A stretch of 64,000 nt of DNA, taken from positions 558,001-622,000 of the forward strand of contig NZ_BLWF01000001.1 in NCBI RefSeq assembly GCF_013167955.1, given 5' to 3'. Each line of letters opens with the position of its first letter. Within the stretch, counting starts at the first letter, position 1. Both the position numbers and the translations under genes were made by a program. The notes beneath the pieces were generated by a model, which was given only the letters and a program-made list of their open reading frames with translations, had not been told where the DNA came from and ran no database searches. Shown piece after piece: positions 1 to 64,000 of this stretch. Source of the DNA: Thermanaeromonas sp. C210 (lineage in GTDB: Bacteria; Bacillota; DSM-521; Neomoorellales; Neomoorellaceae).

Positions 1-122
1 GGGTGGAGGGCGTAATTATCGGCCGCGCCCTTTATAACGGCCGGTTCACCCTGGCCGAAGCATTGGCCGCGGCCGGAGAGGTAAAGGTGGCCTTTAAGGC
101 CGGAGGTGAAACCCGGTGCTGA
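1..122 (+). CDS. hisA: HisA, C-terminal fragment
   Basis: This is the last part of phosphoribosylformimino-5-aminoimidazole carboxamide ribotide isomerase, read in the frame beginning at base 3 and stopping at TGA 120-122. The visible residues include [11 protein letters not shown], which matches the last phosphate-binding strand and loop of the HisA barrel, then a short helix. The rest lies upstream of the window. The stop overlaps the GTG start of hisF by 7 bases, as is usual in his operons with translational coupling. The call rests on the motif and on its position directly before hisF. Confidence 0.85.
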
Positions 123-898
123 CCAAGCGTATTATTCCCTGTCTCGATGTAAACCACGGCAGGGTGGTAAAGGGTGTAAACTTCTTAAACTTGCGCGATG
201 CCGGGGACCCGGTGGAGCTGGCGGCCGCCTACGATCGCGCCGGTGCAGATGAACTGGTGTTCCTGGACATAACGGCCTCGGTTGAGGGCCGGGATATTAT
301 GCTAGAGGTGGCCCGCAAGACCGCCGAACAGGTATTTATCCCCTTTACGGTGGGAGGAGGCCTAAGGAGCCTGGAAGACATCCGACGGATGCTCGCGGCG
401 GGGGCGGACAAAGTATCCATCAACACTGCGGCCGTGGAAAATCCTCGCCTTATAGAAGAGGCGGCCCGTCGTTTCGGCAGCCAGTGCATTGTGGTGGCCA
501 TCGACGCCAAGAAGCGTGAACCTGGCCGCTGGGAAGTGGTGACCTACGGCGGCCGGCGACCTACAGGTAAGGATGCCGTGGCCTGGGCGCGGGAGGCGGC
601 TGACCTGGGGGCGGGGGAGATCCTGCTTACCAGCATGGATGCTGACGGTACCCAGGATGGCTATGACCTGGAACTCACGGCCGCCGTCAGTCGCAGTGTA
701 AATATACCTGTCATAGCCTCCGGCGGAGTGGGCAATCTCAAGCACCTGCTGGACGGTTTAACCTTGGGAGGGGCCGATGCCGTGCTGGCAGCTTCCATTT
801 TCCATTTCGGCACCTATACCATTGCCCAGGCTAAGGAATACCTGGCGGCCCGGGGCGTACCGGTGCGCCCGGTGTATGCCGCCCGGAAAACGAGGTGA
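116..898 (+). CDS. hisF: Imidazole glycerol phosphate synthase cyclase subunit HisF
   Basis: HisF is the cyclase half of the HisF-HisH enzyme. It uses ammonia from HisH to make imidazole glycerol phosphate and AICAR in histidine synthesis. The 260-residue (beta/alpha)8 barrel is normal in length. Both family catalytic aspartates are seen: Asp11 in IPCLDV and Asp130 in VVAIDAK. The phosphate-binding GGG near residue 80 and SGGVG near 205-210 are also present. The start is GTG at 116, inside the end of hisA. hisIE follows 7 bases after the stop, so the end of the his operon is hisA-hisF-hisIE. Nothing unusual is seen. Confidence 0.97.
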
Positions 899-905
899 CC
901 TTTCC

Positions 906-1550
906 ATGGAGATTTCCTTACCCGCGGAGCTCAAATTTAATCAAGAGGGCCTCATCCCGGCCATCGTACAGGATGTAGAGACGGGAGAGGTCTTAATGCT
1001 GGCCTACATGAATCGCGAAGCTCTGGAGCGTTCCCTGGCCAGCGGCCAGATGTGGTTTTATAGCCGCAGCAGGCAGGAACTGTGGCATAAAGGGGCTACC
1101 TCCGGTCATTATCAGCACATCGTCAGCGTTTCCTATGACTGTGACGGGGACGCTTTGCTCTTTAAAGTCCGGCAGGAAGGAGTGGCGTGCCATGAAGGCC
1201 GCTTTTCCTGCTTTCATAATCCCCTGCCCCGCGGGGGCGATCCTTCGGTGCCTGAGCCGCCTGCCAAGCTGGGAGCCGTGCTGGAAGGACTTTTCGCGGT
1301 GATCAGGGAGCGTCAAGCTTTGCTGCCCGAAGGTTCCTACACAGCCTATCTTTTTAAGGAGGGTCAGGATAAAATTTTAAAGAAGGTTGCCGAGGAGGCG
1401 GGAGAGGTGATCATCGCCTCCAAGAACCAGAGTGAAGCCGAAGTTCTCTACGAACTGGCCGACCTGTACTATCATACCCTGGTTCTCCTGGCTTATCACG
1501 GCCTGGGACCGGACCGGCTGGCCGGGGAGCTGAACGGCCGCCGGAAGTAA
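906..1550 (+). CDS. hisI: Bifunctional phosphoribosyl-AMP cyclohydrolase / phosphoribosyl-ATP pyrophosphatase
   Basis: This HisIE fusion performs steps 2 and 3 of histidine synthesis. The HisI domain, about residues 1-115, carries the metal-binding Asp/Cys cluster (CDGDA, then GVACHEG and CFH). The HisE domain, about 125-214, is the helical MazG-like pyrophosphatase with EEAGE and a YELADLYYH segment that supplies the acidic metal ligands. An open frame extends upstream to 777, but ATG 906 gives a 214-residue protein of normal length. It starts just after hisF with GAGGTGACC placed as its ribosome binding site. It appears to be the last gene of the his operon. Confidence 0.96.
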
Positions 1551-1612
1551 TAAGTTCTCGCAACTGCCTACACCATGGAAACCGGAAGTCTTTCCACAAA
1601 GGAGGGTAAGGC

Positions 1613-3274
1613 ATGAAGCTTTCCCTGCGCGGACATTATAAGGTGGTGCTGGCATACTTTTTCTACCTTCTAATCTTAACTCTGCTACCCACTATTGCCG
1701 GTGCCCTGCTCACCGCCCGGCAGGGCGTAAGCCTGGAGCACTTTTGGCTGGCTGCCCTGGCAGCGGTGCTGCTGGCAGTTATCCTCAGCTTGTTAACCTT
1801 CTTTCTTCTCTGGCAGAAGTGGATCCGCCCCCTGGGTAGGTTGGAAAGCTTTCTCCAGATTCTAGGAGCAGGGGATCCGGTTAAGGCAGAACGATTCTTT
1901 TCCCAGGCGGGCTCCAGTGGGGCCTTCAGGCAAATGGGGCAGGCTGTTTTGGACAGTTTTTTCCGAATTATAGGCCATATGCAGCGTAGCTCGGATCAAT
2001 TGAATCACTTTGTGGGCGTACTCCACAAGGGAACTGCGGATATCCAGCGGAGCTTTCGGGAAATCAGCGGCGCCATGCAGGAAATTGCCGGGGGGGCCGA
2101 TGAGCAGGCTGCTGCTGCCCAGCGGGTGGCGGAAAACGTGGGGGTTCTAACCAACCTGGCCGAAGAAATTGCCGAACAGGCGCGCTCCGGTACCCTTCTG
2201 GCGGCCGAAGTGCAGAAAAAGGAACAGGAAGGAAGGAATCTTTTGGAACAGCTCCTGCAGGAGATCCAGGAGGCAGCCGGTTCCAACGAGCTGGCAGCCC
2301 GGCAAATGCATCGGCTGGAAGAACAGATGTCCCAGATCAGTGAATTCGTGCGAGTGGTAACGGACATAGCCGAGCAGACCAACTTGCTTTCCCTCAACGC
2401 GGCCATTGAGGCTGCGCGAGCTGGGGAACAGGGCAGGGGCTTTGCCGTTGTAGCCGAAGAGGTGCGCAAGCTGGCCGAACAATCGGCCCAAGCGGCTCAT
2501 AATATCACTCTCTTGGCCGCGGCCATCCAGAAGGAGGCCAGGGAAACTGCAAACCAGGTAGAGAAAAACGTCCAGTTGGTCAAAGGGAATATCGAACGCG
2601 GTCAGAATGCCCGGGTATCCTTCGTGGCCATCGGCCAGGCCATCGGGCAGGCGGTTAAGGCCATGGAGGAGATAAATAACCGCGCCCAGCAGCAAGTGGA
2701 GCGGGTACGGGCCGTCAATGAGGATGCCAACCGCGTGGCGGCGGTGGCCGAAGAAACGGCGGCCAGCATTGAAGAAGTCACGGCCGCGACTAGCGAACAA
2801 CAGGCCATTATGGGTCAGGTACAGCAGAGCATGGAACAACTGGCCAACATGGCCCGGAATTTTGCGGCGCTGGCTGCCGATTATACCCGGAGCGGCTGGG
2901 ATGAGGCTACGTGCAAGGAGTTAATCGGCCGGGGGCACAAAGTGCTGGAGGAGCTGGCTTTGAAACCGGAAGTACAGGGAATGGAGTTAAAGGAGATGGC
3001 CCCTTTACTGGATAGCACCTTTGACCGACATCCTTTTATTCAGACCCTTATTGCTGCCTTGCCGGACGGTACAGCGGTTTACAACCGGCCTTCCACCGGT
3101 ATTACTAACTGGGCCTTCCGGCCGTGGTTTCGCGAGGCTATAGAAGGAAGGTATTTCGCCACCGAACCGTACATAACCCAGGCCACTAACCGCCTGTCCA
3201 TCACCGTTTCCGTACCTATCAAGAAGGACGGTGAGATCGTAGGGGTGCTGGCCGCCAATGTGGTGCCCGCCTAA
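1613..3274 (+). CDS. Methyl-accepting chemotaxis protein with C-terminal Cache-like domain
   Basis: A 553-residue chemoreceptor. Residues about 13-35 and 42-67 form two membrane helices separated by only a few polar residues, so there is almost no extracellular sensor. A short HAMP-like linker follows. The long coiled coil has the MCP signalling hairpin tip ([20 protein letters not shown], about residues 247-266, then [14 protein letters not shown]). Residues about 465-553 resemble the second half of a Cache/PDC sensor (WFREA, then a [12 protein letters not shown] strand and [11 protein letters not shown]). Here it sits after the signalling domain, on the cytoplasmic side. It would signal to CheA. 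It stands alone after the his operon, with a possible terminator downstream. Confidence 0.9.
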
Positions 3275-3289
3275 GGAGCATAAGCGTGG

Positions 3290-3327
3290 GGGAGGGGGAC
3301 GCCTTACCCTCCCAACCGGCTTTTTTT
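3290..3327 (+). terminator. Possible terminator after the chemoreceptor gene
   Basis: A 7-bp stem is formed by GGGAGGG at 3290-3296 and CCCTCCC at 3307-3313, with a run of seven T at 3321-3327. The T run is 7 bases from the stem, so the shape is not ideal. An alternative GCC/GGC stem abuts the T run. Confidence 0.45.
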
Positions 3328-3408
3328 GGGGACACTTTTGCGGCCCTGTACGAATAAAAATGGAAAGGGGGTCAGAACCGCCCATAGTTTCGAGGGAAGG
3401 TGATCACG

Positions 3409-3729
3409 GTGAACGTTAATTTAGAAGAACTGCGTCGACGCGTGGCGGCCGCGGGTGAAGGTAAGGCAAACCTGCTAGAGATGCTGCGGGTCATGGGCCT
3501 GTCTCCGGACAACCAGGCCGTCCAGCAGTTACTTTTGGAAGCGGGTTTTCGATCGGAAGAGCTCGGCAGCGAGGAAAAACTGGCTGAACTCGTGAAGCAG
3601 GTGACCCAGAACCTTACACCGGAAGCGAAGAAGAACATTGCCACTCTTTATCAGCAGCTGGCCAAGGACATGGGGGGCGAAATTCCCCAGGCCGTGCAGC
3701 AATTTTTGGCGGACTGGCAGAAGGAGTAG
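3409..3729 (+). CDS. Small alpha-helical protein of unknown function
   Basis: I do not recognise this 106-residue protein. It is hydrophilic and almost wholly helical in appearance, with many Glu, Lys, Gln and Leu. It has no cysteine, no signal peptide and no membrane segment. The GTG at 3409 is preferred over GTG 3400, because GGAAGGTGATC at 3395-3405 is a close match to the 16S anti-Shine-Dalgarno complement and overlaps the upstream candidate. It stands alone between the chemoreceptor and pcrA. Coding looks real from length, ribosome binding site and codon use, but the function is open. Confidence 0.7.
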   Translation: MNVNLEELRRRVAAAGEGKANLLEMLRVMGLSPDNQAVQQLLLEAGFRSEELGSEEKLAELVKQVTQNLTPEAKKNIATLYQQLAKDMGGEIPQAVQQFLADWQKE

Positions 3730-3988
3730 GGCGGAGTCTTAAAAAGGGCGGATTTGACGCACCGGGCTACCCTGGCAGGGCTTTGGTTTAACCAGAGCCC
3801 TGCAATTTTGGTTGCAATATCCCGCAGAAGGCGGTGCAGGAACCTTCGACCTCCCAATATCAAATTGTTCGGCGTGCAACGTCCAATTGTTTAGGGGCTG
3901 CGGGGTGCAGTGGTAAAATAGAAATAATGGCAGGAAATCGACTCCGGCGCGGCGAAAACACTTATAGTTTTCTCAAGGGGTGAAGCCT

Positions 3989-8207
<4,219 letters not shown>

Positions 8208-8350
8208 AATAGAGTTAAGGCAAGAAATTACTTCGAGCGTAGAAGGATAAAGGGAGACGGCAGGGGAAAGCATGCTATAGCGGACCGAAGCCGATAAAGT
8301 TATACTAGTATCAACACGGCATTAATACGAAGGGAGAGGAGGGTAATGGC
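8208..8350 (+). other. Intergenic leader before the DUF169 gene
   Basis: There is no gene here. A short paired segment (CGGC at 8258-8261 with GCCG about 30 bases on) encloses AGGGGAAAGC and GCGGACCGAAGCC. This faintly resembles half of a c-di-GMP-I (GEMM) aptamer, but the second half is not recognisable. TTATACT near 8299 could be a -10 element. I could not settle on a function. Confidence 0.2.
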
Positions 8351-9124
8351 ATGGCCGTTGACACACTTTTTGTCCGACGGTTGACCGAGCTCTTGCGGCT
8401 GGATACCCAACCTGTGGGGGTGAAACTGTATCGCCGTAAGGAGGAGCTGCCACGGCGCCCTTACAACTGGAAAGTAAATATATGCCAGCTGGTCTGCCAG
8501 GCGCGGTACCGGGGTAAATTTGCTTCCGGCACGCCGGACCTGATGATCTGCGCCATCGGGGCTGCATGTACGGGATTGATTAGAACACCTGACCGGTTTA
8601 CCAGCGGCCAGGCGGCCGTAGGTCGGTATGTGGCCGACCTGGCAGCGGGTCGCAAGTTCATGGCCAACACATATAAGCTGGGGGATCGCGGTAAGCTTTA
8701 TGAAGGCATTTACGTAGGGCCCTTGGTCGGCTTCAAAGATGGAGACCCAGACGTGGTAGTAATTTATGCCAACCCCGCCCAGGTCATGCGGCTTATCCAT
8801 GCCAGTGTGTTTGAAACCGGTGAGGCAGTAAAGGCCGATACCGTGGCGGAAGCCGCCCTGTGCTCTTCCATCGGTTTTGCCCTGGGCGAGCAGAAACCGG
8901 TGATCGGTTTTCCCTGTGCCGGCGACCGCACCTTTGGCGGTACCCAGAAGGACGAGCTTTTGTTCGCCCTGCCCTTTAGTTTATTCCAAACCGTGGTAGA
9001 AAACTTGGAAAGCCTGCAAATGTCTGCGGGCCAGGTTTATCCGGTTGGACCGTTCATGAACTGGACTCCGAGTATGGTTCCGGCCTATACCCTTACTCCA
9101 GAAGATCTTGAGGAAGGAAAATAG
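8351..9124 (+). CDS. DUF169 family protein
   Basis: A 257-residue cytoplasmic protein of the DUF169 family, whose biochemical role is not established. Family features are seen: LRLDTQPVGVKLYR near the N-terminus, CQLVCQAR and CAIGAACTGL with clustered cysteines, and the late GFPCAGDRTFGGTQKDEL segment. The cysteines could bind a metal or cluster, but that is inference. The start ATG 8351 has GAGGAGG about 10 bases upstream. It lies 3 bases before the UPF0251 gene and forms a likely operon with it and the HAD hydrolase. A link to redox or metal handling is plausible but unproven. Confidence 0.85.
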   Translation: MAVDTLFVRRLTELLRLDTQPVGVKLYRRKEELPRRPYNWKVNICQLVCQARYRGKFASGTPDLMICAIGAACTGLIRTPDRFTSGQAAVGRYVADLAAGRKFMANTYKLGDRGKLYEGIYVGPLVGFKDGDPDVVVIYANPAQVMRLIHASVFETGEAVKADTVAEAALCSSIGFALGEQKPVIGFPCAGDRTFGGTQKDELLFALPFSLFQTVVENLESLQMSAGQVYPVGPFMNWTPSMVPAYTLTPEDLEEGK

Positions 9125-9127
9125 AAC

Positions 9128-9586
9128 ATGCCTCGACCGCCCAAGTGTCGCAGGGTAGAGTTTTTGCCCCAAACCACTTACTTTAAGCCTGCAGGCGTAC
9201 CTCTCCACGAACTGGAAGAGGTGACCCTGGCGGTTGAAGAACTGGAAGCCATTCGCTTAAAAGACCTGGAAGGGCTGGAACAGGAAGATTGTGCTGCCCG
9301 GATGGAAGTATCCCGCCCGACCTTTTTCCGTATTCTTAATTCGGCCCGGGCCAAGATTGCCGAGGCCCTGATCAACGGAAAGGCCATTAAGGTGGAGGGA
9401 GGATGCTTTCGCCTCAGCCTGGGCAAGGTGCGGTGCCGCTTTTGCGGCCGGGAATGGGCGGTGAACAGGGGAGAAGAGGACGTAGGGGTGGAGTGCCCCC
9501 ACTGCCGAAGGAGATTTGTGGCCGGGCCGCTGCGCCGCCAGTGCCGCCGCGGGTGGGAGGAGGGAGCTCCCCCTGCTGAAGATTGA
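9128..9586 (+). CDS. UPF0251 (DUF134) DNA-binding protein with zinc ribbon
   Basis: A 152-residue protein. Residues 1-100 match the UPF0251/DUF134 family: PRPPKCRRV, then [20 protein letters not shown], and a sigma-70 region-4-like helix-turn-helix ([20 protein letters not shown]). The C-terminal third has two Cys pairs (CRFCG and CPHCRRR), a probable zinc ribbon, and ends in a basic tail. It is likely a small transcriptional regulator, though no target is known for it. In other bacteria the family often neighbours dinitrogenase iron-molybdenum cofactor-like proteins, which are not seen here. It sits tightly between the DUF169 gene and the HAD gene. Confidence 0.85.
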
Positions 9587-10040
9587 CTTACCCGGCCGGG
9601 AGATCACCCTTGACCATGTAGTCCTCGATTTTAACGGCACTTTGGCCCTGGACGGCAGCCTGCTGCCCGGGGTGAGGAAAAGGCTGGAGGATTTAGCCCG
9701 CAAAGCTGCCCTTTACGTCTTTACTGCCGACACCATTGGAAGCGCGGCCGGAGAGTGCGCCGGTTTGCCGGTGGAGATGGTGCGGGTGAGTCCCCAAGAG
9801 GGCGGGGTCGATAAGGCGCGGTTGGTGGAGCGCCTGGGGGCCGATAGGACGGCGGCCATCGGCAACGGCCGTAATGATGCCTTGATGTTGCAAAAGGCAG
9901 CTTTAGGCTTGGTAGTTTTAGGGGAAGAAGGGGCCGATGTCGGCGCACTGCTGGCCGCCGACGTGGTATTCCCCCATATTTTGGCGGCCTTGGATTTTCT
10001 CCTCAAGCCCCGGCGGGCGGTGGCCACCCTGCGGCCCTAA
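9573..10040 (+). CDS. HAD-superfamily hydrolase (soluble P-type ATPase-like)
   Basis: A 155-residue HAD phosphatase of the small group that resembles the P-domain of P-type ATPases. Motif I is DFNGTLA (nucleophile Asp), motif II is VFTADT, and motif III/IV is [11 protein letters not shown]. The open frame reaches back to ATG 9516, overlapping the previous gene by 70 bases. Family members start near [11 protein letters not shown], which points to CTG 9573 or 9576 behind GGGAGGAGGGAG (9555-9566). A CTG start would be unusual. The substrate is unknown. It overlaps the upstream gene and is followed 39 bases later by the cysteine desulfurase-like gene. Confidence 0.8.
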
Positions 10041-10079
10041 GGGCCCGCCGGGTCTGGTGAAGGGTTGTGGTAAAGGAAT

Positions 10080-11234
10080 ATGGGGATTTATCTGGACAAT
10101 GCCGCCACCTCTTTTCCGAAGCCAGAAACGGTATACAAGGCCGTGGATGATTATCTGCGCCGTATAGGGGCCAGCTCCGGCAGGGGGGCTTATAGGAGGG
10201 CCCTGGAGGCCGGCCGAGTGGTGTACGAAGCCCGGCATAATCTGGGCCGCCTATTTAACGTGCGGGATGCCAGCCGCATTGTTTTCACCTTCAACGTTAC
10301 GGAGGCTCTGAACTTAGCCCTTAAAGGGCTCCTTAAAGAGGGCGACCATGTTATAACTACTTCCCTGGAGCATAATGCGGTATGGCGGCCCCTTAAACGC
10401 TTGGAGCGGGAGAGGGGAATACGGGTGACTCCCCTCCCCTGCCCCGCAGGAGGTCCCTTCAGCTTACGAGATCTGGAGGACGCCCTCCGGCCGAACACCA
10501 GGATGGTCGTTATGCTCCATGCTTCCAATGTTACCGGAGCCTTGATGCCGGTGGAGGAAGTGGGAAGAATAACGCGCAGGAAGGGCATAGCCTTCCTGGT
10601 GGATGCCGCCCAGACGGCGGGTGTTTACCCCCTTGATGTGGAGGCCATGAACATCGACCTTTTAGCCTTTACCGGACACAAAGGATTAATGGGCCCCCAA
10701 GGGACGGGCGGTTTATACATCCGGGAAGGATGGGAGCCGGAACCCCTTGTAGAGGGGGGCACCGGAAGCGAGTCGGCCCTGGAAGAGCAACCCCCGTCCC
10801 TACCTGAGCGCTACGAAGCGGGTACCCAGAATGTAGCGGGGCTGGCGGGCCTGAAGGCTGCGGTGGAATTCCTCCTGGAAACCGGAGTGGAAAACATCCG
10901 GAAAAAGGAAATGGAGCTCCTCGGGTATTTGCAGGAAGGTCTGCAGGGGATACCCGGTCTGGAGATCTACGGGCCTCGCGACGTTAACGCCAAAGTTGGC
11001 GTGATATCCTTTAATTTGGCTTCGGCCGGCGCCGGGGAAGTAGCCTATGTCCTGGATGAGGTCTACGGGATTGTGGTGAGGTCCGGGTTGCATTGCGCTC
11101 CTTGCGCCCACCGCACTATCGGCACCTTGGAGCGGGGGGCAGTACGGGTAAGCCTGGGTTATTTTAACACCCGTGACGATGTTGATACCCTTCTGGCCGC
11201 TTTAAGAGATATCTCCGGGCGTTTAAAAGGGTGA
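10080..11234 (+). CDS. Cysteine desulfurase family protein (class V aminotransferase)
   Basis: A PLP enzyme of 384 residues related to SufS/CsdA, expected to move sulfur from cysteine as an enzyme persulfide. Seen are YLDNAATSFPKP at the start, the PLP-binding region (LEHNAVWRPL, VDAAQTAGV), the Schiff-base lysine in FTGHKGLMGPQG (Lys201) and the sulfur-accepting cysteine in RSGLHCAPCAH (Cys339). No sufB or iscU partner is adjacent, so it may serve another pathway, such as selenium delivery or thio-cofactor synthesis. The start ATG 10080 has AAAGGAA upstream. It probably shares the DUF169 operon. The exact sulfur acceptor cannot be told from sequence. Confidence 0.88.
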   Translation: MGIYLDNAATSFPKPETVYKAVDDYLRRIGASSGRGAYRRALEAGRVVYEARHNLGRLFNVRDASRIVFTFNVTEALNLALKGLLKEGDHVITTSLEHNAVWRPLKRLERERGIRVTPLPCPAGGPFSLRDLEDALRPNTRMVVMLHASNVTGALMPVEEVGRITRRKGIAFLVDAAQTAGVYPLDVEAMNIDLLAFTGHKGLMGPQGTGGLYIREGWEPEPLVEGGTGSESALEEQPPSLPERYEAGTQNVAGLAGLKAAVEFLLETGVENIRKKEMELLGYLQEGLQGIPGLEIYGPRDVNAKVGVISFNLASAGAGEVAYVLDEVYGIVVRSGLHCAPCAHRTIGTLERGAVRVSLGYFNTRDDVDTLLAALRDISGRLKG

Positions 11235-11293
11235 TGTTTTGAGGGTTTCGCCCTTTATCGGCTGCAGACAATGACTTTAAAGCCCGGCTGTAC

Positions 11294-11319
11294 TTGACAG
11301 GGATCGCGGTTGCTAAAAT
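11294..11319 (+). promoter_or_regulatory. Candidate promoter for the fluoride riboswitch
   Basis: TTGACA at 11294-11299 and TAAAAT at 11314-11319 lie just upstream of the aptamer. The spacer is only 14 bases, which is short for a sigma-A promoter, so this pair may be degraded or another -35 may be used. Confidence 0.35.
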
Positions 11320-11337
11320 GAAGAGCAAGCGCAGATA

Positions 11338-11392
11338 AAGGGTGATCGAGCTCGCCGTACAATTGCCTTTGGCTGATGGCTCCTACAGGAAT
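11338..11392 (+). promoter_or_regulatory. Fluoride riboswitch (crcB motif) aptamer
   Basis: The sequence follows the crcB RNA consensus almost position by position. P1 is GGTG (11341-11344) with CGCC (11353-11356). The P1 loop GAGCT pairs with GGCTC (11378-11382) as the pseudoknot. The conserved GGCTGATGGCTCCTAC lies at 11371-11386. Fluoride binding in this family stabilises the pseudoknot and prevents the overlapping terminator. Known target genes are fluoride channels, CLC-F exporters and cation/proton antiporters. Here the downstream gene is a broken antiporter. Confidence 0.93.
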
Positions 11393-11417
11393 TTGTCGGT
11401 CCTGGAGGAGCCTTTTA
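11378..11417 (+). terminator. Riboswitch-controlled terminator
   Basis: GGCTCCT at 11378-11384 pairs with AGGAGCC at 11406-11412. An inner pairing of CAGGA with TCCTG extends the stem, and TTTT follows at once. The left arm is shared with the 3' pseudoknot strand of the fluoride aptamer, so the two structures exclude each other. Confidence 0.9.
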
Positions 11418-11564
11418 TTTATTTTATTGCCCGGAAGCAAAAGACCACATAGCCGCAGCAAAGGGGGGGGTTGAGTAATAGGGGAGACTCTGTTTAAGCG
11501 AACTAAGGCCTAAAGGGGAGGCTTTCATTACTTCCACTACCGAAAGAAGGGCGAGGTGCAAAAT

Positions 11565-11867
11565 ATGGAACACATCTTTACGTTAGCCGCCTTATAGTTG
11601 GGATTGGCCGTTCTTTCTGCTATCACCTCTTATCACCTGAAGATTTCCATTGCCTTGGCAGAAATATGTGTAGGAATAATTGCAGCCGCCGTAGCCACTG
11701 CTTTCGGCAAGGTAGAGGCTCTAGATTCGAACCAGGAATGGCTGTGTTTTCTGGCCTCTTATGGAGCCGTCCTGCTGACCTTCCTGGCCGGTGCGGAACT
11801 CGAGCGTGACGTAATGCGAAAAAGCTTAAGCCTATTCCGCCGCGAACCCCATCACCGGGTATGTTGA
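11565..11867 (+). pseudogene. Cation/proton antiporter (CPA2, KefB-like), truncated and interrupted
   Basis: Reading from ATG 11565 gives MEHIFTLAAL, then TAG at 11595-11597, then continues in frame with LGLAVLSAITSYHLKIS and further hydrophobic helices typical of the N-terminus of CPA2 Na+/H+ or K+/H+ antiporters. Only about 100 of the usual 380 or more residues remain before a TGA. GAGGTG at 11553-11558 would be its ribosome binding site. An early stop and loss of most membrane helices mean it cannot be a working transporter. The fluoride riboswitch upstream suggests it was once a fluoride-responsive antiporter. A rare TTG restart at 11598 is possible but would make only a fragment. Confidence 0.8.
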
Positions 11868-11983
11868 TGCCTTTCAATGCCTTTCAGGACCGGCCCAACA
11901 GGATGAGGCTTAGTTGGGTGGTCGCATCCTTTGGACAAAAAAATCCGGATTTAGTAAAGTAAAACTATAGGGAGGGCGCGGAA

Positions 11984-12949
11984 ATGGACTTTTTTAGGAA
12001 GTTCAGCTCTGTTATGCCCGTTCTGATCCTTCTCCTGTTCATGGTGATCATGAGCGGATGTAGCCGAACATCTGCGCCTTTTATTGATCTTACCAGAATT
12101 CAGGACGTAACGCCAGGGGAAGGGTTGGGGGAGAGGCCGGTTAGGGTGGCTATTTCTTCTATTACGTCGCCCAGTTATGGCCGGGCCTATTACGAAGAAC
12201 TCTTGGCATATTTATCCCGCCACCTACATCGCCCGGTGCAAGTAATACAGCGCAGGTCTTATGCGGAGGTTAACGACCTGTTGCGGGCCGGGGAAGTGGA
12301 CGTAGCTTTTATCTGCACCTATTCTTACGTAGCCGGACATGACGAATTCGGTTTGGAACTGTTGGTCGCTCCGCAAATAGACGGCAAGGTGACCTATCGC
12401 TCGTATCTAATAGCCCGGGCCGACGGCTCTATCCGTAGTTTCGACGACCTGCGGGGCCGTCGGTTCGCCTTTACCGACCCCATGTCTACCACGGGGACTC
12501 TTTACCCCCAACTTTTGTTAAAGGAGCGAGGGGAAACGGCAGAAAGCTTCTTCCGGTCCCATTTTTATACCTACAGCCACGATAATTCTATCATGGCTGT
12601 GGTAGAAGGCCTGGCCGATGGTGCCGCCGTCGAAAGTGAGATATTTAATTTTCTGGCGGCGGAAAAGCCGGAGTTGACGGGCCAGCTGGAGATAATTCAC
12701 CGCTCTCCTGAGTACGGTATGCCGCCGGTAGTAGCCAGGCCCGATCTGGAGGCCGGGACCAAGGCTGGGGTACGGGACATCCTGATGGCCATGCACCTGG
12801 ACGAGGACGGCCAGATTATCTTACGGCGACTCCATATTGAGCGTTTTGTGCCGGTAGAGGATAGCTTATACGAGGGAGTACGTGAGCTTGCGAGGTCGGT
12901 GAGGAACGGTGCGGCATCAGATTTTGCAGAAGATAGGCTTGCGCACTAA
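11984..12949 (+). CDS. PhnD-like periplasmic-binding lipoprotein, probable sensor partner
   Basis: A 321-residue substrate-binding protein of the phosphate/phosphite/phosphonate (PhnD, SBP type) fold. The N-terminus has a lipoprotein signal with lipobox MSGCS (Cys near residue 27), so it is probably anchored outside the membrane. The fold signature is seen in [39 protein letters not shown] and [14 protein letters not shown]. No ABC permease or ATPase follows. Its 3' end overlaps the histidine kinase gene by 41 bases, which suggests it presents a ligand to the kinase. In TtrS of tetrathionate reduction a PhnD-like domain is fused to the kinase, and here the two would be separate proteins. The ligand is not known. 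Confidence 0.85.
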
Positions 12950-14357
12950 ATTTATGCTGGTAGTACTGGTATTGATACTTTCGATAAGTGGGGCCTTTAT
13001 CAGTGAAATAAGAAAGGCTCTTCTAGAAAATATGCGCCAGCAGCTGGACGAACGGGGGGTCTACCTGGGCAGCACGGTAGCGGCTCAGAGCGTAGACCTT
13101 ATTTTTACCAATAACCTGTACGCTATACACCAGTTGATTAAGATAACCATGGAGGGCAACCCGGACATACGCTATTTATTTATAACCGATACTTCCGGGG
13201 AACTTCTAGGCAATTCCTTTGGGCAAGGGCTCCCGGAAGGCCTGCTGGAAGCCAATCTTATCCAAGAAGGCAGTAATAACTTTCAGGTGGTCCGTTTGTA
13301 CACCAACGAAGGCCTCATTCATGACGTGGCCGTTCCCGTATGGGAAGGCAAGGCGGGAACGGTGAGGCTGGGCTTAACTGAAACAAGTATTTGGGCCAAC
13401 CTGCGGCATCTGACTTGGAAGATGGTGGTGGTGGCCGTGCTGGTAGCCGTTCTGGGCAGTGGGGCTGCTTTTGCCCTGGCCTGTTTCTTGACGGCCCCTA
13501 TCTCTCGCCTGGTCGCCGCCGCCGAAGGGGTGGCCAGGGGGGATTTGAGCCGGAGGGTAAAACTGGGCTGGGCCAGCAAAGAGGCCCATCTCCTGGCGGA
13601 AACCTTTAACTTTATGATGGATAACCTGGAAAGGTCCACTCGGGAGATACGGCGGCAGAACGACGAGCTTAAGAACTTATGGAAAGAGCTGAGGGCCAAA
13701 GAGGAGATGCGGACTTATCTGTTGCAAAAGGTGATATCGGCCCAGGAAGAAGAGCGCAGGCGCATCGCCAGGGAGCTCCACGACCAGGTGGGCCAATCCG
13801 TGACCTATCTCATGATCAGCCTGCAGGGGCTGAAGCAAACCGCACCGGAAGCGGAAGGGAAACTGGAAGAATTACGGCAATTAACGGTAGAAGTGTTACA
13901 ACTCCTGCGCGACCTGGCCTTTGAACTACGGCCTTCCCTGTTGGACAACCTGGGCCTGAAAGAAGCCGTGGAGCGCTATTGTCAAGATTATGCTCGCAGA
14001 TACAAAATAAAGGTGGATATCCAGGCGGAGGGGGAGTGGAAAACCCTTCCTCCGGAGACGGCCATTGCCCTTTACCGGGTAATACAAGAAGCTTTGACTA
14101 ATGTAGTCCGCCATGCCCGGGCCTCCCAGGTGAGCCTGGTCTTGGAGAGGCGCGAGAACGAGGTCCTGGCCATAATCGAAGACGACGGTTGCGGCTTTGT
14201 TCCGGAACAAGTCCTGGCCGGGAAGCAGGGAGGGAAACACCTGGGATTATTCGGAATGCAGGAGAGGGTGGCCCTGGTGGGAGGGACCTTGACCATAGAA
14301 TCTTCGCTGGGACAGGGAACCACGGTTTATATCAGAGTGCCGGTACCTTCGCAGTGA
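12909..14357 (+). CDS. Sensor histidine kinase, NarX/DegS type
   Basis: A 482-residue membrane kinase. TM1 is at about 13-30, an extracytoplasmic Cache-like region at about 31-170, TM2 at about 174-196, then a HAMP domain ([20 protein letters not shown]). A coiled coil leads to a HisKA_3 box with the phosphorylated His291 ([14 protein letters not shown]). The HATPase domain has NVVRHARAS as its N box, DDGCGF as G1 and GLFGMQERV after it. The GTG start lies within the preceding lipoprotein gene, with GTGAGGA just before it. The response regulator follows 99 bases later. Together with the binding protein it likely senses the electron acceptor used by the molybdoenzyme downstream. Confidence 0.92.
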
Positions 14358-14456
14358 AGGATGAAAGTACCCGAGAAGCCGGCACAAAGAGAACTCGGGT
14401 CGAGCCAGTAGGATGCCTGCACCTGAACCCCGGAGGGGAAGGGGAGGTTTGAGGGA

Positions 14457-15113
14457 GTGGGAGATAAAATACGCATATTGCTGGCCGATGACCATGCTGT
14501 TTTGCGGGGGGGCCTGAAGCTTTTACTAAATACACAGCCGGACATGACGGTAATAGGTGAGGCTGCCGATGGCCGGGAAGCCGTGGATCTTTGCCGGGCC
14601 CTTAAACCGGATGTCTTGCTGCTGGACTTAAACATGCCGGGGGAGGGGGGCCTTAAGGCCCTGGAAGAGCTCAAGGATACCGGAACGCGCATCCTCGTGC
14701 TCACCATGTACGACGATGTGGCCTACTTGTGCCAGGCGGTGGAATCGGGAGCGGCAGGGTATATTTTAAAGAGCGCGGCGGATGTAGAATTGATCGCCGC
14801 CATAAGGGCCGCGGCCAGGGGCGAGTCTTATTACGATCCTGCCCTCACTAAACCCCTGGTTGATTATTTTGTCAATAAAAGAGAAAAGCAAAGGGGTTCC
14901 TCCAGGGCCGTGGATCTCTTAAGCGAGCGGGAAAAGGCAGTGTTGCGGCTGGTGGCTCTGGGTTATACTAACCGGCAGATTGCCCAAGAACTCACGATAA
15001 GCATTAAAACCGTAGAGGCCCACAAAGCCAATATCAGGGAAAAGTTGAAGTTAAAAGGCCGGGCTGAACTGGTGCGTTTTGCCATGGAGCAGGGGCTTTT
15101 GTCCCGACAGTAG
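14457..15113 (+). CDS. Response regulator, NarL/FixJ family
   Basis: A 218-residue two-domain regulator. The receiver (1-120) has the acidic pair Asp11-Asp12, phospho-acceptor Asp57 in LLDLNMPG, and Thr/Lys switch residues in VLTMYDD and YILKSA. The LuxR-type helix-turn-helix (about 155-215) has LSEREKAVLRLVALGYTNRQ and KTVEAHKANI. It is the natural partner of the adjacent HisKA_3 kinase. Two copies of a 16-base direct repeat just downstream (15122-15137 and 15155-15170) lie before the oxidoreductase genes and are good candidate binding sites, although that is inference. Confidence 0.94.
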   Translation: MGDKIRILLADDHAVLRGGLKLLLNTQPDMTVIGEAADGREAVDLCRALKPDVLLLDLNMPGEGGLKALEELKDTGTRILVLTMYDDVAYLCQAVESGAAGYILKSAADVELIAAIRAAARGESYYDPALTKPLVDYFVNKREKQRGSSRAVDLLSEREKAVLRLVALGYTNRQIAQELTISIKTVEAHKANIREKLKLKGRAELVRFAMEQGLLSRQ

Positions 15114-15121
15114 GGGAATAC

Positions 15122-15170
15122 TAGGGATTTACCCCAACCCCGCCCCCATCAAAATAGGGTTTTACCCCAA
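15122..15170 (+). promoter_or_regulatory. Paired direct repeats, candidate response-regulator operator
   Basis: TAGGGATTTACCCCAA at 15122-15137 and TAGGGTTTTACCCCAA at 15155-15170 differ at one base. They are 33 bp apart start to start, about three helical turns, so both face the same side of DNA. They occupy the gap between the response regulator and the FeS-subunit gene. Confidence 0.55.
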
Positions 15171-15237
15171 TTTCTGAATTGGCAGTCTAAAAGTAAAATT
15201 ATTGAGGGGAACAAGCTGAAAGAAGGGGGTTTCGGGA

Positions 15238-15948
15238 TTGGCTAGTGAAAGTACAGACATTCTGGTCGCCTTAAGTCGGCAACTGGAAAAAGCTCTGGAA
15301 AAGCCTAAAGAACGGCGCCGCTGGGTCATGGTTATCGACCTCAAGAAGTGTGTGGGGTGCAACGCTTGTACCATCAGCTGTAAGGCGGAAAACGTGCTGC
15401 CGCCCAATGTAGTTTATCGGCCGGTCCTGGAAGAAACCTTTGAGGAAAACGGGAGCGTGGGTCGTCGTTTCCTCCCCCGGCCGTGCATGCAGTGCGATAA
15501 CCCGCCCTGCGTGCGGATATGCCCCGTGAGGGCGACCTGGAAGGAAGCCGACGGAATAGTGGTAGTTGATTATAACAAGTGCATAGGTTGCCGTTACTGC
15601 CTAACCGCCTGTCCCTACGGTGCCAGGAGCTTTGACTTCGGAGAATACTATACGGAGAATACCCCGGAGGTCATGCTCTACGAAAGGGCTCCTGCGTGGG
15701 AATACGGCCGGCCATGGGTAAGGGAAAAGAAGAACTCTCCAGTGGGCAACGCGCGGAAATGCCATTTCTGTCTGCACCGCGTGGAAAAGGGGCTCCTTCC
15801 CGCCTGTGTGAACACCTGCATGGGCCGGGCCACCTACTTTGGTGATGCAGAAGGCAACACCCTGGTTTCCCAGCTCATCGTTTCACCGCGGGTAATGCGC
15901 CTTAAGGAAGAACTGGGCACCGAACCGCGGGTCTATTATCTGCTGTAA
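15238..15948 (+). CDS. ttrB: 4Fe-4S subunit of a molybdopterin oxidoreductase (TtrB-like)
   Basis: A 236-residue electron-transfer subunit of the DmsB/PsrB/TtrB family. Four cysteine groups for four cubane clusters are seen: CVGCNACTISC, CMQCDNPPCVRIC, CIGCRYCLTAC and CHFCLHRV with CVNTC. There is no Tat signal of its own, so it would be co-exported with the catalytic subunit. The start is TTG 15238 behind AAGAAGGGGG. It is followed 15 bases later by the NrfD-type subunit and then by the catalytic subunit, the same B-C-A order as ttrBCA (and srdBCA for selenate). The exact substrate is not shown by this subunit. Confidence 0.85.
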   Translation: MASESTDILVALSRQLEKALEKPKERRRWVMVIDLKKCVGCNACTISCKAENVLPPNVVYRPVLEETFEENGSVGRRFLPRPCMQCDNPPCVRICPVRATWKEADGIVVVDYNKCIGCRYCLTACPYGARSFDFGEYYTENTPEVMLYERAPAWEYGRPWVREKKNSPVGNARKCHFCLHRVEKGLLPACVNTCMGRATYFGDAEGNTLVSQLIVSPRVMRLKEELGTEPRVYYLL

Positions 15949-15963
15949 AGGGGGTGTCACATC

Positions 15964-17070
15964 ATGCGGAAAACCCTACCCTGGGCGGTCACCGTTGCGG
16001 CCTTAGTAGTCGGTTCATACGGGTTGTACAGCCGCTTATTCTACGGACACGCCGAGAATTTCGGCAATTACGTGACCTGGGGAATTTGGGTCAGTACCTA
16101 TTTGTACTTTATAGGCCTCTCGGCAGGAGCTTTTCTCGTAGGGACGGCTTTCAATGAACTCAGGAAGCTGTCGCGTGTAGTTGCCTTGGCCGCCTGCACC
16201 GGGGGGCTGCTGGCCATTTGGCTGGATCTCGGGCACATGGAACGCTTTTACCGCACCTTGATAGTGCCTAATTTTTCCTCGCCGATATCATGGTTGGTGT
16301 GGTTCTATACACTATACTTCATCCTTCTGGGGTGGTCTAACTATAGGAATCTCTGGAGGGGTGAAGAAGAGAGCCAAGGGTTAGGCTGGGCGGGAGTAGT
16401 CCTGGTCCTTGGCATTATTCTCAGCAGCAGTTTCCTCTTTGCCTTAAACACGGCCAAACCCTTCTGGAACACCGCCGTATTGCCCCTCCTGTTCTTGGGC
16501 GCGGCCGTAACCTCGGGCGGTGCTTTGTTAACCCTCTTAAGTAGCATTTTGCGGCCAGACGATAAAGAGCTTCTGACCCGGCTAAAACAAGTAGTTCTCG
16601 GCTCTCTGGCCCTTACGGCCTTCCTGGAGTTTAGCGAGATTTTCCTGGCAGTTAAAGGGGGGGCGCCGGAGCACTACGAAGTAGCCCGCTCCCTCCTAGT
16701 GGGCGCTTATGCTCCGGTCTTTTGGATAGGGGTGGTGCTGGTGGCCTTCATAGTGCCGTTAATCCTTTTACAGCCCCTCCGCTCCGGCGGGAAAAAGACC
16801 CAATGGGGCTGCATATCCCTTCTGGTCGGGTTTTTCGCCTTACGGTACTTGTTTGTGATTTCCGCCCAGGGGGTGCCTTCTCTTAAAGGCCTCGAGACGG
16901 CGGTCAGGGAAGCTCGCTATTCCTTTGAATACGTTCCCTCAGCCGGAGAATGGTTCACGGTAGTCTTTCTCTGCGGCCTGGTGGCGGCCCTAGTGTTGAC
17001 CGGCCTAGCCAGGATTGAGGAATTTAAGGTGGCCGGAGAAAGGGAAAAGGAGGCGAAGATCAATGCCTAA
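15964..17070 (+). CDS. ttrC: NrfD/PsrC-type membrane quinol subunit (TtrC-like)
   Basis: A 368-residue integral membrane protein with about nine hydrophobic helices, typical of the NrfD/PsrC/TtrC family that passes electrons from menaquinol to the FeS subunit. Helix-rich segments include ISTYLYFIGLSAGAF-like WVSTYLYFIGLSAG and FSSPISWLVWFYTLYF, close to conserved family positions. No haem-binding pattern is evident, as expected. The ATG 15964 start has AAAGGGGGTG before it. Its end overlaps the catalytic subunit by 8 bases, so expression is coupled. The substrate of the complex depends on the catalytic subunit. Confidence 0.85.
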   Translation: MRKTLPWAVTVAALVVGSYGLYSRLFYGHAENFGNYVTWGIWVSTYLYFIGLSAGAFLVGTAFNELRKLSRVVALAACTGGLLAIWLDLGHMERFYRTLIVPNFSSPISWLVWFYTLYFILLGWSNYRNLWRGEEESQGLGWAGVVLVLGIILSSSFLFALNTAKPFWNTAVLPLLFLGAAVTSGGALLTLLSSILRPDDKELLTRLKQVVLGSLALTAFLEFSEIFLAVKGGAPEHYEVARSLLVGAYAPVFWIGVVLVAFIVPLILLQPLRSGGKKTQWGCISLLVGFFALRYLFVISAQGVPSLKGLETAVREARYSFEYVPSAGEWFTVVFLCGLVAALVLTGLARIEEFKVAGEREKEAKINA

Positions 17071-20000
17071 GGGCTTTCTTCTAAGCCGGCGGCAGTTTCT
17101 TAAGACTTCTGCTTTGGTAGGAGGTTCTGCCCTCTTGCTTTCCCGAGTGGATAAGGCCTTCAGTGAAGTAGCGCAGGCCGAGGGCAAGGGAGAATATCCT
17201 TTGACGGGCCCGGCAAGTTATATACCCACCGTTTGTTTGCAGTGCAATACGGGGTGCGGCATAAAGGCCAAAATTTATGACGGGGTGGTAGTCAAAATCG
17301 ACGGCAACCCCTTTAACCCCTGGACCTTGCATCCTCCTTTGCCCTACGGCTCCAGTCTAAGGGAGGCGGCTAACATCGACGGGGCCATATGCCCCAAGGG
17401 ACAGGCGGGCATCCAAACCTTATACGACCCCTACCGCCTTAGGAAAGTCCTGAAACGGGCGGGGAAACGCGGGGAGAACAAGTGGGTTACCATTCCCTTT
17501 GAACAAGCGGTAGAGGAAATAGTTAACGGCGGTTATCTCTTTAAAGACGTTCCCGGAGAGGAGAGCCGGTACGTACCGGGGTTGAGGGAGATATACGCCT
17601 TGCGGGACGCCAAACTCAGCAAAGATATGGCCCAGGATGTTAAGAAGATATGGGCCAAAGAAATGACGGTGGAACAGTTCAAAGATAAATATCGAGATCA
17701 TTTAAAGCTGCTAATAGATCCCGACCACCCGGACCTAGGGCCCCAAAATAATCAACTGGTGTTTATGTGGGGCCGCCTCAAAAAGGGTCGAGAAGAGTTT
17801 ATCAAGCGCTTTGTCCAGGACGGCTTCGGCTCCCTAAACACCCACGGTCATACCACGGTATGCCAGGGTTCCCTGTATTTTCTATGCAAGGCCATGAGTG
17901 AGCAATATGTCTTCAGCGAAAGCGATGGAAAGATGAAATGGGCCGAGGGACAAAAATTTTACTGGCAGGCCGACCTGGCTCATGCGCGCTTTGCCCTTCT
18001 GGTGGGAGCCTCTCCCTTTGAGGCCAACTACGGTCCCTCTAACCGAATTCCCGACATCACGGAGGGGCTGGCCAGCGGGCGGTTGAAATACGCCGTCATC
18101 GATCCCCGTTTTTCCAAGACTGCTGCCAAGGCCTGGAAGTGGCTGCCCAATAAACCCGGCACCGAGGCTGCGCCCGCCCTGGCCATTATTCGCTGGATGA
18201 TCGATAACCGGCGTTTTGACGAAACTTATGTGCGCAACGCCAACAAGGCGGCGGCCCAGGCCGACGGCGAAGCCTCCTGGACCAACGCCACCTGGCTGGT
18301 GAAGGTGGAAAACGGGAATCCGGTGAGGTTCCTGAGGGGTTCGGATCTGGGATGGCCGAAACAAATTAGAGAGGCCGAGGTGAAGGGGCAAAAAGTTAAA
18401 TACGAATTCGACCCCTTTGTGGTCCTGTCTTCCGGTCGGCCGGTACCTTGCGATCCCAACGATGACGAAAACCCGGTGGAAGGGGACCTCTTGGTCGACA
18501 CCGTGCTAAACGGCCACCGGGTTAAGAGCTCCTTGCAACTCCTTTACGACGAGGCCAGGAAGAAATCCTTTGCCGAATGGGCCGAAGTGGCCGGCGTTGA
18601 CGCGGGCGACCTGGAGGAAATAGCAATAGAATTGACGTCCTACGGGAAGGCGGCGGCCGTCGACGTCCACCGCGGCGTATCCCAGCACACCAACGGTTTT
18701 TACAATGTCTTTGCTTGGATGTGTGTTAACGTCCTGCTGGGCAACTTCAACTGGGCCGGAGGCATGGTGAAGGCCACCACCTACGATCACTTCGGGGATA
18801 AGGAAGGGAAGCCCTATAAACTTAAAGAGCTGAATCCCGGCAAGCTCTCTCCCTTCGGAATAAGCATTATTCGCCATGAGGTAAAATATGAAGATACTAC
18901 CTTGTTTGCGGGCTACCCTTCGGCCAGACCGTGGTATCCCCTTTCCAGCGACGTATACCAGGAAATCATACCCTCCTTAGGCGACGGGTATCCCTATCCG
19001 GTTAAGGCCCTGTTCTTATATATGGGGTCGCCGGTGTACTCCTTGCCTGCGGGTCAGACCAATATAGAGATACTGCGGGATCCGCAGAAGCTGCCCCTTT
19101 TCGTGGCCATAGATATTACCGTGGGCGAGACCTCCATGTATGCCGATTATATTTTCCCCGATCTCACGTACCTGGAGCGCTGGGAGTTTCACGGATCGCA
19201 CCCCAGCGTGTTGCCCAAGGTACAGCCCGTGCGCCAGCCGGCGGTGGCGCCTCTGACGGAGACGGTTAGGGTGTTCGGCGAAGAGCAGCCCTTAGGCCTG
19301 GAAGCCCTCCTGTTGGCTCTGGCGGAAAAGCTCGGCCTGCCCAACTTTGGCCCCGACGGATTTGGCCCGGGCCAAAGGTTTACCAAGCCGGAGGATTTTT
19401 ACCTTAAGATGGTGGCCAATCTTGCCTTTGGAGACAAGGCAGATGGCAGCGAGCAGGTGCCTGACGCCGACCCGGCAGAGGTAGAGATATTTTTGGCCGC
19501 CCGCCGGCACCTGCCGCCTACGGTGTTCGACCCGGAACGATGGGAGAGGGCGGCCGGCAGGCCCTGGTGGGGGAAGGTCGTCTATGTACTCAACCGCGGC
19601 GGCCGCTTTGAGGATTACCCCCTTCTTGCGTCGGGGCAGCAAGTCAAGAACAAATATGACAAACAGATTAATATCTTCCAGGAAAAGACGGCAACATCCA
19701 AGAACAGCATGACGGGTAAGAACTTCGTCGGTGTGGCCACTTATATAGAACCCTATACGGACTGCCTGGGCCGGCCCCTCGGGGATGGGGAACAGGGTTA
19801 TAACCTCAAGCTTATTACCTTCAAAGACATCCTGCACACTAAGTCCCGGACCATGGCCGATTACTGGCTGCACGGGATTATGGACGAAAACCTTTTCCTC
19901 GTGCACCCTCAAGATGCTGCCGGTTTGGGTTTGAGGGATGGAGATGTCGTCAAGGTAGTCTCGGCCAGCAATCCAGAGGGGATTTGGCCCTTGGCCGAGG

Positions 20001-20278
20001 GCCTGCATAAACCGATAGTCGGCAAGGTAAAGATAACGCCCATGATAAGGCAGGGCACCGTAACCTTCAGTCTGGGCTTCGGTCACTGGGCCTACGGCGC
20101 CGGTGATATTACCATCGATGGCCATGTCGTTAAAGGAGATCCTCGGCGGGCCCGGGGCGTGCATGCCAACGCGGCCATGCGTGTCGATCCCGTACTCAAG
20201 AATACCTGTCTTACAGACCTGCCGGGCGGCAGCGCCGTCTTTTACGATACCCTAGTTAAACTCGTAAAGGTTTCCTGA
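17063..20278 (+). CDS. ttrA: Molybdopterin oxidoreductase catalytic subunit, tetrathionate-reductase-like
   Basis: A 1071-residue exported molybdoenzyme. The N-terminus has a clear Tat signal (LSRRQFLKTSAL). Next is the proximal 4Fe-4S motif CLQCNTGCGIK with the fourth Cys in GAICPKGQAG. HTTVCQGS, about residue 270, likely supplies a cysteine ligand to Mo. A C-terminal molybdopterin dinucleotide-binding domain follows after about residue 930 (HPQDAAGLGLRDGDVVKV). Length and B-C-A gene order fit TtrA, and the upstream PhnD-kinase-regulator set strengthens this. Selenate, thiosulfate or other oxyanion reductases of the same clade cannot be excluded. ATG 17063 follows AAAGGAGG. Confidence 0.82.
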   Translation: MPKGFLLSRRQFLKTSALVGGSALLLSRVDKAFSEVAQAEGKGEYPLTGPASYIPTVCLQCNTGCGIKAKIYDGVVVKIDGNPFNPWTLHPPLPYGSSLREAANIDGAICPKGQAGIQTLYDPYRLRKVLKRAGKRGENKWVTIPFEQAVEEIVNGGYLFKDVPGEESRYVPGLREIYALRDAKLSKDMAQDVKKIWAKEMTVEQFKDKYRDHLKLLIDPDHPDLGPQNNQLVFMWGRLKKGREEFIKRFVQDGFGSLNTHGHTTVCQGSLYFLCKAMSEQYVFSESDGKMKWAEGQKFYWQADLAHARFALLVGASPFEANYGPSNRIPDITEGLASGRLKYAVIDPRFSKTAAKAWKWLPNKPGTEAAPALAIIRWMIDNRRFDETYVRNANKAAAQADGEASWTNATWLVKVENGNPVRFLRGSDLGWPKQIREAEVKGQKVKYEFDPFVVLSSGRPVPCDPNDDENPVEGDLLVDTVLNGHRVKSSLQLLYDEARKKSFAEWAEVAGVDAGDLEEIAIELTSYGKAAAVDVHRGVSQHTNGFYNVFAWMCVNVLLGNFNWAGGMVKATTYDHFGDKEGKPYKLKELNPGKLSPFGISIIRHEVKYEDTTLFAGYPSARPWYPLSSDVYQEIIPSLGDGYPYPVKALFLYMGSPVYSLPAGQTNIEILRDPQKLPLFVAIDITVGETSMYADYIFPDLTYLERWEFHGSHPSVLPKVQPVRQPAVAPLTETVRVFGEEQPLGLEALLLALAEKLGLPNFGPDGFGPGQRFTKPEDFYLKMVANLAFGDKADGSEQVPDADPAEVEIFLAARRHLPPTVFDPERWERAAGRPWWGKVVYVLNRGGRFEDYPLLASGQQVKNKYDKQINIFQEKTATSKNSMTGKNFVGVATYIEPYTDCLGRPLGDGEQGYNLKLITFKDILHTKSRTMADYWLHGIMDENLFLVHPQDAAGLGLRDGDVVKVVSASNPEGIWPLAEGLHKPIVGKVKITPMIRQGTVTFSLGFGHWAYGAGDITIDGHVVKGDPRRARGVHANAAMRVDPVLKNTCLTDLPGGSAVFYDTLVKLVKVS

Positions 20279-20319
20279 CCGCCCTTGGAAGTAAGACCAG
20301 AAAGCCCTGCCTAAAGCGC

Positions 20320-20364
20320 GGCGACCGGGGAAGGAGGACATAACGCTTCCCCGGTCGCCCCCTT
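20320..20364. terminator. Bidirectional terminator between ttrA-like gene and hsp20
   Basis: A perfect 14-bp inverted repeat, GGCGACCGGGGAAG at 20320-20333 and CTTCCCCGGTCGCC at 20346-20359, has a 12-base loop. It is followed on the plus strand by CCTTTT. Convergent genes end on both sides. Confidence 0.75.
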
Positions 20365-20374
20365 TTGGCTCCGT

Positions 20375-20821
20375 CTATTCTTCGATGGGGATGTTCCTGC
20401 CGCGCCGTAACCCCGCTTCTTTTTTAGGAAGCTTGACGGTTAAGAGGCCATTCTTATAGCTGGCCGTAATTTTGGCCTCATCCACACCTTCTAGATAGAA
20501 CCGCCGCTCAATGCTGCCGCTCCTGCGTTCCTTGCGGATGAAATTTTCCCGGGTTTCGTCGATAATGGCTTCCTGCTTCACCGAAATGGTAAGCACATTG
20601 TCATCGTATACAATCTGGATGTTCTCTTTTTCCAGCCCCGGTAGTTCGGCCTCTACCACGTATTCCCTTTCAGTTTCCTTGACATCAGCCCTGAAGGGCT
20701 GGGCCCATACCGGTACCAGGAAAAGATCTTCATTGAAAAAGCGCTCGACAAAGCTTTCCAGGTCGGAGAATATCGGCCTTAAGCCCCTCCTCTTACCGTA
20801 AAAGGGAACCAGACCAAACAC
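20375..20821 (-). CDS. Hsp20/alpha-crystallin small heat shock protein
   Basis: A 148-residue ATP-independent holdase chaperone. The alpha-crystallin domain (about residues 40-135) has VKETEREYVVEAELPGLEKE, the GSIERRFYLE strand and the closing NGLLTVKLPKKE motif. The C-terminal IPIEE tail contains the I-x-I/V-like anchor that docks oligomers. The open frame starts at GTG 20830, but that codon lies inside GGAGGT, so GTG 20821 is preferred. A -35/-10 pair in the upstream gap (TTGACT and TAGCAT, 17 apart) is possible. I saw no CIRCE element. Confidence 0.93.
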   Translation of the reverse strand: MFGLVPFYGKRRGLRPIFSDLESFVERFFNEDLFLVPVWAQPFRADVKETEREYVVEAELPGLEKENIQIVYDDNVLTISVKQEAIIDETRENFIRKERRSGSIERRFYLEGVDEAKITASYKNGLLTVKLPKKEAGLRRGRNIPIEE

Positions 20822-21098
20822 TTTACCCACCTCCGTTTTGCTTTGTTATTCTATACCCACAACTCAGCTTGCATCTTCATGCTAAAGGAATAGTCAACAA
20901 AAGTCAAAGTCAAAAATTCACGTTAGAAGGCTCTGAAAGGCAATTGGTGCCCATGAGAGTTATTTTTTTCCTTAATAATGAGCCCTGGGCTTTAATTTAG
21001 GGCTTCTTACTTTTTCATAATCTGCCGTTAGAATCCTCCCGGCGGTGTATAAATAGGTCTTTATGGGGTACTCTATCCTATCAGAGGAGGTGATAAAG

Positions 21099-21269
21099 GT
21101 GCCTCGTATCAAATGTTCGGTGGGCGATTGCCTCTACCAAGAGGGTAATGAATGCAAAGCTTCCAGTATTCAGGTGCGTCCAACGGCTATGGACACCATG
21201 ATTACGGTCTCCGACGATACGGCTTGTGGAACTTTTATACCGAGACATACCGTTGCCCCGAAAAAATAA
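21099..21269 (+). CDS. DUF1540 small cysteine-containing protein
   Basis: A 56-residue protein of the DUF1540 family: IKCSVGDCLYQEGNECKAS, then DTACGTFIP. The four conserved cysteines suggest a small metal-binding fold, and its function is unknown. The frame opens at ATG 21063, but GAGGAGGTGAT at 21083-21093 points clearly to GTG 21099. The gene is single and followed directly by a strong terminator. DUF1540 proteins are common in spore-forming Firmicutes. Confidence 0.85.
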   Translation: MPRIKCSVGDCLYQEGNECKASSIQVRPTAMDTMITVSDDTACGTFIPRHTVAPKK

Positions 21270-21274
21270 TAGAG

Positions 21275-21305
21275 AGGCCCTGTCCCCCGCGACAGGGCCT
21301 TTTCT
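21275..21305 (+). terminator. Terminator after the DUF1540 gene
   Basis: AGGCCCTGTC at 21275-21284 and GACAGGGCCT at 21291-21300 form a perfect 10-bp stem with a 6-base loop, followed by TTTTC. Confidence 0.9.
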
Positions 21306-21450
21306 TTATGGTCCCTGGCGGAGGGGTGCGGAAGATCCGGTCCCTAAATTGGGTAAAACCTCGGGAGCTCCTGTCCCGAGGCCGTCTAATTATAATCGGT
21401 AAGATTTGTTTGACCCGATGCGTAGTAATTTTATCACTGTAGTACGCTAT

Positions 21451-22300
21451 TCACATAGAGGATCTCAATGCCTGTTCCAGGTCAGCCTTAAGATCCGCGG
21501 CATCCTCCAGGCCTACCGACAGGCGTACCAGGTCGGGGGTAATCCCCAGGCGCTCTTTAAATTCTTCCGGGAGGCTACCATGGGACATGGTAGCAGGCAG
21601 AGAAATTATGCTCTCTACTGCGCCCAGGCTGGAGCCGATGATCGGCAGGCGCACCTTATTGATTACCTGGCGGGCCAGCTCTGAAGTGGCTAGGCGGAAG
21701 GAGAATACACCTCCGGCGCCAAGGGCCTGCCGGAAATGAACCTCCCGGCCAGGATGGCCTTCCAGGCCAGGATAATAAACGGCCTTTACTTGCGGGTGCC
21801 CGGCCGGCCCCGCTGGCGCGCCAGGGCGACAACGGCGGCAATGTCGGTGATTTTCATTAAGGGATTGGTAGGTGTCTCCAGGAAGATGCCTTTCGTATTG
21901 TTTTTAATAGATGCAGCCAGGGCAGCCAGATCAGTAGTATCTACAAGGGAAAATTCCAGCCCCCAGGGAACCGCTACCTGGTTGAGCAGCCTGTAAGTAC
22001 CGCCGTATAGATCTTCAGAGACTAGCAGGTGGTCGCCGGGCCGGAAAAGACAGAGAACGGCAGTAATGGCGGCCATGCCGGAGGCAAAGGCCAGGGCGCG
22101 GCAGCCTCCCTCCAGCCCGGCGAGGCCTTCTTCCAGGACTTGACGGGTAGGGTTACCCGTCCGGCTGTAGTCAAAACCGGTACTCTGTCCCAGAGCCGGG
22201 TGACGGAAGGTAGCAGACTGGTAGATAGGCGTACTGATAGCTCCAGTGTTTTACTATCGTATCCTACTCCCAGCTGGACCAGCTCTGTAGCCAGGTGCAT
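21451..22300 (-). pseudogene. Cystathionine gamma-synthase/lyase (MetB/MetC type), decayed
   Basis: Pieces of one PLP trans-sulfuration enzyme lie in several frames. The N-terminus begins MHLATELVQLGVGYDSKT at 22300, then needs a one-base shift to give STPIYQSATFRHPALGQST. The middle piece runs GMAAITAVLCLFRPGDHLL to VVALARQRG. It then joins directly to HPQVKAVYYPGLEGHPG and, in frame, to LPIIGSSLGAVESIISLPA at the C-terminus. About 100 residues are missing between ALARQRG and HPQVKAVYY, including the TKYLGGH segment with the PLP-binding lysine. The product would be inactive. A SAM-I riboswitch lies directly upstream. Confidence 0.9.
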
Positions 22301-22322
22301 TTTATCAAACTCCCCTCATGAC

Positions 22323-22354
22323 AAAATAAAAGCCCTTCGCAGAAGAAGAGCTTT
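22323..22354 (-). terminator. SAM-riboswitch expression-platform terminator
   Basis: Read on the minus strand, AGCTCTTC pairs with GAAGGGCT (8 bp, one G-U) around a 6-base loop and is followed by TTTTATTTT. It lies between the SAM aptamer and the broken metB/metC-type gene. Confidence 0.85.
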
Positions 22355-22360
22355 TTTTAA

Positions 22361-22468
22361 CTCTCATCTGCCAGGAGAAATCCTGCAGGAATTGGCACCG
22401 TACCTGGTTCTAACAGGCCGGTTGCCGGGCTTCATTGGGCCAGTCCCTCCGCCAGCTCTTGATAAGAG
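22361..22468 (-). promoter_or_regulatory. SAM-I riboswitch (S-box)
   Basis: On the minus strand the region begins CTCTTATCAAGAG and ends CAGATGAGAG, closing P1. It contains the near-invariant GGCGGAGGGACTGGCCC, TGAAGCCCGGCAACC and GGTGCCAATTCCTGCA blocks of the S-box. Excess S-adenosylmethionine favours the downstream terminator. The only gene behind it here is the decayed trans-sulfuration enzyme. metN-metI lie upstream of it and read towards it. Confidence 0.97.
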
Positions 22469-22514
22469 TTTCCGCCTATTTATTTTTAGTTATCTAATCG
22501 GTTTAGTTATATTT

Positions 22515-22542
22515 ATTATAGCTTCTAAATCCCAACCGTCAA
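22515..22542 (-). promoter_or_regulatory. Promoter for the SAM-riboswitch transcript
   Basis: On the minus strand TTGACG and a consensus TATAAT are separated by 16 bases, about 45 bases upstream of the S-box. This promoter lies between the end of metI and the riboswitch, so the riboswitch gene is a separate transcript. Confidence 0.8.
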
Positions 22543-22576
22543 GGGGAGCTGAGAAAAATTTTTTCCCCGTGCGGGG

Positions 22577-23239
22577 TTAACGCCGGCTTAACCGGGCGAC
22601 AATCCGGTCGCCTACAACCTGGATGATCTGGACCATAATGATCAATAAAACGACGGTAATAACCATAACGTCATTTTGGTAACGCTGGAAGCCGTACTGA
22701 TAAGCCAGGGTACCCAGGCCGCCGCCGCCGACTACACCGGCCATGGCGGAATAGCCAATTAAGGTAATGGTAGTTAATATAAAACCAGATACCAGGGAGG
22801 GTTTGGCTTCCGGAAGCATCACCCGGACGATAATTTGCCACGGAGACGCTCCCATAGATTGGGCCGCCTCAATCACTCCCCAGGGTATTTCCCGCAGGGA
22901 GTTTTCCACCAGGCGGGCGACAAAGGGTATGGCGGCGACAGACAGGGGGACGATAGAAGCAGTTGTCCCGATAAAGGTGCCAACTACGAGGCGGGTAAAG
23001 GGTATTATAGCGATTAGTAAAATGATAAAAGGGAAAGAACGGCCGATATTGATTATCGTACCCAGGATATTGTTGATGAGGGGGCTGGGTTTAATATGCC
23101 TTTCACTGGTGATAAGCATAATAACGCCTAAGGGAAGACCGAAGAGATAGGCTATAAAAACTGATACAAAGACCATATAAAGGGTTTCCAGGGTTCCCAT
23201 GGCTACCATGGGAATTATTTGGTTTAGCCAGTTATTCAT
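22577..23239 (-). CDS. metI: Methionine ABC transporter permease MetI
   Basis: A 220-residue inner-membrane permease with five to six helices. The ABC permease EAA loop, EAAQSMGASPWQIIVRVMLPEA, lies at about residues 140-161 and contacts the ATPase MetN. The sequence GRSFPFIILLIAIIPFTRL is typical of MetI. The ATG at 23239 overlaps the metN stop by 4 bases, showing coupling. With MetN and the divergent lipoprotein MetQ it should import methionine, including D-methionine in studied homologues. It is on the minus strand and its end lies next to the SAM-riboswitch promoter. Confidence 0.95.
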   Translation of the reverse strand: MNNWLNQIIPMVAMGTLETLYMVFVSVFIAYLFGLPLGVIMLITSERHIKPSPLINNILGTIINIGRSFPFIILLIAIIPFTRLVVGTFIGTTASIVPLSVAAIPFVARLVENSLREIPWGVIEAAQSMGASPWQIIVRVMLPEAKPSLVSGFILTTITLIGYSAMAGVVGGGGLGTLAYQYGFQRYQNDVMVITVVLLIIMVQIIQVVGDRIVARLSRR

Positions 23240-24261
23240 TGCCTTTGTAACACCTCGATATTTAATTGCTTACCCTGGAGGAAAGCGAGGGCCCTTTGCA
23301 GATCATCAGGCTGACCTAATAAATCCAAGGTCAAAGTACCGAAGGGGGTATCTTTTATGTGATCAATCTTACCGTAAAGGATGTTGGCCTGAACGTTGTA
23401 CTCCCGAATCATGCGGGAGATAATAGGTTCACCGGCAGAGTGGCCAATGAAAGAAAGGCGTACCAGCATGTTTGTTCCATTATGCTTGTACCCCGCCAGC
23501 ACCTGCTCCGGAATGGAAGTATCAAGGATACCCTTAATTAACTCCCTGGTAACAGGATGCCGGGGAGCAGTAAAAATATCCAGGACGGAACCGGCCTCAA
23601 CAATATGCCCCTGGTGAAGGACAGCCACCCGGTCGCATATTTCCTTAATTACCTGCATTTCATGGGTGATAATTATAATTGTTAGACCCAGGTTTCTATT
23701 GATATCCCGGAGCAAACTCAGGATGGAGGCAGTCGTCTGGGGATCCAGGGCTGATGTCGGTTCGTCACATAAAAGCAACCGGGGTTCGCTTGCTAAAGCC
23801 CGGGCAATTCCTACCCGCTGCTTTTGACCGCCCGACAGTTCCGCAGGGTAATGTCCCGCCTTATCGCTTAGTCCCACCAGTTCCAGGGAGCGTTTAACTT
23901 TCTCCTGGATAATCCGGCGTGGCAGGCCGGCAATTTCCAGGGGAAAAGCTACATTTCCAGCGACATTGCGGGCCGAAAACAGGTTAAATTGTTGAAAAAT
24001 CATGCCTATCTGCTGGCGGGCCCGGCGGAGCTGCCTTTCAGAATAGGTAGTAAGATCCCGCCCGTCAATAATTACCCGGCCGGAAGTTGGCCTTTCCAGC
24101 ATGTTGATACAGCGGACCAGAGTGCTTTTCCCAGCACCGCTACGGCCAATGATGCCGAATATCTCCCCTTCGGCAATATCCAGGTTGATATTTTCCAGGG
24201 CCTGTATCAGTTTGCCATCTTTGGTTGTAAAAGTTTTACTAAGGTTTTCGATTTTAACCAT
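23236..24261 (-). CDS. metN: Methionine ABC transporter ATP-binding protein MetN
   Basis: The ATPase of the methionine importer, 341 residues. Seen are Walker A GRSGAGKST (about residues 38-46), the Q-loop IFQQFNLF, ABC signature LSGGQKQRVGIA, Walker B LLLCDEPTSALD and H-loop ITHEMQV. The C-terminal ACT-like NIL domain (about 265-341) is the known methionine-sensing site that inhibits transport when internal methionine is high. ATG 24261 is chosen, because CAGGTGAT fits as its site and the GTG at 24270 lies within it. metI follows in an overlapping arrangement, and metQ is divergent. Confidence 0.96.
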   Translation of the reverse strand: MVKIENLSKTFTTKDGKLIQALENINLDIAEGEIFGIIGRSGAGKSTLVRCINMLERPTSGRVIIDGRDLTTYSERQLRRARQQIGMIFQQFNLFSARNVAGNVAFPLEIAGLPRRIIQEKVKRSLELVGLSDKAGHYPAELSGGQKQRVGIARALASEPRLLLCDEPTSALDPQTTASILSLLRDINRNLGLTIIIITHEMQVIKEICDRVAVLHQGHIVEAGSVLDIFTAPRHPVTRELIKGILDTSIPEQVLAGYKHNGTNMLVRLSFIGHSAGEPIISRMIREYNVQANILYGKIDHIKDTPFGTLTLDLLGQPDDLQRALAFLQGKQLNIEVLQRQ

Positions 24262-24312
24262 ACCTATCACCTGAAGGGGTAAGTGCTAAAACACGCGAAT
24301 CTTTCTTGTCAA

Positions 24313-24341
24313 ATGGTAACAAAGGGCTTAGATACTGTCAA
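24313..24341 (-). promoter_or_regulatory. Probable metNI promoter
   Basis: On the minus strand TTGACA (24336-24341) and TACCAT (24313-24318) are 17 bases apart, about 50 bases upstream of metN. No riboswitch lies between this promoter and metN. Confidence 0.65.
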
Positions 24342-24378
24342 TAAGATTGAATTCGGGAAAAATTTTTCCCTCCGCCCC

Positions 24379-24407
24379 TTGACAAAAAAATCAAGTAAAC
24401 CTATTAT
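24379..24407 (+). promoter_or_regulatory. metQ promoter
   Basis: TTGACA at 24379-24384 and TATTAT at 24402-24407 are 17 bases apart, 34 bases upstream of the metQ start. This is close to the sigma-A consensus. The leader is too short for a riboswitch. Confidence 0.85.
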
Positions 24408-24441
24408 CTTAATAAGCTATTTCAGAGGAGGTTGATAGTCT

Positions 24442-25260
24442 TTGAAAAAGATCCTTGTTCTGATTCTCGCATTATTAACGCTAGGGGCAGTTTTAACAGG
24501 ATGCAGCCAGCAACAGAAGGCATCCCCGGGAGAAGCTGCCAAAAAAGAAATAACTGTCGGTGCTACTGCTCGTCCCCATGCCGAAATCCTGGAAAAGATT
24601 AAACCTGTGCTGGCCCAAGAGGGAATCACCCTGAACATTAAAGTCTTTAATGATTATGCCCAGCTCAACCCCGCCCTGGCAGATAAGCAAATTGACGCCA
24701 ATTTCTTCCAGCACATACCATACCTTGAAGATTATAACCAAAAAACAGGTAAGAATTTGGTTTATATTGCCAAAGTCCACATCGAACCCATGGGGATTTA
24801 TTCCCAAAAAATTAAGAGCGCCGGCGAATTGATAAACGCCAGAAGTATTGCCATTCCCAATGACGCTACCAACGGCGGCCGGGCTCTGATGTTGCTGGCC
24901 AAGGCCGGGGTTATTAAGTTAAAGGAAGGCGTGGGCATTTTGGCGACTAAAAATGATATTATTGAGAAACCCGAGGGGTTGACAATCCGGGAACTGGATG
25001 CCGCCATGCTGCCGCGGTCTTTAACAGACGTTGACGCCGCGGTCATAAACGGCAACTATGCCCTGGAGGCCAACTTGAATCCGGTCAAGGATGCCCTCTT
25101 TCTTGAGGATAAAAGTTCTCCCTTTGCCAACGTCCTGGTGGTTCGCCCCGAAGATAAAGACAATCCAGCTTTAAAGAAACTGGCAGAAGCGCTAAATACA
25201 GCTGAAGTCAAGAAGTTTTTAGAAGAACAATATCAGGGAGCAGTTATCCCGGCTTTTTAA
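24442..25260 (+). CDS. metQ: Methionine-binding lipoprotein MetQ
   Basis: A 272-residue NlpA-family binding protein. The lipoprotein signal has the lipobox VLTGCSQ (Cys near residue 21). Mature-domain motifs include ITVGATARPHAEILE, FQHIPYLEDY, VYIAKVHIEPMGIYS and PNDATNGGRALMLL, all typical of MetQ. The start is TTG 24442 behind GAGGAGGTTGA. It is divergent from metN-metI, which is less common than a single metNIQ operon but keeps the transporter together. A strong promoter lies just upstream. Confidence 0.95.
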   Translation: MKKILVLILALLTLGAVLTGCSQQQKASPGEAAKKEITVGATARPHAEILEKIKPVLAQEGITLNIKVFNDYAQLNPALADKQIDANFFQHIPYLEDYNQKTGKNLVYIAKVHIEPMGIYSQKIKSAGELINARSIAIPNDATNGGRALMLLAKAGVIKLKEGVGILATKNDIIEKPEGLTIRELDAAMLPRSLTDVDAAVINGNYALEANLNPVKDALFLEDKSSPFANVLVVRPEDKDNPALKKLAEALNTAEVKKFLEEQYQGAVIPAF

Positions 25261-25264
25261 GGCG

Positions 25265-25335
25265 GCCGGCGAGGATAACGGATGCTGGTAACCTAAGCTA
25301 GCAAATCCGCAACCCTGAGGGAAGTTATAACCATG
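25265..25335 (+). other. Structured segment between metQ and the B3/4-domain gene
   Basis: The stretch has pairing CGGAT (25279-25283) with ATCCG about 25 bases on, a GGTAACC palindrome inside it and a nearby AACCCTGAGGG. A terminator follows. It could be part of an extended metQ 3' end or an attenuated leader for the next gene. It matches no riboswitch class that I recognise. Confidence 0.25.
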
Positions 25336-25339
25336 AAGG

Positions 25340-25377
25340 AAGGCCCCTTCTTCCTGTTAAGGCAAAGGGGCCTTTTT
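25340..25377 (+). terminator. Terminator after metQ
   Basis: AAGGCCCCTT at 25340-25349 pairs with AAGGGGCCTT at 25365-25374, a 10-bp stem ending in a T run. Confidence 0.9.
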
Positions 25378-25460
25378 GCGTATTGTTTCCAACGTGATAA
25401 CAGGCATCAGGTTTTGATGATTTATGCGCTTTATTTACATCCCAGGTAAAGGTGAGGCTC

Positions 25461-26027
25461 ATGATCGTCTATGTCAATCAAGCATTAAAAGGGATCCCCG
25501 TTTTATTTGTAGAAGCCAGAAACCTGACCATAAAAAGGAAACATCGCGAACTGGAAAGGATAATTAAGGCGGAGATGGGGGAGTTAATGATCCTGTACGA
25601 AAGACACCGGCCCATCCTGGCCGCCTACCACGACCTGCACGCCAGATTCGGTGGTCAGGTCCATATCTCCGCTCCCGAATACTTATATGACTTTATAAAA
25701 CAACGATCCAGGCTGATGCAAATTAACAGCCTGGTGGATGCGTACAACTATATTTCCCTGAAGTATGCCCTGGCCCTGGGAGCCCACGACCTGGATAAGG
25801 TGGAGGGTAACATCACCAGGGAAATCCTCTGCCGGCTGGAGGTCAAGCAGTGCGAGAAAACCAAAATCACTCCGCAAACGACAAATTCCTTCTTTATCAT
25901 CCAGGGAAACACCGCCACCCCCATGGATTATTTATACCGGGCGGCGGATGAGTTGATGGGCCTTATCGCTACCTACTGCCAGGGGCAGGTTAGCCTGGCT
26001 ACAATCGAGTATACCGGCTCAAAGTAA
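25461..26027 (+). CDS. B3/B4 tRNA-synthetase-like domain protein
   Basis: A 188-residue protein related to the free-standing B3/B4 domain of phenylalanyl-tRNA synthetase beta chains. The typical core is INSLVDAYNYISLKYALALGAHDLDKVEGNITREI, followed by a glycine-poor beta region and IIQGNTATPMDYLYRA. Stand-alone members may act on tRNA or amino acids, but the role is not established. ATG 25461 is chosen with AAAGGTGAGG just upstream rather than GTG 25452. It lies after metQ and its terminator, so a methionine-related role would be guesswork. Confidence 0.75.
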   Translation: MIVYVNQALKGIPVLFVEARNLTIKRKHRELERIIKAEMGELMILYERHRPILAAYHDLHARFGGQVHISAPEYLYDFIKQRSRLMQINSLVDAYNYISLKYALALGAHDLDKVEGNITREILCRLEVKQCEKTKITPQTTNSFFIIQGNTATPMDYLYRAADELMGLIATYCQGQVSLATIEYTGSK

Positions 26028-26042
26028 ACTGTAACTGAGATA

Positions 26043-26094
26043 CAGGGCTTTTACATTTTCTTCGCCGGAACCTTTCGGCCGGGTAAAAGCCCTG
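26043..26094. repeat. Inverted repeat after the B3/4-domain gene
   Basis: CAGGGCTTTTAC at 26043-26054 and GTAAAAGCCCTG at 26083-26094 are a perfect 12-bp inverted repeat with a GC-rich loop. No T run follows on the plus strand, so it is not a canonical terminator. The bases from here to 26241 hold no gene that I can support. Confidence 0.6.
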
Positions 26095-26241
26095 GAAGTA
26101 GTGGCCAAGGCTTCCTGGACGCCGGCCGGAGCCGGGACGCTGTTTTTAAAATTACCCCCGTGGTCAGATAACAGCTTGTCATGATGCCTTTTTGATCGCC
26201 GGCGGAGAAGATACCGTTATGTTTCCCGGCACCTGCCTTCA

Positions 26242-26448
26242 TTACTCACGTTTGCTCGGCTCCGGCTCCCTACCCAGCCTGATCTTCTCGGTATAGTCAA
26301 TCTGGACTATACGACCATCTTGTATAATAATAGTAATAGAACCATATCTCACCTGGCGTAAAGCCTTAAGTACCTCGCCCAGAACTTTCTGCTCCCTGGT
26401 GGAAAGCCCTGTCTGGCACCGTGTTTCTGTTAAAGGCTCTTGAGGCAT
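26242..26448 (-). CDS. yezD: YezD family (DUF2292) small protein
   Basis: A 68-residue protein of the YezD/DUF2292 family. The conserved core is VLGEVLKALRQVRYGSITIIIQDGRIVQIDYTEKIRL. The function is unknown, but family members often sit beside sulfur-assimilation genes, which holds here. The frame opens at 26466, but GGAGGGGG fits ATG 26448 better. It is divergent from the yeiH-like transporter gene, with both promoters in the shared 580-base gap. Confidence 0.88.
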   Translation of the reverse strand: MPQEPLTETRCQTGLSTREQKVLGEVLKALRQVRYGSITIIIQDGRIVQIDYTEKIRLGREPEPSKRE

Positions 26449-26586
26449 CTGATAATCCCCCTCCATCCTAATTTCTTATGGGCTACCCGGCAAAGTTAAA
26501 GACCATTTACCCAGAGATTTATAACAGCAGAATAGTTCATTCCCACCCCCCATTATGCAGTAATCATATCTTTTTAGTATGATTTG

Positions 26587-26615
26587 ATTTTAACTTTCCA
26601 GGCATTCCATGTCAA
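26587..26615 (-). promoter_or_regulatory. yezD promoter
   Basis: On the minus strand TTGACA (26610-26615) and TAAAAT (26587-26592) are exactly 17 bases apart. The resulting leader is about 130 bases. It contains a short AT-rich hairpin but no recognised riboswitch. Confidence 0.8.
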
Positions 26616-26724
26616 GCATTCTTAGGGATATCTGGCATCCTGAGATGTCTGGCCGTCCATTGAAGACACCAGGGATAAATGTTAATCAGGCGTAAGAAAA
26701 CCGGCCTATTAAGTAATAAATCCC

Positions 26725-26753
26725 TTGACAATAATGTAGACTAAACCTATAAT
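26725..26753 (+). promoter_or_regulatory. Strong promoter for the YeiH/sulfur-region leader
   Basis: TTGACA at 26725-26730 and TATAAT at 26748-26753 are perfect sigma-A hexamers with a 17-base spacer. Transcription would begin near 26760, 270 bases ahead of the transporter gene. Confidence 0.93.
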
Positions 26754-26759
26754 AATAGT

Positions 26760-26840
26760 ATATATTAAGGATGGGGATGCTGACCAGACAACTGGAGGCT
26801 CCTTTCCCTCAGGGAAAAGGGGCCTCCTTAATTTTTAAAA
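26760..26840 (+). promoter_or_regulatory. Leader RNA with terminator, candidate attenuator
   Basis: About 30 bases after the predicted transcript start, a GC-rich hairpin (GGAGGCTCCTTTCCCT with AGGGAAAAGGGGCCTCC, one bulge) is followed by TTAATTTTTAAAA. The short upstream part includes GATGCTGACCAGACAACTGG, in which CCAG and CTGG can pair. A strong promoter followed at once by a terminator and then a gene 190 bases on is typical of attenuation. The class is unknown to me. From 26840 to 27029 I see no gene. Confidence 0.6.
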
Positions 26841-27029
26841 ACACACGCCTTTTCCTGGAAAGCTATGCTATCAGCAGGTAAGGCAGGTGGTTATAATGAT
26901 ACTTATTATTTGAGCTGGAAATTAACAGGTATTATATACCGTCCCTATGCAGTTAGTGAAATGATGTGGTGAGTTAGACGATGCAGGATGACTTACAGTT
27001 AATTTAGTTCTTAACAGGAGGGATAACCA

Positions 27030-28496
27030 GTGGCTTCGAAAGCAAAGATCGCACGCTCACCGCTGTTGCAAACTGAAGACTGGTGGGCGGTATGGATTGG
27101 CCTATTTATCGTTTTTCTCGGCTTGCTGAAGCTGGGCAACCTGGACTTAATCGGCTGGGCCGTCAAAACTAATATGTGGCTTGACCTCTCCAAGGCTCTC
27201 GCCCCTGTATCCGATGTTTATAAAGGTGTTCCCGGCATTGTTTCTTTGATTCTTACTTATACTTTTCTGACGGCGGTTTTAAGTATCGCCGTCGCCGGCA
27301 TGGGCGGCAACGTCCGCCGTTTTGCCGCCGGTTTCACCATCATCTTCTTCATCACTTATTTCTGCTGGATGCTTGGCAACTACGCCTTTATCGCCGCCAC
27401 CCCCGACCAGATGGCCAAACTAAAACTTCCCTGGTCCCTGCGAATGACGGGGGAGTCGGGCTTTATTATTGCCTTGATCGCAGGATTGATTATCGGCAAC
27501 TTCTTTCCTGGCCTGACCAGGTACTTGCACGACGCTACCAAACCGGAGTGGTTTGTGAAGACGGCCATCGTAATTCTCGGCGCGCAGATTGGCCTGAACG
27601 CGTTGCAGTCAACGGGGCTCACAACCCAGGTGGTTCTCCGGGGCCTCTTCGCCATAATCGAGGCCTACTTAATCTATTGGCCCCTGGTTTACTTTATTGC
27701 CCGGAAATACTTTAAATTTACCCCAGAGTGGGCGGCGCCCCTGGCCTCGGGCATTTCTATCTGCGGTGTGTCGGCAGCCATTGCTACCGGCGGCGCCATC
27801 AAGGCCCGCCCGGTGATACCCGTCATCGTCTCGTCCCTGGTGGTCATCTTCGCCGTGGTGGAGCTGATCATCCTGCCCTTTGCCGCCCAGGCCTGGCTCT
27901 ACAAAGAGCCAATGGTCGCCGGGGCCTGGATGGGCCTGGCCGTGAAGACCGACGGCGCGGCGGCGGCCAGCGGGGCCATGGTGGATGCCCTCATCCGCAG
28001 CAAAGCTATGAGCGCCCTCGGCGTCAAGTGGCAGGAAGGCTGGATGCTCATGGCCACCACCACCGTCAAGGTCTTTATCGATATCTTCATCGCTATCTGG
28101 GCCTTCATCCTGGCCATAATCTGGTCCTGGAAGATCGACCGGCGGGAAGGGGAGCAGGTAAACGCCGGGGAGATCTGGCTGCGGTTCCCGAAGTTCGTCC
28201 TGGGTTACGCCGGCCTCTTTATCCTGGTCATCCTCCTTGGCGTCGCCCTTAAGGGTACGCCTGGTCTCAAGCTCCTGAATGCCGGTATTGGGCAGGCGGG
28301 CAACTTCCGGGGTATCTTCTTTGCCCTGACCTTCTTTACTATCGGGTTAATGTCCAACTTCAAGAAGCTGTGGGAAGAGGGGATGGGCAAACTGGCTGCG
28401 GTCTATGTTCTCTGCCTGTTCGGGTTTATTATCTGGATCGGCCTGATTATTTCCTGGCTCTTCTTCCACGGTATTACCCCGCCGGCAGTAGGCTGA
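27030..28496 (+). CDS. YeiH/UPF0324 family transporter (putative sulfate exporter)
   Basis: A 488-residue integral membrane protein with about 11-12 helices. It matches the UPF0324/YeiH family, annotated as putative sulfate exporters. Seen are GLIIGNFFPGL, FVKTAIVILGAQIGLNAL, ISICGVSAAIATGGAI and VKTDGAAAASGAMVDAL. The family function is not firmly proven. The start is GTG 27030 behind ACAGGAGGG. It sits between YezD and a sulfite-reductase/TusA/ThiS cluster, which supports an inorganic-sulfur role. A tiny membrane protein gene follows closely. Confidence 0.85.
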   Translation: MASKAKIARSPLLQTEDWWAVWIGLFIVFLGLLKLGNLDLIGWAVKTNMWLDLSKALAPVSDVYKGVPGIVSLILTYTFLTAVLSIAVAGMGGNVRRFAAGFTIIFFITYFCWMLGNYAFIAATPDQMAKLKLPWSLRMTGESGFIIALIAGLIIGNFFPGLTRYLHDATKPEWFVKTAIVILGAQIGLNALQSTGLTTQVVLRGLFAIIEAYLIYWPLVYFIARKYFKFTPEWAAPLASGISICGVSAAIATGGAIKARPVIPVIVSSLVVIFAVVELIILPFAAQAWLYKEPMVAGAWMGLAVKTDGAAAASGAMVDALIRSKAMSALGVKWQEGWMLMATTTVKVFIDIFIAIWAFILAIIWSWKIDRREGEQVNAGEIWLRFPKFVLGYAGLFILVILLGVALKGTPGLKLLNAGIGQAGNFRGIFFALTFFTIGLMSNFKKLWEEGMGKLAAVYVLCLFGFIIWIGLIISWLFFHGITPPAVG

Positions 28497-28507
28497 AAAG
28501 GAGGGAG

Positions 28508-28651
28508 ATGAACATGACGAAAAAAGAACATTTACCGCAGGAGGAAGAATGGTTTGATTTGCTGCCGGCTGAAAAAAAGCTGATCGGCTACAGTCTGGGC
28601 CCGGGGATAGTCCTGCTGGTCGTCCTGGTGTTGGCCACCCGCATTATTTAG
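28508..28651 (+). CDS. Small single-pass membrane protein
   Basis: A 47-residue protein (45 if ATG 28514 is used) with an acidic and basic N-terminus and one hydrophobic helix (IGYSLGPGIVLLVVLVLATRII). AAGGAGGGAG directly upstream of ATG 28508 supports translation, although ATG 28514 has the better spacing. It begins 11 bases after the YeiH-like gene and is likely cotranscribed. It may be a small companion of the transporter. I do not recognise a family. Confidence 0.65.
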   Translation: MNMTKKEHLPQEEEWFDLLPAEKKLIGYSLGPGIVLLVVLVLATRII

Positions 28652-28678
28652 AAACATCTCTGCCACTGCAAGTGTCTC

Positions 28679-28707
28679 TTGACCACCCTGGGGGTCCCTG
28701 GTATAAT
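28679..28707 (+). promoter_or_regulatory. Promoter for the ThiF-TusA-ThiS sulfur cluster
   Basis: TTGACC at 28679-28684 and TATAAT at 28702-28707 have a 17-base spacer, 43 bases before the ThiF-like gene. Confidence 0.85.
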
Positions 28708-28750
28708 CTAAGAAAAACCGATATATTTACTCCAAATTGGAGGGCTAGTA

Positions 28751-29559
28751 ATGGTCTTAACCAACGAAGAAATAGAACGTTACAGCCGGCAGATTATTTT
28801 GCGCAACGTCGGCGGCCGGGGTCAGGAAAGGCTTAAACAGGGAAAGGTATTGATTATTGGTGCCGGCGGCTTAGGTTCCCCGGCAGCTTACTACCGGCGG
28901 CTGCCGGTGTAGGTACAATCGGTATAGTTGACAGTGACGTAGTAGATATATCAAATTTGCAGCGCCAGATCCTCCACAGTACTGAACGCCTGGGGCGGCC
29001 TAAAGTAGAATCGGCCCGCGAGACATTGCTCGCCTTAAATCCTGCCGTGACAATTAATACTTACCATTTACGTTTGGGTAAAGATAATATTTTAGACATC
29101 ATCCGTGATTATGACGTGATCGTTGGCGGCGTCGACAACTTTCCTACCCGTTATTTGTTAAACGATGCCTGTGTCATGACCGGCAAAACCCTGGTCGAGG
29201 GCGGGGTGCTGCAATGGGACGGCCTCGTAATGACTATCAAACCCGGACAGGGGCCCTGTTACCGCTGTATTTTTCCCGACCCACCTCCGCCGGGAGCCGT
29301 ACCTAGCTGCCAGGAAGCAGGGGTTATCGGTACAGTGCCGGGGCTTATCGGGGCAATTCAGGCCACGGAAGTAATCAAGATTTTACTTGGGGTTGGGGAT
29401 ACCCTGACCGGCCGGCTCCTGATTTACAACGCCCTGGAGATGCGCTTCCGGGAAGTTAAGGCCGAACGCAATGGTAATTGCCCTGTCTGCGGCGACAACC
29501 CGCGCATCCGCGAACTGGAAGAGTATACCTTTGTCTGTGCCACAAAATGCGAAGGGTGA
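28751..29559 (+). pseudogene. ThiF/MoeB/HesA-type adenylyltransferase, frameshifted
   Basis: An E1-like enzyme that would adenylate the C-terminus of a ThiS/MoaD-like carrier. From ATG 28751 the frame gives [20 protein letters not shown] and the ATP-binding [12 protein letters not shown], then meets a stop near 28910. The rest continues in the next frame ([20 protein letters not shown], through CRCIF-like YRCIFPD and the zinc pair CPVCGD, to the TGA at 29557). One missing base near 28899 (TACCGGCGG for TACCTGGCGG) restores the whole. Either the gene is newly broken or the base is an assembly error. The intact form would load the ThiS-like protein encoded downstream. Confidence 0.85.
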
Positions 29560-29566
29560 AAACACC

Positions 29567-30451
29567 ATGAACCTGGATTTTCATGAACTCAAAAAGGGCG
29601 GCTTTATCAAACAACAAGGCCGCGATCTTTTCCTGATGCGCCTGCGGACCATTGGCGGGTATTTAACATCAAGGGATCTGGAGAATATCGCCGGGATTGC
29701 GGCTAAATATGGCCGGGGGGAGGTCCATTTGACCACCCGCCAGGGGGTGGAGATACCCGGGGTCAGGCTGGAAAAATACCAGGAGTTGATTGCCGAGATC
29801 AAGGCCTTGAACCTGCTTCCGGGGGCCTGCGGCCCGCGGGTGCGATCCATTGTCGCTTGCCCGGGTAAGGAAATTTGTCCTAACGGGGTAATTGATACCC
29901 GGGCTATTGCCGGCCAACTGGACCGGGCCTTTTTTGGCCGCGATGTCCCGGTGAAACTAAAAATGGCCGTAGCCGGGTGTTATAACGCCTGTACCAAACC
30001 CATGGAAAATGATGTCGGTTTACGGGGTGTTGTTTACCCGGAATTGGTGGCCGAGCGCTGCAGCCTTTGCGGATTGTGCCAGTCCATCTGCCCCGGTGGC
30101 GCCATTAAAATAATTAATGATCGGGTGAGCATGGATAAGAAAAGTTGTTACGGCGATGGTGCCTGTATAGCTTCCTGCCCGAACAATGCCTGGGTAACGG
30201 CGGCCACAGGTTTTGTAGTTTACGTTGGTGGAAAAATGGGCCGCAATCCCCAGCTGGGGTATAAAATGTTTGACTTGGTCCCGGAAGATGATATAGGCCC
30301 CCTGATTAATTCTATCCTGGCGGTTTATGAAGAGAAAAGGAAGGGGCAAGAACGCCTGAGTGATGTAGTCAGGCGCCTGGGACCGGAAGTGTTCCGGGAA
30401 TTAATCCCTTACCCCGGCCGGAAGGAGGTCGCTGCCGGTGGCGGAAATTAA
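29567..30451 (+). CDS. Siroheme-FeS sulfite/nitrite reductase domain protein with ferredoxin
   Basis: A 294-residue protein. The N-terminal half is a sulfite/nitrite reductase ferredoxin-like region (IGGYLTSRDLENIAGIAAKYG, VHLTTRQGVEIPG). The siroheme-4Fe4S cysteines are in ACPGKEICPNG and AGCYNACTKP, a C-x5-C and C-x3-C pair. A two-cluster ferredoxin follows (CSLCGLCQSIC and CYGDGACIASC). The small size resembles AsrC-like or Fsr C-terminal sulfite reductases. It would reduce sulfite to sulfide for the sulfur carriers next door. ATG 29567 lies 8 bases after the ThiF-like gene, and its end overlaps tusA by 14 bases. Confidence 0.85.
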   Translation: MNLDFHELKKGGFIKQQGRDLFLMRLRTIGGYLTSRDLENIAGIAAKYGRGEVHLTTRQGVEIPGVRLEKYQELIAEIKALNLLPGACGPRVRSIVACPGKEICPNGVIDTRAIAGQLDRAFFGRDVPVKLKMAVAGCYNACTKPMENDVGLRGVVYPELVAERCSLCGLCQSICPGGAIKIINDRVSMDKKSCYGDGACIASCPNNAWVTAATGFVVYVGGKMGRNPQLGYKMFDLVPEDDIGPLINSILAVYEEKRKGQERLSDVVRRLGPEVFRELIPYPGRKEVAAGGGN

Positions 30452-30686
30452 AGCGACTAAACGACTGGATATTACCGCGGACTGCTGCCCCATAACCTTC
30501 GTTAAAACCAAGCTGGCCCTGGAAGAGATGCAGCCCGGGGAAATCCTGGAGGTTTTATTAACCGGGGGAGAGCCATTAAGTAATGTGCCCCGGAGCCTGA
30601 AGGCAGAAGGCCATAAAATCCACCAGGTAAAGAAAGTCGCCGCCAATATATATTCATTAATCGTTGAAAGGGGAGAGGAACAATGA
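30438..30686 (+). CDS. tusA: TusA family sulfurtransferase
   Basis: An 82-residue sulfur-relay protein. The TusA core is LDITADCCPITFVKTKLALEEMQPGEILEV, with the active cysteine in the CCP sequence. A TusA protein carries persulfide sulfur between enzymes. The GTG start lies within the reductase gene, and its end overlaps the ThiS-like gene by 4 bases. The tight order reductase, TusA, ThiS-like suggests one sulfide-transfer pathway. Confidence 0.92.
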   Translation: MAEIKATKRLDITADCCPITFVKTKLALEEMQPGEILEVLLTGGEPLSNVPRSLKAEGHKIHQVKKVAANIYSLIVERGEEQ

Positions 30687-30883
30687 AGATTATTTTCAAC
30701 CGGCAGGAAAAAGAAGTCCAGGAAGGTATTAACGTAAAGGAATTAGTGGAGCCGCTTAATTTTGACCCCGTTACCGTCGCAGTTGAGGTAAACGGGCGCC
30801 TGTTACTAAAAGAGGAGTATAGTAATCCCCTGCAAGAAGGTGATAAAGTAGAACTGGTCTTAAATATGGGCGGGGGAGTATAA
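30683..30883 (+). CDS. ThiS/MoaD-like sulfur carrier protein
   Basis: A 66-residue ubiquitin-fold sulfur carrier. The sequence INVKELVEPLNFDPVTVAVEV and the DKVELVLNMGGG end are typical of ThiS. It ends GGGV rather than the free GG needed for thiocarboxylate formation, so the last valine would have to be removed by a JAMM-type or other protease, unless the GGG end works by itself. No such protease is seen nearby. The ThiF-like gene of the cluster would adenylate it. Cysteine, methionine and thiamine roles are all possible. The sulfite-reductase context favours cysteine or homocysteine synthesis. Confidence 0.88.
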   Translation: MKIIFNRQEKEVQEGINVKELVEPLNFDPVTVAVEVNGRLLLKEEYSNPLQEGDKVELVLNMGGGV

Positions 30884-30966
30884 TGAAAAATGTAAATGCC
30901 TTGCCAGGTTTTACATTTATTTGACCCGGCAAGGCAAATCAATCAAGGAATCAAGGTGACCCCCTG

Positions 30967-32157
30967 TTGGGAGAAAGAGATTACTACCTGGCAGAAGCTC
31001 AAAACCTCAAACCGCAGCTGGTCGCCTGGCGGCGGCAGCTGCACCAGTACCCGGAACTGAGTTTTGAGGAAAAAGAAACTGCCGCCCTGGTGGCCGGGGT
31101 GTTAGAGCAACTGGGTTTGAAGGTCAGGACCGGCATCGGTGGTACCGGGATTGTCGGTATCCTGAACGGGGCGGAAGAAGGCCCTGCCGTGGCCTTAAGG
31201 GCCGACATGGACGCTTTGCCCCTCCAGGAGGCTACCGGGGCGGAATATGCATCCCGCTGCCCGGGCCGGATGCATGCCTGCGGCCATGATGCCCATATGG
31301 CTATCGTTTTAGGGGCGGCGACGCTGCTGGCAACCCACCGCCGGGAGCTACCCGGCCCGGTAGTTTTCCTTTTTCAACCGGGGGAGGAATTACCTCCTGG
31401 TGGGGCTCGCTTGCTCATAGAAGCCGGGGCCCTGGACAACCCGCCGGTCAAGGCCATCTTTGGCCTCCATGTAACTTCGGCCCTGCCGGCAGGTACGGTA
31501 GGCATCCGGCCGGGAGCTGCTATGGCCTCGGCCGATAACTTTACCATTAGGATCAAGGGGCGTAGCAGCCACGGTGCTGCACCCCACCTGGGCGCGGATG
31601 CCATCGTCGCTGCTGCCCAGGCGGTCCTGGCTTTACAGTCTATTGTCGCCCGCCGCATTGATCCCGTGCAGCCGGCCGTGCTGACCATCGGTACTATTAA
31701 CGGTGGTGAGAAGGAAAATATTGTCGCTGGTGAGGTAACCATGACCGGTACTACCCGGGCTCTAAACGCGGTTACCCGGCAGCAGCTGGAAAAAGATATG
31801 CGGGAGATTTTGGCCGGGGTGGCGGCCGCCAGCGGGACGGAGATTGACCTCGATTACCTGCGGGGTTACCCGCCGCTAATAAACGATGCCGGGCTTACTG
31901 AACTCTTTCGCCGGGTAGCCGGGGAACTCCTGGGGCCGGAAAAGGTTTTCGAACTGGCAGCCCCCTCCATGGGCGCCGAGGATTTTGCCCGCTATGCCGA
32001 AAAGGTCCCGGCAGTATATTTCAACCTCGGGGCAGCCATCCCGGGAGAGCTTCCCTTTCCCTGGCACCATCCCCGGTTTAATATCAACGAAGATTGCCTG
32101 CCCATTGGCAGTGCCTTGCTTTCCCGGCTGGCCCTAAAGGCCCTGGCTGATTTCTGA
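30967..32157 (+). CDS. M20 family amidohydrolase
   Basis: A 396-residue zinc hydrolase of the M20D group (hippurate hydrolase, N-acyl-amino acid or indole-acetyl amino acid amidohydrolases). Metal ligands are seen in MHACGHDAHMA and in the FQPGEELPPGG and GLHVTSALP segments. The late MGAEDFARYAEKVPAVYFNLG gives the last ligand region. The start is TTG 30967 after AAGGTGA. It may act on N-acylcysteine or a related amide, given the sulfur genes upstream, but the substrate is not shown. A terminator follows. Confidence 0.9.
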   Translation: MGERDYYLAEAQNLKPQLVAWRRQLHQYPELSFEEKETAALVAGVLEQLGLKVRTGIGGTGIVGILNGAEEGPAVALRADMDALPLQEATGAEYASRCPGRMHACGHDAHMAIVLGAATLLATHRRELPGPVVFLFQPGEELPPGGARLLIEAGALDNPPVKAIFGLHVTSALPAGTVGIRPGAAMASADNFTIRIKGRSSHGAAPHLGADAIVAAAQAVLALQSIVARRIDPVQPAVLTIGTINGGEKENIVAGEVTMTGTTRALNAVTRQQLEKDMREILAGVAAASGTEIDLDYLRGYPPLINDAGLTELFRRVAGELLGPEKVFELAAPSMGAEDFARYAEKVPAVYFNLGAAIPGELPFPWHHPRFNINEDCLPIGSALLSRLALKALADF

Positions 32158-32188
32158 CGGCTTACACCGGCCGCGGATACTCCTATAG

Positions 32189-32227
32189 AAAAAGCGCAGC
32201 AACGTCGTGATGCGTTGTTGGCTTTTT
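32189..32227 (+). terminator. Terminator after the M20 gene
   Basis: AAAAAGC (32189-32195) plus AGCAACG pairs with CGTTGTT and GCTTTTT (32213-32227), with a small internal bulge. The T run is part of the stem end. This closes the sulfur cluster. Confidence 0.85.
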
Positions 32228-32242
32228 GTTTAACCTGTGTTG

Positions 32243-32256
32243 CCGCCTCGAGGCGG
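32243..32256. repeat. Perfect 14-bp palindrome
   Basis: CCGCCTCGAGGCGG reads the same on both strands. It lies just before TATTATG, a possible -10 element, so it could be an operator. A related CCGCCGAGGCGG lies at 35387-35398 after copA. Confidence 0.5.
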
Positions 32257-32321
32257 GGTATTATGTATGGTGGTAAAGTTAGCCTACAAGGCCGATTCCG
32301 ACGGGAAAGGGAGGAAGTAGC

Positions 32322-32378
32322 ATGTTGAGGAAAAGGTACATGATAAGGCCTGTAGCTCACTGCCGCGAAGGGCATTAG
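32322..32378 (+). CDS. Possible 18-residue peptide in the pre-copA gap
   Basis: ATG 32322 to TAG 32378 encodes MLRKRYMIRPVAHCREGH. AAAGGGAGGAAG upstream is a convincing ribosome binding site. A terminator hairpin follows about 60 bases later, so it could be a leader peptide or part of a small RNA. I do not recognise it. Coding is uncertain because of the length. Confidence 0.3.
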   Translation: MLRKRYMIRPVAHCREGH

Positions 32379-32438
32379 CTTTTGGTCCTGGGCAAGACCG
32401 TAAACTGCCTCCTACTTTAGCTCTAACTTCTAGGTATC

Positions 32439-32487
32439 GCCCCGTACCAAGACAAAAACCCTTGCGCTCTGGTGCGGGGCATTTTCT
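32439..32487 (+). terminator. Terminator in the gap before copA
   Basis: GCCCCGTACCA (32439-32449) pairs with TGGTGCGGGGC (32470-32480), 11 bp with one G-U, followed by ATTTTCTT. It ends whatever short transcript comes from 32250-32430. From 32490 to 32718 I see no gene. Confidence 0.8.
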
Positions 32488-32718
32488 TAATTAAAGCTTA
32501 TTAGAGCATACTTGAAGGGTAGGGTCATGGGAGATGGTATCTGTATAACTTCCGAATAACCTGCGGATGGGACACCGCAAAGGAGCCGTTAAGCCTGCTG
32601 TTAAGGAGCTGTAGAGACGCAGGGCACAATTCTTTTCTTCCCTGCCAGGTATGTCAAACCGGGTAAATAATGTTTTCACCCAGGGGATAAAATAAAAATT
32701 AACTATGAGAGGAAAATC

Positions 32719-32747
32719 TTGACGGCCCTGCGGAAAAGACTTATACT
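32719..32747 (+). promoter_or_regulatory. copA promoter
   Basis: TTGACG at 32719-32724 and TATACT at 32742-32747 are 17 bases apart. They lie immediately upstream of a CsoR-like palindrome and 52 bases before copA. Confidence 0.85.
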
Positions 32748-32756
32748 GAATTGAGG

Positions 32757-32773
32757 ATACCCCTACGGGGTAT
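32757..32773. promoter_or_regulatory. CsoR-type copper operator
   Basis: ATACCCC-TAC-GGGGTAT is a perfect 7-bp inverted repeat with a 3-base centre. It covers the predicted transcript start of copA. It fits the GC-rich, TACCC-containing operators of CsoR repressors. No csoR gene is in the window. Confidence 0.75.
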
Positions 32774-32798
32774 ATAGCTGCCAAAGGAGAGATTTCTC

Positions 32799-35360
32799 GT
32801 GGCAACAGAGGCGGCTGCTACCAGGATAAGTTTACCGGTAGAAGGTATGAGTTGTGCCTCTTGCGTAGCCAAGGTAGAAAAAGCCCTAAAAAATATTCCG
32901 GGTGTACAGGCTGTTCAAGTCAACCTCTTGACCAGGAAGGCTACGGTAGAATACAACCCCAGAGAAACTCATGTTATGGACCTGATTAAGACCATACAAG
33001 AGCTGGGTTATAACGTTCCCCAGGAAGAGGTTTTATTAAACGTCAGGGGGATGAGCTGTGCATCCTGCGTCGCCAAAGTAGAAAGGGTGGTGAAGAGTCT
33101 CCCGGGGGTAACGGAGGTTGTGGTCAACCTCCCGGCGGAGTCCGCCCGCGTGCGCTTCTACCCCGGGTCTGTTAGCAAAGGCGAAATAAAAAAGGCTATC
33201 AGTGAGCTAGGATACGAGGCCAGTGAGAAAGTAACCGGTCAAGAAGCTTTGGATCGGGAGAGGGAGGCCCGGCAGCGGGAGATCCGGCGACAGGCCCGCA
33301 ACATGTGGATCGCCTGGCCCTTGAGCTTGCTGGTCATGCTGGGCATGTTCCGCGATGTCTGGATCTTTCCTTATTTTGTTCCCGAGTTCTTGCACAACAC
33401 CCTAGTCCTGTGGTTCTTGACCACTCCGGTGGTCTTCATCCCTGGCTGGCAGTTCTTTGTGAATAGCTGGAAGGGCCTTAAGAAGGGCGCCACCGATATG
33501 AACTTGCTCTATGCCACCGGTATCGGAGCGGCCTATATCATCGCTACGATTAATAGCCTCTGGCCTGAGGCCGGATTTGGCGGCAAAGGAGCCACCTTCT
33601 TTGAGTCCGCTGCCCTCCTGACTGCTTTCATTGTTTTGGGCCGTTACCTGGAGGCTTTAACCCGCGGCCGCACCTCTGAGGCCATTCGCAAGCTTATGAG
33701 CCTCCAAGCCAGGACGGCCAGGGTTATCCGCGACGGCCAGGAAATAGAAATCGCGGTGGATGAAGTAGCCATTGGCGATATCGTGGTGGTGCGTCCGGGA
33801 GAGAGGATTCCGGTGGATGGTGAAGTGATCGAGGGCTATTCGGCAGTGGACGAATCCATGATCACGGGAGAGAGTATCCCGGTAGAAAAGAAAGTGGGCG
33901 ACCAGGTTATAGGTGCTACGATTAATAAGACGGGCTCTTTCAAATTCCGGGCCACCAGGGTAGGGAGCGAGACGGCCTTGGCCCAGATCATCAAAATGGT
34001 GGAAGATGCCCAGGCTTCTAAAGCGCCCATACAACGGCTGGCCGATTTTGTGGCTGGGCATTTTATAGCCGGGGTGCACGTCCTGGCCCTGATCGTGTTC
34101 CTTTTCTGGTTTTTCTATGGCTTTGACCGCTATTTCCTCCCGGATAGCCGATTTATCCTTTCGCCCTACAGCCTGGCGGAAATCGGGGTCTTCGGCTTTG
34201 CCCTGCTCCTCTCCGTTACCACCCTAGTCATTTCCTGCCCCTGCGCCTTAGGTCTGGCTACCCCCAGCGCTATGATGGCCGGTACGGGTAAAGGAGCGGA
34301 AAACGGCATTCTCTTTAAAGGAGCCGATGCGGTAGAGGCCAGCGCCAAGCTCAATGCCGTGGTTTTCGATAAAACCGGCACCCTTACCAAGGGCGAGCCC
34401 GAAGTGACCGATGTGGTGGCCGCCAGTGGCTGGGATGAAGAGCGCGTGTTGCTTTACGCCGCTGCAGCGGAAAAAAATTCCGAACACCCCTTGGGCGAAG
34501 CTATCGTCCGGGAAGCTAGGGCCCGTGGCTTAGAGCTGGAAGATGCGGCTGAGTTTCGGGCCATACCGGGCCGCGGAGTAGAGGCCTTCTGGCGGGGAGA
34601 AAAGATCCTTTTGGGCAACCGGCGGCTCATGGCCGAACTGGGGATAGATATAAACTGGCTTCTTCCCTGGGCTGAAGAATTAGAAGAACAAGGAAAGACG
34701 GCCATGTTCCTGGCGGTGGCTGGGAAGCCGGCCGGAGTTATTGCCGTGGCCGATACCCTCAAGGAATATGTGCCGGAAGCCGTCGCACGCCTGAAGGCCA
34801 TGGGCATCCAGGTGGCCATGATTACCGGCGATAACCGGCGGACGGCTGAGGCCATTGCCCGGCAGGCAGGCATCGACCGGGTGCTGGCCGAGGTACTACC
34901 CCAGGATAAGGCCGGCGAAGTAAAGAGGCTCCAGGAACAGGGACTTAAAGTGGCTATGGTGGGCGACGGCATCAACGATGCGCCGGCCCTGGCCCAGGCC
35001 GACGTGGGCATCGCCATCGGCAGCGGTACCGACGTGGCCAAGGAGACGGGTGAGATCATCCTTATTAGAAATGATATCCGCGATGTGGTGGCGGCCATCG
35101 AGATAGGCCGGGCCACCATGGGCAAAGTGCGGCAAAATCTCTTCTGGGCCTTTATCTACAACACTTTGGGTATCCCTATAGCCGCCGGCATCCTCTATCC
35201 ATGGACAGGTCTCATTGTGAGCCCCGAGCTGGCCGCTTTCTTTATGGCCACCAGTTCAGTATCCGTGACCTTAAATACCCTGCTATTAAAGCGCTTTGAA
35301 CCCTCTACGAAGGCTGAAAAGGCGCGGGCGGCGGACAAAGCTAAGTATAAGTACGCTTGA
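32799..35360 (+). CDS. copA: Copper-translocating P1B-type ATPase CopA
   Basis: An 853-residue copper exporter with ATP-driven transport. Two N-terminal heavy-metal-associated domains carry GMSCASC, the first with Cys19 and Cys22, the second near residue 85. Eight membrane helices follow. The transmembrane SCPCALG motif (Cys480-Pro-Cys482) marks the P1B-1 Cu(I) subgroup. The phosphorylated aspartate is Asp524 in [10 protein letters not shown], and HP appears in SEHPLGEAI. The start is GTG 32799 with AAAGGAGAG upstream. The copper-operator palindrome and promoter directly ahead support copper control. A small membrane protein gene follows 93 bases later. Confidence 0.96.
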
Positions 35361-35453
35361 AGTAGTCCTGGATCCGGTATAACCTGCCGCCGAGGCGGTT
35401 TCGGCATCAATCAAGTAAGGAGTACCGGCCAAGACGTTGGAAGGGGGGCTGAG

Positions 35454-35678
35454 ATGGCTAATCACCTCGATACACACCGAGCGGCCCGAATCAGCGCGCT
35501 GCTTTATACAGGAATTTCCCTGGTTGCAGCTCTGCTTTTTCTTCTGCTAACCTACGCTACAGGCAAAGCCTATACCCCGGTGGCCCGCTACGGCGGCGCG
35601 GCCTGGGTTTTCATCCTAACGATGATCATAACCATGCCCTTAGTTATCCCCTGGGTGCAGAAGCGATACCGCAAGTAA
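35454..35678 (+). CDS. Small two-helix membrane protein
   Basis: A 74-residue protein with two hydrophobic helices (about 15-33 and 48-66) and a basic C-terminus ending WVQKRYRK. It follows copA by 93 bases behind GGAAGGGGGGCTGAG. I recognise no family. It could be a copper-related companion or independent. Nothing beyond topology can be said from sequence. Confidence 0.65.
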   Translation: MANHLDTHRAARISALLYTGISLVAALLFLLLTYATGKAYTPVARYGGAAWVFILTMIITMPLVIPWVQKRYRK

Positions 35679-35689
35679 ACCTTAGGTAG

Positions 35690-35890
35690 GTTAACCCTGG
35701 GCTGCAGACCACGGGCTGAGGCGGCATGAGGCCTGCGGCCAGATCCTGAGGCACGGAAGCTTCATGAGCCGGGACCCCGCCGGAGCTCGGAAATCGAGCG
35801 CCAGTCTTGGTCCGCCAGGCTAGTGGGGCAAGGGGGCTAAAGGACGCCTGGCTAAAAGGTGGGGACAGCTTAGACCATGAGACTGTTGCG
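35690..35890 (+). ncRNA. Candidate structured non-coding RNA
   Basis: About 200 GC-rich bases lack a plausible reading frame on either strand. They contain several clean helices: CCGG around GACCCCG, GCTCG-GAAAT-CGAGC, GCCAGGC with GCCTGGC across 25 bases, and the GGCATGAGGCC region. Multiple stable stems within an intergenic gap suggest an RNA gene or a long leader of the chemoreceptor gene that follows. I could not match it to a named family. Confidence 0.35.
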
Positions 35891-35959
35891 TCCGGCAGGT
35901 GTACCTGTGGTATAATATGCCTTAAAAGGGTTAACACTTTATAGGGGGTTTGGTAATGC

Positions 35960-37672
35960 GTGGTTATGGCGACAGTAATTGCTAATATCTTCGGCACCTT
36001 GGCCTTTTGGTTTCTCATGGTATGGGCAGGAGGTTACCTTACTTTTCAAGAAATTCTGGCGCTCGCCTTACAACCCCGGGTTCTGGCCTGGACGGGTGTT
36101 GCCATTTTGGCCTCTATTATTTGGGTTATACATACCCTGCGCAAACTCGATGCCAATCCTCAGGATTTGCCTGCCATACTGGTACAGTATTTGGCAGTAA
36201 TGTTTTCTTTTTTTATAATCGAAGGCGTATTGATGCTGACCGGTCGTGACTTGGAAAATACCAAGCTGTGGACGGTTCTGTCTTCGGGTACGGGCGCGGC
36301 AGCTTTAGTCACGGGCTGCGCTTTTATGTTGGTGGCCTACTTGCTAGAGTGGAAATACAGCCGTCTTTATTTTGCCGGCGGGGGCACGCGTTTGTACCCC
36401 ATCTGGATGCGCGTGGCCATAGGCACTGTTCTTATAGCAGGCGGCGCTTCCATGTGTTTGTGGGGAGCGGTAGTGGGCTACTTGAACGAAGAGGTGGCCG
36501 TACATTTCTTTTTTTCCCATCTTCCACGGGTGAGCGCACTGGTGGCAGGAATGGTGGGGGCCTATTGTGCCTTTTTGTTTGCCAGTATAGGCAAGAATAT
36601 GCGGGACCTCTATAAGGCCATGATGGTAACTGCAGGAGCACAACGTCCGGATTTGAGCGTTTCTTTGGGAGTGCCTGCTATAGACGAAATCGGGTATGTG
36701 ACGAATGGTTTTAATACGTTCATAGCGAGAATAGCTGCTCTGGTCGGGGAAATCGGACGGGCAGGGGAAGACCTGGGACGGATGGCCAATCCCCTGCAGG
36801 AAGTGGCCGATACGGTTGCCAGAACAGGCGAGGAAGTAGCCCGGGCAGCGACTCAGGTAGCTACAGGAGCTGATGACCAGAACGCACAAATACAGTCCCT
36901 CAATGAAACCTCCGAGAGTTTACAGGCCACAGCCAGGGAACTCTTTGAGGCGGCAAACGAAATAAAGGGCGCCGCGAAGGATAGTGTGGAGGCGGCTAAG
37001 CGGGGCCGAGAAGAGGCCGAGGTGTTGATTTCTGCGGTCAAATCTTTAGAGGAAATAAGTCTGATTACAACAACTTCAGTAGAGCTTATGGCGAACTCGG
37101 CAAGGCGTATTGAGGAAGCCCTCCGAGTGATTACAGGAGTAGCCGACCGAACCAACCTGCTAGCTTTGAACGCCGCTATAGAGGCTGCGCGGGCGGGAGA
37201 AAACGGCCGGGGATTCGCCGTAGTAGCTGAGGAAGTGCGCAAGCTGGCCGCTACTGCGGGTCAGGCCGCAGCGGAAATCGCTGCTCTGAGTACTGAGGTG
37301 CAGGAGAGAATAGCCGCCGTAGAAAAGGCGGTAGCAGAGGAGAGCAGCTCCGTCAAAGGTTCGGGAAAGGCCCTGGAATCCCTGGCGGCGGTCTTAGAGG
37401 AGATACTCGCCCGGTCGGACCAGGTAGAAACCTTGGCCTCTAAGGTGAGGGAAGCGGCCGGGCGGGTAAAGGACGTAGCCGACATTGTGGCCACAGGCGC
37501 GGCCGCTCTGTCCACAGTATCCCAGGGAACGGCCGTTTCGGCCGAGGAGGTTGCAGCTTCAGCCGAGGAGCAGGCAGCTACCGCTGCTACCCTGCGGGAA
37601 AATATAGATAATCTCCAAACCATCACTTCTTCTATAGTTAACCTTGTGAGCCGTTTCCAGCTACCATCTTAA
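35960..37672 (+). CDS. Methyl-accepting chemotaxis protein, multi-helix membrane type
   Basis: A 570-residue chemoreceptor whose N-terminal 215 residues form about six membrane helices with short loops rather than a periplasmic sensor. It may sense within or at the membrane, for example redox or proton state, but that is inference. A HAMP-like stretch ([19 protein letters not shown]) precedes a long coiled coil with the signalling tip [16 protein letters not shown] and [16 protein letters not shown] 35960 is used, and ATG 35966 is possible. TATAAT near 35912 follows a small inverted repeat (CAGGT-GT-ACCTG). No che genes are nearby. Confidence 0.9.
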
Positions 37673-37781
37673 CTGGTGCCGAGATATTTCGACCTTCCAT
37701 CTCTGGCACTTGCGGCGCGGGCAACAAATTTACCCCGGCCGCGACCGGGTGCCCCCTGAAAAGAGGGCAAGGGCTATAAAG

Positions 37782-37810
37782 TTGCCCTTAATTTTTTTCT
37801 CTGTTATAAT
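37782..37810 (+). promoter_or_regulatory. gatCAB promoter
   Basis: TTGCCC at 37782-37787 and TATAAT at 37805-37810 have a 17-base spacer, 36 bases before gatC. Confidence 0.8.
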
Positions 37811-37845
37811 GTTCCCGTGGTAAATCAGCCCAGGGTGGTGGAATA

Positions 37846-38130
37846 ATGCGCCTTAGCAAGAAAGAAGTAGAGCATGTGGCATTGCTGGCGCGGCTTCATC
37901 TCTCCGAGGAAGAAAAGGAATCCTATACCCACCAGCTCAACGCCGTCATGGACTACATGGAAAAATTGAGGGCCCTCAACACGGAGGGCGTAGAGCCGAC
38001 GGCCCACGTCTTACCTTTGCGCAATATATTCCGGGAAGACGCGGTACGGCCGGGATTGCCCCGGGAAAAAGCCCTGGAGGGAGCGCCTGCAGCCAGGGAA
38101 GGACAGTTTAAGGTACCGCGCGTAGTTTAG
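37846..38130 (+). CDS. gatC: Asp-tRNA(Asn)/Glu-tRNA(Gln) amidotransferase subunit GatC
   Basis: The small 94-residue subunit that wraps around and stabilises GatA in the amidotransferase. The motif [32 protein letters not shown] and the later [11 protein letters not shown] are standard. The start is ATG 37846. It is first in the gatC-gatA-gatB operon, with a good promoter upstream. Confidence 0.96.
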
Positions 38131-38164
38131 CCTGCGGTGGACTAGGAAAGGGAGGGCTACAGGT

Positions 38165-39631
38165 TTGGAACTTTTTTATCAGAGTGCCTATGAGGTGAGC
38201 CGCCTTCTGGCCCGCAAGGAAATAGGTGCGGAAGAACTGACCCGTGCTGTCCTGGACCGGATAGAGGGGGTGGAGGGGCAGGTCAAAGCCTTTGTAACTT
38301 TGACGCCGGAGGCGGCCCTGGAGCAGGCCCGGGCCATCGATGCGGCCCGGGTGAGGGGGGACGACCTGGGACCTCTGGCGGGTATACCCATGGCTCTTAA
38401 GGACAACCTTTGCACGGAAGGCGTACGCACCACCTGCTCTTCCAAAATGCTGGAAAACTGGGTGCCGCCTTATGATGCCTTTGTGGTCAAAAAGCTTAAG
38501 GAAGCGGGAGCCGTTTTGCTGGGCAAGCTTAACATGGATGAGTTCGCCATGGGATCCTCCACGGAGAATTCCCGGTTTTTCCCTACCCGCAATCCGTGGG
38601 ATTTGGAACGGGTACCCGGAGGCTCTAGCGGCGGGCCTGCGGCGGCGGTGGCTGCCGGAGAAGCCTTTTACTCCCTGGGTTCGGATACCGGCGGGTCCAT
38701 CCGGCAACCGGCCTCCTTTTGCGGCGTGGTGGGTATGAAGCCCACTTATGGCCGAGTTTCCCGTTCCGGCTTAGTGGCCTTTGCTTCTTCCCTGGACCAG
38801 ATCGGGCCCTTTGCCCGGGAGGTGACCGATTGCGCTTTAGTATTGCAAGCCATTGCTGGACATGATCCGGCGGATTCTACCTCCGGCGACCTCCCGGTTC
38901 CCGATTACCTGGGAGCCCTGCAGGCAGATATAAAAGGTATTAAGGTGGGTGTACCCAAAGAATATTTTGTTGAAGGAATAGAACCTGAAGTAGCCAATCT
39001 GGTGCGCTGGGCCATCGACCGGCTGGCCGACCTGGGGGCTATCTGTGAAGAAATCTCCCTGCCCCATACGGAGTATGCCCTGCCGGCCTACTACCTAGTG
39101 GCCACGGCGGAAGCTTCCAGCAACCTGGCCCGCTATGATGGTGTGGCTTACGGTTTCCGGTTGCCGGGTAAGGATCTTGTGGACATGTATGTCAAGACGC
39201 GCAGTGAGGGCTTCGGCCCCGAAGTGAAGCGACGCATAATGCTGGGGACCTATGCTTTAAGTAGCGGCTACTATGACGCCTATTACTTAAAGGCCCTCAA
39301 AGTGCGCACCCTTATACGCCGCGACTTCGAGGAAGCCTTTCAGCGCTACGATATCCTTGCTACGCCTACTTCACCTACCGTAGCCTTCCGCCTGGGAGAG
39401 CGGATTACCGATCCGTTGGCCATGTATTTGTCCGACCTGTTCACCTGCCCGGTAAACATGGCAGGATTGCCGGCCATTTCTATACCCTGCGGTTTCAGCC
39501 AGGGCTTGCCGGTGGGCTTGCAGCTTATTGCCAAGCCCTTCGCGGAAGAAACCCTGTTGCGCGTGGCTTATACCTTCGAGCAGGCCACTGCGAGTAGCCG
39601 GCGGTGGCCTCAGTTGGGAGTGGTGGCCTGA
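38165..39631 (+). CDS. gatA: Asp-tRNA(Asn)/Glu-tRNA(Gln) amidotransferase subunit GatA
   Basis: The glutaminase subunit that releases ammonia for amidation of misacylated tRNA. The amidase-signature fold of 488 residues shows [13 protein letters not shown] (catalytic Lys) and [15 protein letters not shown] with the [15 protein letters not shown] segment (the cis-Ser and nucleophile Ser). The start is TTG 38165 after GGGAGGGCTACAGG. Its stop overlaps the ATG of gatB by one base, so translation is coupled. Confidence 0.97.
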
Positions 39632-41061
39632 TGGAATACGAAGCGGTCATCGGCCTGGAAGTCCATGTAGAGTTAAAGACGGAATCCAAAGCTTTTTGCA
39701 GTTGTACGACAGCCTTCGGCGGTGAACCCAACACCCACGTCTGCCCCGTCTGCTTGGGACTACCGGGCGTGCTGCCGGTTATCAACCGGCGGATGGTGGA
39801 ATTCGGCCTGCGAACAGCCCTAGCCCTCAATTGTACCATTGCGCCCATGTGTAAGTTTGATCGCAAGAATTACTATTATCCGGATTTACCCAAAAACTAC
39901 CAGATATCCCAGTACGATATGCCCCTGGCCCGGAATGGCTATCTGGAAATCGAAGTGGACGGGGAGAAGAAGCGGATCGGAATTACCCGCGTCCACATGG
40001 AGGAGGACGCCGGAAAGCTCATCCATGTAGAAGGCCCCAACGGAGATTATTCCCTGGTGGATTATAACCGGGCTGGCGTGCCTTTGCTGGAGATTGTATC
40101 CGAACCGGATTTGCGGTCGCCCGAAGAAGCCCGGGCTTACATGGAGAAATTAAAGGCTATCCTCGAATATATCGATGTTTCGGATTGCAAGATGCAGGAA
40201 GGATCCCTGCGCTGCGATGCCAACGTCTCAGTGCGTCCCAAGGGCGCCACGTCCTTTGGAACCAAAACCGAAGTGAAGAATATGAACTCTTTTCGCGCCC
40301 TGCAACGGGCCCTAAGCTATGAAATCCAGCGGCAAATCGAGTTGCTGGAAAAGGGAGAGCGGGTAGTGCAGGAGACGCGGGCCTGGGACGAAGACAAACA
40401 GGTAACCTATACCATGCGGAGCAAGGAAGAAGCCCATGATTATCGCTATTTCCCCGAGCCGGATTTGGTACCCCTGGCCATTGACCAGGAATGGATCGAA
40501 AAGGTGAGGGCGGGACTGCCGGAACTACCCGATGCCCGTCGGGAACGGTTGGTGCGCCAATACGGGCTGCCGGAGTATGATGCCGGTATCATCACCGGTT
40601 CCCGGGCCCTGGCGGACTACTTTGAACGGGCGGTAGCCCTCTTCCCCGACGCCAAACAGGTCAGCAACTGGCTCATGGGCGACTTCTTACGCCTCCTCAA
40701 CGCCCAAGGCCTGGAACCTAACCAGGCGCCTGTAACCCCGGAGAATTTAGCGGAGCTCCTCAAGCTCCAGGAGGAAGGCGTAATCAGTATTAAGATTGCC
40801 AAGCAGGTTTTCGAAGAAATGTTTGCCACCGGCAAGGGCGCGCGGGAGATTGTCCAGGCCAAGGGATTAGTCCAGATCAGCGATGTGGCGGAGCTGACAC
40901 CCATTGTAGAAAGGGTGCTGGCCTCCCATCCCAAGGTTGTGGAGGACTACCGCAACGGTAAGGAGAAGGCCCTCGGTTTCCTGGTGGGCCAGGTTATGAA
41001 GGAAACTAAAGGCAAGGCCAACCCGTCCCTGGTGAATAAGCTTCTCAAGGAACGCTTGTAA
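39631..41061 (+). CDS. gatB: Asp-tRNA(Asn)/Glu-tRNA(Gln) amidotransferase subunit GatB
   Basis: The kinase and tRNA-binding subunit, 476 residues. It begins [23 protein letters not shown], where zinc ligand cysteines pair with CPVCLGLPG. The conserved [16 protein letters not shown]-like segment is seen as [14 protein letters not shown], and the C-terminal YqeY/helical tail ends [16 protein letters not shown] 39631 overlaps the gatA stop, and upstream in-frame codons from 39604 are not needed. Together gatCAB supplies Asn-tRNA and/or Gln-tRNA in bacteria lacking the direct synthetases. Confidence 0.97.
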
Positions 41062-41076
41062 AGGGGGGGCGGGAGC

Positions 41077-41754
41077 TTGGCCTGGCAAGGCGTGCTTTTC
41101 GATTTAGATGGCACTCTCCTGGATACATCGGATCTGGTCATCAAATCTTTCCAATATACACTGGCGCCCCACCTGGGGAGAACGATAGATGCCGAGGAGG
41201 TCTATCCTTACTTTGGAGCACCCTTGCGGGAGGGATTAGCAGCTTTTCTACCCGAGAAGGTGGAGGAGATGCTTCCGGTTTACCGCCGCTACAGCCAGGA
41301 GCATTTTGACAATCTGGTTTGTCTCTGTCCCGGTGTCAGAGAGGGTTTAGAAGAGCTGCGGCAGGCCGGAATTAAGCTGGGCATCGTTACCTCCCGGGTG
41401 CGGGATACCACCCTCTACGGTCTGCAGCTCTTTGGATTGCTGGACTTTTTCCAAGCCATTGTGACCATGGAAGATGTAGAAAACCACAAACCGGGGCCGG
41501 AGCCGGTCCTGCGGGGGGCAGAGCTCCTGGGCTTACCACCGGCGGCCGTGTTGATGGTGGGAGACAGTCCTAACGACATTGCCGCGGCCAGGGCGGCCGG
41601 TGTGATCGCAGTGGCCGCGGGATGGAGTCGCGTGCCTTGCCGACGCTTGCTGGAGGCGGGTCCAGATTTCTGGGTGGATTCCATGGAGGAACTGGTGGAC
41701 CTGGTATTAGGCAGTGCGGACATTGTAGGGAAGGCGAGGGCGAGAGGATGCTGA
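41077..41754 (+). CDS. HAD-superfamily phosphatase (phosphoglycolate phosphatase/PpaX-like)
   Basis: A 225-residue HAD hydrolase. Motif I is FDLDGTLLDT (two catalytic Asp), motif II is IVTSR, the Lys is in NHKPGPEPV, and motif IV is MVGDSPNDIAAARAAG. A four-helix cap follows motif I, as in phosphoglycolate phosphatase and PpaX-like pyrophosphatases. The substrate cannot be decided. The start is TTG 41077, 15 bases after gatB. It overlaps the XdhC gene by 7 bases. Confidence 0.88.
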   Translation: MAWQGVLFDLDGTLLDTSDLVIKSFQYTLAPHLGRTIDAEEVYPYFGAPLREGLAAFLPEKVEEMLPVYRRYSQEHFDNLVCLCPGVREGLEELRQAGIKLGIVTSRVRDTTLYGLQLFGLLDFFQAIVTMEDVENHKPGPEPVLRGAELLGLPPAAVLMVGDSPNDIAAARAAGVIAVAAGWSRVPCRRLLEAGPDFWVDSMEELVDLVLGSADIVGKARARGC

Positions 41755-42497
41755 GCTTTTTCCGGGAACTCAAGGAGGCCCTGGACCACAACCGCCCGGC
41801 GGTAGCGGCCGCCATCGTGAGGGTTTCCCCGGGAGGGTATCCGGCGGTCAAGCCGGGTGGAAGGAGGCTCTACTACACTAACGGCGAAGGCTGCGGTAGC
41901 CTGGGGGACCCCCGGCTGGACGCCCTCGTGGCGGCGCGGGTGCCGGAGGTTTTTGCCCGGCGGCGGCCACAACTGGTCAGCCTCACTCTGGAGGACAACG
42001 AAGTGGAGGTGTTCCTGGAGCCGGTATTGCCGGAGCCCAAGATTCTAATTTTAGGTGGGGGCCATGTAGGGCAAAAAGTCGCCGCCCTGGCCAAGGAAGT
42101 GGGCTACCGGGTAACGGTAGTGGACGACCGGCCGGCCTTCGCCAACCCGCAGCTCTTTCCCCACGCTGATGAAATCATATGCCGGGACTTCGCAGACGCC
42201 CTCCAAAACATCCAGATTGATCCGGCCACCTATGTCGTTATTGTGACCCGGGGACATCGCCATGATTACGAATGTTTGCGGCAGGTGATTGGCTCTCCAG
42301 CCGCTTATATCGGCATGATCGGCAGCCGGCGCAAGGTCCAGGGCGTCAGGGCACGGCTCTTGGCCGACGGAATACCCCAGGAAGCCCTGGACCGGGTGCA
42401 CGCTCCCATCGGAGTGGACATCGGGGCGGAAACGCCGGGAGAAATTGGGGTAAGCATCTTGGCGGAAATTATCAGGGTATATCGTGAAGGTAGATAG
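41748..42497 (+). CDS. xdhC: XdhC family molybdenum-hydroxylase maturation protein
   Basis: A 249-residue protein of the XdhC/CoxF group, which in studied bacteria binds molybdenum cofactor and helps its sulfuration or insertion into xanthine dehydrogenase-type enzymes. The C-terminal Rossmann part is clear (ILILGGGHVGQKVAALAKEVGYRV, VDDRPAFAN, IVTRGHRHDYECL, YIGMIGSRRK). The N-terminal CoxI-like part is altered: the usual GSIGGGC-type loop is replaced by GSLGDPRLDA. A separate intact CoxI domain is encoded 100 bases later. ATG 41748 is chosen after GAGAGG. The upstream open frame to 41622 lies inside the HAD gene. Confidence 0.87.
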   Translation: MLSFFRELKEALDHNRPAVAAAIVRVSPGGYPAVKPGGRRLYYTNGEGCGSLGDPRLDALVAARVPEVFARRRPQLVSLTLEDNEVEVFLEPVLPEPKILILGGGHVGQKVAALAKEVGYRVTVVDDRPAFANPQLFPHADEIICRDFADALQNIQIDPATYVVIVTRGHRHDYECLRQVIGSPAAYIGMIGSRRKVQGVRARLLADGIPQEALDRVHAPIGVDIGAETPGEIGVSILAEIIRVYREGR

Positions 42498-42547
42498 AAC
42501 TTGATTGCGGAAATTTCACTAGAATAGAAGGAAAATGACCAAACATG

Positions 42548-42567
42548 TTGTATTAGGTTGTATTAGG
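42548..42567 (+). repeat. Tandem 10-bp repeat before the CoxI-domain gene
   Basis: TTGTATTAGG occurs twice in direct tandem at 42548-42557 and 42558-42567, with a weaker third copy after it. The one-turn period suggests an operator. The adjacent XRE-cupin regulator is the obvious candidate binder. Confidence 0.5.
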
Positions 42568-42600
42568 ATGTAAGTAGTGATCTAGCAGGTGGGGGCCCCA

Positions 42601-42927
42601 ATGGATAAAGAACTGGTGAATACCATAGTTAATTTATTGGAACAGGGAGAAACTTTCGTCCTGGCTACCATAGTACGGACCAAAGGTTCCACTCCCCGGG
42701 AAGCAGGTTCCGGCCTCGTCGTCCTGCCCGATGGCAGGATGTTCGGTACCATCGGCGGCGGCTGTGCCGAGGCTGAAGTGCGGCAGCGGGCGCTGGAGGT
42801 ATTGCAAGACGGAAAGGCGGGAGTGGTCCGCGTGGATCTCACGGCCGAGGTTGCCGAAGACGAGGGTATGGTATGCGGAGGGATTATGGACGTGTTCTTG
42901 GAGCCTTTAGGAGGTAAGACATGCTAG
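42601..42927 (+). CDS. Stand-alone XdhC/CoxI domain protein
   Basis: A 108-residue protein equal to the N-terminal CoxI domain of XdhC. Seen are FVLATIVRTKGSTPREAGS, GRMFGTIGGGCAEAEV with its conserved cysteine, and the ending MVCGGIMDVFLEPL. It would supply the molybdenum-cofactor contact region missing or changed in the XdhC upstream. The start is ATG 42601 behind GGTGGGGG. It overlaps the regulator gene by 7 bases. Confidence 0.88.
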   Translation: MDKELVNTIVNLLEQGETFVLATIVRTKGSTPREAGSGLVVLPDGRMFGTIGGGCAEAEVRQRALEVLQDGKAGVVRVDLTAEVAEDEGMVCGGIMDVFLEPLGGKTC

Positions 42928-43457
42928 GGAAAAAAATCCGTCAAATCCGCCGGGACAGGGGCATGAGCTTAAAGGACGTGGCAGAAAAGACCGGACTTAC
43001 CTCTAGTTTCTTAAGTCAGGTAGAGCGGGACCTGGCCGACCCTTCGATAACTTCCCTCCGCAAAATAGCGGAGGCCCTGGAAGTGCCTATCTTTTACTTC
43101 CTTCTAAATCATGAGGATCACAGCCCCGTAGTCCGGCGGGACAAGCGTAAAGTCTTAAAGTTTCCCCAGTCTCATCTAACCTATGAACTGCTGTCTCCTG
43201 ATCTCAACCGTAAAATGGAAATCATGATGGCCCGCCTGGAGGCGGGGGCCGTCAGCTGCGACGAACCGCTCTCCCACCCGGGGGAAGAGTGTATTGTGGT
43301 CCTGCAGGGTTGTATGGAAATCGAGATCGGAGGAGAAGTTTACCGCCTGGAGGAAGGAGATAGTATTTATTACTATGCCGCCGTCCCCCACAAGCTATGG
43401 AATCCCGGAGATAAAGAACTGGTGTTTTTATCGGCTATGACTCCTCCTCTATTTTAG
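42921..43457 (+). CDS. XRE-cupin transcriptional regulator
   Basis: A 178-residue regulator. Residues 1-65 form an XRE-type helix-turn-helix (IRQIRRDRGMSLKDVAEKTGLTSSFLSQVERD). Residues 105-175 form a cupin domain with metal- or ligand-binding positions (HPGEECIVVLQGCMEIEIGGEV, then AAVPHKLWNPGD). Such regulators respond to small metabolites such as polyamines or sugars. The ligand here is unknown. Its place between CoxI and the YqeC-MocA gene suggests control of the molybdenum hydroxylase genes. Confidence 0.9.
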   Translation: MLGKKIRQIRRDRGMSLKDVAEKTGLTSSFLSQVERDLADPSITSLRKIAEALEVPIFYFLLNHEDHSPVVRRDKRKVLKFPQSHLTYELLSPDLNRKMEIMMARLEAGAVSCDEPLSHPGEECIVVLQGCMEIEIGGEVYRLEEGDSIYYYAAVPHKLWNPGDKELVFLSAMTPPLF

Positions 43458-43482
43458 CCCTTTGGGTGGTGGGAACCCTCCC

Positions 43483-44862
43483 ATGGAGCTCCAGGCCGGT
43501 CTGGGATTGGGTGAGAAGGAAATAGTTACTCTGGTGGGGGCAGGGGGTAAGACCTCTGCCCTTATTTGTTTGGCCCGGGAACTGGTGGCCCGGGGCAAAC
43601 GGGTGATAGCCACAACCACAACTAAAATGCTGGCAGAACAGGCCCGCGTTCTCGCGGAACCCCTGTGCCGGGCGGATATTGCCGAGCTGGTGGCCGGGGT
43701 GGCAGCCGAGCTTGCCCGTTCCCCCCTGGTGACCTGCGGACGGGGCCTAGGGGCCGAGGGTAAGCTCCTGGGAGTGGCTCCGGAAGCCGTCGCCCGCCTT
43801 GCCGGCCTGCCGGCGGACTACATCCTTATCGAAGGGGACGGAGCAGCCGGAGCCTTCCTCAAGGTACCGGCGGCCCATGAGCCGGTTATTCCCGCGGTGA
43901 CCACCCTGGTAGTTACGGTTATGGGATTGGAGGTCATGGGTCACCTCCCGGCGAAACCGTGGGTGCACCGCGCAGAACTTATCCCGAGCCTATGGGGAGC
44001 AGAAGAAGTACCTCGCCAGGTCGACGTTGAGCTGGCTGCCCACCTCTTAACCCACCCCCAGGGGGGCCGCAAAGGAGTACCTCCCGGAGCCCGCTGGGCG
44101 GTGCTTCTGAACCAGGCCGAGGAGGATTCCGCCCAGAGGGCCGGCAGGCTCCTGGCCGGTAAACTGTTGGAGAGAGGTGCCGAGATGGTGGTCCTGGGGG
44201 CGGTAAGGACCCAGGCCCCGGTGAGGCAGGTCCTGCGGTCCCCCGGTTTCCCTGCCGGCCGCGTGGGGTCAATAATCCTGGCGGCCGGTGAAAGCCAGCG
44301 CTACGGCGCGCCCAAACAGCTGGCGCCTTGGCGGGGCAAGACCATGCTGCAGCACGTTGTGGAAGTGGCTCTGGCGTCGGAGTTGGGCGAAGTGGCCGTC
44401 GTCCTCGGCCACGCGGCTAGCGAAATAGCCGGGACTTTGCAACAGTACCCGGTAAATCTGGTCTACAACCCTGCCTACCGGGAAGGCATGAGCACTTCTC
44501 TGCGAGCCGGGTTGACGGCCCTTTCCCCCGGTGCCACCGGTGCCCTGTTTATCCTGGCGGACCAACCGGGGATCACTCCCTCCGTCCTTAGGGCTTTGGC
44601 GGATGCTTACGTGCGTTGCGGCAAGAAGCTGGTAGCCCCTTGGTACGGGGGGAGGCGGGGCAACCCGGTGCTGGTGGACAGCGACCTCTGGGAAGAACTT
44701 AGCCGTCTCCAGGGTGACCAAGGCGCTCGCTCCCTTTTTGAACTCCGTCCGGAAGAAGTGGGCCTAGTGCCGGTGGATTGCCCCGGTGTAACTTACGATA
44801 TCGATACCCCCGCCGATTACCGGCGCTGGGTGGAGGGAACAAAGATAGAGGAAGGGGAATAG
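43483..44862 (+). CDS. YqeC-MocA fusion, selenium-dependent molybdenum hydroxylase accessory
   Basis: A 459-residue fusion. Residues 1 to about 245 match YqeC, the putative selenium-dependent hydroxylase accessory protein (VTLVGAGGKTSALICLARELV, a P-loop, and ATTTTKM). From about 255 onward is a MobA/MocA-like nucleotidyltransferase with the CTP/cofactor-binding start IILAAGESQRYGAPKQLAPW and FILADQPGITPSVL, likely making molybdopterin cytosine dinucleotide. These two usually occur as separate genes. The frame opens at TTG 43462, and ATG 43483 gives a normal YqeC start. Weak SD sites leave the start uncertain. Confidence 0.88.
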   Translation: MELQAGLGLGEKEIVTLVGAGGKTSALICLARELVARGKRVIATTTTKMLAEQARVLAEPLCRADIAELVAGVAAELARSPLVTCGRGLGAEGKLLGVAPEAVARLAGLPADYILIEGDGAAGAFLKVPAAHEPVIPAVTTLVVTVMGLEVMGHLPAKPWVHRAELIPSLWGAEEVPRQVDVELAAHLLTHPQGGRKGVPPGARWAVLLNQAEEDSAQRAGRLLAGKLLERGAEMVVLGAVRTQAPVRQVLRSPGFPAGRVGSIILAAGESQRYGAPKQLAPWRGKTMLQHVVEVALASELGEVAVVLGHAASEIAGTLQQYPVNLVYNPAYREGMSTSLRAGLTALSPGATGALFILADQPGITPSVLRALADAYVRCGKKLVAPWYGGRRGNPVLVDSDLWEELSRLQGDQGARSLFELRPEEVGLVPVDCPGVTYDIDTPADYRRWVEGTKIEEGE

Positions 44863-44866
44863 GCTT

Positions 44867-45688
44867 ATGGGCCGGGAAAACCTGGTGGTCATCAAGGGAG
44901 CCGGGGATCTGGCCAGCGGCGTGGCGCACCGCCTATGGCGGGCAGGATTTCAAATAATCATGACCGAAATACCTCAGCCTACAGTGATAAGGCGGACGGT
45001 AGCCTTTGCCGAAGCCGTTTATGAGGGTGTGGTAGAGATAGAAGGTCTTCGAGGAAGGCTGGTAAGGGATGGCGAAGAAGCATGGCAGGTGGCTTCCCGG
45101 GACGAGGTGGCCGTCCTGGTCGATCCCCAAGCCGGCGTAGTCAATGAACTGCGGCCGCAGGTGGTGGTCGACGCCATCATGGCCAAAACCAACGTAGGAA
45201 CGTCTATGGATCAAGCCCCCATAGTCATAGCCTTGGGACCCGGCTTCCGGGCTGGCCGCGATGCCCATGCGGTCATCGAAACCATGCGGGGCCATTACTT
45301 GGGGCGCGTTATTTTCCACGGTGAGGCTTTACCCAATACCGGAGTACCCGGCGAAGTGGGCGGCTACAGCTCGGAGCGGGTAATAAGGGCTCCGGCGGAG
45401 GGAAAATTTCAGGGGCTTAAAAGGATCGGGGATTGGGTCCAGGCGGGGGAAGTAGTAGCAACCGTTGAAGGAGTACCGGTGGTGAGCGCTATAGACGGGA
45501 TCCTGCGCGGGATGCTGCACGACGGCTTGCGGGTTACCCCAGGCATGAAGGTAGGGGATGTGGATCCCCGGGCACAACGGGAGCATTGCTTTACCATCTC
45601 CGACAAGGCGCGGGCCATAGCCGGAGGAGTCCTGGAAGCTATTTTGTTTTTCCAGAATCGCAGGATTATAAGTCTATCCTCACCTTAG
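44867..45688 (+). CDS. yqeB: YqeB (EF2563) selenium-dependent molybdenum hydroxylase system protein
   Basis: A 273-residue protein of the EF2563/YqeB family found in gene sets for selenium-dependent molybdenum hydroxylases. Characteristic stretches are VVIKGAGDLASGVAHRLWRAGF and the glycine-rich PQVVVDAIMAKTNVGTSMD. Its reaction is unknown, but it may help prepare the labile selenium or the cofactor. ATG 44867 follows GAAGGGGAATAGGC. It closes the xdhC-CoxI-regulator-yqeC/mocA-yqeB group. No selenocysteine, selD or hydroxylase gene is in the window. Confidence 0.85.
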   Translation: MGRENLVVIKGAGDLASGVAHRLWRAGFQIIMTEIPQPTVIRRTVAFAEAVYEGVVEIEGLRGRLVRDGEEAWQVASRDEVAVLVDPQAGVVNELRPQVVVDAIMAKTNVGTSMDQAPIVIALGPGFRAGRDAHAVIETMRGHYLGRVIFHGEALPNTGVPGEVGGYSSERVIRAPAEGKFQGLKRIGDWVQAGEVVATVEGVPVVSAIDGILRGMLHDGLRVTPGMKVGDVDPRAQREHCFTISDKARAIAGGVLEAILFFQNRRIISLSSP

Positions 45689-45763
45689 TCCTAGGGAAAA
45701 GGGTGCACGTAAGGGAGTAGGAAGCAAAAAAGGGATCCTAAACTGGACTAATATAGAAGAGGA

Positions 45764-45792
45764 TTGACAAAAGGGTTCAACAATGTTAGTTT
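45764..45792 (+). promoter_or_regulatory. Promoter ahead of the first DUF3870 gene
   Basis: TTGACA at 45764-45769 and TAGTTT at 45787-45792 are 17 bases apart. The leader to the gene is about 190 bases. Confidence 0.65.
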
Positions 45793-45799
45793 TAAAGCG

Positions 45800-45885
45800 A
45801 AGGTAAAGGAACCGAAGACATGCCCCTTGCATGCCCCTAATTTAATCATACGGGAGGGGAACAGGGGCTTAATCTTTGTCTTGAG
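45800..45885 (+). promoter_or_regulatory. Leader with hairpins before the first DUF3870 gene
   Basis: A CATGC-CCCCTT-GCATG hairpin is followed by GCCCCT pairing with AGGGGC across about 25 bases, then TTAATCTTT. The last hairpin could act as an attenuator. The second DUF3870 gene has a leader of similar layout. It matches no named riboswitch that I know. Confidence 0.35.
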
Positions 45886-45993
45886 GAATTGGACTTTCGG
45901 TTTTGGACAAGTAATAATGGGCGATATTATATTCATATAATGATTTGTTCCCGGGGGAGGTGACGCCTTACGAGCAAGGAAGAGGAAACTATC

Positions 45994-46302
45994 TTGATTA
46001 CGGGCTACGCCAGGCTACCTTCCACCATCACAGCATATAAACTCTATGAGGTTGTAGGTGTAGCGGTAGAAGTCAGGCCCAGTGATGGAGAGATTTTAGA
46101 TGTTGACTGTAGCTTGGCTACGAGTGTGGCCCGCAGAATAGTAAGGGAAATAGCCTTGGGTTACCGGTTAAGTGATGGTATCGAAGAGCTGGTGGAAAAG
46201 ATCGAACGGCGTTACTGTGGTAGCGCCCGTAAAGCAGTAGTGATGGCCTTTCGCGCGATACACGAAAAGTACGTTGCTTACCGGCAGGGAAGAGCATTAT
46301 AG
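45994..46302 (+). CDS. DUF3870 family protein, copy 1
   Basis: A 102-residue protein of unknown function in the DUF3870 family. It starts ITGYARLPSTITAYKLYEVV and has LSDGIEELVEKIERRYCGSARKAVV. Copy 2 downstream is about 75% similar to the eye and begins MTTQEEETILITG. At the matching place copy 1 has in frame CTT ACG AGC AAG, so its ATG is replaced by CTT at 45967, although GGGGGAGGTGA precedes it. It may start at TTG 45994 with AGAGG, or use a non-standard codon. The two paralogues precede the succinate-propionate genes. Confidence 0.75.
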   Translation: MITGYARLPSTITAYKLYEVVGVAVEVRPSDGEILDVDCSLATSVARRIVREIALGYRLSDGIEELVEKIERRYCGSARKAVVMAFRAIHEKYVAYRQGRAL

Positions 46303-46355
46303 GGAAGGCAGCGCCTCCGGGAATTTTATATTATGATGAAAAATGTAAAAAGCTC

Positions 46356-46384
46356 TTGACACGGCAAGCAAACGGTGCTATGCT
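46356..46384 (+). promoter_or_regulatory. Promoter ahead of the second DUF3870 gene
   Basis: TTGACA at 46356-46361 and TATGCT at 46379-46384 have a 17-base spacer. Confidence 0.8.
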
Positions 46385-46399
46385 GTAAACAGAAAAAGT

Positions 46400-46519
46400 G
46401 AAGAACGGAACAAGTGGTCATCTTGCTTGCAAGTGGATAAGTACTCCTTATCCATGAACGCAAACAGGACCTGGCCGGGATAGAGAGAGGAGTCCTTACC
46501 CGGACGGGTCTTTCTTTTT
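46400..46519 (+). promoter_or_regulatory. Leader and terminator before the second DUF3870 gene
   Basis: The leader holds a CTTGC-TT-GCAAG hairpin, then GGATAAG pairing with CTTATCC, then a GACC...CCGGG/CCCGG...GGGTC hairpin followed by TTTCTTTTTG. A terminator between a promoter and its gene implies attenuation. The signal is not recognised. Confidence 0.55.
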
Positions 46520-46550
46520 GAGATGTAAGCAAAGCCGAAGGGAGCGATGC

Positions 46551-46907
46551 ATGACGACGCAGGAGGAGGAAACCATCCTGATAACGGGGTATGCCCGGCT
46601 CCCTTCCACCATTACAGCATATAAGCTCTATGAGGTTGTGGGGGTAGCAGTAGAAGTCAAGCCGAAGGACGGCGAAATCGTAGACGTTGATTGTAGCCTA
46701 GTACCTGATATAACGCGCAAAATTATCCGCAAGGCCGTTGTGGGTTACAAGCTAAGTGACGGGATTGACCCTTTGACGGAGAGGATCGAGCGGAGGTATT
46801 GCGGGAGCGCACGTGAAGCGGTAGTAGCGGCCTTCCGGTCCATATACGAAAAGTGGGTCGCCTACCGCCAGGGAAGGTGCTTAGAACAGAGAGAAGATCG
46901 GGCTTAA
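46551..46907 (+). CDS. DUF3870 family protein, copy 2
   Basis: A 118-residue paralogue of the preceding small gene, beginning MTTQEEETILITGYARLPST and ending with an acidic tail. ATG 46551 is preferred to the frame opening at 46518. GAAGGGAG lies about 10 bases upstream. The function is unknown. Its conserved cysteine lies in ERRYCGSAREAVV. Tandem duplication with independent promoters suggests each copy is expressed under different conditions. The downstream strong terminator separates it from the CoA-transferase operon. Confidence 0.82.
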   Translation: MTTQEEETILITGYARLPSTITAYKLYEVVGVAVEVKPKDGEIVDVDCSLVPDITRKIIRKAVVGYKLSDGIDPLTERIERRYCGSAREAVVAAFRSIYEKWVAYRQGRCLEQREDRA

Positions 46908-46970
46908 AGATGCGAGAAAGCCATTTTGTCTGCAGGTGGGCAAAGGCCTTGCTCGCTAGTTCGCAGGCAA

Positions 46971-47024
46971 GACCTGGCTTAGAGTGAAAGCTTATTACTC
47001 TAAGGCAGGTCTTTCTTTTTGTAG
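46971..47024 (+). terminator. Terminator after the second DUF3870 gene
   Basis: AAGACCTGGCTTAGAGT pairs with ACTCTAAGGCAGGTCTT, 17 bp with one mismatch, followed by TCTTTTTG. The end shares GGTCTTTCTTTTTG with the terminator before copy 2, so the two may be related. It may also regulate the operon that begins about 120 bases later. Confidence 0.85.
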
Positions 47025-47143
47025 AAGGTTGCCACCTCATCGGTGGGAAAACCTGAAGTTGGACCCTTGGGAGGTGAGAACTGGAGGTATTATCTCTAAG
47101 ACCATGGGTTATCCTTTTGCTAGAGGAGGGAGGGACGGCTGCC

Positions 47144-48679
47144 ATGGAAGAAAGCCGTATTCGACGGCGGGATTTACTCAACAGAGTTATGTCGGCTGCG
47201 GAGGCGGCCGAGCTGATCAAAGACGGTATGACCGTCGCCACCAGCGGATTTACCCCGTCGGGTTATCCCAAGGCGGTGCCCCTTGCCCTGGCCGACAGGG
47301 CTAGCAAGGAGAAAATCAAGATCAGCCTCTGGACGGGGGCTTCGGTAGGGGATGAGCTGGACGGCGCCTTGGCGCGGGCGGGAGTGGTGGCCAGACGGTT
47401 ACCCTACCAGACCAATAACTCCATGCGCGACGCCATTAACAAAAGGGAAGTTTCTTATATAGACATGCATTTAAGTCAGGTAGCCCAGCAAGCCCGCTAT
47501 GGTTTTTTGGGCCACCTGGATATGGCCATTGTGGAAGCAGTAGCTATCACCCCGGAAGGTCATCTCATTCCCAGTACCTCGGTAGGGAATACTCCCACCT
47601 TTGTGAGCTTGGCGGACAAGGTCATTGTGGAGATCAACACGAGCCAGCCTTTAGAGCTGGAAGGTATGCACGATATTTATGTACCCGCCGATCCGCCGGG
47701 ACGGCAGCCCATACCGCTGACCCGAGTGGATGACCGCATCGGTACCCCCTATATACCTTGCGACCCCGATAAAATTGTAGCCATTGTGTTTACCGATATT
47801 AAAGATAACGTGCGCCCCTTGGCACCGGTAGATGACATCAGCAGACAAATGGCCGAAAATCTAATCGACTTTTTCAAGCACGAAATCAAAGCAGGGCGTT
47901 TGCCTGCCAACCTCCTGCCGCTGCAGTCGGGCGTAGGGAGTGTAGCCAACGCGGTGCTGGCGGGACTGGCCCAATCAGACTTTACCAATTTGGAATTTTA
48001 TTCCGAGGTTATACAAGATTCCGTTTTTGACCTTATCGATTTAGGCAAAATGCGTTTTGTATCCGGCACTTCCATTACGCCTTCGGAAGAAGGTTTGAAG
48101 CGCTTTTACGATAATTTGAAGACCTACCGCCAGAAAATCATCCTGCGGCCCCAGGAGATCAGCAATAATCCGGAAATCGCGCGGCGCCTAGGGGTTATTG
48201 CCATGAACACGGCTATAGAAGTAGACATATATGGCAATGTTAACTCTACCCATATTATGGGTACTAGGATGATGAACGGTATAGGCGGTTCGGGAGATTT
48301 CTCCCGCTCGGCTTATCTCTCCATTTTCTCAACGCCTTCAACCGCTAAGAAAGGTGCTATTTCCTGTATTGTTCCCATGGTATCCCATGTAGACCACACT
48401 GAACATGAAGTACACGTCGTCATAACCGAATGGGGAGTTGCCGATTTGCGCAACAAGTGCCCGGTGGAGAGGGCGCGGGAGATTATTAACAAGTGCGCCC
48501 ACCCTAAGTACCGTCCATGGCTGGAGGAGTATTTGGAGAAGGCCATACGGAAGGGCGGGCATACTCCGCATAACCTAGCGGAGGCCCTGTCCTGGCATGT
48601 TCGCTTTGAGGAAACCGGTGACATGGCGCTGCCTTCCGGGGCAGGCGCGGCACCGTCTAAAGAGGAAGGGGGAAGATAG
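47144..48679 (+). CDS. Acetyl-CoA hydrolase/transferase family, probable succinate CoA-transferase
   Basis: A 511-residue class I CoA-transferase (Cat1/ScpC/AarC group). Seen are [20 protein letters not shown], the catalytic-glutamate region, [12 protein letters not shown] and [18 protein letters not shown]. By family this moves CoA between acyl-CoA and acetate, succinate or propionate. Next to methylmalonyl-CoA mutase it most likely activates succinate with propionyl-CoA. ATG 47144 follows GAGGAGGGAGG. Its stop is 2 bases from the mutase start, so it leads the mutase operon. Confidence 0.88.
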
Positions 48680-48681
48680 GC

Positions 48682-50361
48682 ATGTTAAAAGAAGAAGCCC
48701 TACAAGCCATTCGTACGGCTAAGGAGGCCTGGGACACCGGACGGGTGCAGAAGGTTCTGGCCAAACGTCCGGAACGGCATGAAGAATTCATTACTGGGTC
48801 CGGCTATCCGGTGGAGCGGCTTTACACTCCAGCGGAGGTAAGTGAACTGGATTACCTTAGGGACCTGGGTTTTCCAGGTGAATATCCCTATACCCGGGGC
48901 GTGCAGCCCACCATGTACCGGGGTCGCCTGTGGACGATGCGGCAGTATGCAGGCTTCGGTACGGCCGAAGAATCGAATCGTCGGTACAAGTACCTGCTTT
49001 CTCAGGGGCAGACGGGGTTGAGCGTAGCCTTTGACCTTCCGACCCAAATCGGCTACGATTCTGATCATCCCATGGCCGAAGGCGAGGTAGGGAAAGTAGG
49101 AGTAGCCATCGATTCGCTGGCCGATATGGAGGTACTTTTTAACGAAATACCCCTTGACAAAGTCAGCACTTCCATGACCATCAATGCTCCGGCAGCGGTC
49201 CTCTTATGCATGTATATGGCCGTGGCGGAGAAACAGGGGGTACCCTTCCATCAACTGCGCGGCACCATCCAGAACGACATCCTAAAGGAATATGCGGCGC
49301 GGGGTACCTATATCTTTCCTCCGGAGCCTTCCATGCGGCTGATTGTAGACATTTTTGCCTTCTGCTCTAAGGAACTTCCCGAGTGGAACACCATCAGCAT
49401 TAGCGGCTACCATATACGGGAAGCAGGCGCCACGGCAGCGCAGGAAGTGGCCTTCACCCTGGCCGATGGCATTGCCTACGTAGAGGCAGCCCTTAAGGCC
49501 GGCCTAAACGTAGACGAATTTGCTCCTCGTTTATCCTTCTTCTTTAACGCCCACAATGACTTCTGCGAGGAGATAGCCAAGTTCCGGGCGGCCCGTCGCC
49601 TGTGGGCCAAGATCATGAAGGAGCGGTTTGGAGCCAAAGACCCGCGGTCCATGATGCTCCGCTTCCACACCCAGACGGCGGGGTGTACCTTGACGGCCCA
49701 GCAGCCCATGAACAACATCGTTAGAGTGACCATTCAGGCTCTGGCGGCAGTGCTGGGAGGTACCCAGTCCCTGCACACCAATTCCTACGACGAGGCCCTG
49801 GCTCTGCCTTGCGAAGAGGCCGTTCGCATAGCCCTGCGCACCCAGCAGATTATTGCCTATGAGAGCGGCGTGGCGGATACCATCGACCCGTTGGGAGGGT
49901 CCTACTACATTGAAGCCCTTACCAACCGGCTGGAGAAAGAGGCGGAGGATTATATCGCCAAGATCGATGCTATGGGCGGGGCAGTAAAAGCCATTGAACA
50001 GGGCTACATCCAGCGGGAAATCCAGGACAGCGCCTACCGGTACCAGAAAGAAGTAGAGAGCGGCCGGCGCACCGTGGTGGGCGTCAACAAGTTCCAGATG
50101 GAAGAAGAGCCTCCGAAGAACCTGCTGAAGGTGGATCCGGCCGTAGGAGAAGCCCAGAAGAAGAGACTGCAGGAGCTTAAAGCCCGCCGCGACAACCAAA
50201 AAGTCGAGCAAAGCTTAGCAGAGCTACGGCGGGTAGCTTCGAGTGACGACAACCTCATGCCGGCCATTTATGAAGCAGTTAAAGCCTATGCGACCCTGGG
50301 CGAGATTTGTGGAGTCCTGCGGGAAGTCTTTGGCGAATATCGGGCGCCGGATAGCCTATAA
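48682..50361 (+). CDS. Methylmalonyl-CoA mutase, catalytic (large) subunit
   Basis: A 559-residue barrel subunit of the adenosylcobalamin-dependent mutase that interconverts succinyl-CoA and R-methylmalonyl-CoA. It begins [22 protein letters not shown] and has [33 protein letters not shown] and [20 protein letters not shown], all typical. The cobalamin-binding domain is on a separate polypeptide next door, as in many Firmicutes and archaea. ATG 48682 lies 2 bases after the CoA-transferase. Confidence 0.95.
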
Positions 50362-50386
50362 AGAGGAAACAAGGGAGGGACAAGGC

Positions 50387-50788
50387 ATGCGCAAGATCCG
50401 GGTACTCATTGCCAAACCGGGCTTGGATGGCCACGATCGCGGGGCCAAAGTAATAGCCCGCGCGCTGCGGGATGAGGGCATGGAAGTGATTTACACCGGC
50501 ATACGCCAGACGCCGGAGCAAATCGTTGCGGCGGCTATCCAGGAAGACGTAGACGTGGTAGGGTTAAGCCTCCTGTCAGGGGCGCACCTATACCTGTTCC
50601 CCAAAGTTGTCAAGCTGTTGCGGGAGCAGGTTGGAGATAAGGTGCTGGTAATCGGCGGAGGTATTATACCTGAAGAAGATATTCCCATCCTAGAAAAAGA
50701 AGGAGTAGCGGCTATTTTTGGTCCCGGCACACCTACCAGCGCCATTGCACAATTCATTAGGGAGAAGGTGGGTGAACGGGCTAAGTAG
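50387..50788 (+). CDS. Methylmalonyl-CoA mutase, cobalamin-binding (small) subunit
   Basis: A 133-residue B12-binding Rossmann domain. The lower-ligand motif D-x-H-x-x-G is LDGHDRG (His16), followed by [12 protein letters not shown] and the GGGIIPEED loop. It completes the mutase with the large subunit 25 bases upstream. ATG 50387 follows AAGGGAGGGA. No B12 riboswitch is seen near the operon, although the adenosyltransferase cobO lies 10 kb downstream. Confidence 0.95.
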
Positions 50789-50886
50789 TCCGGGGCCGAG
50801 GGGTTATAAACAGGGGAGGAGCCAGCAGCCGGATCAGGGATCGGACTGCCGAAGGCTGGCGCACTGGGTAAAGGAGAGGGGTACTA

Positions 50887-51834
50887 GTGAACGAAGAATT
50901 GCTCCGGGAATTTCGTCAAGGCAGCAAGAGGGCGGCCGCCCGGATAATCAGCCTCATCGAGAACGAAGAACCCGCCGGTGTAGAGCTGCTCAAGGAGCTT
51001 TATGGGCAGGGTGGCCACGGCTACATCGTGGGCATAACAGGGCCGGCCGGCAGCGGAAAGAGCACCCTGACGGATGTGCTGGTGAAACACATGAGGCAGA
51101 AGGGCTACCGGGTAGGGGTGGTGGCGGTTGATCCCACCAGCCCCTTCACCGGCGGGGCCTTGCTGGGAGACCGGGTGCGGATGAACGACCTAGCCCTGGA
51201 CCCTGGGGTCTTCATCCGCAGCATGGGAACGAGGGGCCAGCTGGGCGGCCTTTCGTGGGCCGTGCGGGATGCCCTGGTAGTTCTCGATGCCTTTGGCTGC
51301 GATTATCTCCTGGTAGAGACCGTGGGGGCCGGGCAAACCCAGGTGGATATTGCACGGGTGGCTGATACCATTGTACTGGTAACCGTGCCGGGCCTGGGGG
51401 ATGACATTCAAGCGGCCAAGGCCGGCATAATGGAGATCGGCGATATTTTTGTGGTGAACAAGGCGGACCGGGGCGATGCAGACCAGGTAGTGCGCTACCT
51501 TCAGACGGCCCTGGAACAGGGGAGCAAACAGGAAGGCTGGCAGCCGCCTATCCTAAAGACTGTGGCATGGCGGGGAGAAGGAGTAGAGGAGTTGTGGCAT
51601 GCCATAATGCAACATCGATCCTTTCTGGAGCAGTCCGGTCTCCTGGAGCCCCTACGCCAGCAGAGGGTTAAAGAGGAGGTCATAGAGCGAGCGGAACGGA
51701 TGGTCTTGGCCTGGTTAAAGAGAGAGGTCCGGGTGGATGAATTAATAGAAGAAGTTTACAACCGGCGGCTGGACCCCTATAGTGCCGCTGAAAGGCTGGT
51801 GGATAAGATACTGCGGGCCAAGGACCAGGGCTAG
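50887..51834 (+). CDS. meaB: MeaB/ArgK GTPase, methylmalonyl-CoA mutase chaperone
   Basis: A 315-residue G3E-family GTPase that gates adenosylcobalamin loading and protects the mutase from inactivation. Walker A is GPAGSGKS (52-59). Other segments are VDPTSPFTGGALLGDRVRM, VETVGAGQTQVD and the NKAD base-recognition motif. The start is GTG 50887 after AGGAGAGG. The gap from the mutase subunit contains a GCCAGC/GCTGGC pairing but no gene. Confidence 0.95.
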   Translation: MNEELLREFRQGSKRAAARIISLIENEEPAGVELLKELYGQGGHGYIVGITGPAGSGKSTLTDVLVKHMRQKGYRVGVVAVDPTSPFTGGALLGDRVRMNDLALDPGVFIRSMGTRGQLGGLSWAVRDALVVLDAFGCDYLLVETVGAGQTQVDIARVADTIVLVTVPGLGDDIQAAKAGIMEIGDIFVVNKADRGDADQVVRYLQTALEQGSKQEGWQPPILKTVAWRGEGVEELWHAIMQHRSFLEQSGLLEPLRQQRVKEEVIERAERMVLAWLKREVRVDELIEEVYNRRLDPYSAAERLVDKILRAKDQG

Positions 51835-51877
51835 AATTTAACTTTAATATAAACACTGATGGGAGGGTGCTGTAACC

Positions 51878-52288
51878 ATGAAGGTAACGAGGGTTGACCA
51901 CATCGGCATAGCGGTTCCCAACCTCGAGGAGGCCCTCAAGTTTTACGAAGGGGTGCTGGGGCTGAAATGCACGGGGATAGAGGAGGTGGCCGAACAGAAG
52001 GTCAAGGTGGCCTTTCTGCCCGTGGGCGACAGCGAGATCGAACTTCTGGAATCCACCGACCCCGAGGGTCCCATTGCCAAATTCATCGCCAGCCGGGGTC
52101 CCGGTATCCAGCATATAGCCCTGCGGGTGGAAAACATAGAGGAAACCCTGGGCGAATTAAAGGAGAAGGGTATTCGCCTGATCGATGAGAAACCGCGCTA
52201 CGGCGCAGGCGGGGCGCAAATTGCCTTTGTTCATCCCAAGGCTACGACCGGTGTGTTGTTGGAGATTTCCCAGCGGGAAGAGAAGTGA
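51878..52288 (+). CDS. mce: Methylmalonyl-CoA epimerase
   Basis: A 136-residue vicinal-oxygen-chelate enzyme that interconverts the S and R forms of methylmalonyl-CoA. [19 protein letters not shown] gives the first metal histidine, [11 protein letters not shown] the second, and the Glu ligand is in [12 protein letters not shown]. It lets the mutase product feed the S-specific decarboxylase. The start is ATG 51878 after GGGAGG. The carboxyltransferase gene follows 12 bases later. Confidence 0.96.
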
Positions 52289-52300
52289 GGTAGAGAGCCT

Positions 52301-53851
52301 ATGAGCATGGAGCAACTCCTACAGGATCTAGAAAAGCGTACGGCCAAAGTTAAAGCTGGTGGTGGGGAGAAGAGGATAGCGAAGCAGCACCAGCAGGGGA
52401 AGAAGACGGCGCGGGAGCGGTTAGAAGCACTTTTAGACCCTGGTAGTTTTCAAGAGGTAGACGCCTTTGTCACCCATCGTTGCACCCTTTTTGGGATGGA
52501 GAAGGTGGAGGCGCCTGGAGAGGGTGTAGTGACTGGGGTAGGGACGGTTGAAGGGCGTCCGGTGGCGGTTTTTGCCCAGGACTTTACCGTTTTGGGCGGG
52601 TCCTTAGGGGAGATGCACGCCAAGAAGATATGCAAGATAATGGACCTGGCCATGAAAGTAGGGATGCCGGTAATCGGGCTAAACGACTCTGGGGGTGCGC
52701 GGATACAAGAAGGCGTTGATGCCCTGAGCGGATACGGGCAGATATTCTACCGGAACACCCTGGCGTCTGGTGTAGTGCCGCAGATAGCGGCCATAATGGG
52801 GCCGTGTGCAGGGGGAGCGGTGTATTCGCCGGCGCTAATGGACTTTATCTTCATGGTGCAGGGCAGCAGCGAGATGTTCATCACCGGGCCGCAAGTAATC
52901 AAAGCCGTAACAGGGGAAGAAGTAAGTGCCCAGCAGTTGGGGGGAGCCCTAACCCACAACCAGACCAGCGGCGTAGCGCATTTTGCAGCCGAAAACGAAG
53001 ACCAATGTCTCAGCCTTATCCGGACCCTATTGAGCTATTTACCCAGCAACAACATGGAAGACCCGCCGTTTAAGGACACAGGAGATGACCCTGGGCGGGA
53101 GGATGAAGGCTTATTAGAGGTAGTACCTGAAGATCCCAACAGAGCGTATGACATGCGGGAAGTCATCACCCGGAGCGTAGACATAGGGACCTTTTTTGAA
53201 GTACAACCCCTTTACGCTCCCAACATCATAACCGCCTTTGCGCGTCTTAACGGTCGAGTAATAGGGATTATAGCGAACCAGCCGGCGTACATGGCGGGGT
53301 GTTTAGACATCAACTGTTCCGACAAGGCGGCGCGGTTCATACGGTTTTGCGACGCCTTCAACATACCCATCGTCAACTATGTAGACGTACCTGGGTTCTT
53401 GCCGGGGACGAACCAGGAATACGGGGGGATCATCCGGCACGGGGCGAAGATGCTCCATGCGTATTCCGAGGCCACAGTACCCAAGATCACCCTCATAGTG
53501 CGGAAGGCGTATGGTGGGGCGTACCTGGCCATGTGCAGCCGGGACCTGGGTGCGGACGTAGTATATGCATGGCCGTGCGCGGAGATAGCAGTAATGGGGC
53601 CGGAGGGGGCGGCCAACATCATCTTCCGCAAAGAGATCGAGGCGGCGGCTGATCCTGGGAAGGCGAGGCAGGAGAAGATAGCGGAATACCGGGGACTTTT
53701 TGCGAACCCGTACGTAGCGGCCCAGCGGGGATACATTGACGCCGTAATCGACCCGCGGCAGACGCGGAGGTACCTGGTGCAGGCCTTAGAACTCACGGCG
53801 ACCAAGCGGGAGACGCGGCCGGCCAAGAAGCATGGTAACATCCCCCTGTGA
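52301..53851 (+). CDS. mmdA: Methylmalonyl-CoA decarboxylase alpha / propionyl-CoA carboxylase beta
   Basis: A 516-residue biotin-dependent carboxyltransferase. The N- and C-halves show the crotonase-like domains: SGGARIQEGVDALSGYG, MGPCAGGAVYSPALMDF and VDVPGFLPGTNQEYGGIIRHGAKMLHAY. The same fold serves propionyl-CoA carboxylase. The downstream OadG-like, biotin-carrier and Na+-pump beta genes favour methylmalonyl-CoA decarboxylase, which transfers CO2 to biotin. There is no biotin carboxylase gene here, which argues against a carboxylase. The start is ATG 52301. Confidence 0.93.
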   Translation: MSMEQLLQDLEKRTAKVKAGGGEKRIAKQHQQGKKTARERLEALLDPGSFQEVDAFVTHRCTLFGMEKVEAPGEGVVTGVGTVEGRPVAVFAQDFTVLGGSLGEMHAKKICKIMDLAMKVGMPVIGLNDSGGARIQEGVDALSGYGQIFYRNTLASGVVPQIAAIMGPCAGGAVYSPALMDFIFMVQGSSEMFITGPQVIKAVTGEEVSAQQLGGALTHNQTSGVAHFAAENEDQCLSLIRTLLSYLPSNNMEDPPFKDTGDDPGREDEGLLEVVPEDPNRAYDMREVITRSVDIGTFFEVQPLYAPNIITAFARLNGRVIGIIANQPAYMAGCLDINCSDKAARFIRFCDAFNIPIVNYVDVPGFLPGTNQEYGGIIRHGAKMLHAYSEATVPKITLIVRKAYGGAYLAMCSRDLGADVVYAWPCAEIAVMGPEGAANIIFRKEIEAAADPGKARQEKIAEYRGLFANPYVAAQRGYIDAVIDPRQTRRYLVQALELTATKRETRPAKKHGNIPL

Positions 53852-53862
53852 GGTGAGATAGC

Positions 53863-54210
53863 ATGCCATATGCAGGACTGATGACCCTGATAGCCCTGGC
53901 CGTAATAGGCATCCTGATTGGTTCGTGGGCGCAGCGACGGGATATGCCTAGCGGGGAGGGGGTAGCCTCTCCGGAGGAGGGGAGGGTGCAGGGAGTAGGA
54001 GAGGAGGCAGTAGAGCCGGCGGCGGTGGAGGGAGTAGACCCCCAGCTGGTGGCCGTAATAGCGGCGGCCATAGCCGCTGGTCAGGAAGGCGGTACTGCTA
54101 CAGTTTGGACGCGTTTAGATAGGGGTACAGTTAGTTCCTGGGTCTTAAGCGGGCGCCAGGAACTTCACAGCAACCTACCAGTGAACCTGAGATGGAGGTC
54201 GGGAAAATGA
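53863..54210 (+). CDS. OadG/MmdD-like subunit of Na+-translocating decarboxylase
   Basis: A 115-residue protein: one N-terminal membrane helix (LMTLIALAVIGILIGSWA), a proline- and glutamate-rich linker, then PQLVAVIAAAIAAG and a basic tail (LSGRQELHSNLPVNLRWRSG). This layout matches the MmdD/OadG small subunit family, which anchors the complex and helps assembly. The match is by architecture and neighbours, since these subunits vary a lot. ATG 53863 follows GAGGTGAGA. Its end overlaps the biotin carrier gene. Confidence 0.78.
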   Translation: MPYAGLMTLIALAVIGILIGSWAQRRDMPSGEGVASPEEGRVQGVGEEAVEPAAVEGVDPQLVAVIAAAIAAGQEGGTATVWTRLDRGTVSSWVLSGRQELHSNLPVNLRWRSGK

Positions 54211-54620
54211 TGAAAACCTACATCATCCATGTCAACGGCCAGCGTTACGAAGTAACCGTAGAAGAGAAGAGGGAGGGAAGTGGTGTTTCGGCGGCGGGGG
54301 CTCCGGTGGCCAGGGTAGAGGCGGCTCCTGCGGCGGCAGCTCCCCCGGCACCGGCTGCGGCTCCGAGCCCGGCGGCAGCACCTGCGGCTAAGGCGGCGGC
54401 CGGCAACGGGAATGTAATTACCGCGCCTCTGCCGGGCAAAGTAGTGGCCGTTAAAGTAAAGGCGGGTGCGGCCGTAAAGAAGGGCCAGGTGCTCATGGTA
54501 CTGGAGGCCATGAAAATGGAGAACGAAATCGTGGCGCCTGCCGACGGCAAGGTAAAGGAAGTTCACGTGAATGAAGGAGCCAGCGTCAACGTAGGCGAGC
54601 CCCTGATATCCCTAGCCTAG
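54207..54620 (+). CDS. Biotin carboxyl carrier subunit of the decarboxylase
   Basis: A 137-residue biotin carrier. An N-terminal TYIIHVNGQRYEVTVEE strand is followed by an alanine-proline hinge (about residues 38-65). The biotinyl domain has VLEAMKMENE with the biotinylated Lys103. The carboxyl group moves from the alpha subunit to the membrane beta subunit on this lysine. ATG 54207 is preferred, with ATGGAGG before it. It overlaps the OadG-like gene by 4 bases. Confidence 0.95.
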   Translation: MMKTYIIHVNGQRYEVTVEEKREGSGVSAAGAPVARVEAAPAAAAPPAPAAAPSPAAAPAAKAAAGNGNVITAPLPGKVVAVKVKAGAAVKKGQVLMVLEAMKMENEIVAPADGKVKEVHVNEGASVNVGEPLISLA

Positions 54621-54730
54621 AGAGGGGAAAACATTGGAGGCTGCGCGAAGGAGAATGTACGGGCCGGATACCGGCCTCAGCAGAAGACAAAATAACAAAC
54701 CATAATAAATTTATGAGGAGGCAAAAGGTC

Positions 54731-55933
54731 ATGGAGAAAGCTTTGGCGGGGATAAAAGTGATAGACCTGACGCGGGTGCTGGCGGGACCCCTTTGCACCA
54801 TGATATTAGGGGACCTAGGAGCGGACGTAATAAAGATCGAGGCTCCGGAGGGGGACGAGTCCAGGAACTACGGACCCTTTGTCAAAGGGGAAAGCGCGTA
54901 TTTCATGAGCATCAACCGCAACAAGCGGAGTGTGGTGCTGAATCTTAAAGATCCTCGTGGGGTAGCGATTTTAAAGAAGCTGGTGCAAGAGGCGGACGTC
55001 CTGGTAGAGAACTATCGGCCGGGGACCGCGGCCAAACTGGGGATTAGCTATGAGGAACTGGCGCCCCTAAACCCGCGGTTGATCTATGCTTCCTGCTCGG
55101 GGTTTGGCCAGACGGGGCCGTACCGGATGCGTCCTGCCTACGATATAATCATCCAGGCGATGGGGGGGATCATGAGCATAACCGGTCAGCCTGGGGGCGA
55201 GCCGACGAGGGTAGGCGCCTCCATAGGGGACATCACGGCGGCGCTGTTTACCGTAATAGGCATATTAGCGGCCCTGGCTGAGCGGGAGCGGAGCGGTAAG
55301 GGACAGTATATAGACATCAGCATGCTGGACTGTCAGGTAGCGATTTTAGAGAATGCCATAGCGCGCTACAGCGTAGGAGGTGAGGTACCGAAGCCCATAG
55401 GGAACCGGCATCCCTCCATCACCCCCTTTACCACCCTAAGGACCAAGGACGGGTACGTAGTCATTGCCGTAGGGAACGACAATCTGTGGCGTAAATTCTG
55501 CCAGGCGGTCAAGCGGGAAGACCTGATAGAGGACCCGCGGTTTAAGACCAATCCCTTGCGGACCCAGAACTGGGACGAACTCTATCCCATATTAAGCTCC
55601 ATCTTTGCAGAATACACCACGGCGGAGGCGCTGTCCGTTATTGAGGGAGCGGGGGTACCGTGTGGTCCGCTGCAGGACGTAAGCCAGGTATTCCACGACC
55701 CGCAGATACGGCATCGGGAGATGATCGTACCCGTAGAGCACCCGGTAGCGGGGCCGGTATGGATGGCGGGGACGCCTTTCAAGCTATCCCGTACGCCGGG
55801 AGCTATAGTGCGGCCGGCTCCTACCCTGGGGCAGCACACCTACGAGGTACTGCAGGAAATAGGTTACAGTGAGGCGGAGCTTAAGGAACTGGAGGCAGAA
55901 GGAGTAATTACACCGAAAAAAAGGAAATCCTAA
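54731..55933 (+). CDS. CaiB/BaiF class III CoA-transferase
   Basis: A 400-residue family III CoA-transferase with an interlocked-dimer fold. Motifs are LAGIKVIDLTRVLAGPLCTMILGDLGADVIKIE, the catalytic-aspartate region SMLDCQVAILENAIARY and GNRHPSITPF. Substrates cannot be told from sequence. Lying between the decarboxylase carrier and a malonate/dicarboxylate transporter, it may activate an imported dicarboxylate such as malonate, methylmalonate or succinate. ATG 54731 is chosen with GAGGAGG at 54714-54720. The gap before it has a GGCCGG/CCGGCC hairpin. Confidence 0.88.
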   Translation: MEKALAGIKVIDLTRVLAGPLCTMILGDLGADVIKIEAPEGDESRNYGPFVKGESAYFMSINRNKRSVVLNLKDPRGVAILKKLVQEADVLVENYRPGTAAKLGISYEELAPLNPRLIYASCSGFGQTGPYRMRPAYDIIIQAMGGIMSITGQPGGEPTRVGASIGDITAALFTVIGILAALAERERSGKGQYIDISMLDCQVAILENAIARYSVGGEVPKPIGNRHPSITPFTTLRTKDGYVVIAVGNDNLWRKFCQAVKREDLIEDPRFKTNPLRTQNWDELYPILSSIFAEYTTAEALSVIEGAGVPCGPLQDVSQVFHDPQIRHREMIVPVEHPVAGPVWMAGTPFKLSRTPGAIVRPAPTLGQHTYEVLQEIGYSEAELKELEAEGVITPKKRKS

Positions 55934-56004
55934 AGAATTTACCCTTATAGGGATTTTCACACCAAGAAAAGATAGTCAACACTTAGCAAAGGGGGGTATT
56001 TCCC

Positions 56005-57369
56005 TTGACTACTGCGGCCTTGTTATCACTGGTAGCCCTGATAATAGTGGTAATAGTTAGCTGTCTGCGGGAGGAATGGAACCCGGGGCTACTGGCCGTG
56101 GGCGCTGCCCTCATAGTGGGTGCGGGGTGGGGCGGCCTAAAGGGTGCCGAAATACTGAAGATGTGGCCCACCTCCTTGTTCATGATCCTTCTGGGAGTAA
56201 CCTTTCTGTTTGGCATGGCCCAGGAGAACGGTACCTTAGAGAAGCTTACGGCCTATGCGGTGCGTCTGGCGCGGGGCAACACGGCTTTAATACCATGGAT
56301 TATCTTTATCATCGTGGTCATCATAACCACCATAGGGCCGGGGAACATTGCCACCACGGCCATGATAGCGCCTCTGGCCATGGCCATTGCGGGGCGCATA
56401 GGCATGAGCGCCTTTTTGATGACCCTTCTGGTGGTGGGTGCGGCCAACGCGGCAGCCTTCTCACCCTTTGCGCCTACCGGTATTATCTCCCTGGGTATCA
56501 TAAACAAGATGGCTCCCCAGTTGGGTATTAACCCTGGGGACGTACTGGGCATCGAATGGAAGGTTTACTTTAACTCCGTAATAGCCCAGGGCATCACCAA
56601 TGTGGGCGGGTTCTTGCTGTTAGGCGGGCTGGCGTGGATGCGGAGGCAGCGGGGCTCTTCCCTGAACATCGATGAGATAGCACCGCGGCCGGAACCCTTT
56701 ACCCGCGAGCAGTGGATCACCCTGGGAGGCATAATTGCCTTCCTTCTGCTGGTCTTATTGCCCGGCTTCCCGGCGGTAAAGGCCGTCCTGCCCACATGGG
56801 CCCTTAACATGTTATCCGATGTGGGGGCTATAGCTTTCATAATATCGACCGTCCTGATCCTTTGCAACGTAGCCAGTGTAAGAGAATCCGTTAAGCGCGT
56901 ACCGTGGTTTGTGCTCATCCTGGTATGCGGCGTCACCGTCCTGGTGGAAGTAATGGACAAGACCGGGGGCTTAAAAGTACTGGTGGATATGATCGGAGCT
57001 ATATCCACCCCCCTAACCGTTCACTTCTGGGTGGCCCTGATCGACGGCATCCTTTCCGCCTACTCCAGCTCTTCGGGGGTAGTCATGCCCATGTTCCTGC
57101 CCCTGGTTCCGGGCTTGATCGAGAAGCTGGGCCTGATGGGCCTGCCCGAGACGGTGGACCATGCAGTAGCCCTGATTTCCAGTATCAACGTTGGCAGCCA
57201 CCTGGTGGATACCTCCCCCTTATCCACCCTGGGAGCCCTCTGCATAGCCTGTGCGGGTGAGCATGAGAACAAAGCGCGGCTCTTCCGCAACCTCCTCATC
57301 TGGGGCTTGTCCATGTCCCTGGTGGGCGGGGTCATGTGCCTGTTGTTCTTCGGTATTTTAGGGTTGTAA
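56005..57369 (+). CDS. Dicarboxylate/malonate transporter, MatC-like
   Basis: A 454-residue integral membrane carrier with about 11-12 helices, matching the dicarboxylate carrier MatC family of the ion transporter superfamily. Seen are EEWNPGLLAVGAALIVGAGWGG, IGPGNIATTAMIAPLAMAIAGRIG and SPFAPTGIISLGI in the first half, and ALIDGILSAYSSSSGVVMPMFLPLVPGL in the second. It probably imports C3-C4 dicarboxylates with Na+ or H+. TTG 56005 follows AAAGGGGGGTA. The location within the decarboxylase locus supports uptake of the substrate. Confidence 0.82.
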   Translation: MTTAALLSLVALIIVVIVSCLREEWNPGLLAVGAALIVGAGWGGLKGAEILKMWPTSLFMILLGVTFLFGMAQENGTLEKLTAYAVRLARGNTALIPWIIFIIVVIITTIGPGNIATTAMIAPLAMAIAGRIGMSAFLMTLLVVGAANAAAFSPFAPTGIISLGIINKMAPQLGINPGDVLGIEWKVYFNSVIAQGITNVGGFLLLGGLAWMRRQRGSSLNIDEIAPRPEPFTREQWITLGGIIAFLLLVLLPGFPAVKAVLPTWALNMLSDVGAIAFIISTVLILCNVASVRESVKRVPWFVLILVCGVTVLVEVMDKTGGLKVLVDMIGAISTPLTVHFWVALIDGILSAYSSSSGVVMPMFLPLVPGLIEKLGLMGLPETVDHAVALISSINVGSHLVDTSPLSTLGALCIACAGEHENKARLFRNLLIWGLSMSLVGGVMCLLFFGILGL

Positions 57370-57390
57370 GGAGTAAGAGGGTGGAGCTTA

Positions 57391-57414
57391 GGCGGGGCGG
57401 GAAACCGCCCCGCC
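57391..57414 (+). other. Perfect intercistronic stem-loop
   Basis: GGCGGGGCGG-GAAA-CCGCCCCGCC forms a 10-bp stem capped by a GAAA tetraloop between the transporter and the beta-subunit gene. No T run follows, so it is more likely an mRNA stabiliser or processing site than a terminator. Confidence 0.75.
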
Positions 57415-57466
57415 GGGCTAAAGGATTATTGAATAGCAGTTAGCTTAAGGGATTGAGGTGACCAGT

Positions 57467-58582
57467 ATGCAAGAGCTGTTGATGGGGTTGACGGGACTTA
57501 CACCCCAGCAGGTTATCATGTTTGTCATCGGGGGCATATTGATCTACCTGGCCATAGCCAAAGACTACGAGCCCCTGCTTCTTCTGCCCATGGGCTTTGG
57601 GGCCATCCTCACCAACATTCCCTTTTCGTCGGCCGTGGGCGAAGAAGGGTTCTTGACCATTCTACTGCATGCAGGCATAATCACCGAACTGTTTCCCATC
57701 CTGATCTTCATAGCCGTAGGGGCCATGTGCGACTTTACACCGCTGCTCCGCAATCCCCTGATGATGATCTTCGGGGCGGCGGCGCAGTTCGGCATCTTTG
57801 CCACCATAGTACTGGCCGCCCTTTTAGGGTTTGACCTTAAGGAGGCGGCTTCCATAGGGATCATAGGTGCGGCGGACGGCCCCACCACCATCTACGTAGC
57901 CACCAAATTTGCCCAGGAACTCTTGGGTCCCCTTTCCGTAGCCGCCTACTCCTATATGTCTCTAGTACCCATCATCCAGCCGCCGGTAATTAAGCTTTTA
58001 ACCAGCAAGAAGGAGCGGATGATCCGCATGCCCTACCGGGAAGGGAAACCGGTATCCAAGATCGTCCGGATCCTGTTTCCCATTGTCGTTACCATAGTGG
58101 CGGGGATCATCGCTCCCATCAGCGTAGCCCTCATAGGCTCCCTCATGTTCGGGAACCTTTTGCGGGAGGCCGGGGTAGTAGAGCGGCTGGCCAAGGCGGC
58201 CGAGAACGAGCTGGCCAACCTGGTAACCTTGCTTTTGGGAATAACCATTGGCTCGACCATGGAGGCCAGTGCCTTCTTAAATGTGAAGACCCTTATGGTC
58301 ATGGGGCTGGGGCTGGTGGCCTTCATATTTGATACCGCCGGTGGGGTGCTGTTGGCCAAGCTCCTCAACCTTTTCCTAAAGGAGAAGATCAACCCTGCCA
58401 TAGGCGCGTGCGGCATCTCGGCCTTTCCCATGTCCGCCAGGGTTATATCTAAGCTGCTCCTGAAGGACGACCCCAACAACTTCGTTATCATGCACGCCAT
58501 AGGCGCCAATACCTCCGGGCAGATCGGGTCCATTATAGCGGGCGGCCTGGTCCTGGCCCTAGTACCTGCGTTGCTGGGATAA
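57467..58582 (+). CDS. mmdB: Na+-translocating decarboxylase beta subunit (OadB/MmdB/GcdB)
   Basis: A 371-residue membrane protein with about nine helices. It decarboxylates carboxybiotin and exports Na+. The key family segment GAADGPTTIYVATKFA is present (Asp in the pump channel), along with GFGAILTNIPFS and NNFVIMHAIGANTSGQIGS. ATG 57467 follows GAGGTGACC. The gene is separated from the alpha and carrier genes by CaiB and MatC genes, which is not usual for oad, gcd or mmd operons. A tiny OadG-like gene follows. Confidence 0.95.
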   Translation: MQELLMGLTGLTPQQVIMFVIGGILIYLAIAKDYEPLLLLPMGFGAILTNIPFSSAVGEEGFLTILLHAGIITELFPILIFIAVGAMCDFTPLLRNPLMMIFGAAAQFGIFATIVLAALLGFDLKEAASIGIIGAADGPTTIYVATKFAQELLGPLSVAAYSYMSLVPIIQPPVIKLLTSKKERMIRMPYREGKPVSKIVRILFPIVVTIVAGIIAPISVALIGSLMFGNLLREAGVVERLAKAAENELANLVTLLLGITIGSTMEASAFLNVKTLMVMGLGLVAFIFDTAGGVLLAKLLNLFLKEKINPAIGACGISAFPMSARVISKLLLKDDPNNFVIMHAIGANTSGQIGSIIAGGLVLALVPALLG

Positions 58583-58648
58583 TTTAAAGGGAGGGCCAAA
58601 AAGCTAGAGCATACGCCGCCGACTGGGTTCAGGGAGGTGTGATTAAAA

Positions 58649-58789
58649 ATGGGAACTGTAGGACTGGCTCTGGAACTTATGGCTATAGCCCTGCCTACTA
58701 TGTTCGGGGTTATCCTCCTCTTTATGTTGTTAATCAGTGCCCTCACCCGCATCTTCCCCCCAAGGAAAGACACGGGGGAAGGGGAATAA
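58649..58789 (+). CDS. Second, very small OadG-like subunit
   Basis: A 46-residue protein with one long membrane helix (TMFGVILLFMLLISALTRIF) and a charged C-terminus PPRKDTGEGE. It follows the beta subunit by 66 bases behind GGGAGGTGTG. Its shape and position fit a minimal gamma/delta subunit of the Na+-decarboxylase. The longer OadG-like gene lies 4.4 kb upstream. Whether both enter one complex is unknown. Confidence 0.72.
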   Translation: MGTVGLALELMAIALPTMFGVILLFMLLISALTRIFPPRKDTGEGE

Positions 58790-58900
58790 GAGTTTTCTCG
58801 CCGGACCGAGGACTTGGTTCCCTGGGCAGTGGTCGGGAGGGACCCTAGGGGGGTGCCTCCCGTTATGCTTGATTAGGAGGGGCGACAGAGCTTAAAGATC

Positions 58901-59437
58901 ATGCGGATAGCAGTATACCCCGGCGCCTTTGACCCCATTACCCTGGGCCACCTGGATATTCTACGACGCTCCTGCCGATTATTCGACAAGGTGATTGTGG
59001 CCGTGGCCCAGGACCCTCCTAAACAGGCCCTCTTTTCCGCCCGGGAGAGGGTAGAGCTGGTGCAGGCGGCGACCAAAGACCTGGCCCAGGTGGAGGTCAA
59101 GACGTTCCGGGGATTGTTAGTTGAGTTTGCGTCCAGCCAGGGGGCTTGCGCCATTATCCGCGGCCTGCGGGCGGTTTCCGATTTCGAACAAGAGTTCCAA
59201 ATATCGGTGATGAACAAAAAACTGGCCGGCGAAATAGAAACGGTATTCCTCATGGCGGCCACCGAATATTCTTTTTTGAGTTCCCGAGTGGTGCGCCAGG
59301 TGGCTGCTGTAGGAGGGTGTGTCCGGGGCTTAGTGCCGCCGGAGGTGGAAGAAGCTCTGGAGGCGAAGTACGGGAGACCCCCGCAACTCCAGCAACGGCA
59401 GTCTTTTGGCCTTGCCCGAAGGGGAACCCCCGCCTAG
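58901..59437 (+). CDS. coaD: Phosphopantetheine adenylyltransferase CoaD
   Basis: The next-to-last enzyme of coenzyme A synthesis, 178 residues. The T/HxGH motif is PITLGHLDIL, the signature IIRGLRAVSDFEQEFQ is present, and SFLSSRVVRQVA matches the late ISS-like motif. It is about 18 residues longer than usual, with a polar tail (PQLQQRQSFGLARRGTP) that overlaps no domain. ATG 58901 follows AGGAGGGG by a somewhat long gap. Coenzyme A synthesis beside CoA-transferases may be chance. Confidence 0.95.
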   Translation: MRIAVYPGAFDPITLGHLDILRRSCRLFDKVIVAVAQDPPKQALFSARERVELVQAATKDLAQVEVKTFRGLLVEFASSQGACAIIRGLRAVSDFEQEFQISVMNKKLAGEIETVFLMAATEYSFLSSRVVRQVAAVGGCVRGLVPPEVEEALEAKYGRPPQLQQRQSFGLARRGTPA

Positions 59438-59480
59438 GACTGGGCCCCAATATCCGGAATACGTGAGGGGGAGAAGGAGC

Positions 59481-60398
59481 ATGGCCGAGCTGGTAGGTAC
59501 CTGCCAGGAAGGCGAGCTGTACCTCATAGAGTTGCGCCTGGAACGGGAGGGTTTCAGGAAATTCCTCAGTTCCTGGTTGCTGAGGACTGGTAGCGGTCAA
59601 TTTCTGATCGATACTGGCCCGGCGGCCGTGCTGCCGCAGCTGCTGGATGGCATCAAGGAATTGGGCGTGAACCGGGTAGATGCCATCCTTTTAACCCATA
59701 TCCATTTGGACCATGCCGGGGCTGTAGGGGACCTCGTGGAGTGTTTCCCTGAAGCCCGCGTCCTAGCCCATCCCAAGGCCCGGCGCCATTTAGAGGACCC
59801 TGCGCGCCTGTGGGAAGGCAGTGTGGAAGTGCTGGGCGACCTTGCCCACCTCTATGGCCCCCTAAAGCCGGTACCAAGGGAGAAGTTAATAGGGGGGGTA
59901 CCGGGGATAAGGATGATCGAGACCCCCGGCCATTCCCCCCACCACGCCAGTTTCCTTTGGGGGGAATATATTTTTGCCGGGGAGGCTGCAGGGGTGTATC
60001 TGGATCTGGGAGACGCCTATTATCTGCGGCCGGCTACTCCCCCGAAGTTCTTCCTGCAACGGACCTTGGCTTCCCTGGACACCCTCTTAGATCTGGCGGG
60101 TGACGAAAGCATCCTTTGTTTTGGCCACTTTGGCTGGGCGCGGGGTGCCAAGGGAATCCTTGAACTGGCCCGCCAGCAGCTATGTCGCTGGGAACAAATC
60201 ATCGCCGCGGTCGGCCAACGCCTGGAGGTCCGGGAGGAAGGGGAATTCCTGAGCCTTCTCCGGGAGGAAGTACTGCGCCGGGACCCCTTGCTCCAGGGCT
60301 TTTTCCGGCTGGAACCCGATATTCAACAGAGGGAGAAGTACTTTTTGGATAACAGCCTGAAGGGTTATATGGACTACCTGTCCCTCGGTCCGTTTTGA
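59481..60398 (+). CDS. MBL-fold metallohydrolase
   Basis: A 305-residue metallo-beta-lactamase-fold hydrolase. The metal motif is LLTHIHLDHAG (HxHxDH), with further ligands in ETPGHSPHHAS and CFGHFG. The substrate is unknown. The frame opens at 59406 inside coaD, but ATG 59481 behind GGAGAAGGAG is clearly better. It follows coaD by 43 bases and precedes cobO by 60. Confidence 0.87.
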   Translation: MAELVGTCQEGELYLIELRLEREGFRKFLSSWLLRTGSGQFLIDTGPAAVLPQLLDGIKELGVNRVDAILLTHIHLDHAGAVGDLVECFPEARVLAHPKARRHLEDPARLWEGSVEVLGDLAHLYGPLKPVPREKLIGGVPGIRMIETPGHSPHHASFLWGEYIFAGEAAGVYLDLGDAYYLRPATPPKFFLQRTLASLDTLLDLAGDESILCFGHFGWARGAKGILELARQQLCRWEQIIAAVGQRLEVREEGEFLSLLREEVLRRDPLLQGFFRLEPDIQQREKYFLDNSLKGYMDYLSLGPF

Positions 60399-60458
60399 GG
60401 GCGGGTGTGCTGGCCGGTGACCGGGGCCGGGTAATATCGGGCGACGGGAGGCGAGGAA

Positions 60459-60980
60459 ATGCGCAGAGGGCTGATAATGGTCTACACTGGCGACGGCAAG
60501 GGAAAAACCACCGCTGCGTTGGGGCTGGCCTTGAGGGCCGTAGGTCAGGGGCAGCGGGTACTCATAATCCAGTTCATGAAGGGCAGCCCCCAATACGGGG
60601 AGATCAAAGCAGCTGCCTACTTGCCCGGTTTGACCGTGGTGCAGAAGGGCCTTCCTACCTTTGTGAAGAAAGGGGATCCGGCACCCGAAGACGTAAGGCT
60701 GGCCAGGGAAGGGCTGGAGTTGGCTAAGGAGGCCATAACGTCGGGAGAGTACGACCTTGTTATTCTGGATGAGATCAATGTCGCAGTTGATTATGGCCTT
60801 TTAAGGGAAGAAGATGTGCTGGTGTTAATGGCGAGTAAGCCTGAAAGGGTGAACCTGGTCCTCACGGGACGTTATGCGTCGGCCGGGATCGTGGAAAGGG
60901 CCGACATGGTTAGCGAGGTGAGGGAGGTCAAACACCACTTCCGCCAGGGCATACCGTCTCAAGCCGGCATTGAATATTGA
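60459..60980 (+). CDS. cobO: Corrinoid adenosyltransferase CobO/BtuR family
   Basis: A 173-residue ATP:cob(I)alamin adenosyltransferase of the CobA/CobO/BtuR type. The P-loop GDGKGKTTAALGLALRAVG is at about residues 11-29, with QFMKGSPQYGE and the Walker B-like LVILDEINVAV. It makes adenosylcobalamin, the cofactor of the mutase upstream, so its location is functionally sensible. ATG 60459 follows GGGAGGCGAGG. The distal LTGRYASAGIVERADMVSEV is also typical. Confidence 0.95.
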   Translation: MRRGLIMVYTGDGKGKTTAALGLALRAVGQGQRVLIIQFMKGSPQYGEIKAAAYLPGLTVVQKGLPTFVKKGDPAPEDVRLAREGLELAKEAITSGEYDLVILDEINVAVDYGLLREEDVLVLMASKPERVNLVLTGRYASAGIVERADMVSEVREVKHHFRQGIPSQAGIEY

Positions 60981-61062
60981 AGCACCCATGCTGAGGAAGT
61001 GCGCGGGAGAGTCGGCGCGTCGGCGCAGCGGTGGGTGTTGGAGGGAGAAGGGATTTTTTCTT

Positions 61063-61125
61063 ATGCGGCGAATTAAATATATAAGCGTACCCAATAAAGC
61101 AGCCACTTTACTTGCCGGAGGATAA
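61063..61125 (+). CDS. Possible 20-residue leader peptide before the fumarate reductase operon
   Basis: ATG 61063 to TAA 61125 encodes MRRIKYISVPNKAATLLAGG. TGGAGGGAGAAGGG upstream is a fair ribosome binding site, though the spacing is long. A terminator-like hairpin follows about 40 bases later and then the frd/sdh operon, the layout of a leader peptide. I recognise no family and coding is uncertain. Confidence 0.35.
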   Translation: MRRIKYISVPNKAATLLAGG

Positions 61126-61158
61126 ATCAGCTTTGTCCTCGGGGGAGCAAGTAAGGCC

Positions 61159-61210
61159 TGGTGTATAGGACGGCCCCTAGCGCGGTCCTGTATGCCGGGC
61201 TTTTTGTTTA
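61159..61210 (+). terminator. Terminator or attenuator before the fumarate reductase operon
   Basis: A long stem pairs GCCTGGTGTATAGGAC with GTCCTGTATGCCGGGC, with G-U pairs and small mismatches, and is followed by TTTTTG. It could end the cobO transcript or attenuate the operon that begins 60 bases later. Confidence 0.75.
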
Positions 61211-61267
61211 GGGAAGGCAGCGCCCTAGAAGGGGGGCCCACGTGAAGGGAGGGTATTGTGGTAGGGT

Positions 61268-62983
61268 ATGAGAATAGTGGAACACGACCTCGTCATCCTC
61301 GGAGGGGGCCTTGCCGGGCTCAGGGCGGCCATTGAGGCGGCCAGGGTGAGCCGGGGTGAACTCGATATAGCCGTAGTGGCCAAGACCCAGCTGGTGCGGC
61401 CCCATTCGGTCTGTGCAGAGGGTGGGACAGCGGCGGCTATGAGGCCCGAGGAAGGGGATAGCCTGGAACTCCACGCCTGGGATACGGTTAAGGGCAGCGA
61501 TTTCCTGGCCGATCAGGATGCGGTGGAGCTTTTTGTAAGAACCATACCGCAAGAAATATTGCAGCTTGAACACTGGGGCATACCCTGGGCGAGGAGAGAG
61601 GACGGGAGGATCGCCCAGCGTCCCTTTGGAGGCCATACCTTTCCCCGCGCCGTATTTGCCGCCGACAAGACGGGCTTCTTCGAGGTGCATACGCTGTACG
61701 ATACCCTGCTCAAATATCCCCGGGTGACGAGGTACGAAGAGTGCACGGCCACTTCCTTGCTAGTGGAAGGAGGTCAATACCGCGGATTCACGGCCGTAGA
61801 CCTAAAAAGCGGGGAGTTTCTGGCCTTCCGGTCCAAAGCCCTGATTATTGCCACGGGAGGAGCCTGCCGCATATACGGCTTTACTACTTACTCCCACACG
61901 GTGACCGGAGATGGCATGGCCATAGCCTACCGGGCGGGGTTGCCATTAAAGGATATGGAATTCGTACAATTTCACCCCACGGGGCTGGTGCCTTCGGGCA
62001 TTCTCATTACCGAAGCCGCTCGGGGCGAGGGGGGTTATCTGGTCAATAATCTGGGCGAAAGATTCATGCAGAAATACGCCGAAAAGATGATGGAACTGGC
62101 TCCCAGGGACATTGTATCCCGTTCGGAGATGTTGGAGATCGAGGCGGGTCGCGGCTTCCAGGGACCCCAGGGGCTGGATTACGTGCACTTAGATTTAAGA
62201 CATTTGGGACGGCACAAGATAAATGAAAGGTTGCCTCTAATAAGGGAAGTAGCCATAAAGTTTGCCGGCCTCGACCCCATAGAGCAGCCGATTCCCGTAC
62301 GTCCCGTGGCCCATTATTCCATGGGTGGCATCCATGTTGACATAGAGGGCGCTGCCCCTGTACCCGGTATCTGGGCGGCCGGTGAAGTAGCCTGTGTGTC
62401 CCTCCACGGTGCCAACCGGCTGGGGACTAACTCTACTGCCGAGTGCTTGGTGTGGGGAGCCATTACCGGCAAGAAGGCAGCCCTATATGCCATGGAGGAA
62501 CGAAAGTTACCTGAGCTGCCGGTGGAGAAGGCTCGCGATGAGGAGAATCGCGTAATGGAGAAAATACTCAATCGTCAAGGGGACGAAAACCTTTACACCA
62601 TAAGGCGCGAATTGCGGGAAGTTATGGATGCCAACGTAGGAGTGTTCCGGACCGGGGAGGGCTTGGCCAAGGCCTTAAAGCGGATAAAGGAACTGCAAGA
62701 GCGCTTCCACAGGTGCGGGCTAAAGGATCGCAGCCGGATATATAACACAGATCTGGTGTCGTACCTAGAACTGGAGAATATGCTGGAGCTGGCCGAGGTG
62801 ATAACCGCCGGGGCCCTGGCCCGGGAAGAATCGCGCGGCGGCCATGCCAGGCGAGACTTCCCCCAGAGGGATGATAAGAACTGGCTTAAGCATACCCTGG
62901 CCTACTACACGCCTTCCGGGCCAAAACTGGAGTACATTCCGGTGAACATAACCATCTGGGAGCCTACGGAAAGAAAATATTAA
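61268..62983 (+). CDS. Fumarate reductase / succinate dehydrogenase flavoprotein subunit
   Basis: A 571-residue flavoprotein that interconverts fumarate and succinate. The FAD-binding start is LVILGGGLAGLRAAIEAAR, the covalent-FAD histidine is probably the His in RPHSVCAEGGTAAA, and the catalytic area has EFVQFHPTGL and TEAARGEGGYLVN. GAANRLGTNS-like HGANRLGTNSTAECLVWG is present. The direction cannot be read from sequence. In an anaerobe with a succinate-decarboxylation locus, fumarate reduction is more likely. The order A-C-D-B with two small membrane subunits is seen downstream. Confidence 0.93.
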   Translation: MRIVEHDLVILGGGLAGLRAAIEAARVSRGELDIAVVAKTQLVRPHSVCAEGGTAAAMRPEEGDSLELHAWDTVKGSDFLADQDAVELFVRTIPQEILQLEHWGIPWARREDGRIAQRPFGGHTFPRAVFAADKTGFFEVHTLYDTLLKYPRVTRYEECTATSLLVEGGQYRGFTAVDLKSGEFLAFRSKALIIATGGACRIYGFTTYSHTVTGDGMAIAYRAGLPLKDMEFVQFHPTGLVPSGILITEAARGEGGYLVNNLGERFMQKYAEKMMELAPRDIVSRSEMLEIEAGRGFQGPQGLDYVHLDLRHLGRHKINERLPLIREVAIKFAGLDPIEQPIPVRPVAHYSMGGIHVDIEGAAPVPGIWAAGEVACVSLHGANRLGTNSTAECLVWGAITGKKAALYAMEERKLPELPVEKARDEENRVMEKILNRQGDENLYTIRRELREVMDANVGVFRTGEGLAKALKRIKELQERFHRCGLKDRSRIYNTDLVSYLELENMLELAEVITAGALAREESRGGHARRDFPQRDDKNWLKHTLAYYTPSGPKLEYIPVNITIWEPTERKY

Positions 62984-63013
62984 GGGGGACACCCGTTACA
63001 GGAGGTGAGCACA

Positions 63014-63439
63014 GTGCGGCGGTATAATAACCGGCTGGGGATAAGAGGCTGGATTTATGCGGGGAACTATGGTTTAGAGCGTTACCTTTACTTCCTGCAC
63101 CGTATAAGCGGGTTGGGCTTAATCCTTTACCTTCTGCTGCATATTGGCGTAACCTCGGCCAGGATATACGGTGGTGCCGCCTGGGAACAGACCATGTCCC
63201 TCCTTTCGGGCCCGGCCTTCAAGCTGGGCGAGTATGTTCTCATGGCGGGAGCCATATTCCATGCCGCCAACGGATTGCGCCTTATCATTACGGAACTGGG
63301 GATGTGCATCGGGACGCCCGGGCGCCAGGAATACCCTTATGTCTCCTCGGTAAGGAAACAACGCCCCCTGATGATTTTAATAATGATTGTAATCGCCGTC
63401 CTGCTGCTCCTGAGCGGGGTGGACTTCTTTCTCGTGTAG
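63014..63439 (+). CDS. Succinate dehydrogenase/fumarate reductase cytochrome b membrane subunit
   Basis: A 141-residue membrane anchor. Three helices are predicted, with RYLYFLHRISGLGLILYLLLHIGV near the start, where the conserved SGLGL and histidines fit haem b and quinone sites, and IFHAANGLRLIITELG later. It matches the SdhC-type family. GTG 63014 is preferred to GTG 63005, because AGGAGGTGA (63000-63008) is its ribosome binding site. It is followed 12 bases later by the second membrane subunit. Confidence 0.88.
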   Translation: MRRYNNRLGIRGWIYAGNYGLERYLYFLHRISGLGLILYLLLHIGVTSARIYGGAAWEQTMSLLSGPAFKLGEYVLMAGAIFHAANGLRLIITELGMCIGTPGRQEYPYVSSVRKQRPLMILIMIVIAVLLLLSGVDFFLV

Positions 63440-63451
63440 GAGGGGAGATCC

Positions 63452-63820
63452 TTGCGGGAGTCACGTTACTGGATACTTTCCCTAGTAGCTGCCGCGTGCC
63501 TGGTCGTTCTTTTGGGTACCCATCTCTTCCTCATGCATCTGGATACTTTGCTGGCTTACCTGGGGATGGCGAATCCTGACCCCCTAGACTATAGCGCGGT
63601 TATGGCCAGGGGGAGAAGTGGGGGCTGGGTGGGGGCCTACATCCTGCTCTTGGCCTTCAGCCTTTATCACGGGCTATATGGTCTTCGCTCTGTTCTCAGT
63701 GAAGTTGTGAGTCCGCCCGGGCAGCGAATGCTTACCTGGGCCGTAATCGCCGTTGGATTTATTGCTTTTACTTGGGGGACCTATGTGGTTATCAAGTCCA
63801 GCCTCATGGGGGGAGTATAA
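63452..63820 (+). CDS. Second membrane anchor subunit (SdhD-like)
   Basis: A 122-residue protein with three membrane helices and histidines in LGTHLFLMHLD and LYHGLYGLRSVL, the latter a typical haem/quinone SdhD motif. It pairs with the preceding cytochrome subunit as the quinone-reactive anchor. TTG 63452 follows AGGAGGGGAGA. The FeS subunit gene begins directly at its stop. Confidence 0.85.
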   Translation: MRESRYWILSLVAAACLVVLLGTHLFLMHLDTLLAYLGMANPDPLDYSAVMARGRSGGWVGAYILLLAFSLYHGLYGLRSVLSEVVSPPGQRMLTWAVIAVGFIAFTWGTYVVIKSSLMGGV

Positions 63821-64000
63821 TTGGCTGTCTTCAAAATACAGCGGTATGACCCTGAAAAAGACGGTAGGCCTTATTTCCAAACCTATGAAGTACCCGTAGA
63901 GCAGGGCATGAGCATTTTAGATTGCCTATTTTACATTAAAGAGCGATTGGACGCTACTTTAAGTTTCCGGGCCTCCTGCCGGATGGGTATATGCGGCTCC
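63821..64000 (+). CDS. Succinate dehydrogenase/fumarate reductase iron-sulfur subunit, partial
   Basis: The first 60 residues of the SdhB/FrdB protein, cut by the window end. The 2Fe-2S domain is under way with VFKIQRYDPEKDGRPY and SFRASCRMGICGS, whose cysteines begin the cluster motif. TTG 63821 follows GGGGGGAG. The rest lies beyond base 64000. Confidence 0.88.
   Translation, partial: MAVFKIQRYDPEKDGRPYFQTYEVPVEQGMSILDCLFYIKERLDATLSFRASCRMGICGS

Follow-up and report, generated by a model that had tools for sequence, protein, structure and literature searches.

The window analysed here, a 64,000-nucleotide stretch of the Thermanaeromonas sp. C210 genome, carries on its forward strand a fluoride riboswitch aptamer, an intrinsic terminator and the N-terminal remnant of a CPA2 antiporter gene, followed by an operon on the same strand. 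When the window was searched with Rfam, exactly two matches exceeded the curated cut-offs: a SAM riboswitch (22361-22468, reverse strand, 88 bits) and a fluoride (crcB) riboswitch (RF01734; E 1.1e-6). A first-pass annotation, made from the letters alone, had placed a crcB aptamer at 11338 and proposed this covariance-model search; the match above the gathering cut-off bears out the family, but the aptamer starts at 11332. The features of the locus are:

11294..11319, forward strand: possible promoter (TTGACA, 14-nt spacer, extended -10 TGC-TAAAAT), read from the sequence
11332..11392, forward strand: fluoride riboswitch aptamer (RF01734), 37.2 bits, gathering cut-off 34
11347..11351, forward strand: 5' pseudoknot strand CGAGC, with C as first base where 90 other inspected aptamers have G
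11379..11383, forward strand: 3' pseudoknot strand GCTCC, common to aptamer and terminator
11378..11425, forward strand: intrinsic terminator hairpin (12 pairs, one mismatch) plus U-rich tail, fold -20.4 kcal/mol, z -3.1
11565..11828, forward strand: N-terminal remnant of a CPA2 antiporter, about residues 1-88 of about 400
11595..11597, forward strand: TAG at codon 11, where 60 of 60 intact homologues have Trp

The possible promoter is absent from the output of a consensus scan, and its spacer is short. In the aptamer, P1, P3 and the linchpin A and U positions are retained, as are four pseudoknot pairs out of five. The remaining one, the first pair at the end of the pseudoknot helix, is a C.C. 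The P1 loop and the strand before the UAC thus do not form the full pseudoknot, which has all five pairs in 90 other aptamers, and the earlier statement that the element matches the crcB consensus including P1 and the pseudoknot partner is not exact as regards the pseudoknot. That the terminator shares the pseudoknot strand, in contrast, was read correctly: the hairpin at 11378-11412 (z -3.1 against shuffles), after which UUUUAUUUAUUUU comes, overlaps 11379-11383 and so provides the expression platform of RF01734. This is the arrangement of known transcriptional fluoride switches (PMC11077080). The window switch is thus like other RF01734 riboswitches in P1, P3, the linchpin A and U, the pseudoknot-terminator overlap and the ON-switch layout, but departs from their norm in its broken pseudoknot pair, in a score below that of intact counterparts and in having no intact gene behind it. 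From its sequence we consider it a member of RF01734 by descent, and doubtful as a working switch.

The reading frame behind the switch (11565-11867) begins MEHIFTLAAL*LGLAV.... The sequence beyond the stop codon is similar to PF00999 (E 8e-5) and to the CPA2 model TIGR00932, which confirms the earlier description of a CPA2 antiporter interrupted by TAG after 10 codons. In both models the remnant scores below the whole-protein curated cut-off, as little of the domain is left. Similarity to intact antiporters stops at about 11828. The loss of "most of its C-terminus" claimed before is therefore real as a truncation, but it takes in some 310 of the 400 residues and so the greater part of the protein. 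With residues 1-88 only, an internal TAG and no full-length exchanger domain, the frame is a pseudogene. What is left of it keeps 29 of the 32 positions that are conserved at 90% or more in the alignment columns of 60 intact homologues, and one of the three that differ is the stop codon. A TAG at an invariant Trp, together with the 29 retained positions, makes the decay, and hence the loss of the gene, look recent. When the stretch 11834-11984 was compared with intact genes by DNA alignment and profile scan in search of the deletion junction, the one match (FRRE near residue 325) was no better than chance, and we do not claim an exact deletion.

With the 89-residue piece as query, 117 relatives were recovered from bacterial and archaeal genomes, and the best of them (L079, L080, L081 and L082) are 71-73% identical to it. 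Those on sufficiently long contigs are intact antiporters of about 400 residues and come from many phyla. In the closest subfamily, 39 loci were checked for RF01734: 30 have it no more than about 250 nt upstream of the antiporter and another five at a greater distance upstream, so that the intact counterpart for which the first-pass annotation had suggested looking among relatives does exist. Two Pelotomaculum loci (L080 and L082) and L079 encode such fluoride-riboswitch-associated CPA2 antiporters, and they match the remnant with 71-73% identity over the N-terminal 77 or so residues; the remnant differs from them in consisting of residues 1-88 only, with a nonsense codon at position 11. The L079 switch is also the nearest in sequence to the window switch (GGCGATGGAGCTCGCCGTATATGC ... 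CTCCTACAGGA). In a tree based on a short alignment the remnant groups with L080 (support 0.86). Its assignment to a second antiporter type, which we call Moorella-type from features of the family, was ruled out, since it is 38-49% identical to that type and up to 73% identical to the other subfamily.

The remainder of the gene was not found in the genome: a search of the whole genome with the full-length intact L080 protein matched residues 1-88 only. The genome has just one other PF00999 gene, which encodes an intact antiporter elsewhere and has no fluoride switch; no further CPA2 gene was found. Since the same riboswitch precedes intact homologues and the rest of the gene is gone, the earlier conclusion that the switch outlived its gene is right. 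The genome is a draft in 19 contigs, and an error of sequencing or assembly might have broken a normal switch-antiporter unit; yet the genome sequence, at 99% completeness, lacks about three quarters of the gene, and the locus is internal to a contig of 850 kb. A sequencing error cannot explain the loss of a part that is absent from the whole genome. We regard the chance that the unit was broken by such an error as close to negligible.

We then surveyed the pseudoknot in 92 aptamers. Five pairs were parsed in 90 of them (71 + 19), and two more, missed by the pattern, were complete by eye. All but two of the 92 have the five standard pairs, with a G.U among them in 11 of those parsed. Both mismatched aptamers belong to the window genome: the window switch with its C.C at the first pair, and a second fluoride riboswitch (C4:157010-157068, reverse strand; loci L002 and L034) with an A.C at the fourth. 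If two mismatches were placed at random among the 92, both would fall in the window genome with a chance of 1 in 4,186, a rough figure that overstates the certainty, as the aptamers are related. Moreover, each switch scores lowest among its counterparts. The window switch reaches 37.2 bits, compared to at least 38.6 where the switch stands directly before an intact antiporter of the remnant's subfamily, and the C4 switch 34.1 bits, compared to at least 37 for the switches of Moorella-type antiporters. Both switches of the genome thus appear to be decaying themselves. Among the published tests consulted, none covers the exact C.C or A.C mismatch; PMC11077080 tests other positions.

Some fluoride response may be left in the window aptamer, because it scores above the cut-off and has retained P1, P3, the linchpin positions and four of the five pairs. 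These retained elements and the good preservation of the remnant would also fit a switch that tolerates its mismatch and still works, driving nothing but non-coding or junk read-through RNA, with the antiporter lost too recently for the RNA to have decayed. We think this unlikely, however, given that the second, independent switch of the genome is mismatched as well and none of the other 90 aptamers is.

The C4 switch is nearly identical to switches that precede the Moorella-type CPA2 antiporter in relatives of the same family. RF01734 lies directly before this antiporter in nine relatives, where UspA-like and MFS-like genes (named by eye from the sequence) come behind it; the genome that carries the C4 switch was found to have no Moorella-type antiporter. 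The gene after the C4 switch starts about 240 nt beyond the terminator and encodes a frameshifted ArsP-type permease (L034 2568-3742, reverse strand). Control of this permease by the switch was rejected because of that distance, the frameshift and the ArsP/metal-efflux family, which to our knowledge is not linked to fluoride. Upstream of the switch lie what look by eye like fragments of a TraG/coupling protein. In the whole genome neither CrcB nor CLC was found. The absence of CrcB by itself is not unusual in the family, but the relatives G002, G007 and G014, in which it is missing too, retain a switch-controlled antiporter.

A different fate is seen in G013, a genome of the same family, in which only about 37 codons of the antiporter remain behind the counterpart switch, with an intact MFS-like gene directly after them:

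L062, about 14010 to 13730, reverse strand: switch, antiporter stub and MFS-like gene of G013

As in the window, the switch is retained and the antiporter reduced to an N-terminal stub. Unlike in the window, the pseudoknot is complete, and the intact gene directly behind is of a kind that has fluoride switches in relatives. The deletion has apparently led to capture of the riboswitch by the MFS-like gene. In G222 (L072 1390-2000), a switch-like leader precedes an antiporter that is frameshifted near codon 100; together with the G013 stub, this indicates that switch-controlled antiporters have been lost recurrently. G013 is consistent with the idea that a switch would stay intact while it has a useful gene to control and decay when it has none. 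A possible exception to decay without a gene is G004, where a switch that seems to be an orphan, at a contig end, has an intact pseudoknot.

In the window, the genes behind the remnant begin at 11984 on the forward strand with a PhnD-like lipoprotein, a histidine kinase and a response regulator, and continue with Fe-S, NrfD and TtrA-like genes; the stretch 11984-20278 looks like a tetrathionate-reductase-type cluster. Its sensor is split into the PhnD-like lipoprotein, a separate histidine kinase and a LuxR/NarL-type regulator. A switch that still senses fluoride could control this operon by read-through over the dead gene. It lies on the same strand, no clear terminator was found between 11425 and 11984, the aptamer is above the cut-off, and a similar deletion in G013 did bring an intact gene directly behind the switch. 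However, the pseudoknot is intact in G013 and broken in the window. Furthermore, the cluster has its own sensor, no homologue of the PhnD-like gene in relatives was found near a fluoride switch, and a weak promoter-like site, of which about one would be expected by chance, lies right before 11984. Fluoride control of the cluster is possible but unsupported, and we judge continued control of the next operon to be quite improbable. It seems very improbable, too, that the switch works well enough to have placed the sensor and the tetrathionate-reductase-like cluster under fluoride control, as a natural riboswitch capture after gene loss. The suggestion that the switch regulates something else is weak in the light of the pseudoknot mismatch and of downstream genes that have no link to fluoride.

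We therefore favour, with a probability of roughly 80%, the reading that the window locus is an unselected relic of a fluoride-response unit, held in the terminated state by a decaying aptamer, and that the C4 switch has met the same fate. Its ancestor would have been an ordinary ON switch acting on transcription. In the absence of fluoride, the hairpin at 11378-11412 would have formed and transcription would have ended at about 11415-11425, giving a short RNA; when fluoride was present, the pseudoknotted aptamer would have sequestered 11379-11383, the hairpin would have been blocked and the CPA2 antiporter transcribed. The proposal that the locus makes a short RNA on fluoride thus has the sign reversed, as the terminated RNA is the product expected without fluoride. 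The antiporter would then have been lost through the nonsense codon and the disappearance of most of the gene. With no target left, decay of the aptamer would have begun, with one pseudoknot pair broken and the terminator still strong. The fluoride response of the present aptamer is probably poor or nil, and the leader most likely terminates nearly always and has no function; any read-through would meet only the broken frame and then the genes from 11984. We infer that the fluoride response has been lost and that selection is absent.

In this relic reading, the window locus belongs to a known family and is not a new system; what is unusual is its evolutionary state. Beyond the first-pass annotation, the analysis adds that the switch itself appears to be decaying, that this has happened twice in one genome, and that a relative has taken an alternative route. 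The loci form a natural series of riboswitch ageing after gene loss: an intact switch with an intact gene in relatives, an intact switch with its neighbour gene brought up behind it in G013, and damaged switches without a fluoride-associated gene, twice, in the window genome (G000). The aptamer seems to decay ahead of the terminator. The series suggests that an anaerobe can lose all recognisable fluoride exporters, and for annotation it means that a match to a curated model is not proof of a working switch. Full-text literature searches, judged by titles and abstracts, returned no plainly comparable earlier report of riboswitches before pseudogenes, although absence is not thereby proven.

Finally, the loci L065, L060 and L063 (G016, G011 and G014, respectively) contain clusters with three to five fluoride riboswitches. 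The genes behind these, not all present in each genome and, except for crcB, named by eye, are crcB pairs, a dynamin-like GTPase, a DUF190-like gene, antiporter-UspA genes and MFS-like genes. The association of the dynamin-like GTPase with fluoride riboswitches looks worth study.
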